Positions 1-64,000 of a DNA stretch of 64,000 nucleotides are shown in pieces (within the stretch, counting starts at the first letter, position 1; every line of letters begins with the position of its first letter). The stretch is from Pseudoxanthomonas sangjuensis (GTDB lineage: Bacteria; Pseudomonadota; Gammaproteobacteria; Xanthomonadales; Xanthomonadaceae). The translations under genes and the position numbers were made by a program. The notes under the pieces are model-generated. The model searched no databases, was not told the origin of the DNA, and saw only the letters and a program-made list of their open reading frames with translations. The stretch covers positions 1 to 64,000 of the forward strand of contig NZ_PDWR01000011.1 of NCBI RefSeq assembly GCF_010211755.1, given 5' to 3'.

Positions 1-1
1 G

Positions 2-91
2 GTCGCGCTGGTAGCCTGCATGCGCAAGCTGCTGACGATCGTCAATGCACGGCGTCGGGACGAGTTGATGGCCTTGGCGGCTGTCGCCTAA
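2..91 (+). CDS. IS110-family transposase, C-terminal end only
   Basis: The window opens inside a reading frame that ends at TAA and gives a 29-residue tail beginning VALVACMRKLLTIVNA. That stretch matches the conserved end of the C-terminal transposase_20 domain of IS110-family (DEDD) transposases, where a V-A-C-M-R-K-L-L-x-I-x-N signature is typical. The rest of the gene lies left of the window, so completeness cannot be judged. Only about 20 bp separate the stop codon from a truncated attC site, so the right end of the insertion sequence is very short or deleted. IS110-family elements that insert specifically in attC sites are known (the IS1111-attC group), which fits this position. The exact subgroup is open. 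Confidence 0.7.
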   Translation, partial: VALVACMRKLLTIVNARRRDELMALAAVA

Positions 92-110
92 AAGGCGTCT
101 TCTCAAGACA

Positions 111-165
111 GTTGCTGAATTAAGCCGAGCCGCGAAGCGGCTTCGGCTTGAATGAATTGTTATGC
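111..165 (-). other. attC site A, truncated at the transposase side
   Basis: On the minus strand this reads GCATAAC (R'' box), AATTCATTCAAGCC, a GC-rich hairpin, then GGCTTAATTCAG, the classical attC (59-base element) layout. The expected R' box (GTTRRRY) is missing: the sequence passes directly into the IS110-family transposase tail. Its R'' box complements the R' box of the attC at 422-481, as expected for the two ends of one cassette. Confidence 0.8.
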
Positions 166-425
166 AGCCCGGAGAGCCGGTGAAGTGAGGCTGCTGAAGA
201 GATCTTAGCCCGGGACAATTGGGATGCGGGAATCACTGGATGTAAGCCGGGAAAGTGAGTGGCCGGGGTTTGTGTGTGCCGGAGCCAAGGCGCCGCCCAC
301 GTGAACCCAAAAATGTAGCCGTCAGCAGAGCGGCGCGAGCGAGCGATTGCGGGACGCGGGCTGTTTTGGCTTTCGCGATAAGCCAGCCATTGCGGCTGAC
401 TACTATCGCTTTTACGACCACGCAT
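120..425 (-). CDS. hypothetical protein of integron cassette 1
   Basis: This 101-codon frame starts at an ATG inside the R' box of the neighbouring attC and runs into the next attC, so its last ~13 residues are encoded by the recombination site. Many cassette genes end that way. The product is rich in Ser, Arg and Pro and has no domain I recognise. A GTG-started frame of 62 codons (233-421) on the same strand is an equally plausible gene, and the cassette may not encode a protein. The presence of a cassette here is much firmer than this particular gene call. Confidence 0.25.
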   Translation of the reverse strand: MRGRKSDSSQPQWLAYRESQNSPRPAIARSRRSADGYIFGFTWAAPWLRHTQTPATHFPGLHPVIPASQLSRAKISSAASLHRLSGLHNNSFKPKPLRGSA

Positions 426-481
426 AACGCCTGAATTAAGCCGAGCCGCGAAGCGGCTTCGGCTTGAATGAATTGTTAGAC
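422..481 (-). other. attC site B
   Basis: A full ~60 bp attC on the minus strand: R'' GTCTAAC, then AATTCATTCAAGCCG, a loop containing CCGCTTCGCGG, CGGCTTAATTCAGGC, and R' GTTATGC. The core is almost identical to sites A and D. The L''/L' asymmetry places the matching gene on the minus strand. Confidence 0.9.
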
Positions 482-491
482 CTGCCGCGGC

Positions 492-851
492 TCACTGACG
501 GAGAAAGCCTAACCACTTACACAAAGCTAGACTGAAAGTTATGGCGAGCGCAACGGCAACGGCCATTGCTGTGATGGTCCAAGCAAAAGACCACTGATGC
601 AATGTGGCAAATGCCAGGTAAGAAATTGAGTATCCAGTCACGAGCAGATGAGCTTTGCCGAAAATCCATTGTCTATGGATGAGCGACGAAAGCGCGCGAA
701 ATGCCAAGACCAATACGGCCAAAAAATGCAGTAGCCCAGCAAAAATTGCCATGCCATGAAACGCGCCATGCTCGAAGAGGAAAACAACGAGCAATATGGC
801 GAGAAGCCCGATGGTGATGAGACTGTCTTTGTCTGGGGTGCGAAATTGCAT
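492..851 (-). CDS. four-helix membrane protein of integron cassette 2
   Basis: Encodes 119 residues with four hydrophobic helices separated by short polar loops, at roughly residues 10-27, 30-52, 66-85 and 88-112, so an inner-membrane location is likely. It lies entirely between attC sites B and C and is read in the cassette direction, as expected for a cassette gene. I recognise no family. Small membrane proteins of unknown role are common in chromosomal integron arrays. Base composition is AT-richer than the chromosomal genes to the right, consistent with separate origin. Confidence 0.7.
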   Translation of the reverse strand: MQFRTPDKDSLITIGLLAILLVVFLFEHGAFHGMAIFAGLLHFLAVLVLAFRALSSLIHRQWIFGKAHLLVTGYSISYLAFATLHQWSFAWTITAMAVAVALAITFSLALCKWLGFLRQ

Positions 852-858
852 GATGCAG

Positions 859-948
859 GTCTAACACCTGAATTAAGCCGGCCCGCCCGAGGAGGGTGGG
901 TTTTGGCCGAGACCGCGAAGCGGGCTCGGCTTGAATGAATTGTTAGGC
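859..948 (-). other. attC site C, enlarged
   Basis: R'' GCCTAAC and R' GTTAGAC bracket a 90 bp site, about 30 bp longer than its neighbours. The outer arms match sites B and D. The extra DNA (around 881-908) is a GC-rich insertion beside the usual central hairpin, which is itself still present around 907-931. The R' box complements the R'' box of site B, confirming the borders of cassette 2. Confidence 0.85.
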
Positions 949-1212
949 CTCATTGGCGTCTGACAAGCGCAGGACAAGCGCTCTTTCTGCAACGTCCGCA
1001 TTGGAGTGTTCGTCGATGTGGACATGGGAACCTTTGACGCCCTGGTCGGCAAGAACAAGCAAATCCACGGCTAGCTGCAGAAGACCGGCGCGATTTGCCC
1101 CAACGACAACCTCGTGGCCGTTGTCTCGAATCTCGATGAAGGACGCCACGGCACCGCCGGCGTTGCCATATTGGAGTTTCACCGCTTCAACGATGGCGGA
1201 AATTTCGGTCAT
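943..1212 (-). CDS. small protein of integron cassette 3, possibly immunity-like
   Basis: Encodes 89 residues starting MTEISAIVEAV; its stop codon falls within the R'' box of attC C, typical of cassette genes. The protein looks like a compact alpha/beta domain: a strand with FIEIRDNGHEVVVGAN, an amphipathic helix, then GSHVHIDEHS. A small domain ending in a G-x-H-x-H-x-D-E motif recalls polymorphic-toxin immunity families such as Imm32, but that is a weak pattern match from memory. Function remains open. Confidence 0.65.
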   Translation of the reverse strand: MTEISAIVEAVKLQYGNAGGAVASFIEIRDNGHEVVVGANRAGLLQLAVDLLVLADQGVKGSHVHIDEHSNADVAERALVLRLSDANEA

Positions 1213-1215
1213 GAG

Positions 1216-1275
1216 GCCTAACGCCTGAATTAAGCCGCGCCGCGAAGCGGCGTCGGCTTGAATGAATTGTTAGGC
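1216..1275 (-). other. attC site D
   Basis: Full 60 bp attC on the minus strand with perfectly complementary R'' GCCTAAC and R' GTTAGGC boxes, AATTCATTCAAGCCG and CGGCTTAATTCAGGC arms and a CCGCTTCGCGGCG loop. It closely resembles the attC of aadA-type cassettes in mobile integrons. Confidence 0.9.
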
Positions 1276-1785
1276 CGCACTTGCGACCCGGCTGAGTATC
1301 CACTCAATGGATTGGTTAATTGAGCTGTCACGAATAGAAAGATCATGTCCGCCGTGATCAAACTGGCAGCCAGAAACGCTCTGCAAGCATTTTGGATCCT
1401 GTTGCATTTGATCAAGCGTCCACTGCCAAAGGTCGCGGTATATTCCGTAGCTCCACCAGTCGGAGAAGTGGCAAATAATGACTGGACAATCTGGCTTGGA
1501 GCTTAGCTCACCGCGAAGATATGGCCAGTATTTGAGCAAGTTGGAAATAGGTACTTGCTTGCTCTCAAACTCAATGACGATCTTATGGCCATTAAAGGTA
1601 GTCGTTAGGTCTCCAAGCTCAAAGCGCTCGGCTTTGTTGTATAGCCCGCCGCGCCTTCCGGCTTGATGTGTTAGCAGACTGGCGGTGTTGGCCCTGGCTT
1701 GTCCGCCTGCCCAGGAGGCATTTGGTGCCTTTTTGAGGAATGCCTCAGTGAACTCCAGCAGAAAAGCTGTTTGAGTTGCCCCCAT
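1270..1785 (-). CDS. hypothetical protein of integron cassette 4, possible PD-(D/E)XK fold
   Basis: Encodes 171 residues. I chose the ATG at 1785 because GAGG lies six bases upstream; a TTG four codons earlier overlaps that site. The stop codon is in the R'' box of attC D. No family is recognised by name. Residues around 60-85 read ELGDLTTTFNGHKIVIEFESK: an Asp, about a dozen residues, a hydrophobic strand and E-S-K, which is the spacing of a PD-(D/E)XK nuclease core. The region after it is rich in Trp (YWPYLRGEL, SDWWSYGIYRDLWQW). This is the cassette nearest the integrase end and so was probably the last one inserted. Confidence 0.7.
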   Translation of the reverse strand: MGATQTAFLLEFTEAFLKKAPNASWAGGQARANTASLLTHQAGRRGGLYNKAERFELGDLTTTFNGHKIVIEFESKQVPISNLLKYWPYLRGELSSKPDCPVIICHFSDWWSYGIYRDLWQWTLDQMQQDPKCLQSVSGCQFDHGGHDLSIRDSSINQSIEWILSRVASAA

Positions 1786-1807
1786 TTGCGACCTCAATCG
1801 GTGTGCG

Positions 1808-1973
1808 GCCTAACGCCTAATAGACCCCAAATCGGGGTGATATGACGAAGTATCCGCGGCCCGGGCGGGGCGTTCAAGGGGCGAATTCCTACGCATAATC
1901 AAGCTGTTGACCGATAGCCACGGGCCGGTCATGGCGACAATCCTGCCTTGCATATTTCAATTTGCGAGGCGAT
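1808..1973 (-). other. attI-like junction and intI/cassette promoter region
   Basis: The GCCTAAC at 1808-1814 reads GTTAGGC on the minus strand and is the left border of cassette 4, where an attI site should lie. The 160 bp up to the integrase start contain no gene and a short hairpin (ACCCC/GGGGT around 1825-1839). In intact integrons this interval carries attI, the cassette promoter and the divergent intI promoter. No individual promoter box can be assigned with confidence. Confidence 0.5.
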
Positions 1974-2186
1974 ATGCCATATCCATCACGAAATGCGCCG
2001 ATAAACCGGTCTGCTATCGGTAGCGGATCGCCCCGGTTGCTCGATGAAGTCAGGCGGCGCATCCGCGTCAGGCATTACAGCCTGCGCACCGAGCACATCT
2101 ATGTCGGTTGGATAAGGCGCTTCATCCTCGCCAACGGCAAGCGCCATCCCCGCGACATGGGCGCCGCCGAAGTCGAGGCCATATTC
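1974..2186 (+). pseudogene. intI: integron integrase, truncated remnant
   Basis: From the ATG the frame gives about 71 residues, including SPRLLDEVRRRIRVRHYSLR, then TEHIYVGWIRRFILANGKRH and MGAAEVEAIF. This is the N-terminal core-binding (SAM-like) domain of IntI tyrosine recombinases. All of the catalytic domain (R-H-R-Y residues and the IntI-specific patch, normally to ~320-340 residues) is absent. The frame continues beyond codon 71 only as the antisense of the phosphatase gene. The protein cannot recombine DNA, so the array is frozen unless an integrase acts in trans. Its divergent orientation relative to the cassettes is standard. Confidence 0.85.
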
Positions 2187-2207
2187 CAACCGGAACCGCG
2201 TAGCGGT

Positions 2208-3899
2208 TCACTTCTTCTCGAAATCCGCCGGCTTTGGCAATTCCACCGGCACGCCGTTCGCGTCGCAGGTGCCGGCCGCACACAGCCGTTCGCGCAGTTT
2301 CGGCGTGGCCTGCACGATGAAGTGGTAGATGACATTCTCTTCCACCGTGCCGTGGATCGCCTCGCTGCCCGGGCCGCGCGCCCAGATGCCGACGTCGTCG
2401 CCGCCGTGGGTCTCGGCCCGGGTCGGGAAGAGCGTTTCCTGCATGTAGTCCGGGTCCTCGGTGTCGACGCTGCGCAGGTCGGGGCGGCCGGCGGCGGGCT
2501 CGAAGCTGCGCGGCGAATGCTCGAAACGCTTCGGCCCGGCCGGCTGTTTGTCGCTGGCGCCGGCGTAACCGGGGCCGTTGGCGTAGTTGATCGTGGTGTA
2601 GGGCAGGCCGAGGCCGTCGAGCGCGTAGCCGCCGCCGGTGCTTTCGCCGCTGCCGCCGCGCACCTTGCCGAGGATCGGGTTGCCACGCACCGGGTAGCCG
2701 ACGAAGCTCATCGTGTGCGAATGGTCGGCGGTGACGATGATCAGCGTGTCGTCGGCCGAAGTCGCATCGGCCGCGGCCTGCACCGCTTCCGACAGCGCGA
2801 CCGCGTCGCTGAGCGCGCGGTAGGCGTTGCCGGAATGGCTGGCGTGGTCGATGCGGCCGCCTTCGACCATCAGCACGTAGCCGTTCGGGTTCTTTTTCAG
2901 CACGTCGATCGCGGCGACGGTCATCTGCGCCAGGCTCGGCTCGCCGCCCTTGTCCTTCGGCCGGTCGTGCTCGTACTGCAGGTGGTCGTAGTTGAACAGG
3001 CCCAGCAGCGTCGGCGCGTCCTTCGCCGCGGCGAACTGCTGCGCATTCCATACGTACGCGCCGCCGGGATGCGCGGCCTTCCATTCCTCGATCAGGTTGC
3101 GGCCGTCGCGGCGCGCGCCGATCTCGCCGGTTTCCTCGGGATCGGCCGCGGTCGTCGGCAGGAAGTTGCGGCGGCCGCCGCCCATCAGCACCTGCGGGCC
3201 GCGGCCGTAGCGCGTGTCGAGGAATTGCTGGGCGATGTCGCGGCAACCCTGCTGCACCGCCTCGGCCGGTAGGTCGGTGTCGTTCTCCCAGCCGCGGTTC
3301 GGCGAATGGGCCCACGATGCGGCCGGGGTGGCGTGGGTCACGCGTGTGGTGGTGACGATGCCGGCGGACAGGCCGGCGCTGTCGGCCAGTTCCAGCCAGT
3401 TGAGCAGGCGGTGCCGCAGGCTCTGCGCGCAGTCCTTGCGGTCGCCGGCGGAGACGCCGATCGCGCCCATGTGGGTCTTCACGCCGGTGGTGATCGCGCT
3501 CATCGTGCCGGCCGAATCCGGCACCTGCGAATTGGTGTTGTAGGTCTTGCTGAACGCGGTGGCGGGGAACTTCTCCCACGACAGCAGGTTTTCCTCGCCC
3601 GGCTTGCCCTTGCGCTGGCCGTCGAAGATGCGCGCGGCGGCGACCGTGGTCAGGCTCATGCCGTCGCCGAGGAACAGGATCACGTTTTTCGCCTTGCCGC
3701 CCATCGCGCCGTTGGCCGCCGCGCGCGCCGCGGCGCTGCGGTACCACCACTGCGGGGTCTCGCCGCCGGGGTGGGCGACCGCCGGCACGTCGACGTGCCA
3801 GGACTTGTCGGTCGCGCCGGTCGTCGGCGCCGTCGTGGCGCAGCCCGCGAGCAGGGTCAGGGCGGCGGTGCAGGAAAGGGCGGGAGCGAAGCGATGCAT
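2208..3899 (-). CDS. alkaline phosphatase family lipoprotein
   Basis: Encodes 563 residues of the PhoA superfamily (PF00245), which hydrolyses phosphomonoesters outside the cytoplasm. The signal peptide ends in lipobox LLAGC with lipid Cys at residue 20. Metal and catalytic motifs are visible: LGDGMS near residue 79, the nucleophile Ser at about 129 in VPDSAGT, TADHSH about residue 400 and a later GGDDVGIWARGPG. I chose the start that gives the signal peptide; the upstream in-frame extension is antisense of the symporter gene. Its stop codon lies about 20 bp from the broken end of the intI remnant, so an integron deletion ended at its 3' edge without damaging it. Phosphate regulation is likely by analogy, but no Pho box was identified. 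Confidence 0.88.
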   Translation of the reverse strand: MHRFAPALSCTAALTLLAGCATTAPTTGATDKSWHVDVPAVAHPGGETPQWWYRSAAARAAANGAMGGKAKNVILFLGDGMSLTTVAAARIFDGQRKGKPGEENLLSWEKFPATAFSKTYNTNSQVPDSAGTMSAITTGVKTHMGAIGVSAGDRKDCAQSLRHRLLNWLELADSAGLSAGIVTTTRVTHATPAASWAHSPNRGWENDTDLPAEAVQQGCRDIAQQFLDTRYGRGPQVLMGGGRRNFLPTTAADPEETGEIGARRDGRNLIEEWKAAHPGGAYVWNAQQFAAAKDAPTLLGLFNYDHLQYEHDRPKDKGGEPSLAQMTVAAIDVLKKNPNGYVLMVEGGRIDHASHSGNAYRALSDAVALSEAVQAAADATSADDTLIIVTADHSHTMSFVGYPVRGNPILGKVRGGSGESTGGGYALDGLGLPYTTINYANGPGYAGASDKQPAGPKRFEHSPRSFEPAAGRPDLRSVDTEDPDYMQETLFPTRAETHGGDDVGIWARGPGSEAIHGTVEENVIYHFIVQATPKLRERLCAAGTCDANGVPVELPKPADFEKK

Positions 3900-3973
3900 T
3901 TGACGGTTCCGGGGGGCGAATAGGGAACGATTATGCCAACAGGCGCAAATGTCTTGTCGATGACACGGCTCTT

Positions 3974-4068
3974 GTAGGAGCGGCGTGAGCCGCGACGCCA
4001 TAGTCGGCGCTCCGCGGAAGGCTTCGCCGGGCGGGATGGTGGGCGGTCGCGGCTTACGCCGTTCCTGC
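3974..4068. repeat. GTAG-type palindromic repeat pair
   Basis: A left arm beginning GTAGGAGCGGCGTGAGCC (3974-3996) faces a right arm ending GGCTTACGCCGTTCCTGC (4046-4068), its inverse with three mismatches. Each arm is itself a short palindrome starting with GTAG. This matches the GTAG class of REP elements abundant in Stenotrophomonas and relatives. It occupies the divergent gap between the phosphatase and the symporter. Confidence 0.75.
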
Positions 4069-4157
4069 AGGTGCGACGCCGTTTTCCAGCCGTGCGGTCG
4101 CCATCGCGGCGGCTCCGGGTTATGTTTGCCCGTCTCCTGATCGCGGTGAATGTGCGA

Positions 4158-5480
4158 ATGAAGTGGGTCAATGCCTGGCTGAGGATTCCGTTCTGGCAAC
4201 GCGTGGTCGCCGGCTTCGTGCTCGGCGGGTTGGCGGGCTGGCTGTTCGGACCGGCCGCGGACGTGTGGTTCAAGCCGCTGGGCGACCTGTACGTCACCGG
4301 GATCAAGATGATCGCGATCCCGCTGGTGTTCTTCGCGGTGATCAACGCGATCTCGTCGCTGCACGGGCAGAAGTCGGTCGCCGCGCTCGGCGGGCGCACC
4401 TTCGGCTGGTTCGCGGTCACCGCGGTGCTGGCGGTCGGCGTCGGCCTGGGCGTCGGCACGCTGCTGCAGCCGGGCGTCGGCGTCGGCGCGCTGCAGGTCG
4501 ATCCGGACTACGTGCCGCGCGACGTGCCCAGCGTGGCCCGGGTGCTGCTGGACGTGGTGCCGAGCAATCCGTTCTACGCCCTGGCCGGCATCGGCACCAA
4601 GGTCAATGCCGCCGGCGAAACCGTGCTTGCCGAGGGCAAGGGATCGATCCTGCCGGTGATCTTCTTCGCCGCACTGCTCGGCTTCGCGATGGTCAAGCTC
4701 GGCGACAAGGTCGCCGGCGCGCGCAAGCTGGCCGGCGAGGCCAGCGAGATCATGGTGCAGGTCACGCGATTCGTGCTGGAAGTCACCCCGATCGGCACCT
4801 TCGGCCTGATCGCCTCGCTGGTCGGCGCCTACGGCTTCGAGAAGCTGCTGCCGCTGGGCAAGTTCGTGATCGCGCTGTACGTGGCCTGCGCGCTGATGAT
4901 CGTGGTCGTCTACAGCCTGCTGCTGCTGGCGCACGGGCTGAACCCGCTGAAGTTCTTCCGCGGCGCCGCGCCCGGCATGGAGGTGGCGTTCGTCAGTTCG
5001 TCCAGCTTCGCGGCGATGCCGGTGGCGTTGCGTTCGATCACCCACAACCTCGGCGTCGACAAGAACTACGCTTCGTTCGCGGTGCCGCTGGGCGCCAGCA
5101 TCAAGATGGACGGCTGCGGCGCGATCTACCCGGCGCTGTGCGCGCTGTTCATTTCGCAGTACACCGGCACGCCGCTCAGCGCCGACCAGTACCTGATCGT
5201 GCTGATCGCATCGGTGCTGGGCAGCTTCGGCACCGCCGGCGTGCCGGGCACCGCGGTGATCATGGCCACGGTGGTGCTGAGCGCGGCCAACCTGCCGCTG
5301 GAGGCGATCGGCTACCTGTACGCGATCGACCGCGTACTCGACATGATGCGCACGATGACGAACGTGACCGGGCAGATGCTGGTGCCGGTACTGGTGGCGA
5401 AGGAAACCGGCATGCTCGATCGCCAGGTCTACGAAGCCGCGCCGACCAACGTCGGCGTGGAGGAAGGAGAGGGCGCGTGA
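4158..5480 (+). CDS. dicarboxylate/amino acid:cation symporter (DAACS family)
   Basis: A 440-residue inner-membrane secondary transporter of the sodium:dicarboxylate symporter family (SDF, GltP/DctA-like), importing C4-dicarboxylates or acidic amino acids with cations. Visible signatures are the serine-rich hairpin VSSSSFAAMP, the helix segment GASIKMDGCG (NMDGT region of GltPh), GVPGTAVIMA and DMMRTMTNVTGQ. Eight or so hydrophobic segments fill the length. The start is uncertain: ATGs at 4071 and 4122 are in frame, but 4158 opens directly onto the usual N-terminus before WLRIPFWQRV. The next gene starts inside its stop codon (GTGA), so the two are translationally coupled. Substrate cannot be fixed from sequence. 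Confidence 0.87.
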   Translation: MKWVNAWLRIPFWQRVVAGFVLGGLAGWLFGPAADVWFKPLGDLYVTGIKMIAIPLVFFAVINAISSLHGQKSVAALGGRTFGWFAVTAVLAVGVGLGVGTLLQPGVGVGALQVDPDYVPRDVPSVARVLLDVVPSNPFYALAGIGTKVNAAGETVLAEGKGSILPVIFFAALLGFAMVKLGDKVAGARKLAGEASEIMVQVTRFVLEVTPIGTFGLIASLVGAYGFEKLLPLGKFVIALYVACALMIVVVYSLLLLAHGLNPLKFFRGAAPGMEVAFVSSSSFAAMPVALRSITHNLGVDKNYASFAVPLGASIKMDGCGAIYPALCALFISQYTGTPLSADQYLIVLIASVLGSFGTAGVPGTAVIMATVVLSAANLPLEAIGYLYAIDRVLDMMRTMTNVTGQMLVPVLVAKETGMLDRQVYEAAPTNVGVEEGEGA

Positions 5481-5902
5481 GCGAAGCGGCCTCCCGGGAG
5501 ACGGCCATCGAACTGGCCGAGCGCTTCCCCGACGTGGCGGACTATTGCCGCCTGCGCGCGCTCACCGGCCTGTCGGTGAAATCCGCCGAGGCCGCCCGGC
5601 GCGGCCTGGCGCGCACCAGCTACGGGGTCAGCCTGCTGCAGGACGGCGCCGTGGTCGGCATGGGGCGGATCGTCGGCGACGACGGCTGCTTCTACTTCGT
5701 GGTCGACATCGCGGTGGTTCCCGAGCTGCAGGGCCGCGGCCTGGGCAAGCGCATCATGGATGCGCTGGACGCCTGGTTGCGCGCGAACGCGCCGGCCACC
5801 GCGCATGTCTCGCTGTTCGCCGACGGCGACGCGAAGCACCTGTACGCGAAATACGGCTTCGCCCAGTCCGACAAGTCGGTCGGAATGTTCTACCGGGTCT
5901 GA
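5477..5902 (+). CDS. GNAT family N-acetyltransferase
   Basis: A 141-residue acetyl-CoA-dependent acetyltransferase. The GTG start overlaps the previous stop by 4 bp and is preceded by a strong Shine-Dalgarno (AGGAAGGAGAGG). The acetyl-CoA pyrophosphate loop is QGRGLGK at residues 85-91, following strand VVDIAVVPEL. The C-terminal part HLYAKYGFAQSD is the usual motif B. Substrate is unknown. Coupling to the symporter suggests a shared mRNA but says little about the acceptor. Confidence 0.88.
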   Translation: MSEAASRETAIELAERFPDVADYCRLRALTGLSVKSAEAARRGLARTSYGVSLLQDGAVVGMGRIVGDDGCFYFVVDIAVVPELQGRGLGKRIMDALDAWLRANAPATAHVSLFADGDAKHLYAKYGFAQSDKSVGMFYRV

Positions 5903-5960
5903 CTTCGCCGCCGGTCCGCGGAGCGGGCATACTCGCCGCATCGATCGAAGGAGGCCGGCG

Positions 5961-6440
5961 ATGAGCGGGCAACAGCGCGAACTGACCTTCCGTTTCCTTG
6001 CCGAACCGAGCGACGTCAATTACGGGGGCAAGGTCCACGGCGGCGTGGTGATGAAGTGGATCGACCAGGCCGGCTACGCCGCCGCGGTCGGCTGGAGCGG
6101 CCGCTACAGCGTGACCGTCGCGGTCGGCGGGATCCGCTTCGTGTCGCCGATCTCCACCAGCGACCTGGTCACGGTCAACGCCAAGCTGGTGCATACCGGC
6201 ACCACCAGCATGCACTTCGCGATCGACGTGCGTGCGCGCGACCCGATGCAGGGCGAGGAGCGGCTGTGCACGCACTGCGTGATCGTGTTCGTGGCGATGG
6301 ACGGCGGCAAGCCGACGCCGGTGCCGGCATGGCAGCCGCAATGCGACGAGGACCGCCGCCTGGCCGAATACGCGCTGAAGGTGATGGAACTGAGCAAGGG
6401 CATCGAGGAAACCGTGGCCCGCTACCACGCGGCGGGGTGA
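5961..6440 (+). CDS. acyl-CoA thioesterase, YciA/hotdog family
   Basis: A 159-residue single hotdog-fold protein. The N-terminal signature NYGGKVHGGVVMKWIDQAGY (residues 20-39) includes the G-G-x-x-x-x-x-D pattern that places the catalytic Asp (about 35) against the substrate thioester in YciA/ACOT-type enzymes. It probably hydrolyses acyl-CoA in the cytoplasm. The start has a near-ideal ribosome binding site (GAAGGAGG, 6 bp spacing). A bidirectional terminator lies just downstream, separating it from the convergent NlpC/P60 gene. Confidence 0.88.
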   Translation: MSGQQRELTFRFLAEPSDVNYGGKVHGGVVMKWIDQAGYAAAVGWSGRYSVTVAVGGIRFVSPISTSDLVTVNAKLVHTGTTSMHFAIDVRARDPMQGEERLCTHCVIVFVAMDGGKPTPVPAWQPQCDEDRRLAEYALKVMELSKGIEETVARYHAAG

Positions 6441-6456
6441 AGCCCTGCCGGGCACG

Positions 6457-6481
6457 AAAAAGGCCGCACTCCTGCGGCCTT
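6457..6481. terminator. bidirectional intrinsic terminator
   Basis: Stem AAGGCCGC/GCGGCCTT with a 6-base loop, preceded by an A-run. It lies between convergent genes (thioesterase and NlpC/P60). Confidence 0.75.
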
Positions 6482-6510
6482 CCCCGTTCCCCCATGCGGG
6501 CGGCGCGCGC

Positions 6511-7359
6511 TCAGAGCGCCAGGCGCCGCGCCTGCATGAACTTGCCGGCCCAGTAGCCGCTCACCAGCGAGTCGACGCGCACGTCCTTGCCGGTGCTCGG
6601 CGAATGCAGGAAGCGGCCTTCGCCGACGTAGATGCCGACGTGGTTGACCCGGCCCTTGCGGCCGAAGAACACCAGGTCGCCTTGCTGCAGGTCTTCGCGC
6701 TTGCGGATCAGTTCGGCGTCGGACATCCGGGCCATGTCGCGCGAAACGCGCGGCAGCTCGACGCCCAGCGCGGTGCGGAACACGTAGCCGACCAGGCCGC
6801 TGCAGTCGAGGCCGCCTTCCGGCGTGGTGCCGCCCCAGCGGTACGGCGTGCCGAGCAGGGTCAGCGCGCGCTTGAGGATGGTCTGCACCTTGTTGTCGCC
6901 GGCGTCGCGCGGCGCGAGGGCCGAGTGCTCGTAGCTGGACAGCAGGCGGCCGAGGTCGCCGGCCAGCACGGTGGAACGATCGAGCAGCGGCAGCGCGTCG
7001 GTCGCTGCCAGGCGCGGCAGCAACGCGGTCAGGGTCGCGGTGGCGACCTGCGAGGCCTTGTCGCGGATGCCGTCGATGGCGTCGGGCTTCCCGGCCGGCT
7101 GCGTCGCGGCAGCGGCCGGCGCGGTTTCGGCCGCCGTGGTCTCGACGGCATCGGTGCTGGCGGCGACCGGCTCGGCCGGCGATTCGGCAGTGGGCTGCGC
7201 TGCCGATTCCGGCGGCAGCTCGATCGGCGGCGTGGCGTTCTGGGCGAGGGCCGGGACGCAGAAAGCGCAGCAGGCCAGCAGCAGGAAGAGCGGAAGACGG
7301 GTACCGCGGGGGCGGCAGGCGGCGGCAGGTTGGCCTGTCGGCTGGGCGTCGGTGGTCAC
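6511..7359 (-). CDS. NlpC/P60 family endopeptidase, exported
   Basis: A 282-residue cell-wall hydrolase that probably cleaves the D-Glu to meso-DAP peptide bond of peptidoglycan. It has a signal peptide (to about residue 40, ending VPALAQ), a long Ala/Pro/Thr-rich linker (41-95) and a C-terminal NlpC/P60 domain (about 155-280). Catalytic residues are Cys186 (GLDCSGLVGYVF), His240 (VNHVGIYVGEG) and His252 (FLHSPSTGK). A second, lipoprotein paralogue lies immediately upstream on the same strand. The AT-rich interval between the two probably holds this gene's own promoter. Confidence 0.9.
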   Translation of the reverse strand: MTTDAQPTGQPAAACRPRGTRLPLFLLLACCAFCVPALAQNATPPIELPPESAAQPTAESPAEPVAASTDAVETTAAETAPAAAATQPAGKPDAIDGIRDKASQVATATLTALLPRLAATDALPLLDRSTVLAGDLGRLLSSYEHSALAPRDAGDNKVQTILKRALTLLGTPYRWGGTTPEGGLDCSGLVGYVFRTALGVELPRVSRDMARMSDAELIRKREDLQQGDLVFFGRKGRVNHVGIYVGEGRFLHSPSTGKDVRVDSLVSGYWAGKFMQARRLAL

Positions 7360-7404
7360 GGTACGTCGTGGAAAATCAGGAACTTGGACGAATGATGCCG
7401 GGGG

Positions 7405-7469
7405 AAATCCCCTAATTTGTTAATTAATAGTTAAATTGCGAATAAATTGCGAACGCAATGTCGCAATTT
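7405..7469 (-). promoter_or_regulatory. AT-rich promoter region with repeated 11-mer
   Basis: This is one of the few AT-rich stretches in the left half of the window (around TTAATTAATAGTTAA). It contains a perfect tandem 11-mer TAAATTGCGAA (7432-7442 and 7443-7453) followed by an inverted half-site TCGCAATTT (7461-7469). Its position upstream of the minus-strand NlpC/P60 gene suggests a promoter with an operator. No specific regulator can be named. Confidence 0.4.
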
Positions 7470-7480
7470 CCGCACCGATG

Positions 7481-8023
7481 TCAGTCGAGTACCCGCTTCG
7501 CCCCGGTGTAGTGGTCGCGCCAGTAGGGGCCGTCCAGGTAATCCAGCCGCACCGTGCCGCCCGTGCTCGGGGCATGGACGAAGCGGCCCTCGCCGACATA
7601 GATGCCGACGTGGCTGACGCTGCCCTTGTTGCCGAAGAACACCAGGTCGGCGGCCGCCAGTTTCTTCGGCGCGATCTTCGGGCCCTGCACCTTGGCCAGC
7701 TCGCGCGAGGTGCGCGGCAGGCGCAGGTCCAGCATGTCGCGGAACACGTAGGTCACCAGGCCGCTGCAGTCGAAACCCGCTTCGGGGGTGTTGCCGCCGT
7801 AGCGGTAGGGCGTGCCGACCAGGCCCAGCGCGCGGATCACCACCGCGTTGGCCATCGCGGGATCGGCGGGGGCGACCTGCGGCCAGTCGCGCGCGTCGTG
7901 GGCGGGTCTCGCCCTTGTCGCCGGCCGGTTGCCGCCGCAGGCGGAAAGCAGGGCGGCAGCGATGGTCAGCACGGCCGCGGCTGGCATGCGGCCGGTCGAG
8001 CCGGGATAATGCCTGTTCTTCAT
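7481..8023 (-). CDS. NlpC/P60 family endopeptidase lipoprotein
   Basis: A 180-residue lipoprotein peptidoglycan endopeptidase of the Spr/NlpC type. The start at 8023 places a lipobox LLSAC with lipid Cys at 29; the longer in-frame extension lacks a signal peptide. The catalytic triad is Cys86 (GFDCSGLVTYVF), His138 (VSHVGIYVGEG) and His150 (FVHAPSTGG). It lacks the long linker of its downstream paralogue, and the two share the domain core closely, so they are probably an old tandem duplication. It is divergent from slyD. Confidence 0.9.
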   Translation of the reverse strand: MKNRHYPGSTGRMPAAAVLTIAAALLSACGGNRPATRARPAHDARDWPQVAPADPAMANAVVIRALGLVGTPYRYGGNTPEAGFDCSGLVTYVFRDMLDLRLPRTSRELAKVQGPKIAPKKLAAADLVFFGNKGSVSHVGIYVGEGRFVHAPSTGGTVRLDYLDGPYWRDHYTGAKRVLD

Positions 8024-8099
8024 CGCCGGCCATCTTGGCCGCAACCGCCCCGGCCGGCAAGCCGCCAACGCTGCCTTCGCAGCCAGCACAGAGTCACGA

Positions 8100-8579
8100 A
8101 TGAAAATCGCCAAAGACAGCGTCGTCCGCTTCCACTACACCGTGTCCGAAGTGGGCAAGGAACCCCTCGAAAGCTCGAAGGACCGCGAGCCGCTGGCCAT
8201 CCTGGTCGGCCACGGCAACATCATCCCCGGCCTCGAGAACGCCATGATCGACCGCGAAGCCGGCGAAAGCTTCGGCGTCGACGTGGCCGCGGCCGACGCC
8301 TACGGCGAGCGCCGCGACAACATGACCCAGCGCGTGCCGAAGAAGCACTTCGGCAACCAGAAGCTGGAGCCGGGCCAGCAGGTGGTGCTGCAGACCAACT
8401 TCGGCCCGCGCGCGGTGACCATCGAGAAGATCGGCATGAGCGTGGTCGACGTCGACCTGAACCATCCGATGGCCGGCAAGGACCTGCACTTCGACATCGA
8501 GGTGGTCGACGTGCGCGAGGCCATGCCGGAGGAAATCGAGCACGGCCACGTGCACGGCGACGGCGGCCACCACCACTGA
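8100..8579 (+). CDS. slyD: FKBP-type peptidyl-prolyl isomerase SlyD
   Basis: A 159-residue cytoplasmic prolyl isomerase and chaperone. The N-terminal FKBP half-domain (MKIAKDSVVRFHYTV), the IF chaperone insert (about 70-125) and the completing FKBP strands (LNHPMAGKDLHFDIEVVDV) are all present. The C-terminus ends HGHVHGDGGHHH, a shortened form of the metal-binding histidine tail of E. coli SlyD, without cysteines. It is followed by a strong hairpin terminator and appears monocistronic. Confidence 0.92.
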   Translation: MKIAKDSVVRFHYTVSEVGKEPLESSKDREPLAILVGHGNIIPGLENAMIDREAGESFGVDVAAADAYGERRDNMTQRVPKKHFGNQKLEPGQQVVLQTNFGPRAVTIEKIGMSVVDVDLNHPMAGKDLHFDIEVVDVREAMPEEIEHGHVHGDGGHHH

Positions 8580-8603
8580 ACCCCGCGCGGGAAACCGCGA
8601 TCG

Positions 8604-8635
8604 GCAGAACGGCCCGCTCGCGCGGGCCGTTCTGC
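8604..8635. terminator. terminator after slyD
   Basis: A 14 bp perfect stem beginning GCAGAACGGCCCGC with a 4-base loop, shortly after the slyD stop codon. Confidence 0.7.
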
Positions 8636-8724
8636 TTCGTGGCGGCGTGGCGGCTGTGCGGTCGGGGCAGGCCGCAGGCCGGCGCGTGCGCGCCGGCCTG
8701 CGGGGGCTGGGATAAACTACGAAA

Positions 8725-9975
8725 GTGACTTCTTCCAGCGACGACATACTCATCATCGGCGGCGGCGCGATCGGCCTCGCCACTGCGCTTGCCCTGCTCG
8801 AAGCCGGCCGCGGCGTGCGCGTGCTCGAGGCGCAGACCGCCGGCAGCGGCGCCTCGCACGGCAATTGCGGCACCATCACCCCGAGCCATGCGCCGCCGCT
8901 GGCCGCGCCCGGCATGATCCTGCAGGCGATGCGCTGGATGCTGACCCCGGGCGCGCCGCTGTACGTCAAGCCGCGTTTCGACCCGGCGCTGTGGCGCTGG
9001 CTGCTGCGTTTCGCCGCGCGCTGCAACCGCAGGGACTGGCATGCCAGCACGCTGGGGCGCGCGGCGATCCTCAACGATTCGCGCACGCGCATGGCCGAGT
9101 GGATCGGCCGCTACGGCCTGCAATGCGAATTCGTCGAGGAGGGCATGGACTACGTGTTCCGCGAGCAGGCCAATTTCGAGAGGAACATGGCCGATTGCGA
9201 AGCGTTGCGCGAATTCGGCATCGCCAGCGAGTTCATCTCCGGCCGCGACTACCTCGCCGCGGATCCGTCGCTGAAGGAAGGCCTGGTCGGCGCGATCCGC
9301 TTCCCCGGCGATGCGCGCCTGCGCCCGGACCGCTACGTGGCCGAACTGGCGCGCGTGGTGCGCGAGCGCGGCGGCACGATCGAGGAGGGCTGCAGGGTCG
9401 AAAGCGTGCGATCCGACGCTTCCGGCGCGCGCGCGCGCACCTCGCTGGGCGAGCGTCGCGGGCGCGAGGCGGTGATCGCGCTCGGCGCATGGTCGCCGCA
9501 GCTGGCGAAGTCGCTGGGTTTCTACCTGCCGATCCAGCCGGGCAAGGGCTATTCGATCACCTATTCGCGGCCGAGCCTGGTGCCGAAGCGCCCGATCACG
9601 CTGAAGGACCGTTCGGTCTGCGTGACCGTCTGGGACAGCGGCTTCCGCCTCGGCAGCACCATGGAGTTCTCCGGCTACGACACGTCGTTGAACGAAACCC
9701 GGCTGGGCATGCTGGAGAGCGCGGCGCGCGAATACCTGCGCGAGCCGGTCGGCGCCATCGTCGAGGAACGCTGGTACGGCTGGCGGCCGATGAGCAGCGA
9801 CGACATGCCGGTGATCGACCGCGCGCCGGGGCACGACCACCTGTGGCTGGCCACCGGCCACGGCATGCTCGGCGTCAGCATGAGCGCGGCGACCGGGCAA
9901 CTGGTGGCCGACCTGGTCGGCGGCCGGCCGCCGGCGATCGACCCGGCGCCGTACCGGGCCGATCGCTTCCGCTAG
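8725..9975 (+). CDS. FAD-dependent oxidoreductase, DadA-like
   Basis: A 416-residue flavoprotein of the DAO family (PF01266). The dinucleotide-binding motif IIGGGAIGLATALALLEAG is at residues 9-28, followed by an acidic strand end (VLEAQ). The C-terminal signature EERWYGWRPMSSDDMPVID and the LATGHGMLGVSMSAATG stretch are typical of D-amino acid dehydrogenase small subunit (DadA). It probably oxidises a D-amino acid or related imino acid, passing electrons to the membrane pool. Start is GTG. No partner alanine racemase gene lies nearby, so the exact substrate is open. Confidence 0.85.
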   Translation: MTSSSDDILIIGGGAIGLATALALLEAGRGVRVLEAQTAGSGASHGNCGTITPSHAPPLAAPGMILQAMRWMLTPGAPLYVKPRFDPALWRWLLRFAARCNRRDWHASTLGRAAILNDSRTRMAEWIGRYGLQCEFVEEGMDYVFREQANFERNMADCEALREFGIASEFISGRDYLAADPSLKEGLVGAIRFPGDARLRPDRYVAELARVVRERGGTIEEGCRVESVRSDASGARARTSLGERRGREAVIALGAWSPQLAKSLGFYLPIQPGKGYSITYSRPSLVPKRPITLKDRSVCVTVWDSGFRLGSTMEFSGYDTSLNETRLGMLESAAREYLREPVGAIVEERWYGWRPMSSDDMPVIDRAPGHDHLWLATGHGMLGVSMSAATGQLVADLVGGRPPAIDPAPYRADRFR

Positions 9976-10053
9976 TCCGAGGGTTACTTCCCGCACTGCG
10001 CGCGCGACGCGCAGGCGCTAAGCTGGCCGCCACAATCCCGGGGAGGCGCGGCC

Positions 10054-11661
10054 ATGCTGGAATCCGACACGAGTTCCGTTCCCGCCGCGCTGGCGCCGAT
10101 CGCGCCGAGCGAACGCATCGATGCGCTGGACGTGATCCGCGGCTTCGCGCTGCTGGGCATCTTCCTGATGAACGTCGAGTGGTTCAACCGGCCCATCGCC
10201 GACCTCGGCGCGGGCATGCCGGCCGACGCGCAGGGCGTGGACTGGCTGGCCGGCTGGCTGATCCACGTGTTCGTGCGCGGCAAGTTCTGGACCCTGTTCT
10301 CGCTGCTGTTCGGCATGGGCTTCGCGGTGATGCTGGCGCGGGCGGAAAGCGCCGGCCGCGACTTCGTCGTGCCGTACCTGCGGCGCATCGTCGCGCTGGG
10401 GATCTTCGGCGCGTGCCATTTCATCTTCCTGTGGGCGGGCGACATCCTGTTCGCCTATTCGCTGGGCGCTGCCTTGCTGCTGCTGCTGTTCTACGCGCGG
10501 CCGTCGTGGATCTTCGCCGGGGTGCTTGCCTGCATCGGCCTGGGCGCGGCGACGCGACTGGACGGGTTCTTCCCCGCCGCCTCGGCCCTGGCCATCGCGA
10601 TCGTGCTCGCGCTGTACCTGCGCAAGGAGATCGGCGCGCATCTGTTCGCACGTCGCTGGCGCCTGCTCACGCGCTGGCACGTGCTGACGCTGGTCTGCTG
10701 GCCGGTCAGCCTGGTCGTGCTGGCCAGCGCGGTGGCGAAAGCCAGCGTGCCGATGGGCGTGGCCGCGGCGATCGTCGCGCTGGCCGGCTGGCTTGCGACC
10801 CGCTACCGCGAGCCGGAATCCATGCGCACCCTGCGCGCCGGCGCCTTCTTCTACCTGGGGCCGTTCCTCACCATGGCCCTGCTTGGCGCGTTGATGACGT
10901 GGCAGCCGCAGCTGCGCCACCAGCCCGACGCCAAGCAGCTGGAGCAGCAGCAGAAGCAGCGTACCGAGCACGTCGAGGAGATGCGCGAGGAGACGCGGAT
11001 CATGAGCGGCGACAGCTACGTCGCCGCGGTGGAATACCGGGCGAAGAAGTTCCCCGAGGAGGCGGCGCAGAACCTGGGTTTCGCCTCGCTGGTGGTGGCG
11101 ATGTTCCTGATGGGCGTGTGGTTCGTGCGCTCGGGCGTGATGCGCCGTACCCGCGAACACCTGCCGTTGTTCCGCAAGCTGGCCTTCGTCGGCCTGCCGA
11201 TCGGCCTGGCCATGGGCATTGCCGGCGCCTTGATCACGACCACCCACGTCCCCGGCCAGAACGACTTGCAGTTCCAGACGGCCATGGGCCTGACGATGGC
11301 CGGCAACCTGCCGGCCTGCCTGGGCTACGCCAGCCTGGTGGTGCTGATGCTGCATTCCGGCGGATGGCTGTCGCGGATATCGGTGCTGGCGCCGGTCGGG
11401 CGCATGGCGCTGACCAACTACCTGATGCAGTCGCTGCTCCAGTGCCTGTTCTTCTACGGGTTCTTCCTCGGCCACTGGGGGCTGGGGCGCGCCTGGCAGT
11501 TGCTGTTCGTGTTCGTCGTCTATGCGTTGCAGGTCGCGTTCAGCCACTGGTGGCTGGCGCGCTTCCAGTACGGACCGATGGAGTGGCTGTGGCGCTGCAT
11601 CACCTACTGGCGCTGGCAGCCGATGCTGCGCAACGCCGGCGCCGCGCAGCCGATCCGCTAG
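10054..11661 (+). CDS. DUF418 family membrane protein
   Basis: A 535-residue multi-pass inner-membrane protein. The N-terminal RIDALDVIRGFALLGIFLMN is the conserved opening of YeiB-type DUF418 proteins, and the C-terminal region from about 390 (VGRMALTNYLMQSLLQCLFF) is the DUF418 domain itself. A hydrophilic, Gln/Glu-rich segment (QQQKQRTEHVEEMREE, about residues 305-325) interrupts the helices. The ribosome binding site GGGGAGG is well placed. Function of the family is unknown; distant similarity to acyltransferase-3 proteins has been noted. Confidence 0.88.
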   Translation: MLESDTSSVPAALAPIAPSERIDALDVIRGFALLGIFLMNVEWFNRPIADLGAGMPADAQGVDWLAGWLIHVFVRGKFWTLFSLLFGMGFAVMLARAESAGRDFVVPYLRRIVALGIFGACHFIFLWAGDILFAYSLGAALLLLLFYARPSWIFAGVLACIGLGAATRLDGFFPAASALAIAIVLALYLRKEIGAHLFARRWRLLTRWHVLTLVCWPVSLVVLASAVAKASVPMGVAAAIVALAGWLATRYREPESMRTLRAGAFFYLGPFLTMALLGALMTWQPQLRHQPDAKQLEQQQKQRTEHVEEMREETRIMSGDSYVAAVEYRAKKFPEEAAQNLGFASLVVAMFLMGVWFVRSGVMRRTREHLPLFRKLAFVGLPIGLAMGIAGALITTTHVPGQNDLQFQTAMGLTMAGNLPACLGYASLVVLMLHSGGWLSRISVLAPVGRMALTNYLMQSLLQCLFFYGFFLGHWGLGRAWQLLFVFVVYALQVAFSHWWLARFQYGPMEWLWRCITYWRWQPMLRNAGAAQPIR

Positions 11662-11671
11662 ACTTCGCGGC

Positions 11672-12448
11672 ATGGAAACCCATGCACTGCATCGCGGCAC
11701 GGCGCCGCTGCTGGTCAGCCTGCCGCACGACGGCACGCGCGTGCCGGACGACATCGCCGCGCGCCTGACCGACGCTGCGCGACGCGTGCCGGATACCGAC
11801 TGGCACGTCGCGCGCCTGTACGACTTCGCGAAGGAACTCGGCGCCTCGGTCATCGTGCCGGTGCATTCGCGCTACGTGGTCGACCTGAACCGGCCCGAGG
11901 ACGACGTCTCGCTGTACCCCGGGCAGAACACCACCGGCCTGTGCCCGGCGGTGATGTTCAGCGGCGCGCCGGTGTACCGCGAGGGCCTGGAGCCGTCGCC
12001 GGACGAAGTCCGCCGCCGCGTCGAAGCGTTCTGGCGGCCGTACCACGCGGCGTTGCGCGACGAACTCGAGCGCATCCGCGGCGAACACGGCCGCGCGGTG
12101 CTGTGGGAAGGGCACTCGATCCGCAGCGTGGTGCCGTTCCTGTTCGATGGCCGGTTGCCGGATTTCAACCTCGGCACCGCCGGCGGCGCGAGCTGCTCGC
12201 CGGCATTGCAGCAACGCCTGCTCGGCGTACTCGAAGGGCAGCGCGATTACAGCTTCGTCGTCAACGGCCGCTTCAAGGGCGGCTACATCACGCGCCATTA
12301 CGGCGACCCGGCCAACGGCATCGACGCCTTGCAACTGGAACTGGCGCAGCTGAACTACATGGACGAGGACAGCTTCGAATACCTGCCGGAGCGGGCAACG
12401 CCGACACAGGCGTTGATCCGCCGCCTGCTCGAAACGGCATTGGCATGA
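11672..12448 (+). CDS. hutG: N-formylglutamate amidohydrolase
   Basis: A 258-residue FGase-family hydrolase (PF05013), which releases glutamate and formate from N-formyl-L-glutamate in the five-step histidine utilisation pathway. The motifs SLPHDGTRVP (residues 14-23), VDLNRPEDD (about 70) and WEGHSIRSVVPFLFDG (about 146) contain the conserved His/Asp/Arg residues. The gene lies 10 bp after the DUF418 gene and could share its transcript. No other hut genes are in the window, so the hut assignment rests on the family alone. Confidence 0.85.
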   Translation: METHALHRGTAPLLVSLPHDGTRVPDDIAARLTDAARRVPDTDWHVARLYDFAKELGASVIVPVHSRYVVDLNRPEDDVSLYPGQNTTGLCPAVMFSGAPVYREGLEPSPDEVRRRVEAFWRPYHAALRDELERIRGEHGRAVLWEGHSIRSVVPFLFDGRLPDFNLGTAGGASCSPALQQRLLGVLEGQRDYSFVVNGRFKGGYITRHYGDPANGIDALQLELAQLNYMDEDSFEYLPERATPTQALIRRLLETALA

Positions 12449-12455
12449 TAGAAGA

Positions 12456-12487
12456 TGCGGGACGCGGCATCGGTGCCGCGCCCCGCA
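12456..12487. terminator. hairpin between convergent genes
   Basis: TGCGGG and CGCGGCA pair with TGCCGCG and CCCGCA around a short loop. It separates hutG from the convergent S9 peptidase gene. Confidence 0.55.
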
Positions 12488-12495
12488 GGCATGGG

Positions 12496-14451
12496 TCAGT
12501 GCCCGATGTTCTTGTCGAGGAAGGCCTCGATGCGCTTGTACAGTTCGGCCCGGTTCTCCGGCTTGTAGAAGCCGTGCCCTTCGCCGGAAGCGACCATGGT
12601 TTCGACGGGCGTGCCCTGTTTCCTGAAAGCATCGACCAGGGCGTCGAACTGCGCCATCGGCACGCGCTGGTCGATCGACCCCTGTGCCAGCATCACCGGG
12701 ACCTTGATCTTGTCCACGTTCCGCGAAGGCGAGTTGGCCGCGAGCGTGGCCTCGTCCTTGCCGAGCACGCGTTCCAGGTAACGCCGCCCCGACTTGGATG
12801 ACTTGATGTCGCCGGCCTTGTACATGACCTCGAGATCGTAGACGCCGACGTAGCCGATCGCGCACTTGTACAGCTCCGGGTAGCGGATCGGCTGCATCAG
12901 CGCGGCATAGCCGCCGAAGCTGGCGCCGAAGGTGCAGATGCGATCGGGATCGGCCAGCTTGCTGGCGATTGCCCAGCGCACGCCGTCGGCGATGTCGTCC
13001 ATCATCTTGCCGCCCCATTCGCGGTAACCGCTTTCCTCGAAGTCCTTGCCGCGTCCACCGGAGCCGCGGAAGTTCACTTGCAGCACCGCGTATCCGCGGC
13101 TGGCGAGGAACTGCGCATCGGCATCGTAACCCCAGCTGTCGTACGGGCCGTGCGGACCGCCGTGCGGCAGCACGACCATCGGCCTGGGGCCGCCATTCCC
13201 GGCAGGAGCGGTATAGAGGCCGTACAGCGTCAGTCCGTCGCGGGTCTTGAAGCTGATCGGCGCCGTCGGCGACAGCGCGGCGGCCTTGATCCACGGCATG
13301 ACCTCGTTGATCAACTGCACCTTGTTCGTGTCCCGGTCCAGCAGGTAATAGGCGCCGGGATTGCGGTCGCTCCATGTCGTGAACAACAGCTTCCGGTTGT
13401 CGCGCGTCCACTGCAGGAAGGACACCATCTGGCCCGGGAACGACTTCAGCAGGCCGGCGTGCAGCTTCGCCCATTCCGAAGTCGGGTCGAGGTATTGCAC
13501 GGAGGGCTTGGCCGCATCGTAGATCACGCCGAACGGCGCGCCGTCGTGGCCCGCATACAGCACCCGCGAGATGGCCACGTCATCGCGGCCGGCGAGGCGC
13601 TCGCGCGTGCCCTTGGCAAGGTCGATCCTGTACAGCTGCGCGGGCTCGCCCTTGTCGGTGATGCGGGCGTAGCCAGTGTTGTTGTCCGGTTCGACATACA
13701 GCAGGCTCATGTCGTATCCGGCCAGCGACTTCGGCACGGGTTTCCATTCGCTGTTTCCGTCCGGGCGGTATGCGAGCACGGGATCGTCGTTGTCGTCCGA
13801 TGTGACCTTGAGGCGCGCGCGTCCCGCATGGTCGAACATGAAGCTTGCGGTTTCCTTCGATTGTTCGAGTTCTTGGCGGTTGCCGGTACGGGTGTCGACC
13901 TTGTAGATCGACGTGGTCCGGTCTTCGTCATTGCGGCTGGTTGGCCATGCAGTGAAGTCGACCAGCACCTTGCCAGGTTCGTCGTCCAGGACCTTGACGA
14001 TGCTGGCGAATCCCTGGTCCTTGCGCCCGCCGGTGCGCACGCCGTCGTCGCTCACGTAGGCAAACAGCGTTTCCTGGGTCTTGCCGTTCACGTCCGAGCT
14101 CATGAGCTCGCCATAGCTGTACGGGCGCGCCCGCAGCGGTTCCATCCTGGCGCGTGCGACCACGATCTGGTCGTCGTCGCTCCAGACGATGTCGGTGACG
14201 TGCTGCTGGCGACCGAAACGCAGCGATCGGGTCTCGCCGCCCTGATCCAGCGGCAGGATGAGCAGCCGCGTTTCCATGTTGTCGGGCGTGGGTACCGCAA
14301 GCGCGACGTACTTGCCGTCCGGCGACAGCGCTATGTCGCTGATTTCCGGGTGCCTCGAAAAATCCGTGACCGGAATGCCCTGGGCGAAGGCAGGTGCAGA
14401 CAGGATGCCAGCGAGCACGAGCGTGCTGCCGGCGAATGCGATCGGTTTCAT
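12496..14451 (-). CDS. S9 family prolyl oligopeptidase-like serine peptidase, exported
   Basis: A 651-residue periplasmic or secreted peptidase. A signal peptide (MKPIAFAGSTLVLAGILS, cut after AFA) precedes an N-terminal beta-propeller region with repeated SPDGKYVA-type strands and a C-terminal alpha/beta hydrolase domain (about 390-651). The nucleophile Ser is about residue 510 in FGASFGGYAALMQ, the Asp about 593 in GSIDQRVPM, and the His about 627 in GEGHGFYK. It probably trims short peptides and belongs with the other exported peptidases here (M1 and M2). The start was chosen at the signal peptide; an upstream ATG gives a non-signal extension. Confidence 0.9.
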   Translation of the reverse strand: MKPIAFAGSTLVLAGILSAPAFAQGIPVTDFSRHPEISDIALSPDGKYVALAVPTPDNMETRLLILPLDQGGETRSLRFGRQQHVTDIVWSDDDQIVVARARMEPLRARPYSYGELMSSDVNGKTQETLFAYVSDDGVRTGGRKDQGFASIVKVLDDEPGKVLVDFTAWPTSRNDEDRTTSIYKVDTRTGNRQELEQSKETASFMFDHAGRARLKVTSDDNDDPVLAYRPDGNSEWKPVPKSLAGYDMSLLYVEPDNNTGYARITDKGEPAQLYRIDLAKGTRERLAGRDDVAISRVLYAGHDGAPFGVIYDAAKPSVQYLDPTSEWAKLHAGLLKSFPGQMVSFLQWTRDNRKLLFTTWSDRNPGAYYLLDRDTNKVQLINEVMPWIKAAALSPTAPISFKTRDGLTLYGLYTAPAGNGGPRPMVVLPHGGPHGPYDSWGYDADAQFLASRGYAVLQVNFRGSGGRGKDFEESGYREWGGKMMDDIADGVRWAIASKLADPDRICTFGASFGGYAALMQPIRYPELYKCAIGYVGVYDLEVMYKAGDIKSSKSGRRYLERVLGKDEATLAANSPSRNVDKIKVPVMLAQGSIDQRVPMAQFDALVDAFRKQGTPVETMVASGEGHGFYKPENRAELYKRIEAFLDKNIGH

Positions 14452-14569
14452 GGCTCCCCTCGATTGCTGCGATGGCCGCGCCTCTCCCGCGCGGGTATCC
14501 CAGTTTAACGGCGCCACGTGGCGGCTTTGCAAGGCCAATCCCGGTAGCGTCCGGGGGAGCCGGCGGTCG

Positions 14570-16459
14570 TCACACTTCCAGCGAAGCCAGGTCGCCCTTG
14601 GTCTCCAGCCAGGTCTTGCGGTCCGCAGCGCGCTTCTTCGCCAGCAGCATGTCCATCAGCGAACGGGTCCGGTCGGCGTCGTCGACGGTCAGTTGCACCA
14701 GCCGGCGGGTGTCCGGGTGGATCGCCGATTCGCGCAATTGCGCCGGATTCATCTCGCCGAGGCCCTTGAAGCGGGTCACGTTGACCTGGCCGCGGATCTT
14801 CTCGCGCTCGATCTTCTCCAGCAGCAGGCGCTTCTCTTCCTCGTCCAGCGCGTAGAACACCTGCTTGCCCACGTCGACGCGGAACAGCGGCGGCATCGCC
14901 ACGAACACGTGGCCGGCGTTCACCAGCGCCGGGAAGTGGCGCAGGAACAGCGCGCTCAGCAGCGTGGCGATGTGCAGGCCGTCGGAGTCGGCGTCGGCCA
15001 GGACGATGATCTTGCCGTAGCGCAGGCCGCTGATGTCGTCCTTGCCCGGGTCGCAGCCGATGGCGACGGCGAGGTCGTGCACTTCCTGCGAGGCGAGCAC
15101 GCCGCCGGACGCGACTTCCCACGTGTTCAGGATCTTGCCGCGCAGCGGCAGGATGGCCTGGAAATCCTTGTCGCGCGCCTGCTTGGCCGAGCCGCCGGCC
15201 GAATCGCCTTCCACCAGGAACAGTTCCGTGCGCGACAGGTCCTGCGAAATGCAGTCGGCCAGCTTGCCGGGCAGGGCGGGGCCCTGGGTGACCTTCTTGC
15301 GCACGATCTGCTTTTCGGTCTTCAGCCGCGCGCTGGCGCGCTCGATGGCCAGTTGCGCGATCTTCTCGCCGAACTCGACGTGCTGGTTCAGCCACAGGCT
15401 GAAGGCGTCGTGCGCGGCGCCTTCGATGAAGCCGGCGGCCTGGCGCGAGCTGAGGCGTTCCTTGGTCTGCCCGCTGAACTGCGGGTCGGTCATCTTCAGC
15501 GACAGCACGAAGGCGACGCGGTCCCACACGTCCTCCGGCGCCAGCTTGACGCCGCGCGGCAGCAGGTTGCGGAAGTCGCAGAACTCGCGCAACGCGTCGG
15601 TCAGGCCGCTGCGCAGGCCGTTGACGTGGGTGCCGTGCTGCGCGGTCGGGATCAGGTTGACGTAGCTCTCCTGCACCAGGTCGCCTTCGGGAACCCATGC
15701 CGCGGCCCAGTCGACGACCTCGGTGTCCTTCTTCAGCGAACCGGTGAACAGCTCCGGCGGCAGCGCTTCGGTGCCCTGCAGCTCGCCCTTGAGGTAGTCG
15801 CGCAGGCCGTCCTCGTAATGCCATTGGTCGCGTTCGCCGCTGGCCTCGTCGAACAGCTTCACGGTCAGGCCGGGGCAGAGCACCGCCTTGGCGCGCAGCA
15901 GGTGCTTCAGCGATCGCAGGTTGAACTTCGGCGTGTCGAAGTACTTCGGGTCCGGCCAGAAGCGCACGCGGGTGCCGGTGTTCTTCTTGCCGACGCTGCC
16001 GACCACCTCGAGCGGCGAGGCGCGGTTGCCGTCCTTGAACGTCATCCGGTATTCGTTGCCGTCGCGCTTGATGCGCACCTCGACCAGGGTCGACAGCGCG
16101 TTGACCACGCTGACGCCGACGCCATGCAGGCCGCCGCTGAACGTGTAGTTCTTGTTGCTGAACTTGCCGCCCGCGTGCAGGCGGGTCAGGATCAGCTCGA
16201 CGCCGGGGATTTTTTCCTCCGGATGGATGTCCACCGGCATGCCGCGGCCGTCGTCGCCGACTTCGCAACTGCCGTCCTTGTACAGGGTCACCTCGATTTC
16301 GCCGGCGTGGCCGGCCAGCGCCTCGTCGACCGCGTTGTCGATGACTTCCTGCGCGAGGTGGTTGGGCCGGCTGGTGTCGGTGTACATGCCCGGCCGGCGC
16401 TTGACCGGGTCCAGGCCGGAGAGGACTTCGATGTCTGCAGCGTTGTAGCGGGTACTCAT
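14570..16459 (-). CDS. parE: DNA topoisomerase IV subunit B
   Basis: A 629-residue type IIA topoisomerase ATPase subunit, which decatenates daughter chromosomes with ParC. The GHKL ATPase motifs are EVIDNAVDEALAGHAGEIEV (about 38-57) and GGLHGVGVSVVNALS (about 110-125). The transducer domain follows, then the TOPRIM domain with LVEGDSAGGSAKQARD and LADADSDGLHI. Length fits ParE rather than the ~800-residue GyrB. No parC lies in the window. Confidence 0.93.
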   Translation of the reverse strand: MSTRYNAADIEVLSGLDPVKRRPGMYTDTSRPNHLAQEVIDNAVDEALAGHAGEIEVTLYKDGSCEVGDDGRGMPVDIHPEEKIPGVELILTRLHAGGKFSNKNYTFSGGLHGVGVSVVNALSTLVEVRIKRDGNEYRMTFKDGNRASPLEVVGSVGKKNTGTRVRFWPDPKYFDTPKFNLRSLKHLLRAKAVLCPGLTVKLFDEASGERDQWHYEDGLRDYLKGELQGTEALPPELFTGSLKKDTEVVDWAAAWVPEGDLVQESYVNLIPTAQHGTHVNGLRSGLTDALREFCDFRNLLPRGVKLAPEDVWDRVAFVLSLKMTDPQFSGQTKERLSSRQAAGFIEGAAHDAFSLWLNQHVEFGEKIAQLAIERASARLKTEKQIVRKKVTQGPALPGKLADCISQDLSRTELFLVEGDSAGGSAKQARDKDFQAILPLRGKILNTWEVASGGVLASQEVHDLAVAIGCDPGKDDISGLRYGKIIVLADADSDGLHIATLLSALFLRHFPALVNAGHVFVAMPPLFRVDVGKQVFYALDEEEKRLLLEKIEREKIRGQVNVTRFKGLGEMNPAQLRESAIHPDTRRLVQLTVDDADRTRSLMDMLLAKKRAADRKTWLETKGDLASLEV

Positions 16460-16629
16460 GGTTCAGCTTGCCATCGGGATTCGGCAGGATGGGGGCAGCG
16501 TCTGCGCCGGTCAAGAACCTGTCTCGCCGATGAAGGCTTCGGCGCGGGTTTCACTCTTCCATCAGGCGCGTTTGCCTAGGGTTGCGGCGCCACGATGGGT
16601 GGCGCCAAACCAACGGTAGAGGAACTTTT

Positions 16630-17121
16630 ATGCGCAAGCTGATGATTGTCGGCGTCGCCGCATCGTCCCTCCTGTTCGCGGCCCTGGCGTCTGCGCAACA
16701 GGCGGGCGGCGTCGCCGGTGCGGGCGCCCGCGTGCAGGCCGGGTCGATGGGCATGCAGGCGCAGACCGGCATCGACGCCAGCATGCACGCCGATGCGGTG
16801 CAGAGCGCGGTCCAGTCCGCGCGCGATTCGGGCGACGAGGTCGGCACGATGGTTCGCGATACGGCACGCACCGGCGCACAGGCGGCCGGACACGCCAGCG
16901 ACCAGGCCGTCGACGCCGTGTCGGGCAGCGAGACCGCCGGCGCGAATTCGGCCGTGACGACCACGACTTCGGCCGATGCGTCCGCGGCCACGATGGGCGC
17001 CGAAACCGCTGCCGACGCCAGCGCGGCCGGCAAGGCCAAGGCCGAGAAGGCCAAGAGCAAGGACAAGAGCAAGAAGGCCGCGGAGGAAGACCAGGACGAC
17101 AACCCCGAATCTCCCGAATGA
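16630..17121 (+). CDS. secreted Ala-rich, charged-tail protein
   Basis: A 163-residue protein of unknown function. A clear signal peptide (MRKLMIVGVAASSLLFAALA, cut after SAQ region) precedes an Ala/Gly/Thr-rich middle with repeated A-Q-S-A-V type segments, and a C-terminal tail of lysine then acidic residues (KAKAEKAKSKDKSKKAAEE, DQDDNPESPE). The start has GAGGAA upstream. The product is probably periplasmic and disordered. A second small exported protein with a similar charged tail follows. Confidence 0.7.
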   Translation: MRKLMIVGVAASSLLFAALASAQQAGGVAGAGARVQAGSMGMQAQTGIDASMHADAVQSAVQSARDSGDEVGTMVRDTARTGAQAAGHASDQAVDAVSGSETAGANSAVTTTTSADASAATMGAETAADASAAGKAKAEKAKSKDKSKKAAEEDQDDNPESPE

Positions 17122-17274
17122 TCGGCATGGACGGGCGTCTTCGCGGGGCCGGGAGATGCGCGCCATCCCCGGCCCCGCGTCCGGGATCGCCGTTCAGTTG
17201 TCCGCAGGCCGCGTCGGCGGGCGGGGTGTAAGATGCGGCGCATGCCTGTGGGAAACGGAAACAGGAGAAGCACG

Positions 17275-17538
17275 ATGAAGCACAAGTCCCTGATCGCGCT
17301 GGCCCTCATCAGCCTGGCCGGTGTCGCCGCCTACGCTTACGCCCAGTCCGGCGGCAATGCCGATCAAAAGAAGAGCGGCGCCCAGCAGGAAGACACCCGC
17401 ACCGAGGAACAGAAGCGCGCCGATCGCCGCGCCGCCAATGCGGCCATCGCCGCCGAGCGCGCCAAGGCCAAGCAGGCCGGCGAGCAGGCGCCGAAGGAAG
17501 AGGAAGAAGAGGCGAAGAAGAAGGAAAAGACGCCCTGA
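17275..17538 (+). CDS. small secreted charged protein
   Basis: An 87-residue protein with a signal peptide (MKHKSLIALALISLAGVAAY, cut near AYAQ) and a mature part made almost wholly of Lys, Glu, Ala and Arg, predicted helical or disordered. The start is fixed by an AGGAGA site seven bases upstream. Its composition resembles the tail of the preceding gene's product, suggesting related periplasmic roles, but no family is recognised. A hairpin terminator follows. Confidence 0.7.
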   Translation: MKHKSLIALALISLAGVAAYAYAQSGGNADQKKSGAQQEDTRTEEQKRADRRAANAAIAAERAKAKQAGEQAPKEEEEEAKKKEKTP

Positions 17539-17570
17539 TCCGCGCAGGAGCGCACCAATACGATGCCAGC

Positions 17571-17594
17571 GACGCCCCGGCCAGCCGGGGCGTC
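17571..17594. terminator. GC-rich hairpin before pyrG
   Basis: Perfect 10 bp stem GACGCCCCGG/CCGGGGCGTC with a CCAG loop, closing the small-protein transcript. No strong T-run follows. Confidence 0.55.
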
Positions 17595-17638
17595 GGCGTT
17601 TCGGGCCCAGCTTTGTCGCCCAGCCGCCAAGCCGGTAA

Positions 17639-19345
<1,707 letters not shown>

Positions 19346-19393
19346 GCGGTAAGTAACACAGGCTGTTCCCGTAATTTGAATTGGAGGGATGCG

Positions 19394-20236
19394 ATGAAAA
19401 GACTATTAGGATTGGCGCTTTTCTTCGGCGTGGCCTTGATGGCTTGGCTCTTTATGGGGTCAAAAGTATCTGGAACCAAAAAAGCGGATGCAAGTAATAG
19501 CGTCTTTCAAGGTGCTGGAAATGTCGCTGCGGAAGCAGTGAATTCTGTTGTTAAGTCAGATCCAAATGTGTCTGCGATCGAGAGGTCTGTGGCTTCAGCG
19601 GACCTAGCGCGAGACTATGAAAAATTCATGGACTTGTCGAAGTCAGACCCAGTCTATGCTTATGCATTTGCGCTGAAACTTAATGAGTGCCGTAATGTAG
19701 GTGGAATGTTGGATGCCGCCGACGATTTAGGTCGAACTGCAAATGGCGCGGAGGCATCGCCTGAGGCAGCGCTGCTCACCGCAGAAGGTGTGCTGGAAAG
19801 ATGCAAAGGCCTTACAGACGAACAAACAGGTCAATACGTTGATTTGATCGATTTTGCGGCTCGGTCTGGAGTTGTGGAAGCGCAGCTTGCCTTTAGTACG
19901 GTTGTTGCGAATTCTATGACTCTGCAAGATGCCATCGTAGAGCCCGGTAAGCTCATCGATTACAAGCGGAAAAGCATCGAGTATCTAAATAGGGCTGCGT
20001 CATCTGGGAATATAGATGCTTTATTGCAGTTGGGATTTGCTTATGAGGATGGAATCCTCACGGAAAAAAATCCAGAGCAGGCTTATGCCTACCTGTATGC
20101 CTATAGCCTTTCAAGGCCGGGAGGGAGGATTTCAAGCCTGCTTTCAAATGCGGCGTCTGGGCTGAGTGCTAGTCAACAAAGCGTTGCACAGACCAGAGGG
20201 AATTCGCTGTATTCCGAATGTTGTCGGGCCGATTAA
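19394..20236 (+). CDS. unknown protein with N-terminal anchor and Sel1-like repeat
   Basis: A 280-residue protein. A single N-terminal hydrophobic segment (residues 4-22) is either an uncleaved anchor or a signal sequence. A periplasmic helical domain follows. Residues about 198-225 (GNIDALLQLGFAYEDGILTE then EQAYAYLYAYSL) match the Sel1/TPR-like repeat pattern used in protein-protein contacts. Cysteines at CRNVGG, ERCKG and ECCRAD could form disulphides. The ribosome binding site is GGAGGG. Base composition is clearly AT-richer than both flanking housekeeping genes, with codons such as TTA, ATA and AGA, so acquisition by transfer is likely. Confidence 0.75.
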   Translation: MKRLLGLALFFGVALMAWLFMGSKVSGTKKADASNSVFQGAGNVAAEAVNSVVKSDPNVSAIERSVASADLARDYEKFMDLSKSDPVYAYAFALKLNECRNVGGMLDAADDLGRTANGAEASPEAALLTAEGVLERCKGLTDEQTGQYVDLIDFAARSGVVEAQLAFSTVVANSMTLQDAIVEPGKLIDYKRKSIEYLNRAASSGNIDALLQLGFAYEDGILTEKNPEQAYAYLYAYSLSRPGGRISSLLSNAASGLSASQQSVAQTRGNSLYSECCRAD

Positions 20237-20276
20237 AAATCAAAGACAAGGAGGGTGTCGTGCTAAGCAGGTTCAT

Positions 20277-20747
20277 ATGCAAAGCGGTATCGCGCTTGCT
20301 CTTTCTCTTTTTTCGGTTGGGGTATATGCGCAATCCGTTGGGACGTACACCTGTAACGAGTGTCAGCTAACAGGTCCAGTGCCGGATGGAGATACTCTGA
20401 TTTTTATCAGAGCGGTCGTAAATCAGGATGTGACAACTTGGTGGAATTCAAGCACGGGGAAAGGAAAGACGGTCACGATTTGTAATGCAACTAAGTGCGT
20501 CGTTTATCAATATCAGGCGAATGGAAACTTCTTGCAGGTGGCGTCGGCTCCCATTCTTAGTGGCGGAGGCGGGGGCGGAATGTGTGGGGTGCCGGGAACT
20601 ATGGGGACCAGTGTTGTGGGGTACCAGCCCATCTACGGTACCAGCCAAGTATGTACCCCTAGTGGCTGTACTACTGAAACCTTCATTAAGGATTACGTGC
20701 CAATTTATGCGAATGTACAAACGGAGATATCGGCTGATGGATGTTAG
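20277..20747 (+). CDS. unknown cysteine-rich secreted protein
   Basis: A 156-residue protein with a short signal peptide (MQSGIALALSLFSVGVYAQS). The mature part has cysteine pairs in TYTCNECQLTG, VTICNATKCVV and QVCTPSGCTTE, and a Gly run before MCGVPG, suggesting disulphide-stabilised loops. No family is recognised. An AAGGAGGG site lies about 20 bp before the ATG, rather far; no closer start in this frame was found. It is AT-richer than its surroundings, follows the Sel1-like gene by 40 bp and probably shares its transcript. Confidence 0.65.
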   Translation: MQSGIALALSLFSVGVYAQSVGTYTCNECQLTGPVPDGDTLIFIRAVVNQDVTTWWNSSTGKGKTVTICNATKCVVYQYQANGNFLQVASAPILSGGGGGGMCGVPGTMGTSVVGYQPIYGTSQVCTPSGCTTETFIKDYVPIYANVQTEISADGC

Positions 20748-20802
20748 AGTGACGCTGAGTAATGCGCCTTATTGCGACACGGCTATACAGGGGGGCGCAT
20801 AA

Positions 20803-22098
<1,296 letters not shown>

Positions 22099-22111
22099 CG
22101 GAGAACGCCGC

Positions 22112-22459
22112 ATGCGCGGGATGCGCTGGCTGCTGCTGTTTCTGCTGGTGCTGCTGGCGTTCCTGCAGTACCAGTTCTGGTTCGGCCGCGGCAGTTCCGG
22201 CGAAGTGGTCGCGCTGGAGAACCAGGTCGAGCACCAGAAGCGCGAGAACGAAGGGCTGAAGGAGCGCAACGCCGCGCTCGCCGCCGAAGTCGAGGACCTC
22301 AAGTCCGGCGAAGCGGCGGTCGAGGAGCGCGCGCGCAGCGAGCTGGGCATGATCAAGCCGGGCGAGAAGTTCTACCGCGTGGTCGAGCCGCCGGGCAGCG
22401 TGCCGGCGGATGCCGGGGAATCGCCCGACGACGACAAGGCAGAGGAGCCGCAGCCTTGA
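22112..22459 (+). CDS. ftsB: cell division protein FtsB
   Basis: A 115-residue single-pass septal protein. A short cytoplasmic N-terminus and one helix (about 4-22) precede a periplasmic coiled coil ([20 protein letters not shown]) and the conserved [19 protein letters not shown] segment that binds FtsL and FtsQ. It forms the FtsQLB complex that activates septal peptidoglycan synthesis. The next gene starts inside its stop codon (TTGA). Confidence 0.92.
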
Positions 22460-23163
22460 TTCGCGGCCTGTGGGCGGTGGTGCCGGCGGCGGGGCGCGGC
22501 ACGCGCTTCGGCAGCGAGGTGCCGAAGCAGTACCTCGACGTCGACGGCCAGCCGCTGATCGCCTACACGCTGGCCGCGTTGCTGGCGCATCCGCTGGTGG
22601 AAGGCGCGGTCGTCGTGGTTTCCGAAAACGACGCTGATTGGCCGGGCTGGAACGAAACATTCCGGATTGCAGCCGCGGGCAAGCCGGTTTCGACCGCGAT
22701 CGGCGGCGCCACGCGCGCGGCATCGGTGCTTTCCGGCATCAGCGCGCTGCCGGACAGCGTGCGCGCCGACGATTTCGTGCTGGTGCACGACGCGGCGCGC
22801 CCGAACCTCGCCCTCGACGACCTGCAGAAGCTGGTCGAACGCGGCCGCGAGGATCCGGTCGGCGCGATCCTCGCCGCACCGGTGCGCGACACGCTCAAGC
22901 GCGCCGGCGACGACGGCGGCATCGACCGCACCGAGCCGCGCGAGCGGCTGTGGCGCGCGCTGACCCCGCAGATGTTCCGTCGCCTGCAATTGTCGAAAGC
23001 CCTCGAAGACGCGGCGAAGGCCGGCGTCGAGGCCACCGACGAGTCGATGGCGATGGAACGCCAAGGCCTGCGTCCGTTGCTGGTCGAGGGCAGCGAGGAC
23101 AACTTCAAGATCACCACGCCGGCCGACCTGGCGCGGTTCCGGTTCATACTGTCGCAACGATGA
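22456..23163 (+). CDS. ispD: 2-C-methyl-D-erythritol 4-phosphate cytidylyltransferase
   Basis: A 235-residue enzyme of the MEP isoprenoid pathway, joining CTP to methylerythritol phosphate. The nucleotide loop [18 protein letters not shown] (residues 9-26), VHDAARPNL and the late TDESMAMER segment are conserved. It starts with TTG, overlapping the ftsB stop by 4 bp, and ends in an ATGA overlap with ispF, so ftsB, ispD and ispF form one coupled unit. Confidence 0.95.
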
Positions 23164-23645
23164 CAACGAGTATCCGCATCGGCCAGGGATTCGACGTGCA
23201 CGCCTTCGGCGACGGCGACCACGTGGTGCTCGGCGGCGTGCGCGTGCCGCACGACCGCGGCGTGCTGGCGCACAGCGACGGGGACGTGGTGCTGCACGCG
23301 CTGTGCGACGCGATGCTGGGCGCGCTGGCGCTGGGCGACATCGGCCGGCATTTCCCGCCCAGCGACCCGCAATGGAAGGGCGCCGACAGCCGGGCCTTCG
23401 TGCGTCACTGCAACAAGCTGATTGCGGAGCGGGGCTGGAAGGTCGGCAATGCCGACGTCACCGTGGTCTGCGAGCGGCCGAAGGTGGGTCCGCATGCGCA
23501 GGCGATGCGCGAGGCCATCGCCACCGACCTGGGCATCGGCATCGACGACATCAGTGTCAAGGCGACGACCAGCGAGCAGCTCGGCTTCACCGGTCGTGGC
23601 GAGGGCATCGCCGCGCAGGCGGTGGTGTTGCTTCTGCCCTTGTAG
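23160..23645 (+). CDS. ispF: 2-C-methyl-D-erythritol 2,4-cyclodiphosphate synthase
   Basis: A 161-residue trimeric zinc enzyme, the fifth step of the MEP pathway. Zinc ligands are in [11 protein letters not shown] and [16 protein letters not shown]; the C-terminal [20 protein letters not shown] is characteristic. The ATG overlaps the ispD stop by 4 bp. A GTAG palindromic repeat begins at its stop codon, so the end of the coding sequence abuts the repeat. Confidence 0.95.
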
Positions 23646-23723
23646 AGCCGAGCTTGCTCGGCTGCTTACCAGTACGATTGCGGAAGATCAACAGCAACAG
23701 CAGCCGGGCAAGCTCGGCTCTAC
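23642..23723. repeat. GTAG-type palindromic repeat pair between ispF and truD
   Basis: The left arm starts GTAGAGCCGAGCTTGCTC (23642-23663) and the right arm ends GCAAGCTCGGCTCTAC (23702-23723), inverse copies with one mismatch. Each arm is also a short self-palindrome. This is the GTAG REP class. The right arm ends 11 bp before the truD start and so covers its translation start region. Confidence 0.8.
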
Positions 23724-23734
23724 CAAAGCATGCG

Positions 23735-24775
23735 ATGACCGACACTTCGATCTTGCCATGTGCGTTCGGCGATGCCGTCCTCACGGCGCAAATCCGTACC
23801 GTGCCCGAAGATTTCTTCGTCGGGGAAATTCCCGCTTTCGCCCCGACGGGCGAGGGCGAACACCTGCTGCTGACCGTCGAGAAGCGCGGCCTCAACACCG
23901 CCTTCGTCGCGAAGGAACTGGCGCGCTGGGCGAAGATTCCGGAGATGGGCGTCGGCTACGCCGGCCTGAAGGACCGCCACGCGGTCACGCGGCAGTGGTT
24001 CAGCGTGCACCTGCCGAAAAAGGTCGCACCGGATTTCGCCGCGCTGCAGGTCGAAGGGTTGAAGGTCGTCGAATCGACCTGGCACAACCGCAAGCTGCCG
24101 CGCGGCGCGCTGGCCGGCAACCGCTTCGTGCTCGCGTTGCGCAATGTCGAAGGCGAGCGGGGCGCGATCGATGCGCGGCTGGCGCAGATCGGCGCGCGCG
24201 GGCTGCCAAACTGGTTCGGCGAGCAGCGCTTCGGCCGCGATGGCGGCAACATCGGCAAGGCATTGGCAATGTTCGATGGCCGGCGGGTGAAGCGCGAAGA
24301 ACGCTCGATGCTGCTTTCGTCCGCCCGTTCGGAACTGTTCAACCGCGTCCTCGCCGCCCGCGTCGCCAACGGCACCTGGGACAAGCCGCTCGACGGCGAA
24401 GTCTGGATGCTCGACGGCAGTCGCAGCGTGTTCGGGCCGGAGCCGTGGGGCGACGCGCTGGCGCGGCGGCTCGCGGAATTCGACATCCATCCCAGCGGTC
24501 CGCTATGGGGTACGGGTGAACTGCGCAGCGCGGGCGAATGCGCGCAAGTCGAACTCGCGGCGATTGCCGACGATGTTTCGTTACGGCTGCGCACCGGCCT
24601 CGAAGCGGCGGAACTCAAGCAGGAGCGCCGCGCGCTGCGGCTCAAGGTCGCCGGACTGGAGTGGGAATGGCCCGATGCGGCGACGCTGCAGCTGTCATTC
24701 GCATTGCCGCCGGGCAGCTACGCGACGGCGCTGCTGCACGAATTGGGCGATTGCCGCGACGTCACGCGCGGTTGA
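23735..24775 (+). CDS. truD: tRNA pseudouridine(13) synthase
   Basis: A 346-residue TruD-family enzyme forming pseudouridine at position 13 of tRNAGlu. The motif [17 protein letters not shown] (about residues 72-88) contains the catalytic Asp; [14 protein letters not shown] and the central inserted TRUD domain are present. The ATG at 23735 lies just after a GTAG repeat and has no clear Shine-Dalgarno sequence. The 3' end overlaps the convergent Smr-domain gene by 14 bp. Confidence 0.93.
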
Positions 24776-25328
24776 GCAACACCAATACCGCACCGGTCCC
24801 GCCCTGGTTCGCCGGCGCGGAATGGAAGGCCAGCACGTCGTTGCGCTGGCGCAGCAGGCGGTCGACCAGGTTCTTCAGCACCGGCGCGCCGTCGGCCTGC
24901 AAACCCTTGCCGTGGACGATGCGCACGCAGCCGAAATCGTGGTCGTGCGCTTCCTTCAGGAACCGGCGCAGCAGGCCCTCGGCCTGCAGCGCGGTCGCGC
25001 CGTGCAGGTCCAGTTCGTCCTGCGCCGAGAACTGGCCGCGCTTCAGCCGCTGGAACACGCGCGGCGGCAGCGAATCGCGGCGGTAGCTGAGCGCATCGCC
25101 GGCCTGCAGCTCCATTTCGGCCAGCCCGTGCTGGAACACGCTGTCTTGGAGCCGGCTGCGCGCGTCGATCTCGTCGCGCTCGGCCATCCGCGCCCGTGGC
25201 CTCGGCGGCGCCTTGCGCGGCGCTTCCGGGGCGGCGGCCTGCGGCTTGACCGGGCCGACGGCGGCGCGGAACAGGGCCGCGTCGTCGCCTTCGTCGTCGT
25301 CCGGGACATTGGTCGGAATCGGGGACAT
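24762..25328 (-). CDS. Smr domain protein
   Basis: A 188-residue protein with a charged, Pro/Ala-rich N-terminal half and a C-terminal Smr domain (about 103-186). The domain carries [20 protein letters not shown] and the catalytic-type loop [17 protein letters not shown]. Smr domains are nucleases or nucleic-acid-binding modules; stand-alone versions in proteobacteria (YdaL/SmrA, SmrB) act on DNA or on mRNA of collided ribosomes. Which activity applies here is unclear. It is convergent with truD and divergent from surE. Confidence 0.88.
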
Positions 25329-25414
25329 GCGGCAAGGTTAACGCCGGAAACGGGCGATGCGGGCGGGCAAGTCGTCATGCGCTTCCGGTATCATGGGCGC
25401 GAATGAGGGAACGC

Positions 25415-26209
25415 ATGAGAATCCTGGTCAGCAACGACGACGGCGTCGACGCGCCCGGCATCCACGCCCTGGCCGAAGGCCTGCGCGGCGCGGGCCACGA
25501 GGTGTGGATGGTGGCGCCCGACCGCGACCGTTCCGGCGCCAGCAATTCGCTGACGCTCGACCTGCCGATCCGCACCAAGCGGCTCGACGAGCACACCATC
25601 CGCGTCAACGGCACGCCGACCGACTGCGTGCACCTGGCGCTGACCGGCATGCTCGACTTCGAGCCCGACATCGTCGTGTCGGGCATCAACAACTCGGCCA
25701 ACCTCGGCGACGACGTGATCTATTCCGGCACCGTGTCGGCGGCGATGGAGGGGCGCTTCCTCGGCCTGCCGGCGGTGGCGGTATCGCTGGTCACCGTCGA
25801 CCACACCGCGCGCAACTACGCCACCGCCGCGCGCGCCGCGGTCGAGATCGTGGCGCGGCTGAAGTCCGATCCGCTGCCGGCCGACACCATCCTCAACGTC
25901 AACGTGCCCGACCTGCCCTGGGACGAGGTGGCCGGCTTCGAAGTCACCCGGCTCGGCAACCGCCACCGTTCGGAAGCCTGCATTCCGCAGAGCGATCCGC
26001 GCGGCGGCACGGTGTACTGGATCGGCCCGGCCGGCCCGGAGCAGGATGCCGGCCCCGGCACCGATTTCCACGCGGTGCGCACCGGCAACATCTCGATCAG
26101 CCCGATCCACGTCGACCTGACCCGCTTCCAGGCGCTGGACAAGGTCGCCAGCTGGGTCGACGGGCTGACCGCATCGCTGGAGGCCTCGTCGCCGGAGGGC
26201 CGGGCATGA
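25415..26209 (+). CDS. surE: 5'/3'-nucleotidase SurE
   Basis: A 264-residue metal-dependent nucleotidase, also active on exopolyphosphate. The N-terminal [12 protein letters not shown] holds the metal-binding Asp pair; [14 protein letters not shown] and [20 protein letters not shown] complete the active site. The ATG at 25415 is chosen over one four codons upstream because GAGGGAACGC precedes it at good spacing. Its stop overlaps the pcm start by 4 bp, the classical surE-pcm pair of stationary-phase maintenance. Confidence 0.94.
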
Positions 26210-26898
26210 TGTCGAAGCTGCACCTGCGGCCGCACGCGGTCGGGCTGGGCATGACCTCGCAGCGCGTGCGCGACCGCCTGGTCGAGCGGTTGCGGGAGAA
26301 CGGCATCCGCAACGAGAACGTGCTCAACGCGATCCGCACCGTGCCGCGGCACCTGTTCGTCGACGAGGCGCTGGCCACGCGCGCCTACGAGGACACCGCG
26401 CTGCCGATCGGCCACGGCCAGACCATCTCGCAGCCGTGGGTGGTGGCGCGGATGACCGAGGCGCTGCTCGAGAATGCGCCGAAGACGGCCGCCCCGACCA
26501 GGGTGCTCGAAGTCGGCACCGGTTCCGGCTACCAGGCCGCGGTGCTGGCCGCGCTGGGCATGGAGGTCTACACCGTCGAGCGCATCGGCGACCTGTTGCG
26601 CCAGGCGCGCAAGCGCTTCCGCACGCTCGGCCTCAACATCCGCAGCAAGCACGACGACGGCCGCGCCGGCTGGCCGGAACACGCGCCGTTCGACGCGATC
26701 ATCGTCACCGCCGCCGGGCCGGCGCTGGTGGCGGCGCTGATCGAACAACTCGCGGTCGGCGCCAGCCTGGTCGCGCCGGTCGGCGGCGCATCGTCGCAGT
26801 CGCTGGTCAAGCTGACCAAGCGCGCGGACGGCAGCGTCGAAGAAGCCAAGCTGGCCGCGGTGGCCTTCGTGCCCCTGTTGTCCGGAACCCTCGACTGA
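26206..26898 (+). CDS. pcm: protein-L-isoaspartate O-methyltransferase
   Basis: A 230-residue SAM-dependent repair enzyme that methylates isoaspartyl residues in aged proteins. The motifs are [20 protein letters not shown], the SAM loop [19 protein letters not shown] and VTAAGPALV. It begins with two successive ATG codons; the first overlaps the surE stop. The last base of its TGA is the first base of the next gene's ATG. Confidence 0.94.
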
Positions 26899-27515
26899 TG
26901 CGGATCTTCGGGCCGCTGTACCGGCGCGCGATGCAGTGGGCCGCGCATCCGCGCGCGCCGGCGTTGCTGACCGCGCTGAGCTTCGCCGAGGCGGTGATCT
27001 TCCCGGTGCCGCCGGAAGTGATGCTGGCGCCGATGTCGCTGGCGCAACCGGAGCGCGGCTTGTGGTTCGCCACGCTGAGTCTGGTCGGCTCCCTGTTCGG
27101 CGCGCTGCTCGGTTATGCGCTGGGCCATTTCGCCTTCGCCGCGCTGCAGCCGGCGATCGAATGGCTGGGCTGGCGCAACGCCATCGATATCCAGGTCGAG
27201 CACCTGCGCCAGATCGTCGCCGAATCGCCGTGGAAGGCGTTCTGGCTGCTGGTGCTGGCCGGATTCACGCCGATCCCGCTGAAGATATTCACTTGGGCGT
27301 CAGGCATCGTCGGCGTGCCGCTGCTACCGTTCCTCGCGAGCATGGCGGTCGGTCGCGGCAAGCGCCTGTATCTGGTCGCCGGCGCGATCCGCCTTGGCGG
27401 GGTACGCGCCGAGGCGGCGCTGCACCGCTGGATCGAGCCGGTCGGCTGGATCGCCAGCGCGCTGCTGGCGGCGCTGGTCGGCTGGCTGGTGTGGAAGGCC
27501 AAATACGCCGGATAG
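26898..27515 (+). CDS. YqaA/DedA-like SNARE-associated membrane protein
   Basis: A 205-residue inner-membrane protein of the VTT (DedA/YqaA) family. The motif [19 protein letters not shown] and the later [18 protein letters not shown] (conserved F-T-P-I-P) are diagnostic; the second is the DedA-type re-entrant segment. Members are linked to lipid flipping and membrane homeostasis. The start overlaps the pcm stop (TGATG), so surE, pcm and this gene are coupled. Confidence 0.9.
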
Positions 27516-27552
27516 AATCCGGCAGGACGACGGACGCACGGAACGAGGAAGG

Positions 27553-28356
27553 ATGAGCAGACGGATGAAACCCGCGCGCAACGCACTGGCCCAGGCCTCC
27601 GTCCTCGCGTTCGCCGCCGCTGCGCTGGTGGCGTGCGGCACCGCCACGGTGACGCGCACGTCCCAGCCCTCTTCGCGGCCCGCGCCGAAGGTTTCGCAGC
27701 CCAAGTACGGCGCCACCGCGCGCGTGCGGAAGGGACAGACGCTGTACCGCATTGCGGTCGACAACGGCATCACGCCGCTGGATCTGGCGCTGTGGAACAA
27801 CATCTCGCCGCCCTACACGATCTACCCGGGACAGACGCTGCGGTTGTATCCGTCGGATGCGTCCGCGTCCGCGTCGAAGCCCTCGGTCCCGGCGACGACG
27901 ACGGGCAGGCCGAAGCCGCCGGCCCCGGCTCCGCGCAACACGACGCCCGCGCCGCCGCCGGTTGCGGCGGTCCCGTCCGGCAGCGGCTTCAAATGGCGCT
28001 GGCCGACCGACGGGCAGGTGATCGGCGGTTATGCCGCCGGCGACGCGACCCGGCAGGGCATCGACATCGCGGGTTCCGGCGGCCAGCCGGTGCGCGCGGC
28101 GGCCGACGGCATGGTGGTGTATTCCGGCGCGGGGCTGGTTGGCTACGGCGAACTGATCATCGTCAAGCACAACGAGCAGTGGCTGTCGGCCTACGGCCAC
28201 AACCGCAAGCGCCTGGTCAACGAAGGCCAGATCGTCAAGGCCGGCCAGCAGATCGCCGAAATGGGTCGCAGCGGCGCCTCGCGCGACATGCTGCACTTCG
28301 AAATCCGCTACAACGGCAAGCCGGTCAATCCGCAGGAATATTTGCCGAAACGTTGA
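27553..28356 (+). CDS. nlpD: murein hydrolase activator NlpD, lipoprotein
   Basis: A 267-residue outer-membrane lipoprotein. A lipobox LVAC (Cys about 28) is followed by a LysM domain ([20 protein letters not shown], about 58-100), a Pro/Ala/Thr linker and a C-terminal M23/LytM domain (about 145-267). The LytM domain lacks the full zinc ligand set, as in E. coli NlpD, which activates the amidase AmiC. The start could also be the ATG at 27565, which has AGGAAGG at better spacing. In many gammaproteobacteria rpoS follows; here a small DUF5076 gene follows instead. Confidence 0.9.
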
Positions 28357-28373
28357 CTTGATCGGGGAAGAGC

Positions 28374-28685
28374 ATGCGAACTCTGGTTATTCCTCCAGCA
28401 GCACAGCGTGATGAAAACTCGATACAGATGCTGAGCGCATGGATTGCAGAGAAAGGTCTGCACTGCACGTTAAATGTCGGCATGTGGAAAGAGCAGGGTC
28501 ATGATGAAGCGGCGGCATGGGGGATATTGCTTGCCGACGTGGTCCGGCATGTCTCGAATGCCATTCGAGACATGGATGGTTCCGATTCGACAGAAACGGC
28601 GCTGAGCATCATCGAATCGTTGTGGGTTGAATTCAAAGAGCCGACTTCAGATGCATCGGGAGAGCTTCATCCCGGCCATAGTTGA
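28374..28685 (+). CDS. DUF5076 family small protein
   Basis: A 103-residue cytoplasmic protein. The stretch MLSAWIAEKGLHCTLNVGMW and then AWGILLADVVRHVSNAI resembles, as I recall it, the DUF5076 family of short proteobacterial proteins, whose function is unknown. It has a GGGGAAGAG site before the ATG. Base composition is slightly AT-richer than nlpD. It takes the place normally occupied by rpoS next to nlpD. Confidence 0.75.
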   Translation: MRTLVIPPAAQRDENSIQMLSAWIAEKGLHCTLNVGMWKEQGHDEAAAWGILLADVVRHVSNAIRDMDGSDSTETALSIIESLWVEFKEPTSDASGELHPGHS

Positions 28686-28764
28686 CGGCCCGCGGGTGAA
28701 GCATCTGCCACGCAGGGCTGGCCTGCCACTTCGCTTCGCCTTCGGCTCTACCGGTTCCTGCAAA

Positions 28765-29139
28765 TCACGCGCCGAGCAGGAATCCCGCGACGACCCGCCG
28801 GCCCTCGCTGGCCAGCACGTTGAACGTCCGTGCCGCGGCGGGGTTGGCCATCACCTCGATGCCGATGCCGCGGGTCAGGCAGGCGGCCATTGCCGCGGCG
28901 GGCGGGAACACCTGGCGTTCGCCGGTGCCCAGCAGGACCAGTTCCGGGTTCAGTGCCAGCAGCGGGGCCAGGTCGTCGGCGGGCCGCGCGCCGGCGCCGG
29001 CCGGCGCCCAGTCCTCGAGCAGCTGCGCCGGCGACAGGATGAAGCTGGCGGGCAGCACGCGGTCGTTGACCTTCGCGCTGCGGCCGTCGGCGGCGCGCAG
29101 GATGAAGGCGTAGTCGGGGATTTCGCGGTTCAGGTGCAT
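28765..29139 (-). CDS. Mth938-like domain protein
   Basis: A 124-residue single-domain protein of the Mth938/NDUFAF3 family (formerly DUF498). The core strand-turn pattern [14 protein letters not shown], then [20 protein letters not shown] and [20 protein letters not shown] are its signatures. Mitochondrial relatives assist complex I assembly; the role in bacteria is not established. It is probably co-transcribed with nothing else; yhbY lies 43 bp upstream on the same strand. Confidence 0.85.
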
Positions 29140-29182
29140 GGTTCGACTTTCCGGCCCGCCCCCTCAAGCAGGATGGGATTCG

Positions 29183-29488
29183 TCAGCCGCGCGGCAGCAC
29201 GATCTGCCGCTTGTCCTTGCTCGGCCGGTACAGGATGGCGACGTGGCCGATCCGCTGGACCAGGGCGGCGCCGGTCCGGCCGACGATCTCGGAAACCAGC
29301 GCCTCGCGCGCCTCGCGGTCCTCGGCCGCCACCTTGACCTTGACCAGCTCGTGGCGCTCCAGCACCTCGTCCAGCTCGGCCAGGAAGGCCGGGGTGACGC
29401 CCTTGCCGCCGGTCTGCAGCAACGCCTTCAGATCGTGGGCGTGGCCGCGCAGGAAGCGGTTCTGGGCGGCGGTCAACGGCGTGGACAT
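29183..29488 (-). CDS. yhbY: ribosome assembly RNA-binding protein YhbY
   Basis: A 101-residue CRM-domain protein that associates with pre-50S ribosomal subunits. The signature is [20 protein letters not shown], a variant of the GxxG RNA-binding loop, with HELVKVKVA and the C-terminal [11 protein letters not shown]. It is divergent from rlmE, the same arrangement seen in E. coli, with an 82 bp shared upstream region. Confidence 0.9.
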
Positions 29489-29570
29489 GCGAAATACGGG
29501 CTGGGATGGGGGTTCAGGGTATCATGGCGGCCAACCGTTCTCCCACGACGGGCCCCCGCCGGCCTCGCCC

Positions 29571-30203
29571 ATGGCTACCCGCAGCAAAAGCAGCCAGCGC
29601 TGGCTGAAGGAACATTTCTCCGACCCCTACGTGAAGAAGGCCCAGGCCGAGGGCATGCGTTCGCGCGCGGCCTACAAGCTCGAGGAGCTGGTCGCCCGCG
29701 ACCGGTTGCTGAAGCCGGGGATGGTCGTGGTCGACCTGGGCGCCGCGCCGGGAGGCTGGTCGCAGTACGTACGCCAGGCCCTCGGCGATACCGGCCGGGT
29801 GGTGGCGATGGACATCCTGGAAATGCCGCCGCTGGCGGGGGTGGAGTTCCTTCATGGCGACTTCAGGGAAGCGGGCGTGTTATCGCAGCTGGAGGCGATG
29901 CTGAACGGGCAGCCGGTCGACCTTGTGCTTTCCGACATGGCCCCCAATAAAAGCGGCATGGATGCGGTGGACCAGCCGCGGGCGATGTACCTGGCCGAAC
30001 TGGCGATGGATTTCGCCGACGGCCACCTCCGGCCCGGCGGCGCGTTCCTGATCAAGCTGTTCCAGGGCGTGGGTTTCGACGACTACGTCAGGGAAATGCG
30101 GAAGCGCTACGACAAGGTCGCGATCCGCAAGCCGGACGCCTCGCGCAAGCGGTCGCCGGAGGTTTACGCGCTGGGGCAGGGCAAGAGGCCGCAGCCGCAT
30201 TGA
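29571..30203 (+). CDS. rlmE: 23S rRNA (uridine2552-2'-O)-methyltransferase
   Basis: A 210-residue FtsJ/RrmJ methyltransferase acting on the A-loop of 23S rRNA late in 50S assembly. The catalytic K-D-K-E set is visible: [10 protein letters not shown] (Lys), the SAM loop [28 protein letters not shown] (Asp), LIKLFQG (Lys) and the late SPEVYALG (Glu). It lies upstream of ftsH, as in E. coli, where the pair is a heat-shock operon. Confidence 0.94.
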
Positions 30204-30251
30204 GGCAATTGCAGTAAGGTAGGCAGGCAGGAACACCGGAAACCCAAGAGG

Positions 30252-32171
<1,920 letters not shown>

Positions 32172-32194
32172 GGCGCGTTGCCAGTCCGACAGCG

Positions 32195-32220
32195 AAAGGC
32201 CAGACTTCCGTCTGGCCTTT
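32195..32220 (+). terminator. terminator after ftsH
   Basis: Stem AAAGGCCAGAC/GTCTGGCCTTT with a TTCC loop, then CTTGTTT. It separates ftsH from folP. Confidence 0.8.
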
Positions 32221-32245
32221 CTTGTTTCCGCATCCGGATCGATCC

Positions 32246-33139
32246 ATGTTCGACACCACTCCGCAACTCGACTGCGCCGGCCGCATCCTGAAGCTCGACC
32301 GCCCGCGGGTGATGGGCATCGTCAATGCCACCCCGGATTCGTTCTCCGACGGCGGCGCGCACGACACCCTGGAAGCGGCGGTCGCGCACGGGCTGAAGCT
32401 GGCGGAGGAGGGCGCCGACATCCTCGACGTCGGCGGCGAATCGACCCGGCCGGGCGCCGGCGAAGTGCCGCTCGACGAAGAGCTCCGGCGCGTGATTCCC
32501 GTCATCGAGAGGCTGGCGAAGGAAACGTCGCTGCCGATCAGCGTCGACAGCTACAAGCCGGAAGTGATGCGCGCCGCGGTCGCCGCCGGCGCCGGCATGG
32601 TCAACGACGTGTACGGCCTGCGCCAGCCGGGGGCGCTCGATGCGGCGGCCGAACTCGGCGTGCCGGTCGTCATCATGCACATGCTCGGCGAACCGCGTTC
32701 GATGCAGGACGCGCCGGAGTACGACGACGTGGTCGGCGACGTGCACCGTTTCCTGACCGAACGCATCTTCGCCGCGGAGATGGCCGGCATCGCGAAGAAG
32801 AACCTCGTCGTCGACCCCGGCTTCGGCTTCGGCAAGACCACCGCGCACAACCTGGCGTTGCTGGCGCAGTTCGAACGCTTCGCCGAACTCGGCGTGCCGG
32901 CGCTGGCCGGCCTGTCGCGCAAGCGCACCATCGGCGAACTGACCGGGCGCGACAGGCCCGCAGAGCGCGTCGCCGGCTCGGTCGCCGCGCACCTGATCGC
33001 CGCGCAGCGCGGTGCGAAGATCCTGCGTGTGCACGACGTCGCCGCCACCGTCGACGCGCTGAAGGTGTGGAGCGCCGTCGCCGCGGTGCCGTTGCCGCGC
33101 AGGGAAGCGAAGCCGGCGATCGCCTGGCCGGAAGATTGA
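32246..33139 (+). CDS. folP: dihydropteroate synthase
   Basis: A 297-residue TIM-barrel enzyme joining p-aminobenzoate to dihydropterin pyrophosphate in folate synthesis; it is the sulfonamide target. Signatures are VMGIVNATPDSFSDGG (loop 1), ILDVGGESTRPGA (loop 2), MVNDVYGL and DPGFGFGKT. The C-terminal extension past the barrel is about 15 residues. In E. coli folP also follows ftsH. Confidence 0.95.
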   Translation: MFDTTPQLDCAGRILKLDRPRVMGIVNATPDSFSDGGAHDTLEAAVAHGLKLAEEGADILDVGGESTRPGAGEVPLDEELRRVIPVIERLAKETSLPISVDSYKPEVMRAAVAAGAGMVNDVYGLRQPGALDAAAELGVPVVIMHMLGEPRSMQDAPEYDDVVGDVHRFLTERIFAAEMAGIAKKNLVVDPGFGFGKTTAHNLALLAQFERFAELGVPALAGLSRKRTIGELTGRDRPAERVAGSVAAHLIAAQRGAKILRVHDVAATVDALKVWSAVAAVPLPRREAKPAIAWPED

Positions 33140-33144
33140 GCGGC

Positions 33145-33300
33145 ATGGATTGGCCATTCGTCGCCATCGGGCTGCTGATGATGCTGGGGGCTACCGCCTG
33201 GCTGCTGGCGACGTGCTTCCGAAAGGGCCACGGGTCGTTGAAGGAGCGATTGAAGCGCTGGTGGGGAATCGTCAGCGATGCATTCTCGGGGCTGGGTTGA
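33145..33300 (+). CDS. small single-pass membrane protein
   Basis: A 51-residue protein with one hydrophobic helix (about residues 4-22, FVAIGLLMMLGATAWLLA) and a basic cytoplasmic tail (FRKGHGSLKERLKRWW). It starts 5 bp after the folP stop and its TGA is immediately followed by the GTG start of miaA, so translation is probably coupled on both sides. No family is recognised. Confidence 0.6.
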   Translation: MDWPFVAIGLLMMLGATAWLLATCFRKGHGSLKERLKRWWGIVSDAFSGLG

Positions 33301-34260
33301 GTGGCGACGGATAATCGCCCCCCCGCCATTGCCCTGATGGGCCCGACCGCGTCGGGCAAGTCCGCGCTGGCGCTGGAATGGGCGCAGCGGCTCGACGGCG
33401 AAATCGTCAGCGTCGACTCGGCGCTGGTCTACCGCGGCCTCGACATCGGCGCGGCGAAACCGAGCGGGGAAGAACAGGCGCTCGTCCCGCACCACCTGAT
33501 CGACGTGCGCGAACCGTGGCAGCCGTATTCGGCGGCGGAATTCGCCGCCGATGCGCGCGCCGCACTCGACGGCATCGCCGCGCGCGGCAGGCTGCCGATC
33601 CTCGCCGGCGGTACCGGCCTGTATTTCCAGGCGCTGCTCAAGGGCCTGTCGCCGATGCCGGAAGCCGATGCCGGCATCCGCGCGGAGATCGCGGCGCGCG
33701 CGGAAGAGCTCGGCTGGCCGGCGCTGCACGCCGAACTCGCCAGGGTCGATCCCGATGCCGCGAAGAAGATCAAGCCGACCGATCCGCAACGCATCCAGCG
33801 CGCGCTCGAGGTGTTCCGGCTCAGCGGCAAGCCGATCAGCGAATGGCAGCGCGAGTCCGTGCGCGAGCGTTTCCCGTTCCGCGTGCTGAAGCTGGTGCTG
33901 GCGCCGCGCGACCGCGCCGTATTGCACCAGCGCATCGGGAAGCGCTTCGACGCGATGCTCGAAGCGGGCTTCCTCGACGAGGTCAGGCGCCTGCGCGAAT
34001 TGCCGGCATTGCGCCAGCATCCCGCCGCGTTCGACCTTCCCGCGATCCGCGCGGTCGGCTACCGGCAGGCCTGGGCGCACCTGGACGGCGCCAGCGACGC
34101 GGCGGAATTCCGCGACCGCGCGATCTCCGCCACGCGCCAGCTGGCCAAGCGCCAGCTGACCTGGCTGCGCGGCGAAATGGACGCGCGCTGGTTCGATCCG
34201 CAAACCGGCCACGACGCACTGCAGCAGGCGCTGGAAATGTTCCTGGCGAAACCATTGTGA
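33301..34260 (+). CDS. miaA: tRNA dimethylallyltransferase
   Basis: A 319-residue enzyme that adds the isopentenyl group to A37 of tRNAs reading UNN codons. P-loop [15 protein letters not shown] is at residues 13-27; [19 protein letters not shown] and [14 protein letters not shown] are the substrate signatures. The GTG start directly follows the stop of the small membrane protein. It precedes hfq, the usual miaA-hfq-hflX-hflK-hflC order. Confidence 0.95.
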
Positions 34261-34384
34261 CGCGCTGGGCTGGCCAAACGGCCGTGGTTGTGTAACATCG
34301 CTGGACCGGGCGGCGCGTGGGGAAAACGCAGAGCCGCGCCGGCAATAAGAACGATCCCTCCGCGAGAGGGACAGGAGCAGTGAA

Positions 34385-34654
34385 ATGTCCAAGGGGCAGT
34401 CCTTGCAGGATCCATTCCTGAATGCGTTGCGGCGCGAACGTGTGCCGGTTTCGGTGTACCTGGTCAACGGCATCAAGCTGCAGGGCACCATCGAGTCCTT
34501 CGACCAGTTCGTGGTGCTGCTGCGCAATACGGTCAGCCAGATGGTCTACAAGCATGCGATCTCGACCGTGGTGCCGGCGCGCAACGTGCGCGTGGGCATG
34601 GGCGGCCAGCCGCCGGAAGGCGAATCCGCCGAGGAAGGCGAAGCGGGCGAGTGA
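34385..34654 (+). CDS. hfq: RNA chaperone Hfq
   Basis: An 89-residue hexameric Sm-like protein pairing small RNAs with mRNAs. Sm1 motif [19 protein letters not shown] and Sm2 motif [10 protein letters not shown] are intact, and the N-terminal [14 protein letters not shown] is standard. The C-terminal tail is short and acidic ([11 protein letters not shown]), unlike the long E. coli tail. The 120 bp gap upstream of it, after miaA, probably holds its own promoter. Confidence 0.96.
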
Positions 34655-34767
34655 CCGCACCTCTCCCGCTGCGCGGGAAGCGGGGCGACGAAGGCGGATG
34701 AAGTGCCGGGCGTGGCCGCCAGCCGTCCTCCCTTTGTTTTCCGCCCGCCAGCCCCCACACTTAGCGG

Positions 34768-36060
34768 ATGTTTGAACGATCCCGCAAGGGCGAACACGCG
34801 CTGCTGATCCTGCCGCATGCCGGCGGCCCGCCCGACGAGGGCGTGGCCGAGGAATTCACCGAACTGGCCCGCTCGGCCGGCGCCACCATCGCCAGCCTGG
34901 TCACCGCGCGCATCGACCGCCCCAATCCGTCCACGCTGATCGGCAGTGGCAAGCTGGAGGAAGCCAAGGCGATCGCCGACGCGACCGAGGCCGACTTGGT
35001 GCTGGTCAATTTCGCCCTGTCGCCGGGCCAGGAGCGCAACCTCGAGAAGGCGTTGCAGCGGCGCGTGCTGGACCGCACCGGGCTGATCCTCGACATCTTC
35101 GCCCAGCGCGCGCGCAGCCACGAGGGCAAGCTGCAGGTCGAACTGGCCCAGCTGCGGCACATGGCCACGCGGCTGGTGCGCGGCTGGACCCACCTGGAGC
35201 GCCAGCGCGGCGGTTCGATCGGCCTGCGCGGCCCCGGCGAAACCCAGCTGGAAACCGACCGCCGCCTGCTGCAGAAGCGGGTCGAGCAGTTGCAGAGGCG
35301 GCTGGAGAAGGTCGAGGTGCAGCGCACGCAGATGCGCCGCGCGCGGATGCGCAGCGAATTGCCGCGGGTGGCGCTGGTCGGCTACACCAACGCCGGCAAG
35401 TCGACGCTGTTCAACACGCTGACCGGCGCCGAGGCCTACGCGGCCGACCAGCTGTTCGCCACGCTGGACCCGACCGTGCGCCGCGTCGAATTGCCCGGCG
35501 GCGGCGTGGTGCTGGCCGACACCGTCGGCTTCGTCCGCGACCTGCCGCACGAACTGGTCGCGGCGTTCCGTTCGACCCTGTCGGAAGCGCGCGAGGCCGA
35601 CCTGCTGCTGCACGTGGTCGACGCCGCCGACCCGCTGCGCGAGGAACGCATCCGCCAGGTCGACGAGGTGTTGCGCGAGATCGGCGCCGGCGACATCCCG
35701 CAGCTGCTGGTGTTCAACAAGATCGATCGCATCGAGGGCGTGCAGCCGCGCCACGACGTGCCCGGCGACGGCCATGAGCGGGTCTGGGTCTCGGCGCGCG
35801 ACGGCCTCGGCATCGACCTGCTGCGCGGGGTGCTGGCGCAACAGCTGGGCTTCCGCCGGGTGCGCGGCCGGATCGACCTGCCGGCGCATTCGGCGCGCTT
35901 GCGCTCGCGCCTGCACGCGCTGGGCGCGGTGCTCGACGAAGACCACGATGAGCACGGCTGGCACCTGACCATCGACCTGGCCCTGGGCGACGCGCAGCGG
36001 CTGGCCGTGCAGGCCGGCGGACACCCGCTCGAGGCCCTGCTGCCCGAAATCGAGGCGTGA
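34768..36060 (+). CDS. hflX: ribosome-associated GTPase HflX
   Basis: A 430-residue GTPase that splits stalled or stressed ribosomes. The N-terminal HflX domain has the glycine-rich segment RQRGGSIGLRGPGETQLETD. The G domain has G1 GYTNAGKSTLFN, G3 DTVGFVRDLPHELV and G4 NKID. A short C-terminal domain follows. It is preceded by about 110 bp containing a CTCTCCCG-type hairpin. Confidence 0.94.
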   Translation: MFERSRKGEHALLILPHAGGPPDEGVAEEFTELARSAGATIASLVTARIDRPNPSTLIGSGKLEEAKAIADATEADLVLVNFALSPGQERNLEKALQRRVLDRTGLILDIFAQRARSHEGKLQVELAQLRHMATRLVRGWTHLERQRGGSIGLRGPGETQLETDRRLLQKRVEQLQRRLEKVEVQRTQMRRARMRSELPRVALVGYTNAGKSTLFNTLTGAEAYAADQLFATLDPTVRRVELPGGGVVLADTVGFVRDLPHELVAAFRSTLSEAREADLLLHVVDAADPLREERIRQVDEVLREIGAGDIPQLLVFNKIDRIEGVQPRHDVPGDGHERVWVSARDGLGIDLLRGVLAQQLGFRRVRGRIDLPAHSARLRSRLHALGAVLDEDHDEHGWHLTIDLALGDAQRLAVQAGGHPLEALLPEIEA

Positions 36061-36081
36061 ACCCTTGCTCTTGCATGCTTT

Positions 36082-36105
36082 CCCTCTCCCGCAAGCGGGA
36101 GAGGG
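36082..36105. terminator. CTCTCCCG hairpin between hflX and hflK
   Basis: Perfect 10 bp stem CCCTCTCCCG/CGGGAGAGGG around a CAAG loop. It resembles other CTCCCC-type hairpins in this window (near 38208 and 52344) and may be a repeat as well as a terminator. Confidence 0.55.
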
Positions 36106-36202
36106 GCGCCGAGACTTGCTAGCCCGGCACCCCGGCCCCATCTTGTAGAATCGAAACCGCGACGGCTGCGGCCCGCGCGGACATCAACCAAGTGGAGCGG
36201 GC

Positions 36203-37309
36203 ATGGCCTGGAACACCCCCGGCAGCGGTTCTGGCGGCAACGACAACAAGCGCAACCCCTGGCAGCCGCGCGGCGGCGGCAGCCCGTTCGACAACCTGCT
36301 GGCGCGGCTGCGCGGGCTGTTCGAGGGCGGCAATGGCGGCTGGTGGCGCTGGGCCGGCGTCGTGCTCGGCCTGCTGGTGCTGTTCAGCAGCTTCAAGCTG
36401 ATCGGCGAACAGGAGCGCGGCGTGGTGCTGCGCTTCGGCCAGTTCAACCGGATCATGCAGCCCGGCCCCAACTTCAAGTGGCCGTGGCCGATCGAGAGCA
36501 TGCGCAAGGTCAACGCCACCGAGATCAAGGGCATCAACAAGGTCGTGCCGGTGCTGACCAGCGACGAGAACATCGTCAGCGTTACCCTCAACGTGCAGTA
36601 CCGGGTCAGCGATCCGCGCCTGTATTTCTACGGTACGCGCGATCCGGCGCAGGTGCTCGAACAGGCGGCGCAGAGCGCGGTGCGCGAACAGGTCGGGCGT
36701 TCCGACCTGGAGGACGTGCTGAACAAGCGCGGTCCGCTGGCTTCGTCGGCTAAGGAACGCCTGCAGCACGCGCTGGACGCCTATCGCACCGGCCTGACGG
36801 TGACCGGCCTGACCCTGCCCAACGCGCGCCCGCCGGACGAGGTCAAGCCGGCCTTCGACGAGGTCAACGGCGCGCAGCAGGTCAAGGAACGCCTGGTCAA
36901 CGAGGCGCAGGCCTATGCGGCCCAGGTCGTGCCGGAAGCGCGCGGCACCGCCGCGCGGCGCCGCGCCGAGGCCGAGGGCTACAAGGCCTCGGTGGTCGCC
37001 AAGGCGCAGGGCGACGCCAGCCGCTACAGCCAGCTGTACGAGCAGTACAAGTCGGCGCCGGAAGTCACCCGCAAGCGGCTGTGGCTGGAAACGGTGCAGC
37101 GCGTGCTGGCGCAGAACCGCAAGGTGGTCGGCGGCGACGGCCGCCAGCTGATCTACGTGCCGATGCCGGCCCAGTCCGGTGCGGCCACGGCGGCGCCGGT
37201 CCTGCCGACGACGCCGGAACTGACGATGCCCGCGGTTGAGAGTTCGGCGACGGAGCGCGACAGTTCGCGTCCGCCGCGACCGACCGGGCGCGAGGAGGTG
37301 CAACGATGA
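36203..37309 (+). CDS. hflK: FtsH protease modulator HflK
   Basis: A 368-residue SPFH/prohibitin-family membrane protein. A Gly/Asn-rich cytoplasmic N-terminus precedes one helix (about 52-69), then the SPFH domain (VVLRFGQFNRIMQPGPNF onward) and a long Ala/Glu-rich coiled coil in the periplasm. A Thr/Pro-rich C-terminus follows. It forms a cage with HflC around FtsH. The hflC start overlaps its stop by 4 bp. Confidence 0.94.
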   Translation: MAWNTPGSGSGGNDNKRNPWQPRGGGSPFDNLLARLRGLFEGGNGGWWRWAGVVLGLLVLFSSFKLIGEQERGVVLRFGQFNRIMQPGPNFKWPWPIESMRKVNATEIKGINKVVPVLTSDENIVSVTLNVQYRVSDPRLYFYGTRDPAQVLEQAAQSAVREQVGRSDLEDVLNKRGPLASSAKERLQHALDAYRTGLTVTGLTLPNARPPDEVKPAFDEVNGAQQVKERLVNEAQAYAAQVVPEARGTAARRRAEAEGYKASVVAKAQGDASRYSQLYEQYKSAPEVTRKRLWLETVQRVLAQNRKVVGGDGRQLIYVPMPAQSGAATAAPVLPTTPELTMPAVESSATERDSSRPPRPTGREEVQR

Positions 37310-38169
37310 AGGCTTCGGTGATCGTCGCCGTCGCGGTGGTGGCGCTGCTGGGCCTGCTCGGCTCGGTGTTCGTGGTGCGCGAGGACCAGACCGCGCTGGT
37401 GCTGAACCTGGGCAAGGTGGTGCGCGCCGACCTCAAGCCCGGCCTGCACTTCAAGTGGCCGCTGGTCGAGTCGGCGAAGACCTTCGACCGCCGCTTCCAG
37501 ATCCTGGAAACCAACCCGGAGCGCTATTTCACCAGCGAGCAGAAGGACGTCTCCGTCGACTTCTTCGCGATCGGCTACATCGCCGACTCGCGCGCCTTCT
37601 ATCGCGCCACCAGCGGCGTCGAGAGCGCCGCGGCCGAACGGCTGGCGCCGATCGTCACCGATTCGCTGCGCAACCAGATCAATTCGCGCACGCTGCAGCA
37701 ACTGGTCTCGGGCGACCGCAACGAAATCGTCGCGGGCCAGCTGCAGGCGATCAATGCGGCCGCGCGCAACCTGGGCGTGCAGATCGTCGACATCCGCATC
37801 AAGCAGATCGACCTGCCGACCGACAGCCAGGTCATCACCGACGTCTACGAGCGCATGCGCGCGCAGCGCAAGCAGGTGGCCAGCAAGCTGCGCGCCGAGG
37901 GCGAAGAGCAGGCCCGCACCATCCGCGCCCAGGCCGACCGCGACCAGGCGGTGCTGGTGGCCGAGGCCGAGCGCGACGCGCAGCGCATGCGCGGCGAGGG
38001 CGACGCCGAGGCGGCTCGCATCTACGCCGCGGCGACCGCCGCGGACCCGGGCTTCTACGCCTTCTACCGCAGCCTGGAGGCCTACCGCACCGCGTTCGCC
38101 GACGGCAACGGCGTGATCGTGCTGGACCGCAACGACCCGTTCCTGCAGTACTTGCGCAGCGATCGCTAG
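37306..38169 (+). CDS. hflC: FtsH protease modulator HflC
   Basis: A 287-residue partner of HflK. One N-terminal helix (about 2-21) and the SPFH domain (VREDQTALVLNLGKVVRADL) are followed by the KQVASKLRAEGEEQART and QAVLVAEAERDAQRMRGEGD coiled-coil region, ending YLRSDR. ATGA overlap with hflK implies coupled translation and equal stoichiometry. Confidence 0.94.
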   Translation: MKASVIVAVAVVALLGLLGSVFVVREDQTALVLNLGKVVRADLKPGLHFKWPLVESAKTFDRRFQILETNPERYFTSEQKDVSVDFFAIGYIADSRAFYRATSGVESAAAERLAPIVTDSLRNQINSRTLQQLVSGDRNEIVAGQLQAINAAARNLGVQIVDIRIKQIDLPTDSQVITDVYERMRAQRKQVASKLRAEGEEQARTIRAQADRDQAVLVAEAERDAQRMRGEGDAEAARIYAAATAADPGFYAFYRSLEAYRTAFADGNGVIVLDRNDPFLQYLRSDR

Positions 38170-38207
38170 GAATCGCCTTCTGCCCGCCCGCCGAGGGCCC
38201 GGCAGTC

Positions 38208-38239
38208 TCCTTCTCCCCGCTGAAACGGGGGGAGAAGGA
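38208..38239. repeat. CTCCCC-type hairpin repeat downstream of hflC
   Basis: Stem TCCTTCTCCCC/GGGGAGAAGGA around a short loop, opening a gene-free interval of about 315 bp up to purA. The interval also contains a second GC-rich palindrome around 38284-38310 (GGGGGCCGCCCC). Similar units occur near 36082, 43585 and 52344, so this is probably a genome-wide repeat. Confidence 0.55.
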
Positions 38240-38302
38240 GGAGGGGTCCGGCATGGTCACTCCGCTGAAGCGGAGGAAAGGACGGGGGCCGCCCCGGGGT
38301 AG

Positions 38303-39778
<1,476 letters not shown>

Positions 39779-39795
39779 GGCGAACCGGAACGCAA

Positions 39796-39827
39796 ACAGG
39801 AAACCCCGCGAAAGCGGGGTTTCCTGT
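39796..39827 (+). terminator. terminator after purA
   Basis: Long perfect stem ACAGGAAACCCCGC/GCGGGGTTTCCTGT with a GAAA loop. Confidence 0.8.
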
Positions 39828-39879
39828 TGATGGGGTTGGGGTGGTTGTTCCTGACCCTATCGATCCGTCCCGAATTTTT

Positions 39880-39941
39880 GTAGGAGCGGCGTAAGCCGCG
39901 AACGCTCTTGCCAAAAGACTCGCGGCTTACGCCGCTCCTAC
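39880..39941. repeat. perfect GTAG-type inverted repeat pair
   Basis: Two 22 bp arms (39880-39901 and 39920-39941) are exact reverse complements; the left begins GTAGGAGCGGCGTAAGCC. An 18 bp spacer separates them. It has the same core as the pair at 3974-4068. It sits about 100 bp from the broken end of an IS110 element. Confidence 0.85.
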
Positions 39942-40004
39942 AGTTTGCGGCCGGATCAACAAGCGGATGTTGGACAGCATGTAAGAGTCGCCTTCAATTG
40001 GGGA

Positions 40005-40481
40005 TCAGCAACGAGAGTCTCTGGGTCCGGCCGACGTCCCCCCGAACTCGCGCAGCACACCACGCAACAGATTGAGCGTGGCAGTGCGTTCGGCCTTCAG
40101 GTGTTCACGCAGCCGGTGCAAGGCCTGGATGCCCTGCTGTTCCGGCGTCTTCACCGGCACTTCGGCAATGACCGCGCAGCGATCGGCTTCCCGCATCCCG
40201 GCCACGTCATTTCGGTCGGTCTTGTTGCCGCGCACGTAAGGCCGCACGTCCCGCGCCGGAATCAGCCGCACCGCGTGCCCCTGACGCTGGAAACGCCGCG
40301 CCCAGTAGTGCGCGCTGCCGCACGCCTCCATCAGCACCCGCAACGGGGGACGCAGTTCCAACGTCCGCGTGAACGCCTTGCGCGACAGCCGCTTGCGCTC
40401 GATCACCCGGCCCTGCGCGTCGGCGAAGGCCAGTTCGAAGACGTCTTTTGCCAGATCGATGGCGACGGTACTAGCATGCAT
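40005..40481 (-). pseudogene. IS110-family transposase, C-terminally truncated
   Basis: The open frame gives 158 residues, of which about the first 147 match the N-terminal DEDD catalytic domain of IS110-family transposases: Asp9 (VAIDLAKDVF), Glu52 (LMEACGSAHYW) and Asp89/Asp92 (NKTDRND), ending in the coiled LNLLRGVLREFG. Intact members are ~320-400 residues with a C-terminal serine-containing transposase_20 domain, absent here. The last ~11 codons are read-through of unrelated DNA. The element is non-functional. It is not the same fragment as the transposase tail at the left edge, and whether both come from one IS type cannot be told. Confidence 0.85.
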
Positions 40482-40570
40482 GGCGTGGACTCCTCTCGTG
40501 CTCCCGTGTCCCGATCCAGTATCGGCCTGGCTCGTCGAAGCCGTGTGGCGACGCGGGAGGAGTCCATCTC
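40482..40570 (-). other. structured 5' leader of the IS110 remnant (possible bridge RNA)
   Basis: Immediately upstream of the transposase start, GGACTCCTC (40487-40495) pairs with GAGGAGTCC (40557-40565). Between them are smaller stems (CCGAT/ATCGG around 40512-40526 and GGCT/AGCC around 40527-40541). A structured non-coding 5' end is where IS110-group elements encode their bridge (seek) RNA. The identification is inference from position and structure. Confidence 0.4.
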
Positions 40571-40635
40571 ATCATTCAAGCCGAAATCGCGTCACGGCTC
40601 GGCCTGACTCAGCATTGGCATGCGGAGACAGATCA

Positions 40636-41103
40636 ATGCAGCTTCCAAAATTATTCGCTTGTTTCGCCTTCCTGGTTTCGCTGGACGCCTCCGCGCAGGA
40701 GTACAAGAATCCGCCTGAACTGCCTCCCACCAACGGCTACTCCCATGTCGTCGTGGCTCCGGCCGGGCGGCTGGTTGTCGTCTCCGGTCAGGTCGCGCTG
40801 GATGCGAAGGGGGAACTCGTCGGCGCAGGCGACTTCGAGGCGCAGTGCGTCCAGGTGCACGAGAACATCAAGGCGGCGCTTGCCTCGCTGGGATTGACCT
40901 TCAAGGACGTGATCCGCACCGACAACTACATCACCGACCGCAAATACCTGCCGATCCTGCGCAAGGTGAGGGCGGGCTACCTGCCCGCGGATGGCGCTCC
41001 GGCCAGCACCCTGCTGGTCGTCGACGGGCTGTTCCGGCCGGACCTGCTCGTCGAAGTTTCGGTTGAAGCCGTCCTGCCGCAGGTGCAGGGCGCCGCGCAC
41101 TGA
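40636..41103 (+). CDS. exported RidA-family protein
   Basis: A 155-residue RidA/YjgF/UK114-family trimeric protein preceded by a signal peptide (MQLPKLFACFAFLVSLDASA). The family core is conserved: VVSGQVALDAKGELV, AQCVQVHENIKAALASLGLT, VIRTDNYITDRKYLP and PASTLLVVDGLFRPDLLVEV. Classical RidA hydrolyses reactive enamines in the cytoplasm using an Arg near the end of the fold; this copy has Arg in LFRPDLLVEV, but its export makes the role unclear. It starts about 60 bp after the IS110 remnant. Confidence 0.85.
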   Translation: MQLPKLFACFAFLVSLDASAQEYKNPPELPPTNGYSHVVVAPAGRLVVVSGQVALDAKGELVGAGDFEAQCVQVHENIKAALASLGLTFKDVIRTDNYITDRKYLPILRKVRAGYLPADGAPASTLLVVDGLFRPDLLVEVSVEAVLPQVQGAAH

Positions 41104-41139
41104 CGATCCGTTCCAGGCGTCGGACGCCGAGGAGGCAGC

Positions 41140-41610
41140 GTGGCCGTCAATCGCATGGACAACGTCGGCATCGTGGTGGAAGACCTCGATGCCGCCATCG
41201 ATTTTTTCACCGAACTCGGCCTCGGGCTGGAAGGGCGGGCCAGGGTCGAAGGCGAATGGGCCGGGCGCATTACCGGGCTGGGCACGCAGCGCGTCGAGAT
41301 CGCCATGATGGTCACGCCCGACGGCCATGGCCGGCTCGAGATCTCGCGGTTCCTCGAACCGGCCGTCGTTGCCGATCACCGTAACGCCCCGGTGAACGCC
41401 CTCGGCTACCTGCGCGTCATGTTCGCCGTCGACGACCTCGACGACACGCTCGCGCGGCTCGGCAAGCGCGGCGCGCAGCGCGTCGGCGACGTGGTCCAGT
41501 ACCAGGACATGTACCGGCTCTGCTACATCCGCAGCCCCGAGGGAATCCTCATCGGCCTGGCGCAACAGCTCGGGCAGCAGGCTTCCCGGGCGAATCCCGT
41601 GGAGCGGTGA
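41140..41610 (+). CDS. VOC family protein
   Basis: A 156-residue vicinal oxygen chelate (glyoxalase/bleomycin-resistance fold) protein with two beta-alpha-beta-beta-beta modules: RMDNVGIVVEDLDAAIDFFT (residues 5-24) and GYLRVMFAVDDLDDTLARL. The GTG start is supported by GAGGAGG upstream. Family members bind a metal and act as lyases, dioxygenases or isomerases; the substrate here is unknown. Closely following the RidA-like gene, it may share its transcript. Confidence 0.85.
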   Translation: MAVNRMDNVGIVVEDLDAAIDFFTELGLGLEGRARVEGEWAGRITGLGTQRVEIAMMVTPDGHGRLEISRFLEPAVVADHRNAPVNALGYLRVMFAVDDLDDTLARLGKRGAQRVGDVVQYQDMYRLCYIRSPEGILIGLAQQLGQQASRANPVER

Positions 41611-41632
41611 TCGACGGAAATGCCGCCGCGCG

Positions 41633-42823
41633 CTACACCGCGTTGCCGGCGGCGTGCCCCGACGCCCACGCCCACTGGAAGTTGTAGCCGCCGAGCCAGC
41701 CGGTGACATCGACGACTTCGCCGATGAAGTACAACCCCGGCACGCGCTTGGATTGCATCGTGCTGGACGACAGTTCGTCGGTATCGACGCCGCCCAGCGT
41801 CACTTCGGCGGTGCGGTAGCCTTCGGTGCCGCTGGCCACCAGCGGCCAGTCGCCGAGGACCTGCGCGATCTCGCGCAGTTGCGGCGCGTTGTACTGCTTC
41901 ATCGGCAGGTTGCGCAGCCAGTGCTCGCACAGGCGCTGGGCGAAGCGCTTGGGCATGACCTCGCCGAGCATGGTCTTGAGTTCGGCCGCCGGACGTTCGC
42001 GCTGCCATTGCTGCAGCGTTTCCAGCGCGTCGCGGCCCGGCAGCAGGTCCAGGCGCAGGTCGTCGCCGGGTTGCCAGTACGAGGAAATCTGCAGGATAGA
42101 CGGACCGCTGACGCCGCGGTGCGTGATGAGCAGGGAGTTGCTGAAGCTGGCGCCGTTGCAACGCGCGGTCACCGGCAGCGCGACGCCGCTGAGGTCGGCC
42201 AGGCGCTCCTGGTGCTTGCCGCTGAGCGTCAGCGGCACCAGGCCCGCGCGCGTGGGCAGCACGGCGTGGCCGAAGCGGCGCGCCAGTTCGTAGCCGAAAC
42301 CGCTGGCGCCCATGCTCGGTATCGACAGCCCGCCGCTGGCGATTACCAATGCCGGCGCGGAGAAATTGCCGTGGCCGGTGTGCAGGCGGAACCGGGCTTC
42401 GTCGCTGTCGCCGTCGTTGACGCGTTCGATGCTGCAACCGGTCTCGATCCGCACGCCGGCGGCGTGGCATTCGTCCAGCAGCATCTTCACGATCAGCTTG
42501 GACGAGTCGTCGCAGAACAACTGGCCCAGTTCCTTCTCGTGGTAGGCGATGCGATGGCGTTCGACCATCTCGATGAAATGCCACGGCGTGTAGCGCGCCA
42601 GCGCCGATTTGCAGAAATGCGGATTGGCCGACAGGTAGTTGGCGGGCGTGGCGCCGGTGTTGGTGAAATTGCAGCGGCCACCGCCGGACATCAGGATCTT
42701 CTTGCCGATGCGGTTGGCGTGTTCGACGACCAGCACGCGCCTGCCGCGCTGGCCGGCGGTCAGCGCGCACATCAGCCCGGCAGCGCCGCCGCCGACGATG
42801 ATGACGTCGAAATGCCCGCCCAT
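41633..42823 (-). CDS. HI0933-family NAD(P)/FAD-dependent oxidoreductase
   Basis: A 396-residue flavoprotein of the HI0933/BaiN family (PF03486). The FAD loop is VIIVGGGAAGLMCALTAG (residues 7-24), followed by GKKILMSGGGRCNFTNT and the C-terminal FIGEVVDVTGWLGGYNFQWA, which is family-diagnostic. The reaction is uncertain; relatives reduce bile acids or act in rRNA modification. It lies 13 bp from yaeQ on the same strand and is convergent with the VOC gene. Confidence 0.9.
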   Translation of the reverse strand: MGGHFDVIIVGGGAAGLMCALTAGQRGRRVLVVEHANRIGKKILMSGGGRCNFTNTGATPANYLSANPHFCKSALARYTPWHFIEMVERHRIAYHEKELGQLFCDDSSKLIVKMLLDECHAAGVRIETGCSIERVNDGDSDEARFRLHTGHGNFSAPALVIASGGLSIPSMGASGFGYELARRFGHAVLPTRAGLVPLTLSGKHQERLADLSGVALPVTARCNGASFSNSLLITHRGVSGPSILQISSYWQPGDDLRLDLLPGRDALETLQQWQRERPAAELKTMLGEVMPKRFAQRLCEHWLRNLPMKQYNAPQLREIAQVLGDWPLVASGTEGYRTAEVTLGGVDTDELSSSTMQSKRVPGLYFIGEVVDVTGWLGGYNFQWAWASGHAAGNAV

Positions 42824-42836
42824 GCCGGTTCCGCGA

Positions 42837-43397
42837 TCAGGCCGCCTGCGCGGCCGACGCCATGCGCGTGCGTGGGGCGATAGTGATCGTGGTTCCGGCG
42901 TCGCCCATCAGCTGCAGTTCGCCGTCCTGGATCAGCGCGGAGAAACGCATGCTGCGTTCGATGATCGCGGCCAGTTCCGCCGCCGCCGCGGCATCGATGT
43001 CGACGACGGTCAGGTTGTCCAGCCGCGACAGCGCGGCCGCGTTCTTGTCCCACCACAGGTCGGACGCGCGGCCGCCGTAGTTGACCACGACGACCTGGCG
43101 CGCGCGGCCGCACGCCTTGCGGATGCGCGACTCGTCGGGCTGGCCCAGGTCGATCCACTGCTCGATCTGCCCGGTGTAGTCGCGGCGCCACAGGTCGGGT
43201 TCGTCGTCGGTGCTCAGGCCCTTGCCGAATTCCAGGCGCTCGTCGGCGAACAGCGCGAAGGCGACCAGCCGCACCATCAGCCGCTGGTCGGTTTCCGACG
43301 GGTGCTGGGCAAGGACGAGGGGGTAGGTCGCGTAGTGGTGCCGGTCCAGGTCGCTGAGCTGCAGTTCGGCCTTGACCACGGTCGCCTTGAGCGCCAT
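42837..43397 (-). CDS. yaeQ: YaeQ family protein
   Basis: A 186-residue member of the YaeQ family, with the conserved opening ALKATVVKAELQLSDLDRHH, YPLVLAQHPSETDQRLMVR and QWIDLGQPDESRIRKACGRA. The structure resembles PD-(D/E)XK nuclease folds; YaeQ was once thought to suppress RfaH loss, but function remains unproven. It is transcribed with the flavoprotein gene downstream. Confidence 0.9.
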   Translation of the reverse strand: MALKATVVKAELQLSDLDRHHYATYPLVLAQHPSETDQRLMVRLVAFALFADERLEFGKGLSTDDEPDLWRRDYTGQIEQWIDLGQPDESRIRKACGRARQVVVVNYGGRASDLWWDKNAAALSRLDNLTVVDIDAAAAAELAAIIERSMRFSALIQDGELQLMGDAGTTITIAPRTRMASAAQAA

Positions 43398-43631
43398 GTG
43401 CGGGATGCCTTGGGCGAGAACGGAGGCGGCATTCTAGGCGCTTGCCGCAAACCCGGCCAGAAAACGCGGGCGGGGTTCCGGCGGTGCCGGCGGGGCAAAA
43501 CGGGCGGAGCGCCGGGCCCGGAAGCCTGAAGATGGACAAAAATTTGTCCAAATGGGGGCGTCCGGCGTTGACCTGACAGAGGTTTCCTTCTCCCCATGTG
43601 TGCGGGGAGGATAGGCATCATGCGTTAGCCC

Positions 43632-44510
43632 TCAGTCCGCCAGCAGGCGCGCCATGTCCTCGTCCTTCTCCCGCCACAGGCCGTTCATCCATTGCTGGAA
43701 ACGCGCGCGGAACGCACGGTCGTTCTGATAGTCGCCCTGCAGGAACTCGTCGGGGATCGGGCGTTGGCGTACGTGCACCCGGACCTCGGGAATGCGGTCG
43801 GCCAGCAAGTCGATCATCGAGGGACTGCCGGCGGGGTAGGCGATGGTCACGTCCAGGATCGCGTGCAAGCCCTGGCCCATCGCGTCCAGCACGAACGCCA
43901 CGCCGCCGGACTTCGGCTTGAGCAGGTGCCGGAAGGGCGAACTTTGGGTCGCATGCTTGGCGGGCGTGAAGCGCGTGCCCTCCACGAAGTTCATGATCGA
44001 GATCGGGATCGCGCGGAATTTTTCGCAGGCGCGGCGGGTGGTTTCGATGTCGCGCTTTGCCAGCTCTGGGTTGCGCTTGACCTGCTTGGGCGTGTAGCGG
44101 CCCATGAACGGAAAATCCAGCGCCCACCACGCCAGTCCAAGCAGCGGCACCCAGAACAATTGTCGCTTCAGGAAGAAGCGCAGCAGCGGGATGCGGCGGT
44201 TGAAAGCCTTCTGCAACACCACGATGTCCACCCAGCTCTGGTGGTTGGCCAGCACCAGATAGTGGCCGTCGGCCCGCAGCGGCGCGTCTTGCTGCAGGTG
44301 GACGCGGGTACGGGTGAATCGGTCGATCATCCAATTGTTCGCCCCGATCCAGCTTTCGGCCAGGCCGGTGAGCAGGGGATTGCTGGCCAGCCGCAGCTTG
44401 TCGAACGGCAGCAGCGCCTTTACCAGCGTGATCAACAACAGCGGCACCACATGCAGCACGGTGCTGGCCGCGATCAGCAGGGGTATCAGGACCAGGCGCA
44501 GGGGGAGCAT
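43632..44510 (-). CDS. 1-acyl-sn-glycerol-3-phosphate acyltransferase-like (YihG type)
   Basis: A 292-residue membrane acyltransferase of the PlsC superfamily. The catalytic H-x4-D motif is NHQSWVDIVVLQ (about residue 89), followed by FVEGTRF (about 175), the substrate Glu-Gly motif. An N-terminal hydrophobic helix (about 3-30) anchors it. It resembles YihG, which acylates lysophosphatidic acid. Start was placed at the ATG giving this anchor; further upstream sequence has no recognisable similarity. Confidence 0.86.
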   Translation of the reverse strand: MLPLRLVLIPLLIAASTVLHVVPLLLITLVKALLPFDKLRLASNPLLTGLAESWIGANNWMIDRFTRTRVHLQQDAPLRADGHYLVLANHQSWVDIVVLQKAFNRRIPLLRFFLKRQLFWVPLLGLAWWALDFPFMGRYTPKQVKRNPELAKRDIETTRRACEKFRAIPISIMNFVEGTRFTPAKHATQSSPFRHLLKPKSGGVAFVLDAMGQGLHAILDVTIAYPAGSPSMIDLLADRIPEVRVHVRQRPIPDEFLQGDYQNDRAFRARFQQWMNGLWREKDEDMARLLAD

Positions 44511-44844
44511 GGCAACGCGGAGCTTCGGGAGGTTGCCTATTGTCCCGGGGAAACCCGGGCGCGTCACCCTGCCTGGACGCCGGGGGGCATTTCGTTCCAT
44601 CCCGGTCTGCCGCGCTAAAGGCCAGGAGTGGTCGTTCGATGACACTCGAACGGCATTTCGAGACGCCGCCTGATTTACGACGGAAATCTCGACTGTAACC
44701 GCATCAGAGCCCCATCTGGTCGCGCATGAGTGCGAGGTGCTGGTTGTCATCCATCTGCTTGCGGGCCGCGATGATCTGCCTGGCATCCATCCTCACCGGC
44801 GATCCATGAGCACCGGCAGCTCCGCTCGGGGCGGATAGCGCGAG
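44511..44844. other. gene-free interval
   Basis: About 330 bp with no supported gene. A 28-codon frame on the minus strand (44704-44790) ends in MRDQMGL but has no recognised similarity and no clear ribosome binding site. No palindromic GTAG repeat or terminator-like stem stands out. Confidence 0.5.
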
Positions 44845-46473
44845 TCAGTCGGCGCTTCGCGCCTCGCTCAACCCTGCGCCGGGGCCGACGCCCAGGCGGG
44901 CCACGCCCGCCATGAATTCGGCATAGGTCTGCCCGGATTCGACGCCCCGCCACATCTTCTGCGCCAGCAGCCCGAGCGTGGGCTCGAGCAGCCGGTGCAC
45001 CTCGCGCCACCCGTAGCCGTTTCCGGGAGCGGAACAGTCGAGGCCGAAGGGGGCCGCGCAGTCGTTCCAGAGCGACGATATCGCGCCGTCCAGCAACGGG
45101 TGCCGCGCCGGCATGTCGTCCCCGTTGCCGAAGACGTGGGGTTCCCACTCGTTGAAGAGCTTCTCGCCCTCCAGCCCGCGGCCGTGGTAGTAGTTCGCCA
45201 TCGGCACGAGGTAGAGCCAGCTGTCGATGGCGTTGATGGTGTGGTAGCCCTCGCGCAGGGACTGGGATCCGGGGAACCAGTCCTTCGAGAAGGCCTCGAT
45301 GAGCACGTCCTTGTCGTAACCGGCGCTGGTGCCGGACATCCAGACGAACGAGCCCCAGGCCGCGGGCTGTTTGCCCAGTTCGCGGATATGGGCGGCCATG
45401 CGGTTGAAGTAGTTCCTGTAGTCGGCGGCGAGTTCCTTCGGATACTCGTCGGCACCCATGTGCACGACCGGGCCCCTGAACCACGGCACGAATTCGTCGT
45501 AGACCGACGCCATGAACGTGGTGGTTGCGGGTTTGGACAAATCCAGATGATCGGAGTTGCCGCCGTCCAGCCCGAGTCCGGGCTTGAATGCGATGAACGC
45601 CCGCGCATGCGCGGGGGCATCGATCTCCGGGACGATGGTGACGAAGTGGTTCGCGGCGACCTGTTCCAGTTCGTCCCACTCGGTCCGCGTGTACGCGCCG
45701 TCGGCGGCGGCCAGTCCCGCGAACGCCGGGTTGTCGCTGGCCAGCCGGAATGCGGCGTAAGCCTTCGACCAGTCGCCGCCCGGGGCCTTGATCTGGTTGT
45801 CGTTGAGGTGCAGCTGGAAGGTGTTCAACTTGAACCAGCTCATGTGGCGGACGTAGTCGAGCACGAACTGCTCGCCGAACCACTGGCGGCCGACATCCAG
45901 CAGGAAGCCGCGCGTCCTGTAGTTCGGCCAGTCGGCCGCGGTGCCGGCCGGAAGCGCGCCGCGCACCAGCTTGCCGTCCGCGCCGGCTTGCGCGGCCAGC
46001 ATCTGCAGCAGGCTGCGCGTGCCCCAGAACACCGCCTTCGGCGTGCGTGCGCTGATCGTCGCCTTGTCGGAGACCTCGAGCACGTAGCCTTCGTCGCGGG
46101 TCAGTGCCGTGTCGGGCCCGACCGCCAGCGCCGCATCCAGATCGAGCACGATGTCGCCGGCGGCCGGCGCGCCGGAGTGCACGGCGACGCGCCAGCCGCA
46201 GAGGTCGCGGAGATCGGCCTGCAACTGTTCCGCGACGCCGCGCAGCGCCCCGGCGTCGGCCGCATCCAGCACGATCCGCGAAGCCGGCCCCAGTTGCGCC
46301 CGGCCGTGCCTGCCGCTCCATTCCTGCAGTGCCGGCACCACGAACGGCTTGCTGTTGGGCGCATCCCCGCCGCGGGCTTTCGGCAGTGCCGCGCACCCGG
46401 ACGCGAGCGCCGCCAGGGTCGCGCAGAAAAGGAAGGCCGCGATGCGGGAAGATGGCGAGGCAACGCGCTTCAT
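44845..46473 (-). CDS. beta-N-acetylhexosaminidase, GH20, lipoprotein
   Basis: A 542-residue glycoside hydrolase removing terminal GlcNAc or GalNAc. A signal sequence ending ALASGC (Cys27; Ala at -3 is slightly unusual) suggests a lipoprotein. An N-terminal alpha/beta GH20b domain precedes the TIM barrel. The catalytic D-E pair is in VVHMGADEYP near residue 340; GFLLDVGRQWF and FQLHLNDNQ are barrel signatures. Its ATG overlaps the stop of the GH92 gene (ATGA), so the two enzymes are translated together and probably act on the same glycan. Confidence 0.9.
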   Translation of the reverse strand: MKRVASPSSRIAAFLFCATLAALASGCAALPKARGGDAPNSKPFVVPALQEWSGRHGRAQLGPASRIVLDAADAGALRGVAEQLQADLRDLCGWRVAVHSGAPAAGDIVLDLDAALAVGPDTALTRDEGYVLEVSDKATISARTPKAVFWGTRSLLQMLAAQAGADGKLVRGALPAGTAADWPNYRTRGFLLDVGRQWFGEQFVLDYVRHMSWFKLNTFQLHLNDNQIKAPGGDWSKAYAAFRLASDNPAFAGLAAADGAYTRTEWDELEQVAANHFVTIVPEIDAPAHARAFIAFKPGLGLDGGNSDHLDLSKPATTTFMASVYDEFVPWFRGPVVHMGADEYPKELAADYRNYFNRMAAHIRELGKQPAAWGSFVWMSGTSAGYDKDVLIEAFSKDWFPGSQSLREGYHTINAIDSWLYLVPMANYYHGRGLEGEKLFNEWEPHVFGNGDDMPARHPLLDGAISSLWNDCAAPFGLDCSAPGNGYGWREVHRLLEPTLGLLAQKMWRGVESGQTYAEFMAGVARLGVGPGAGLSEARSAD

Positions 46474-48824
46474 CGGGCGGACATCGAATACGGCCGTTGC
46501 GACGGATCCGTCGCCCACGCCTTGTCCGGTTCCGCCTGCATCGTGAAGCGCAGCTCGCCGCCGGCCATGATTTCCGCGTGGGTCAGGTAGGCGCGCTCCA
46601 GCGGCTTGCCGTTGAGCGTGGCGTTGCCGATGTAGCCGTGCGCATCGTCGAGGCCTTCGGCGACGATGGCGAAGCGCTTGCCGTTGGGCAGGTCCAGCGT
46701 GGCGCGCGGCAGGAACGGGCGGCCGATGATGTATTCGTTGCTGCCCGGCGCGACCGGGTAGAAACCCAGCGCGGTGAACACGTACCAGGCCGACATCTGG
46801 CCGAGGTCGTCGTTGCCCGCCAGACCGTCGGGGCGCGCGGCGTATTGCGTGTCCATGATCTGCTTCAGCCGCGCCTGCGTGCGCCATGGCTGGCCGGCAT
46901 GGGCGTAGAGATAGGCGACGTGGTGGCTGGGTTCGTTGCCGTGCGCGTACCAGCCGATCAGGCCGGTGATGTCTTCCATGTGCTCGAACACCTTCGGATC
47001 GACCTTCGCGTCGAAGGCCTGGTCCAGCTTGTCCAGCAGCCGGTCGGCGCCGCCGTGCGCGGCGGCCAGCCCGGCCACGTCCTGCGGCACGTACCACGAA
47101 TACTGCCAGGCGTTGCCTTCGGTGTAATCGGTGCCGTAGCCGCTGGCGGTGGGGTCGAACGGTTCGCGGAAACCGCCGTCGCGCCCGCGCGCGCGCATGA
47201 AGCCGGTGGCAGGATCGAAGGCATGCTTCCAGTTCGCCGCCCGCTTGCCGAATTCGGCGGCGATGTCCTTCCTGCCCATCGCCTGCGCCATGCGGAAGAT
47301 GGTCCAGTCGTCGAAGGCGTATTCCAGCGTCTTGCTGGCGGCTTCGCCCTCCTCGTCGATCGGCACGTAGCCGAGCTCGCGGTACTGGGAGATGCCGTCG
47401 TAGGGGCCGTAGTCGGCGCTGGCGACCATCGCCTGCAGCGCCTCGTCGGCGTCGTAGCCGCGGATGCCCTTCATGTACGCGTCTGCGATCACCGGCACCG
47501 CGTGGTAGCCGATCATGCACCACGTTTCCAGGCCGTGGAACGCCCACACCGGCAGCACGCCGTACGCGCTTTCGCGGCGCGCGGCCAGCATCGAATTGAC
47601 GATGTCGTTGGTGCGCTGCGGCGGCTGCAGCAGGGTCATCAGCGGATGCAGCGCGCGATAGGTGTCCCACAGCGAGAAGGTCGAGTAGTTCGTCCAGCCC
47701 TTCGCCCGGTGCACGGCGTTGTCCGGGCCGCGGTAGCGGCCGTCGCTGTCCATGAACAGGGTGGGGCCGAGCATCGTGTGGTAGAGCGCGGTGTAGAAGC
47801 GCTTGCGCTGCGCTTCGTCGCCCTGCGCATCGACCGCGCCGAGCGCTTCGCTCCATTGCCGCTTCGCCGCGTTGCGAATGCCGTCGAAGTCCCAGCCCGG
47901 CGCCTCGGCGTCGAGGTTGGCGATGGCGCCTTCCTCGCTGACCGGCGAAATCGCCACCTTCACCAGCAATTGCCTGCCGGTCGCCGAGTCGAAGTCGAAC
48001 GCGGCGACCAGTTGCCGGCCTTCGATCTGCGCGCGTCGATGCGGATCCTTTTCGCCCGGCGGCGGGAAGCCCCGGTAGGCCACGTCCTGTTCGGTGTCGT
48101 GCAGCTGCCTGCCGCTGACCGGCTGCGAGAAGCGCATGGCGAAATACAGTTGCCGCCCCGGGGCCCAGCCGCGGGTTTCGCGGAAACCGGTGACGGTGCC
48201 GTCGTCGCGCACGCGCAGCCGCGACCACAGCACCTTGCCGGGGTAGTCGTACATGCTGGTGCGCAGGTCGACGACGACGTGCGCCGGCTTGCCGGCGGGG
48301 GAGGCGTAGCGGTGCAGGCCGACCCGCGCGCTGGCGGGCAGTTCGGCGCGCACGCCGGAATCGTCCAGCGTCACCGCGTAGTAGCCGGGTTGCGCGGTCT
48401 CGGTTTCGTGGCGGAAGCGCGAGGTATAGCCGCTGCCCGGCTTGCCCACGTCGCCGCGCTCCAGCTTCACCGCGCCGGTGGTCGGCATCACCAGCACGTC
48501 GCCCAGGTCCGAGTGCCCGGTGCCGGAGAAATGCGTGTGCGAGAAGCCGACGATGGTGCGGTCGTCGTAACGGTAGCCGGCGGCCCAGCCGTAGCCTTCC
48601 TTGCGCGACCTGATCTGCGTGTCCGGCGAGAGCTGGACCATGCCGTAGGGCACGGTGGCGCCGGGGAAGGTGTGGCCTTCGCCACCGGTGCCGATGAACG
48701 GATCGACCGCCGCGTAGGCCGCGTCGCCCGGGCTGGCGGCGCGGGCCTGGGGCAGCGCCGCGAAGGCGAGCAGGGCCAGGCTCCCCCAGTTCCTGAATGA
48801 CGACTTCGTCCGGGGCGGGGTCAT
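46470..48824 (-). CDS. GH92 family alpha-mannosidase, exported
   Basis: A 784-residue calcium-dependent exo-alpha-mannosidase. A signal peptide (LALLAFAALPQARAA) is followed by VDPFIGTGGEGHTFPGATVP, the N-terminal beta-domain signature, and the (alpha/alpha)6 domain with TEGNAWQYSWYVPQD and LAGNDDLGQMSAWYVF near residue 673 (catalytic Glu/Asp region). Family members trim alpha-1,2, -1,3 or -1,6 mannose from N-glycans. Paired with GH20, it suggests degradation of host or environmental glycoproteins, as in the N-glycan clusters of Xanthomonas. Confidence 0.92.
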   Translation of the reverse strand: MTPPRTKSSFRNWGSLALLAFAALPQARAASPGDAAYAAVDPFIGTGGEGHTFPGATVPYGMVQLSPDTQIRSRKEGYGWAAGYRYDDRTIVGFSHTHFSGTGHSDLGDVLVMPTTGAVKLERGDVGKPGSGYTSRFRHETETAQPGYYAVTLDDSGVRAELPASARVGLHRYASPAGKPAHVVVDLRTSMYDYPGKVLWSRLRVRDDGTVTGFRETRGWAPGRQLYFAMRFSQPVSGRQLHDTEQDVAYRGFPPPGEKDPHRRAQIEGRQLVAAFDFDSATGRQLLVKVAISPVSEEGAIANLDAEAPGWDFDGIRNAAKRQWSEALGAVDAQGDEAQRKRFYTALYHTMLGPTLFMDSDGRYRGPDNAVHRAKGWTNYSTFSLWDTYRALHPLMTLLQPPQRTNDIVNSMLAARRESAYGVLPVWAFHGLETWCMIGYHAVPVIADAYMKGIRGYDADEALQAMVASADYGPYDGISQYRELGYVPIDEEGEAASKTLEYAFDDWTIFRMAQAMGRKDIAAEFGKRAANWKHAFDPATGFMRARGRDGGFREPFDPTASGYGTDYTEGNAWQYSWYVPQDVAGLAAAHGGADRLLDKLDQAFDAKVDPKVFEHMEDITGLIGWYAHGNEPSHHVAYLYAHAGQPWRTQARLKQIMDTQYAARPDGLAGNDDLGQMSAWYVFTALGFYPVAPGSNEYIIGRPFLPRATLDLPNGKRFAIVAEGLDDAHGYIGNATLNGKPLERAYLTHAEIMAGGELRFTMQAEPDKAWATDPSQRPYSMSAR

Positions 48825-49007
48825 GCGCGCTTCTCCATGGCGGGGGAAGGTGGAAACCTAACACGAGTGCCGCCGTCCGCCGCCGGATCGGGCGCGTCGC
48901 CGCGGGGCATGACTTTTGGGGGTGCTCCGCCGCGCCCGTTCGCGCGACCATCGCCCATTGGCCCGCGCAGGCGGGCCTTCCTTTGCCTGCCATCCCAAGG
49001 ACTCACG

Positions 49008-51665
49008 ATGCGTCGTCCGCTCGCTACCGCCCTCGCCCTGGTCATTGCCAGCAGCCTGTCCGCCGTTCCCGCGGCTTTTGCCGCCGATGCCGCGCCCGCC
49101 GCCCGCGCGCCGGTCACCACCCAGCTGCCGCGCAGCGTGAAGCCCTCGCACTACGCGATCCGCATCACCCCGCACGCCGAGACGATGGACTACGACGCCC
49201 ACGTCGACATCGGCATCGACGTGCTGGAAGCCACCTCGTCGATCACCCTGAACCAGCTCGACATGAGCTTCTCCAACGCCGTGCTGGTGCAGGGCAAGAA
49301 GAAGCTGGCGGCCAAGGTCGCCGTCGACAACGAGGCGCAGACCGCCACCTTCGCTTTCGACAAGCCGCTGAAGCCGGGCAGCTACGTGCTCTCGACCGAC
49401 TACGCCGGCAAGATCGGCACCCAGGCCAACGGCATCTTCGCGCTCGACTACGCCACGCCGGCCGGCAAGAAGCGCGCGCTGTACACGCAGTTCGAGAACT
49501 CCGATTTCCGCCGCTTCGCGCCGTCGTGGGACGAGCCGTACTACAAGGCCACCTTCGACCTGACCGCGACCGTGCCGGCCGCGCAGATGGCGGTCAGCAA
49601 CATGCCGGTCAAGGCGCGCAAGGAACTGGGCAACGGCCTGGCCGAGGTGACCTTCGGCACCTCGCCGAAGATGTCCACCTACCTGCTGTTCTTCAGCGTC
49701 GGCGAATTCGAGCGCGCCACCACCAAGACGAAGGACGGCGTGGAGATCGGCGTGATCGCGCAGACCGGCAAGGTCGACCAGGCCGCGTACGCGCTGGAAG
49801 CCGGCAAGGTGGTGCTGGAGGAATACAACGACTACTTCGGCGTGCCGTTCCCGCTGCCGAAGCTGGACAACATCGCCGCGCCGGGCCGCAGCCAGTTCTT
49901 CAGCGCGATGGAGAACTGGGGCGCGATCTTCACCTTCGAGGGCTCGCTGCTGTTCGACCCGGCCATTTCCACCATCGGCGACAAGCAGCGCATCTTCGGC
50001 ACCGACGCGCACGAGATCGCCCACCAGTGGTTCGGCGACCTGGTGACCATGCAGTGGTGGGACGACCTGTGGCTCAACGAAGGCTTCGCCACCTGGATGG
50101 CCGGCCGCACCACCCGCAAGCTGCACCCGGAATGGGACATCGACGGCGTCGATCCGGCGATGACCAGCCGCAGCGCGATGGGCCAGGACGCCATCGCCAC
50201 CACCCATCCGGTGGTGCAGCACGTGGAAACCGTCGAGCAGGCCAGCCAGGCCTTCGACGGCATCACCTACCAGAAGGGCGCCGCGGTGATCTCGATGCTC
50301 GAGGACTACATCGGCGCCGATGCCTGGCGCGAAGGCGTGCGCAGCTACATCAAGAAGCACGCTTACTCGAACACCGCCACCGACGACCTGTGGGCGGAGA
50401 TGGAGCAGGTGGCGCCGGGCAAGCAGTTCGCCACCGTGGCGCACGAGTTCACCCTGCAGCCGGGCGTTCCGCTGATCAAGGCGAGCGCGCGCTGCGACGA
50501 CCACAAGACCGTCGTCGAACTGGAGCAGGGCGAATTCACCGTCGACCGCCCGGACAAGCAGCCGTTGCGCTGGCACGTGCCGGTCGCGGTGCAGGCCGTC
50601 GGCGGCCAGCCGGTCAAGGTGCTGGTCGACGGCAATGCCAGCATCGAGCTGCCGGGCTGCGGCGCGCCGGTGCTGGTCAACGCCGGGCAGAAGGGCTATT
50701 TCCGCACGCTGTATTCGCCGGAGCAGTTCCAGGCGCTGAGCGCGAATTTCGACCAGCTCGCCCCCGTCGACCAGCTCGGCGTGATGATGGACGTCGGCGC
50801 GCTGTCGAGCGCCGGCCTGCAGCCGGTCGCCGACGCGCTCGACCTGACCAAGGGCGTGTCGCTGGACGCTTCGCCGGACGTCTGGTCGATCGTGGCCGGC
50901 ACGCTCGGCGGCATGGTCGGCGTGTACGGCGACGACGAGAAGGCCGCGGCGCCGGCCAAGCGCTACGCGCGGTCGCGGCTGTCGCCACTGCTGCAGAAGC
51001 TGGGCTGGGAGAACAAGCCGGACGATTCGGCCGCCATCAAGCAGCTGCGTACGCGCCTGATCGCGCAGCTGAGCGGCCTGGGCGACGAAAAGGTGCTGGC
51101 CGAGGCGCGCCGCCGCTTCGCCGCTTCCGAGACCGACCCGTCCGCGCTGCCGGCCGAACTGCGCCGCACCGTGCTGGGCATCGTCGCGCGCAACGCCGAC
51201 GCCGCCACCTGGGACAAGCTGCACGCGATGGCGCAGAAGGAAACCTCGTCGATGATCCGCGACCAGTACTACCAGTTGCTGGCCGCGGCGAAGGACAAGG
51301 CCCTGGCGCAGAAGGCGCTGGACATGGCGTTGACCGGCGAGCCGGGCGCGACCAACAGCGCGGCGATGATCGGCATGGTGTCCCGCGAGAACCCGGACAT
51401 GGCCTTCGACTTCGCGCTGGCGCACCGCGAGCAGGTGGACGAGCTGGTCGATTCGACGTCGCGCTCGCGCTACTACCCGCGCCTGGGCGCGGGATCGGAC
51501 GACATCAAGATGGTCGACAAGCTGAAGGACTACGCCGACAAGTACATCGCGCCGACCTCGCGCCGCGACACCGAATCGGCGATCGCCGGCATCCAGACGC
51601 GGATCAAGCTCAACGCCGCCCGCCGCCCGCAGATCGATGCGTGGTTGAAGAAGAACGCGAAGTAG
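49008..51665 (+). CDS. M1 family aminopeptidase, exported
   Basis: An 885-residue zinc aminopeptidase (ERAP/APN type). A signal peptide (ATALALVIASSLSAVP, cut after AFA) is chosen by AAGGA six bases before the ATG. The N-terminal beta-sandwich is followed by the catalytic domain with the substrate motif AMENWGA, the zinc motif HEIAHQWFGD (about 335-344) and the distal Glu ligand in WLNEGFATW. A C-terminal armadillo-like ERAP1_C domain completes it. It removes N-terminal residues from peptides in the periplasm or outside. Confidence 0.93.
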   Translation: MRRPLATALALVIASSLSAVPAAFAADAAPAARAPVTTQLPRSVKPSHYAIRITPHAETMDYDAHVDIGIDVLEATSSITLNQLDMSFSNAVLVQGKKKLAAKVAVDNEAQTATFAFDKPLKPGSYVLSTDYAGKIGTQANGIFALDYATPAGKKRALYTQFENSDFRRFAPSWDEPYYKATFDLTATVPAAQMAVSNMPVKARKELGNGLAEVTFGTSPKMSTYLLFFSVGEFERATTKTKDGVEIGVIAQTGKVDQAAYALEAGKVVLEEYNDYFGVPFPLPKLDNIAAPGRSQFFSAMENWGAIFTFEGSLLFDPAISTIGDKQRIFGTDAHEIAHQWFGDLVTMQWWDDLWLNEGFATWMAGRTTRKLHPEWDIDGVDPAMTSRSAMGQDAIATTHPVVQHVETVEQASQAFDGITYQKGAAVISMLEDYIGADAWREGVRSYIKKHAYSNTATDDLWAEMEQVAPGKQFATVAHEFTLQPGVPLIKASARCDDHKTVVELEQGEFTVDRPDKQPLRWHVPVAVQAVGGQPVKVLVDGNASIELPGCGAPVLVNAGQKGYFRTLYSPEQFQALSANFDQLAPVDQLGVMMDVGALSSAGLQPVADALDLTKGVSLDASPDVWSIVAGTLGGMVGVYGDDEKAAAPAKRYARSRLSPLLQKLGWENKPDDSAAIKQLRTRLIAQLSGLGDEKVLAEARRRFAASETDPSALPAELRRTVLGIVARNADAATWDKLHAMAQKETSSMIRDQYYQLLAAAKDKALAQKALDMALTGEPGATNSAAMIGMVSRENPDMAFDFALAHREQVDELVDSTSRSRYYPRLGAGSDDIKMVDKLKDYADKYIAPTSRRDTESAIAGIQTRIKLNAARRPQIDAWLKKNAK

Positions 51666-51691
51666 GCGCGTCGCTCCCTGGCCCGAAAGAC

Positions 51692-51713
51692 GAACCCGCC
51701 GGCAGGCGGGTTC
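51692..51713. terminator. bidirectional terminator
   Basis: Stem GAACCCGCC/GGCGGGTTC with a short GGCA loop followed by GTTTTG, between the M1 gene and a convergent gene. Confidence 0.75.
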
Positions 51714-51734
51714 GTTTTGTCCGGCACGGAATCG

Positions 51735-52256
51735 TCAGCCGATTTCGACGGGATCGTGGATCGTCCAGATGACGGAAATGATCTTCCAGCCCTCCTCGGT
51801 GCGGACCAGCTGCCACATTTCGCGGCCCCAGTTGGTCTGCTTGCCGTTGGAGAGGAATTCGTAGTCGAAGGCGACCGAACCGATCTCGCCGTCGGTGTCG
51901 ACGCGGACGTCCTTGAAGACTTCCTCGCTGGTGTTCTTGCCGGAGACGATGGAGTCGATGAAGGTCAGGTAATTGACCCCGGGCAGGTGGCGCGCCTTGC
52001 GGGCCTCCGGCTTGGTTTTCCGGAACCGGGCGATGCGCGCGTCGTCGTTCGAGAATTGCCAGACGACCTGCTCCGGCTTTTCGGAGAAGAACAAGGCCAC
52101 GAAAGTCGCCTTGTCGCGGTTGATGATCGACGTGCGGAACTTCTCCACCACGTCCCGGATCGCGGCCACGTCCTTCGGATTGTTCTGTTCGGCGTGTGCG
52201 GCAAGGGGTGACGCCAACACGATCGACGCGATGAGGGCAATGCGTTTGAGGTGCAT
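51735..52256 (-). CDS. exported SnoaL/NTF2-like protein
   Basis: A 173-residue protein with a signal peptide (MHLKRIALIASIVLASPLAA, cut after AHA). The mature part is an NTF2-like cone (DVAAIRDVVEKFRTSIINRD, then VAFDYEFLSNGKQTNWGREM, LVRTEEGWKIISVIWTIH), matching the SgcJ/SnoaL-type DUF4440 pattern. Such domains bind small molecules or act as enzymes; role unknown. It ends convergently against the M1 gene. Confidence 0.75.
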   Translation of the reverse strand: MHLKRIALIASIVLASPLAAHAEQNNPKDVAAIRDVVEKFRTSIINRDKATFVALFFSEKPEQVVWQFSNDDARIARFRKTKPEARKARHLPGVNYLTFIDSIVSGKNTSEEVFKDVRVDTDGEIGSVAFDYEFLSNGKQTNWGREMWQLVRTEEGWKIISVIWTIHDPVEIG

Positions 52257-52565
52257 CCGGGATCCGTTCGCTGGGTTTCTGGATTGCCTAGTGTCGCGGG
52301 GAAGCCGGGCAAAAGGAAACCCCGCTTGCGCGGGGCTTTTTTGCTTTTCCTTCTCCCTTCGGGAGGAGGGCCTGCCCCCGCGGAGGCAGGGGGTGCACCG
52401 AAGGGGCGGGTGAGGGTTCGGCGGAAGTCGCGACGCCAGCATGCCGGTAGCCATTCGGCGGGTGGTGCTTCGCCCGCGGATGAAACGTCGCGAGTGCGGG
52501 TAATGTCGCTTCGCCGTACCCTCGCCCAACCCCTCCCCCGAGGGGAGGGGGGCTTGAGGCGTTTC
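52257..52565. repeat. intergenic palindromic region
   Basis: A ~310 bp gene-free interval. After a terminator at 52318-52342 it contains CTCCCTTCGGGAGG (52348-52365), GCCTGCCCCCGCGGAGGCAGGG (two parts, 52369-52390) and, near the gcvP stop, CCCTCCCCCGAGGGGAGGGG-type palindromes. Segments GGGTGAGGGTTC and GTACCCTCGCCC face each other. This resembles the long boilerplate repeats common downstream of Xanthomonadaceae genes. Confidence 0.5.
52318..52342. terminator. intrinsic terminator
   Basis: Stem AACCCCGC/GCGGGGCTT with a CTTG-type loop, followed by a run of six T. Confidence 0.75.
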
Positions 52566-55433
<2,868 letters not shown>

Positions 55434-55453
55434 CCGGAAGGGGCTGACGGAAT

Positions 55454-55473
55454 CGCGCGCGAAACCGCGCGCG
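55454..55473 (-). promoter_or_regulatory. GC-rich hairpin between glycine riboswitch and gcvP
   Basis: CGCGCGCG pairs with CGCGCGCG-type arms around a GGTTTC-like loop, 20 bp before the gcvP start region. It lies where an expression platform would be and could mask or expose the translation start. Inference only. Confidence 0.4.
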
Positions 55474-55477
55474 GGTG

Positions 55478-55685
55478 CCCCTCTGTCCTTTTGCCTGAGA
55501 GTTTGGAGGCGGCGTTCCGATGGAAGCCGGCCTCGTGCCCCTTCGGCGCCGGCGTGCGCCGATGCTTTGGCGGGCCGGTCTCTCCAGAGTGTTGTTGCGA
55601 TGGTGGTATTCGGCCTGAGCGATTACGGGCGTTTGCGCCTTCGGCAGCGGGGCCGGGGCCCGCGCTTCTCCCACCGGGAATTGCC
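55478..55685 (-). promoter_or_regulatory. tandem glycine riboswitch
   Basis: On the minus strand the leader shows both glycine aptamers. The first has GGTGGGAGAAGCGCGGG, GCTGCCGAAGGCGCAAACGC and CGCTCAGGCCGAATACC. A short linker leads to CACTCTGGAGAGACC. The second has GCGCCGAAGGGGCACGAGGC and ends CTCTCAGGCAAAAGGACAG. These are the conserved GGAGA, GCCGAAGG-GGC and CTCAGGC-AAAAGGACAG elements. Two aptamers are typical of the classical cooperative form. Regulates gcvP directly downstream. Confidence 0.92.
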
Positions 55686-55737
55686 CCGGCATTATAGCCC
55701 GGCCGGTCCCCGGCCCGGCGCCGGATAGAATGGCCCC

Positions 55738-56619
55738 ATGACCACCGAAACCACCGTAGCGCCGCCTGCGGCGCCCGAAGCCCGGGCCGTGCCCGCATCC
55801 ACCGCCGCCGCCGCGACCGAAGCGGTCGCCGCCGAACCTGCCGCGCCGGCCCCCGCCACCTGGGTCGACTGGCTGCTGGACGCGCTGCGCCACGAGCCGG
55901 CGCATGCGCTGACCCTGTTCTACCTGGGCGCGTCGGCGCTGGGCCTGTGGGCCAGCTACTGGTTCTTCGCCAGCTTCGGCATCCCGGTGATGGACTACAT
56001 GGACCCCAGCGACTACATCACCGTCGGCCTGCGCGATCCGGTCAACCTGCTGATCGTCGCGTTGGCGATGGCGCTGATGCTGTTGCTGAACTTCCACGAG
56101 TACGCACGGGAAAAAGGGCAGGCGTATTACGAACGGGTGCGCGGCCACTGGTGGGGACGCCTGCTGCTGGTGTTCCCGTACCGGGAAAAGCGCGGCGGTT
56201 TCCTGCAGCGCGTGATGGGTTGGTCGGGGTTTTCGTTCCCGACCGGAATCCTGCTGGGCATGATCTGGGCCACGCTGTGGCTGACGGTGGGTTACGTGCA
56301 GCACAAGGCCGAGGACATCCGCAACGGCGGCGGCCACGCGGTGCGCATCACCCTGGCGCATGCCCACGAAGCGCAGCCGGGCACGGCGCGCCTGCTGGGC
56401 ACCATCGGCGACTTCGTGTTCCTGTACTGGCCCGAGCAGAAGCGCGCGGAAGCGATCGCGGTCGAAGCGGTCGGCCGCCTGCAATCGGTGCCGGCCACGC
56501 GCACGCAGGCCGCACAACCGGCAACGCGGCCGGCGGTGTCGCCAGCGGAACCGGCGGAACCAGCGGCGAAACCCGCGCTGGCGGCAGCCAAGGCGGCCGA
56601 GCCCGCCCTGGCGCATTAG
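55738..56619 (+). CDS. membrane protein of unknown function
   Basis: A 293-residue protein with an Ala/Pro/Glu-rich cytoplasmic N-terminus, three or four hydrophobic helices (about 58-82, 103-120, 165-185) and an Ala/Pro-rich C-terminal tail. The short motif IPVMDYMDPSDYITVGL between the first helices looks conserved. No family is recognised. It is divergent from gcvP, so its upstream region overlaps the 5' end of the riboswitch transcript. Confidence 0.7.
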   Translation: MTTETTVAPPAAPEARAVPASTAAAATEAVAAEPAAPAPATWVDWLLDALRHEPAHALTLFYLGASALGLWASYWFFASFGIPVMDYMDPSDYITVGLRDPVNLLIVALAMALMLLLNFHEYAREKGQAYYERVRGHWWGRLLLVFPYREKRGGFLQRVMGWSGFSFPTGILLGMIWATLWLTVGYVQHKAEDIRNGGGHAVRITLAHAHEAQPGTARLLGTIGDFVFLYWPEQKRAEAIAVEAVGRLQSVPATRTQAAQPATRPAVSPAEPAEPAAKPALAAAKAAEPALAH

Positions 56620-56668
56620 CGGCGCGCCATCCGTGCATGCGTCTTCCCGTGGCCCCGCACCCGATCCG

Positions 56669-57922
56669 ATGAGCCCGGCAAAACCCGCGTCCATGCGCAG
56701 GATGGCGCTGCTGCTGGGCGGACTGGCCATGTTCGGCCCGTTCTCCATCGATACGGTGTTCCCGGCGTTCCGGCAGATGGCCGCGCAACTGGGCACCGAT
56801 GCGGTGGCCATGCAGCAGACCGTCAGCGTCTACCTGCTGACCTACGGGGCGATGAGCGTGGTCCACGGGCCGTTGTCCGACGCCTTGGGCCGGCGCCGGG
56901 TGATCCTGGCCGGGCTGGCGGTGTTCGTCGTCGCGTCGGCCGGCTGCGCGTTGTCGCCGAACCTGCCGACGCTGCTGGCGTTCCGCGCGCTGCAAGGTCT
57001 GTCGGCCGGGGTCGGCATGATCGTCGGCCGCGCGGCGATCCGCGACCTGTTCGCCGGCGACGATGCGCAGCGGTTGATGAGCCAGGTCTCGATGATCTTC
57101 GGCATCGCGCCGGCGGTGGCGCCGGTGATCGGCGGCTGGCTGCTGGGTTGGGGCCAGTGGCCGCTGATCTTCTGGTTCCTGGTCGCGTTCTCGACGCTGC
57201 TGTTGGCGGCGGTTGCGCTGTGGCTGCCGGAAACGCACCCCCAAGCCGCGCGGCAGCCGCTGGCGCCGGTACGGATGCTGCGCGACTACGTGGCGATCCT
57301 CGGCAACCGGCGTTTCCAGCGCCTGGCCCTGGCCGGTGCGCTGACGTTCGCCGGGATCTTCCTCTATATCGCCTCGGCGCCGGTGCTGGTGATGGACCTG
57401 CTGGGGCTGGACGAACGCGGCTTCGCCTGGCTGTTCGTGCCGACCATCGGCGGCATGACCCTGGGCGCGTTCGCGTCCGGGCGCGCGGCCGGGCACATCA
57501 CCGGCGCCGCGCAATGCCGCGTCGGCTTCGCCTGCTGCGGCACGGCGGCGGCGCTGAACCTGGCTTATTGCGCACTGGCGGCGAAGCTGGCGCTGCCGTG
57601 GGCGGTGTTGCCGCTGCTGCTGGCCGGTTTCGGCATGGCCCTGGTGTTCCCGATCCTGGCGCTGGCGGTGCTGGACATGTATCCGCAGCATCGCGGCGCG
57701 GCTTCGTCGCTGCAGGCCTTCATCCAGCTCATCCTCAATGCGGTGGTCGCCGGCGCGGTGTCGCCGCTGCTGAGCCATCGCCCGCTGTGGCTGGCGCTGG
57801 GCATGGCCGGGTTCTTCCTGCTCGGCTGGGCCTGCTGGCACAGGGAAACGCGCGTGGCGGGCCGCAGCCTGCCCGATTGCCCGCGCGAGGCGGCGGCGCT
57901 GGAACCGACCGATTCGCTTTGA
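56669..57922 (+). CDS. Bcr/CflA family multidrug efflux MFS transporter
   Basis: A 417-residue 12-helix major facilitator antiporter that exports drugs such as bicyclomycin or chloramphenicol. The DHA1 signature SDALGRRRVILAGLAVFV between helices 2 and 3 and the helix 5 motif C variant GIAPAVAPVIGGWLL are clear, and the opening FSIDTVFPAFRQMA is typical of Bcr. The start is weakly supported; MRRMALLLGG a few codons in is possible. Substrate cannot be predicted. Confidence 0.88.
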   Translation: MSPAKPASMRRMALLLGGLAMFGPFSIDTVFPAFRQMAAQLGTDAVAMQQTVSVYLLTYGAMSVVHGPLSDALGRRRVILAGLAVFVVASAGCALSPNLPTLLAFRALQGLSAGVGMIVGRAAIRDLFAGDDAQRLMSQVSMIFGIAPAVAPVIGGWLLGWGQWPLIFWFLVAFSTLLLAAVALWLPETHPQAARQPLAPVRMLRDYVAILGNRRFQRLALAGALTFAGIFLYIASAPVLVMDLLGLDERGFAWLFVPTIGGMTLGAFASGRAAGHITGAAQCRVGFACCGTAAALNLAYCALAAKLALPWAVLPLLLAGFGMALVFPILALAVLDMYPQHRGAASSLQAFIQLILNAVVAGAVSPLLSHRPLWLALGMAGFFLLGWACWHRETRVAGRSLPDCPREAAALEPTDSL

Positions 57923-57949
57923 ATCCCTTCACCTGAATTCGAGAAGCCC

Positions 57950-58399
57950 ATGTCGATCAACTCCAAGGCCCGCCGCGACGCGAAGAAACGCAAGGCGCAG
58001 AAGGAACGCAACCAGCGCCTGGCCAATGCGCCCAAGACCGTAGGCCACGCCGAACTGCGCAACCAGGCCGGCGAACTGGTGGCCGGCATCGTCCGCCGCG
58101 GCGGGGCGTGGTTCCTGGGCATCGACGGACGCATCGCCGGCAGCAGCGACAGCGCGGCCGAGGTGTTCGCACTGCTGAAGCGCGCCGCGAAAACCTATGA
58201 GGCCAACGGCATGCCGGTGCGCATGATTTATTCCGACGAACTGCGCGACACCGCGGTCATCGAAGCCGCGGCGCAAGGGCTGACCCTGGAGCAGTTCGAC
58301 GCGAAGCTGGAAGAAGAGATGCAGGCGAATGCCGCCGCATCCGCGAACGGGGTCGAATCGGGTCCCGACAGCGGCACGGAGCCACAAGCTTCTTCGTGA
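57950..58399 (+). CDS. conserved hypothetical cytoplasmic protein
   Basis: A 149-residue soluble protein. A strongly basic N-terminus (KARRDAKKRKAQKERNQRL) suggests nucleic acid or ribosome contact. The middle forms an alpha/beta domain (LVAGIVRRGGAWFLGIDGRI) and the C-terminus is disordered. I recognise no family. It follows the MFS gene by 27 bp and may be co-transcribed. A terminator hairpin follows. Confidence 0.7.
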   Translation: MSINSKARRDAKKRKAQKERNQRLANAPKTVGHAELRNQAGELVAGIVRRGGAWFLGIDGRIAGSSDSAAEVFALLKRAAKTYEANGMPVRMIYSDELRDTAVIEAAAQGLTLEQFDAKLEEEMQANAAASANGVESGPDSGTEPQASS

Positions 58400-58402
58400 A
58401 GA

Positions 58403-58430
58403 ACGGAGGCCTGCTTGCGCCGGCCTCCGT
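58403..58430. terminator. bidirectional terminator
   Basis: Stem ACGGAGGCC/GGCCTCCGT around a GC-rich loop, between convergent genes. Confidence 0.65.
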
Positions 58431-58455
58431 TTGCCATCGTCCTCGCGTGGCCTGC

Positions 58456-59067
58456 TCAGTGAAGCGAGCAATCGCGGAGCTGCGGATCGCCCATTGTTTC
58501 GCCGCCGGAAATGCAATCGACGGTGATGCTCTGGCCTTTGTTCAGTGCCGCGGCCGCGCGCACGTCGAGCCCATAGACATCGACATTGCCGATTCCGGGA
58601 ATGTACGTGCCCTCGATCCAGGTGCCGTTCCCGGCGGAGAGGCGGACAACGGGGTCGTCGGTCATGTCGGAGTCGATACTTTCCACCGTGCCCGTCACCG
58701 ACAGTGCCTGTCCCTTGTATTTCTGGTCGGCGGCGATTTCGTTCTGCTCGTAGGCTGCGTACAGGTCGTGTGCCGAAATCTGGATGGACTGCACGGCGGG
58801 TGGGGGCGGTGTGGTCGGGGGCGCCGTCGCAGCTGCCGGCCGGGGCGGCGCGGCCGGATCGGACGCCTGCGGCTTGTCGTCGGGTCTGAACGCGGCAAGC
58901 ATGATCAGGCCGAACCAGGCGAACCCGATGATCCGGGCAAGTTTGCTGTGGCCGCCGCGCAGCAGGAACCAGACGAAAACGATGGGCAGCAGGAAGATGC
59001 TCAGCCCCAGCAAGAACCCGACTTTGCGGGGTGCCGTGGCGGCTGGCGCGGTTGCATTGGTGTTCAT
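58456..59067 (-). CDS. membrane protein with OB-fold (tRNA_anti-like) domain
   Basis: A 203-residue protein with two N-terminal helices (about 17-37 and 44-60), a Pro/Ala/Thr linker and a C-terminal OB-fold domain (about 95-203). The domain shows ISAHDLYAAYEQNEIAADQK, YKGQALSVTGTVESID and GQSITVDCISGGE, the pattern of the putative tRNA_anti-like domain (PF12869). Despite that name, tRNA binding is unproven; these domains are mostly periplasmic and of unknown role. Confidence 0.8.
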   Translation of the reverse strand: MNTNATAPAATAPRKVGFLLGLSIFLLPIVFVWFLLRGGHSKLARIIGFAWFGLIMLAAFRPDDKPQASDPAAPPRPAAATAPPTTPPPPAVQSIQISAHDLYAAYEQNEIAADQKYKGQALSVTGTVESIDSDMTDDPVVRLSAGNGTWIEGTYIPGIGNVDVYGLDVRAAAALNKGQSITVDCISGGETMGDPQLRDCSLH

Positions 59068-59160
59068 GGTCTATCCCCCGTGGTGAAAGTTGCAGGGATA
59101 GATTCGGTTTTGCCCGGCGCGGCGGCAACGCGAAAATTTCTCGGTGGGCGACGGAGCCGG

Positions 59161-60858
59161 TCAGCGGAACGACGGGGCACGCTCGTCGCGCAACAATGCG
59201 TGCACGCGCAGGCCCGGCGCTAGGTCCTGCAGGTGCAAGCGCCCGCCGAGGGCGAGCACGCGGTCGTGCATGCTGGACAGGCCATTGCCGGGGCGCAGGT
59301 GGCGGGCGCCGCCGATGCCGTCGTCGCGCACGTCGATGAACACGTACAGGTCGCCGTGGCGGCGGTTGATGCGCAGGCGAATGCTGCAGCGCGTGGCGCG
59401 GGCGTGGCGGACGACGTTGGGCACCGCCTCCCGCACCAGCCGGTAGGCGGCGATGCGCTGCGCGCCGCCGAGCAGCGCCAGCAGGCGCGCATCGCCTTCG
59501 ATGCGGGTCTCGAACTCCAGCCCCGCGTCCTCGGCCAGGTGACGCACGCTGCCGCGCTCGATCGCCGCGTACAGGCCGATTTCGTCGAGCGCCGCGGGGC
59601 GCAGCGATTCGAGCACGCGGCCGATGTTCTGGCGCATCGTGCGCGCGATGTCGAACAGGCCGTCGGTCCCCGCCTGCCTGCCGGCCGCGACAAGCTCGGG
59701 TTCGGCCAGCTTGAGCCGGGTCTGCAGCGCGGTGAGGTTCTGGCCGAATTCGTCGTGCAGCTCGGCGGCCAGGCGGCGGCGTTCGCGTTCCTCGGCCTGC
59801 AGGGTGCGTTCGGCGGCGTTGCTGAGCTCGCGCGCGAGGCGGTTGCCGTGGTCCATGGCCGACTGCAGTTCCGCCGCCTGCGAGCGCAGGCTGTCCATGC
59901 TGGCGCCGAACAGCAGGCCCATCGCGCCGCTGATGGCGATGTACAGCTGCAGGCGGATCGGGTTCGAGGCGCGTATGCCGAAATGGTCCTCGATCGCCAC
60001 CGCCATGCTGGCTGCCAGCACCGCCAGCGCGGCGCCGCGCCAGCCATGCTGCATGGCGAAGACCACGACCGCGGTCAGTAGCAGCAGGCGCAGCATTTCC
60101 GACAGCAGGCTGCCGGGCAGGCGCAGCGACAGGAGCAGGTAGGCCGCCATTGCCGGCAGCAGCCAGCGCAGGGCCGCGCGCAATATCCGCGCCGAGCCCG
60201 CGCGCCGCGCCGGCGACGCCAGCCACAGCGCGAACGGCGCCACCAGCATGATGCCGACGAAGCAGCCCATCAGGTTCTTCAGCGCGAACGTCGCCAGCAG
60301 TTCGAGCGAGTCTGGGCCGCCGATCGGCACCATGTCGACGACGAGGCCGCTGCGGACGTCGCCGACCATGCCCTCGCTGGCGACATAGGCCAGGTCCTTG
60401 GCCGCGACCGCCAGCGCCGCGATCAGCGCGCCGACGTGCAATTGCGCCATCCGTTCCGGCGTGGCCGGGCCGCGCGGCGACAGCCGCACCTGCCGCAGGT
60501 ACAGCACGCCAGCCGCGATCAGGAACGGCTCGGCCGCGTTGCCCAGCACGAACGGTACCGGACCATGCCAGTAGCGCAGGAATTCGTAGCGCGCGCCGGC
60601 CGCGATGCCGACGAGCGCGCCGCCGACCAGCCGGGCCGCGATGGTCGCGGCGAACAGCCACGGCCAACGGCGCACGGGCAGGCACCACATCGCGGTGAAC
60701 ACCGCGCCATCGACGATCAGCCAGTGGAAGAACCCGGCCCGCCCCAGCGCGGCGTGCAGGGCGACAAAGCCCAGCGCGGCCAGCAGCCATTGCCACCAGC
60801 GCGCATCGTTCGCAGGCCAGGGCAGGATCTGGGTATCGGAATGGGGCGGCGATGGCAT
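59161..60858 (-). CDS. MASE1-type sensor histidine kinase (NarX/UhpB class)
   Basis: A 565-residue membrane sensor. About eight hydrophobic segments in the first ~320 residues resemble a MASE1 domain. A HisKA_3 dimerisation helix follows with ERERRRLAAELHDEFGQNLT; the phosphoacceptor His is about 368. The HATPase part has the N-box EAVPNVVRHARAT and the G-box DVRDDGIGGARH and GNGLSSMHDRVLALGG. A Pro in the N-box (VPN) is unusual. It is divergent from a NarL-type regulator 83 bp away, its likely partner. Signal is unknown. Confidence 0.88.
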   Translation of the reverse strand: MPSPPHSDTQILPWPANDARWWQWLLAALGFVALHAALGRAGFFHWLIVDGAVFTAMWCLPVRRWPWLFAATIAARLVGGALVGIAAGARYEFLRYWHGPVPFVLGNAAEPFLIAAGVLYLRQVRLSPRGPATPERMAQLHVGALIAALAVAAKDLAYVASEGMVGDVRSGLVVDMVPIGGPDSLELLATFALKNLMGCFVGIMLVAPFALWLASPARRAGSARILRAALRWLLPAMAAYLLLSLRLPGSLLSEMLRLLLLTAVVVFAMQHGWRGAALAVLAASMAVAIEDHFGIRASNPIRLQLYIAISGAMGLLFGASMDSLRSQAAELQSAMDHGNRLARELSNAAERTLQAEERERRRLAAELHDEFGQNLTALQTRLKLAEPELVAAGRQAGTDGLFDIARTMRQNIGRVLESLRPAALDEIGLYAAIERGSVRHLAEDAGLEFETRIEGDARLLALLGGAQRIAAYRLVREAVPNVVRHARATRCSIRLRINRRHGDLYVFIDVRDDGIGGARHLRPGNGLSSMHDRVLALGGRLHLQDLAPGLRVHALLRDERAPSFR

Positions 60859-60941
60859 GCGCAGAGGTTAGCAACTGCGCGACCGCACGGGCCCCGACTT
60901 TTTCTCACCCGCGGCGGTGGCGGGCTGGCTATAGTGCGGGC

Positions 60942-61565
60942 ATGCGCCGCATCCTGCTGATCGACGACCACGCCATCGTGCGCGAAGGCTTCAAGCGCCT
61001 GTTCGAGGGCGCGGAGGACTTCACCGTCGTCGCCGAGGCGACGAGTGCCGACGAAGCGCTGGCGGCGGCGCGCAACCTGCAGCCGGACATCGCCGTGGTC
61101 GACCTCAACCTTGGCGGCGGGGGCAGCGGACTGGCGTTGCTCCCGCAACTGGCGGTGGCCGCACCCGCGGCGAAACGGGTCGTGCTGAGCATGCACGACG
61201 ACCCGGGCCTGGTATTGCGCGCGCTCGACAGCGGTGCGCACGGATACGTCACCAAGGCGGTCGCCCACGACGAACTGCCGGCCCTGTTGCGGCGACTGGA
61301 CGAAGGCGGCGTCGTGCTCAGCAGCGACCTGTCCCGGCCCGCCGGCCAGGTGCGACAGGCGTCCAGCCTGACCGAGCGCGAACGGGAAACCCTGCGCGGC
61401 CTGCTGTCGGACCGTCCGCCCAAGGCCATCGCCGCGGATCTCGGCATCAGCGACAAGACCCTGTACCGGCATCGCGCCAACCTGATGGAGAAGCTGGGCG
61501 CGCGCAGCCAGGGCGATCTGGTGCGGATCGCGCGCGAGCGCGGCCTGCTGCTGGATGCCGGCTAA
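60942..61565 (+). CDS. NarL/FixJ family response regulator
   Basis: A 207-residue two-component regulator. The receiver domain has the acidic pair IDDH (Asp8-Asp9), phosphoacceptor Asp54 (VVDLNLGG), switch Ser in VVLSMHDD and Lys in GYVTKAV. A LuxR-type HTH follows (LTEREREtLRGLL region, recognition AADLGISDKTLYRHRANLM). It is divergently paired with the HisKA_3 kinase, so both promoters share an 83 bp region that may be autoregulated. Confidence 0.92.
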   Translation: MRRILLIDDHAIVREGFKRLFEGAEDFTVVAEATSADEALAAARNLQPDIAVVDLNLGGGGSGLALLPQLAVAAPAAKRVVLSMHDDPGLVLRALDSGAHGYVTKAVAHDELPALLRRLDEGGVVLSSDLSRPAGQVRQASSLTERERETLRGLLSDRPPKAIAADLGISDKTLYRHRANLMEKLGARSQGDLVRIARERGLLLDAG

Positions 61566-61663
61566 CGGCGCGGCCGGTCCGTGGCGGCGAAAAATTCGCA
61601 TTGTCGCGCGGCCCGCCGGACGCAATGCTGGCAAGGCCGTCGACCGGAAACGCAGGAGGAGCC

Positions 61664-61840
61664 ATGGCGCAGTGCCAGACATGCCGCACCAGCGGCGCCA
61701 ACATGAAACGCTGCAAGAAGTGCAACAGCTTCTGGTGCCAGAACTGCGCCACTGCCGGCAGGGGGCCCTATCCCAAACAGTCGGCCGGCAACAAGTGCCC
61801 CTATTGCGGAACGTTGAACCAGATCGAACCTTTCAGGTAG
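61664..61840 (+). CDS. small zinc-ribbon protein
   Basis: A 58-residue protein with four C-x2-C type pairs: CQTC, CKKC/CQNC and CPYC, consistent with one or two zinc-binding knuckles (CQTCRTSGANMKRCKKC, CPYCGTLNQ). An AGGAGGAG ribosome binding site precedes the ATG. It lies 98 bp after the response regulator. No family is recognised beyond the zinc-ribbon pattern; it may bind nucleic acid. Confidence 0.75.
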   Translation: MAQCQTCRTSGANMKRCKKCNSFWCQNCATAGRGPYPKQSAGNKCPYCGTLNQIEPFR

Positions 61841-61913
61841 CCCGGCGCCGGCCAGGGCCGGTGGCCGGCCGGTAATGCCTGAATCCCGCGGCGGCGGTCG
61901 CGGTGCGGGAATG

Positions 61914-61939
61914 CGAAGGCCGGCTTGCGCCGGCCTTCG
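61914..61939. terminator. bidirectional terminator
   Basis: Stem CGAAGGCCGGC/GCCGGCCTTCG around a TTGC loop, between the convergent zinc-ribbon and M2 genes. Confidence 0.7.
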
Positions 61940-61962
61940 TGCATCGCGGGGTTGCGGACGTC

Positions 61963-63951
61963 TCAGCCCTGCCTGGCCGGCGCCGCCGATTCGGCCTTTG
62001 CCGCGGCCGGTTGCGCCTGCCAGCCGCAGGCCTGGCCCTGGTTCTGCTGCTTCAGCCATTCGTCCAGCGGCGCGAAGTATTCCAGCAGCGGCGCGGCGTC
62101 GAGCCTGTCGCTGCCGGTGAGTTCCTTCAGCGTGCCCTGCCATGGCTGGCTGGCGCCTTTTTCCAGCATCGCCCAGAACTTCTGGCCGGCGGCCTTGTTG
62201 CCGTAGAAGGTGCATTCGTACAGCGGGCCGGTGTAGCCGGCCGCGTCGCACAGGCCCTTGTAGAACTGGAACTGCAGCACGTGCGACAGGAAGTAGCGCA
62301 GGTACGGCGTGTTGCCCGGCACGTGGTACTTCGCACCCGGGTCGAAGAATTCCTCGCCGCGCGGCGTCGCCGGGGCCACGCCCTGGTACTTCGCCTTCAG
62401 TTCCCACCATGCCTGGTTGTAGTGGTCGGGCTTGATCGAGCCGTCGAACACGCCCCAGCGCCAGTGGTCGATCATCAGGCCGAACGGCAGGAACGCCACC
62501 TTCTGCAGCGCCATGCGCATCTGCGCGTTGACCAGCGCTTCCTTGCTCCGCTGCTGCTCGCCGACCAGGCCGACCGACTTCAGGTATTCCGGGGTCATCG
62601 CCAGCACGATGGTGTCGCCGATCGCCTCGTGGAAGCCGTCGTTGGCGCCGCCCTGGAAGATCGGCGGCAGCTTGTTGTAGGCCAGGTAGTAATAGACGTG
62701 GCCCAGCTCGTGGTAGATGGTGGTGAATTCCTCTTCGGTCGGCTCGATGCACATCTTGGTGCGCACGTCGCCGGCCATGTCGATGTCCCAGGCGCTGGCG
62801 TGGCAGACCACGTCGCGGTCCAGCGGCTTGATGAACTGGGTTTTCCGCCAGTAGCTGTCGGGCAGCCCGGGCATGCCCAGCGAGGTGTAGAAATCCTGCG
62901 CGCGCTCGGTCATGCGCTTGGCCACGTCGAGCTTGGCGGCGCGCTCGGCCAGGAAGGCCTGTTCGGCGGTCGGATCGGCGCCGGCCTTCTGCAACTCGCG
63001 CTCCAGGTCGGTCTGGTACTGCTTCTGCAGCGAGCCGGTGATGTCGAGGCTGCCGGCGTCCCTGTACGGTTCCATCAGGTCCCACAGGTTGCTCCAGTCC
63101 TGCTGCCACATGTTGCCGGTCAGGTGCGCCGGCAGCAGGCCGCCGTCGACCTCGCCGCGCGCGCCGTACTGCTTGACCAGCTGGGTGCGGGCGTAGCAAT
63201 GCAACTGCTCGTACAGCGGCTTGACCTGGCCCCACAGGCGGTCGGTCTCGGCGGCGATCTGCGCCGGCGGCATGTCGTAGCCGCTGCGCCACATTTCGCC
63301 GGCGTCGGCGTAGCCCATCTCCTTCGCGCCTTCGTTGACCAGTTCGGCGAAGCGGACGTAGTCCTGTTTCATCGGGATCGAAATGGTGTGCCAGCCCTGC
63401 CAGGCATCGAGCTGCTTGCCGTAGTCGCGGTTGCTGGCCAGCACCTGCGAGAGTTCGCCGATCTGCCGGCACTTCTTTCCGTCGCCTTCGCCGGTGCAGT
63501 AGCTGCCGGAACCGTACATGCCGCCCATGCGCGAGGCGATCTGCGCCAGTTCGGCGAGCTTCTCCGGGTCCTTCGGCGCCGGCATCGCGGTCATCAGCTT
63601 CAGCAACTGGATCGCGCGCGCGGTCTCCGGCTTCATCTGCTGGCCTTCGAACCGCCTGGCCTGTTCTATCCAGCCGTTCAACTGCGCCAGGTAGCGCTCG
63701 TTGTACTTGGCTTCCAGCAGTTGGGTGTCGTCGTTGATGTAGGTCGCCGACAGCCATTGCGAGGCGGACAGCTCCGGGTACATCTCGCGCAGCTCGTCGT
63801 TGACCCGGGCGACGAACTGGTCGGCGTTCTCGTCTTTCGGCACGGACGGCGTGGCGGCGGATCCGGCGGGTTGTTCGGGCTTCTTGCAGGCGGCGAGCGC
63901 GGCCAGGCAGGCGCCCAGGGCGGCGACGGTCAACAGGCGATGGTGGTTCAC
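61963..63951 (-). CDS. M2 family peptidyl-dipeptidase, lipoprotein
   Basis: A 662-residue ACE-like zinc dipeptidyl carboxypeptidase. The signal peptide ends in lipobox LAAC (Cys about 22). The zinc motif HELGHVYYYLAY is near residue 413, with the third ligand Glu in GFHEAIGDTIVLA. The chloride- and substrate-site region ATPRGEEFFDPGAKYHVPG is present. Bacterial homologues (Xanthomonas XcACE) remove C-terminal dipeptides. With the M1 and S9 enzymes it fits an exported peptide-degrading set. The gene is complete in the window. Confidence 0.93.
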   Translation of the reverse strand: MNHHRLLTVAALGACLAALAACKKPEQPAGSAATPSVPKDENADQFVARVNDELREMYPELSASQWLSATYINDDTQLLEAKYNERYLAQLNGWIEQARRFEGQQMKPETARAIQLLKLMTAMPAPKDPEKLAELAQIASRMGGMYGSGSYCTGEGDGKKCRQIGELSQVLASNRDYGKQLDAWQGWHTISIPMKQDYVRFAELVNEGAKEMGYADAGEMWRSGYDMPPAQIAAETDRLWGQVKPLYEQLHCYARTQLVKQYGARGEVDGGLLPAHLTGNMWQQDWSNLWDLMEPYRDAGSLDITGSLQKQYQTDLERELQKAGADPTAEQAFLAERAAKLDVAKRMTERAQDFYTSLGMPGLPDSYWRKTQFIKPLDRDVVCHASAWDIDMAGDVRTKMCIEPTEEEFTTIYHELGHVYYYLAYNKLPPIFQGGANDGFHEAIGDTIVLAMTPEYLKSVGLVGEQQRSKEALVNAQMRMALQKVAFLPFGLMIDHWRWGVFDGSIKPDHYNQAWWELKAKYQGVAPATPRGEEFFDPGAKYHVPGNTPYLRYFLSHVLQFQFYKGLCDAAGYTGPLYECTFYGNKAAGQKFWAMLEKGASQPWQGTLKELTGSDRLDAAPLLEYFAPLDEWLKQQNQGQACGWQAQPAAAKAESAAPARQG

Positions 63952-64000
63952 GAACGGCTCTCGGACAGGTGGTCGGGGACCGGAAACCGCAGGCTAGTGG

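Follow-up and report, generated by a model that had tools for sequence, protein, structure and literature searches.

At present, the intI gene adjoining an array decides whether it is counted as an integron and whether it is regarded as active or dead. CALINs are usually taken to be attC sites only, without attI, which is a matter of usage rather than a formal criterion. A CALIN is a cluster of attC sites that has no integron-integrase; two reports state that such arrays, lying away from intI, may be mobilised in trans by a distant IntI (PMC12444791, PMC9668308). For Xanthomonas, the portion available of the first of these describes sedentary chromosomal integrons at ilvD and CALINs at conserved loci (PMC12444791). 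The window analysed here (64,000 nucleotides, its first base being the first base of contig C2) carries at this end an attC array which, in a first-pass annotation, had been described as a decayed chromosomal integron: four attC sites and four cassettes reading away from a divergent intI of approximately 71 codons, next to an alkaline phosphatase gene.

Because Rfam at gathering scores returned no attC site (the sole match was a glycine riboswitch), a dedicated covariance model was constructed, using 27 attC sites from other genomes and none from the genome of the window. Two-sided changes are present in 10 of the 19 pairs of this model, and its covariation score was reached by none of 500 shuffles. 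The model identifies four attC sites on the minus strand, arranged head to tail and folding as single strands: site 1, nearest to attI (1216-1275, 91.7 bits); site 2, with a long loop (859-948, 74.9 bits); site 3 (422-481, 82.6 bits); and the outermost site 4 (106-165, 58.1 bits). The annotated number of sites is therefore correct, with the qualification that three are whole and the fourth is broken, the end of an IS110-family insertion sequence having taken the place of its R' side. There are eight matches to the model in the 64 kb at E values up to 10: beyond the four sites, three are opposite-strand echoes and the remaining one is at 40562-40619 (19.7 bits, E 0.018 for the 64 kb searched).

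Cassettes 1 to 3 each have an ORF, all on the minus strand, encoding proteins of 175 aa (1270-1797; no family above the cut-off), 89 aa (943-1212; Immunity protein 32-like [Imm32], PF15566, 1.9e-8) and 119 aa (492-851; without a family). The fourth annotated cassette has only a 101-aa ORF without a family match. No second copies of the window's cassettes were found in its own genome. The right end of the insertion sequence (1-113, plus strand) lies inside the outermost attC and includes the last 29 codons and stop codon of an IS110-family transposase (2-91); the same end is found on contigs C30, C21, C7, C24, C31 and C44. Identification of the element in the window is based on the C31 copy, in which a longer transposase C-terminus matches PF02371 (Transposase_20, 2.1e-14). 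At each of 11 junctions, comprising 7 right ends and 4 left ends and including the one in the window, the insertion point in attC is the same. As the window begins at a contig edge, the array seen here is incomplete.

The attI module, at 1808-1877, consists of the core GCCTAAC and the block TAACNNCTANTAGACCCC-N5-GGGG, followed by promoter hexamers. It stands beside the first cassette; its block also occurs beside the intact intI on contig C30 and across the genus, and the attI core is identical in the window and on C30. A cassette promoter, Pc, is predicted on the minus strand at 1849-1877, with a -35 hexamer TTGAAC (1872-1877), a 17-nt spacer and a -10 hexamer GATACT (1849-1854). The match to the consensus is weak (8/12; the mean best match in shuffles is 7.2), and the best promoter match falls at the predicted position in 58 of the 62 homologous heads, compared with 5% of shuffles.

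Beside attI, on the plus strand and thus divergent from the cassette ORFs as annotated, is a 5' fragment of intI (1974-2180) that is a copy of the start of the C30 gene. Translation of 1974-2207 gives 78 aa, of which residues 19-71 match NF011946 (4.2e-14; profile positions 13-65 of 337) and residues 22-70 match TIGR02249 (5.1e-13; positions 1-49 of 315). The translation also matches PF13495 (4.9e-12) and, over 70 residues, shares 97% identity with the intact IntI encoded elsewhere in this genome. The truncated integrase of the first-pass annotation is thereby confirmed, although its length is corrected: DNA homology stops at 2180, giving 69 codons. The fragment matches IntI integrases and the covariance model scores all four attC sites, so that neither of the two outcomes named in the first-pass annotation as counting against it occurred. 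The window has no functional intI beside its attI, the intact gene being on C30. With at least two attC sites and only a fragment of an integrase gene nearby, the array fits the definition of a CALIN, but it is not one of attC sites only, as attI is present. The neighbouring alkaline phosphatase gene is as annotated (2208-3900, minus strand; PF00245, 2.2e-128), and the platform position at its 3' end is referred to here as site P.

A search of the genome for another integrase revealed a single intact IntI, on C30 (485 bits, the cut-off being 265), which aligns with V. cholerae IntI4 (PDB 2a3v) over residues 21-334. Five attI heads are present in this genome and are 92-98% identical; between the window and C30 the identity is 97.9%. 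These results bear directly on the first-pass description of the locus as dead and of its cassettes as a frozen sample, according to which a complete chromosomal integron by the phosphatase gene lost most of intI in place. The intI fragment does adjoin attI directly, in the correct divergent orientation, as such a loss would leave it. However, the head is a 97.9% copy of one whose integrase is intact in the same genome, and the three other orphan heads drop homology at a different place (2005-2007). Moreover, at site P in two related genomes (G005 and G020), attI is present with no intI match. We therefore consider loss in place very unlikely: given the copied head and the intI-free attI of these relatives, the intI piece more likely arrived with the head than was left behind by decay.

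An attI without an adjacent intact intI was found in 24 of 38 congeneric genomes. The frequency of such platforms in the genus and their conservation at one site (site B, below) likewise fit poorly with a decayed or dead integron holding a frozen sample, as do the window's attI core, identical to that of C30, and its promoter hexamers, weak though these are. An intact IntI is present elsewhere in 21 of these 24 genomes; the other three (G003, G011 and G029) have attI sites and no intact IntI, indicating that attI can outlast its own integrase. The attI block was matched in 20/38 genomes with a strict pattern and in 24/38 with a relaxed one (0 and 1 matches, respectively, for the reversed-pattern control). 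Since each pattern overlooks variants (strict: G005, G010, G029, G037, one extra G027 site and the IntI-side site of G012; relaxed: G007 C23, G009 C18 and G016 C3), our counts combine both; the attI beside IntI in G026 and G030 fits neither. The pattern was a better probe than a head-homology search, which mostly returned intI starts and short attI cores, although heads chosen in this way are biased towards conservation in the pattern columns. Four one-contig genomes (G023, G025, G026 and G027) rule out assembly artefacts as the origin of orphan heads.

Of the 34 orphan loci read in other genomes, 30 have one or more attC sites in cassette orientation on the array side, and three of the four lacking attC have less than 400 bp of contig on that side. 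The orphan attI of G010 C20 has 7 kb on its array side, with no attC at E 1e-5. Platforms headed by attI also occur in other genera (17 heads). Orphan heads could be passive debris, scattered by copying or segmental duplication and persisting unused for a while, with gene conversion alone making their attI sites alike. Several features are as this would predict: in the genome of the window, contigs C7 and C21 have 302 bp in common, approximately 100 bp beyond the head, so that chromosomal flank was copied along; intI remnants adjoin attI in G005, G008, G011 and G029 as well as in the window; and attI persists in the three genomes without intact IntI. Debris would not be expected to include orphan arrays that reach 19 attC sites in 7.4 kb and have mostly different contents between species.

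Platforms recur at particular chromosomal positions. Eleven of 13 clustered IntI-bearing platforms adjoin one gene that is ComEC-like by translation (site A); the comparison with ilvD made in the first-pass annotation holds for Xanthomonas but not for these platforms. Site A is defined by ORF clusters (12 loci) and one translated member, because tblastn with the ComEC-like neighbour at 1e-25 returned just 3 heads. The names ComEC-like, kinase-like (a symporter plus PAS histidine kinase) and ABC-transporter come from by-eye reading of translations. Site B, which is integrase-free, is located 3' of one kinase-like gene. One clade comprises the 15 species with the closest copy of this gene, and 14 of them have the attI; site B was seen at none of the 17 heads of other genera. 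Parsimony requires two changes, which can be taken as a single gain and a single loss. The distance between B heads is 0.17 in pattern columns and 0.30 in the 20 columns of the core that the search pattern does not cover, falling to 0.00 in GTCAA and rising to 0.62 in the promoter spacer and 0.64 in the next 60 nt. The attI core and one promoter hexamer have thus been kept beside diverged DNA.

The attI sites of one genome also tend to resemble each other. The attI core distance between the IntI-side head and the B head is 0.124 within a genome and 0.227 between genomes, with permutation p values of 2e-5 (14 pairs), 6e-5 (10 thinned pairs) and 0.0036 (7 pairs); in columns outside the pattern, these are 2.8e-4 (14) and 0.005 (10). 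For ten of the 14 paired IntI-side heads (all save those of G007, G012, G028 and G030) the site was determined, and it is site A. The B attI of the same genome is nearest or tied in just 5 of 14 genomes, and the 45 columns that follow are also weakly alike within genomes (p 0.04). A wider test of within-genome resemblance, spanning 26 genomes, gave p 2e-5, but ancestry at the level of the genus confounds it; the argument here uses the test at site B only. If the ancestor had instead held several independent complete integrons, each losing its intI, with the remaining IntI serving no array other than its own, the attI-adjacent remnants in G005, G008, G011 and G029 would be accounted for. This origin is highly improbable, as it leaves unexplained both the conservation of the intI-free B attI and the tendency of attI to match that of the surviving IntI.

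Cassettes are shared between platforms as well. A comparison of 260 cassettes yielded 5 pairs at 99-100% identity whose two members lie on separate platforms within a single genome, 3 of which link an IntI-bearing array with an orphan; the best cross-genome pair is 97.0% identical. In the near-identical pairs, identity begins in the preceding attC and stops 5-9 nt past the start of the core GTTAG, and their ends are thus cassette-like. Seven genomes have complete cassettes on the A platform as well as the B platform, and four of these show no sharing at 98% or more. The few complete cassettes elsewhere in the genome of the window share none either; its arrays are cut by insertion sequences and contig ends. 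Separate acquisitions could be an alternative source of shared cassettes. Cassette-like ends are not expected of scattered and unused heads, and together with the occupied arrays and conserved site B they make passive debris an unlikely explanation.

The best explanation, which we hold to be probable, is that one IntI serves several attI-promoter platforms in trans. The window end would then be a satellite integron platform, with attI, a probable Pc and a cassette array and without its own integrase. IntI from C30 would most likely bind the attI and attC sites of the satellites in trans, inserting cassettes at attI and excising them from arrays, such that cassettes move between arrays; the predicted Pc of each satellite would transcribe the adjoining cassettes. 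Heads may stay alike through copying from the IntI-bearing platform, by gene conversion or IntI-mediated attI exchange, and selection for recognition by the genome's own IntI may also contribute. The 69 intI codons in the window would be a ride-along part of such a copy. With somewhat less assurance, we favour the broader view that integrons of the Lysobacteraceae are multi-platform systems. In this view, a single integrase gene sustains between two and five attI-promoter arrays, placed at separate chromosomal sites that are kept alike in any one genome, and platforms without an integrase pass through speciation as functional components. The unit that multiplies would then be the array rather than the integrase locus.

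If one IntI does serve several attI-headed arrays, arrays now classed as CALINs or as decayed integrons could in fact be live. The first-position cassette of each array would be under its own promoter, such that several first cassettes could be expressed at once per cell, and the presence of CALINs at conserved chromosomal positions would have an explanation. With respect to known systems, the window platform resembles CALINs, as described in the available portions of the reports cited above, in that its attC array lies away from an intact intI. It differs in that CALINs are defined by attC sites without an integrase, whereas arrays of this type also keep attI and a probable promoter, and could therefore receive cassettes at the proper entry site and express them. 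The Xanthomonas integrons at ilvD are from the same bacterial family and likewise include truncated intI genes and integrase-free arrays at conserved positions, but they occupy another locus, and the portion of the source available mentions no attI at their CALINs and speaks of a progressive loss of activity (PMC12444791). The insertion sequence is a local feature of the window; by its Transposase_20 match and target position, it is a candidate for the IS1111-attC group, which the available part of one report describes as IS110/IS1111-type elements inserted at one end of attC (PMC11187229). The one precedent found for the architecture as a whole is a prophage, with one IntI and two attI-headed arrays in one element. 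Whereas that case is a single prophage, the platforms described here are chromosomal, are present in 24/38 genomes of the genus and in other genera, and include a site conserved across a clade.

Within its first 2.2 kb, the window carries four attC sites, as the first-pass annotation had claimed. A covariance model trained solely on sites from other genomes scored site 1 at 1216-1275 (91.7 bits), site 2 at 859-948 (74.9 bits), site 3 at 422-481 (82.6 bits) and the outermost, site 4, at 106-165 (58.1 bits), all on the minus strand; the first three are whole, since the end of an IS110-family element breaks the outermost. Window base 1 is the first base of contig C2 and lies within an insertion sequence, so the array runs off the contig edge and the count of four cassettes given in that annotation is a lower bound. 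The truncated intI it described is confirmed by matches to PF13495 (4.9e-12), NF011946 (4.2e-14) and TIGR02249 (5.1e-13), at N-terminal positions only. Elsewhere in the window, at 40005-40619, a truncated IS110-type transposase (PF01548, 1.4e-11) adjoins a single low-scoring attC-like site (19.7 bits, E 0.018), and a glycine riboswitch aptamer lies at 55473-55597 on the minus strand (54.9 bits). An internally deleted IS110-family element on C44 (L015, 5870-6225), with the first 10 transposase codons fused to the last 29, lies between the two ends that also break up attC sites elsewhere in this genome.

The genome assembly (76 contigs, 99.96% completeness) was also searched for another integrase, as had been proposed, and one intact integron integrase was found, on C30 (485 bits against a cut-off of 265); its residues 21-334 align with V. 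cholerae IntI4 (PDB 2a3v, E 3e-94). The head, that is attI with the predicted cassette promoter and neighbouring DNA, occurs five times: on C30 with whole intI, on C2 (the window), and on C21, C24 and C7. The window and C30 heads are 97.9% identical across 374 bp, and the homology ends 69 codons into intI. For C21, C24 and C7, homology to the window ends at 2005-2007, just within the intI start; by eye, these breakpoints fall at or directly after TGATAA. The 302 bp common to C7 and C21 exceed the head by about 100 bp, which means that the copied stretch included chromosomal flank. Additional attC sites, not accompanied by the attI pattern, occur on C7 (in a different region), C13, C31, C33, C34, C38, C44 and C55.

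The window platform (head plus cassette array) lies 3' of an alkaline phosphatase gene, where attI is also found in G005 and G020, both without an intI match; comparison of phosphatase and attI positions places attI at this site in 3 of 38 genus genomes, including the window genome. The claim that intI decayed in place was therefore not upheld. Instead, a copy of the C30 head probably took the place of this platform's own head and would have left the 69 intI codons that resemble decay. The copy could have been made by gene conversion among homologous heads or by IntI-mediated exchange at attI.

Platforms lacking an adjacent intact intI (orphans) are widespread in the genus. A strict attI search pattern matched 20/38 genomes (reversed-pattern control, 0) and a relaxed one 24/38 (control, 1 match). 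IntI scored above the cut-off in 26/38 genomes, in single copy except for two in G023 and G036; that of G014 is split across two frames. Each of the 24 genomes with attI has one or more attI lacking an adjacent intact intI, and 21 of the 24 encode an intact IntI elsewhere (exceptions G003, G011 and G029). Outside the window genome, 34 orphan loci were read (L117-L141; L339, L341-L348); among the best 300 of 340 covariance-model matches, at least 30 of these have, on their array side, one or more attC in the orientation of cassettes. Three of the four others have less than 400 bp of contig on that side; on C20 of G010, a search of approximately 7 kb found no attC at E 1e-5. Some orphan arrays are long, with 19 attC in 7.4 kb (G032) or 16 in 8 kb (G023). 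As G023, G025, G026 and G027 are single contigs, assembly artefact is ruled out as the source of their orphan platforms.

Several further features were noted. By eye, many orphan heads retain, approximately 190-230 nt from attI, a block like TTATCAGGGC...GGGGTGATAACG; in heads with IntI, this block overlaps the start of intI. Where GGC or GGT precedes the attI core, attC of the same array mostly agree (GGT in 17/19 attC of G023A, GGC in 19/19 of G032B); G019 gives a mixed picture, and agreement is absent from the arrays whose attI has GTA or GTT (G008, G025, G026). Four attC spaced exactly 367 bp in G009 (L120, 5285-6445, site B) look like a tandem cassette repeat, and in G029 (L344, 1155-1681) two attC lie beyond the orphan attI, opposite its array.

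Clustering of flanking ORFs placed 14 orphan platforms at a shared chromosomal location, site B, 3' of a gene whose translation reads as a symporter-type histidine kinase, and 11 of 13 IntI-bearing platforms (not G000 or G025) at site A, beside a ComEC-like gene, together with the intI-deleted platform of G011. By translation, the ComEC-like product (L142, L145, L150 and other site-A loci) reads as a DNA-uptake protein. The kinase-like gene is present in 37/38 genomes, and 30 of these 37 loci were read for attI: it occurs at 14 of the 15 loci with at least 90% identity (exception G021) and at none of the 15 more distant ones. On the kinase-like protein tree (clade support 83/96, drawn open, bootstrap not settled), attI presence requires two changes, which would fit a single gain plus a single loss, with G021 sister to G009. 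In G008, an orphan with an intI remnant shares its flank, and hence its site, with the intact IntI on C30 of the window genome.

In 14 pairs of an IntI-side with a site-B head (10 IntI-side heads known at site A; that of G011 without intact IntI), the distance between site-B heads is 0.17 for the columns of the search pattern and 0.30 for the 20 other core columns; it is 0.00 in GTCAA, 0.62 in the spacer and 0.64 in the following 60 nt. In the direction of the cassettes, the conserved words read as a promoter-like pair, commonly TTGACG and AATACT or CAGAAT around a variable 17-18 nt spacer. The end of the best promoter match lies 36-40 nt from attI in 58/62 heads vs 5% of shuffles, and the score is at least 9 of 12 in 43/62 vs 4.7%, the 62 heads not being independent because they are homologous; the window's predicted promoter, TTGAAC-17-GATACT, scores 8 of 12.

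Between IntI-side and site-B heads, attI core distance is 0.124 within genomes vs 0.227 between genomes (p = 2e-5 for 14 pairs, the minimum attainable from 50,000 permutations; 6e-5 for 10 thinned pairs and 0.0036 for 7). With the pattern columns left out, the p values are 2.8e-4 (14) and 0.005 (10). The own-genome site-B attI is nearest or tied in just 5/14, so this matching is a tendency. Orphan attI are almost identical to the IntI-side attI in G005 and G010, and to each other in G029.

Among 260 complete cassettes cut out of 33 of the 41 platforms read, five pairs are 99-100% identical across platforms of one genome: three join an IntI-bearing array and an orphan (G027A/G027B, G018A/G018B, G019A/G019B) and two join orphans (G019B/G019C, G026x/G026y). 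The best cross-genome pair reaches 97.0%. Three of the seven genomes with complete cassettes at both A and B share one at 99-100%, and four share none. In each of the five, the stretch of identity begins in the preceding attC, spans the cassette and stops 5-9 nt past the beginning of the core GTTAG; judged by these limits, the pattern is one of cassette movement, not of longer segment duplication. Most likely, several attI-promoter platforms are served by a single IntI, which would act in trans. Strict dependence on IntI is challenged above all by the persistence of attI in three genomes without an intact copy.

In a sample of 395 genomes from the family, the strict pattern also matched 42, of which 23 lie outside the genus. 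At least two attI occur in eight of those 23, spanning five genera: six (G378, G371, G347, G156, G113, G286) combine an IntI head with one or more heads lacking an IntI match and with attC upstream, and in G111 and G073 both heads have whole or partial IntI matches.

In the literature searched, with preprints and most subscription journals outside its scope, no paper used the term "orphan attI", and the sole attI-headed CALIN was that of Shewanella prophage M16-3, a weak sign of novelty. The available portions of the sources offer these comparisons: M16-3 is the precedent for an attI-headed CALIN (PMC9892861); CALIN mobilisation in trans (PMC9668308) and insertion sequences targeting attC (PMC11187229) have both been treated; and a Xanthomonas survey, which there mentions attI in general terms only, as primer target and detection option, describes CALINs at conserved loci (PMC12444791).
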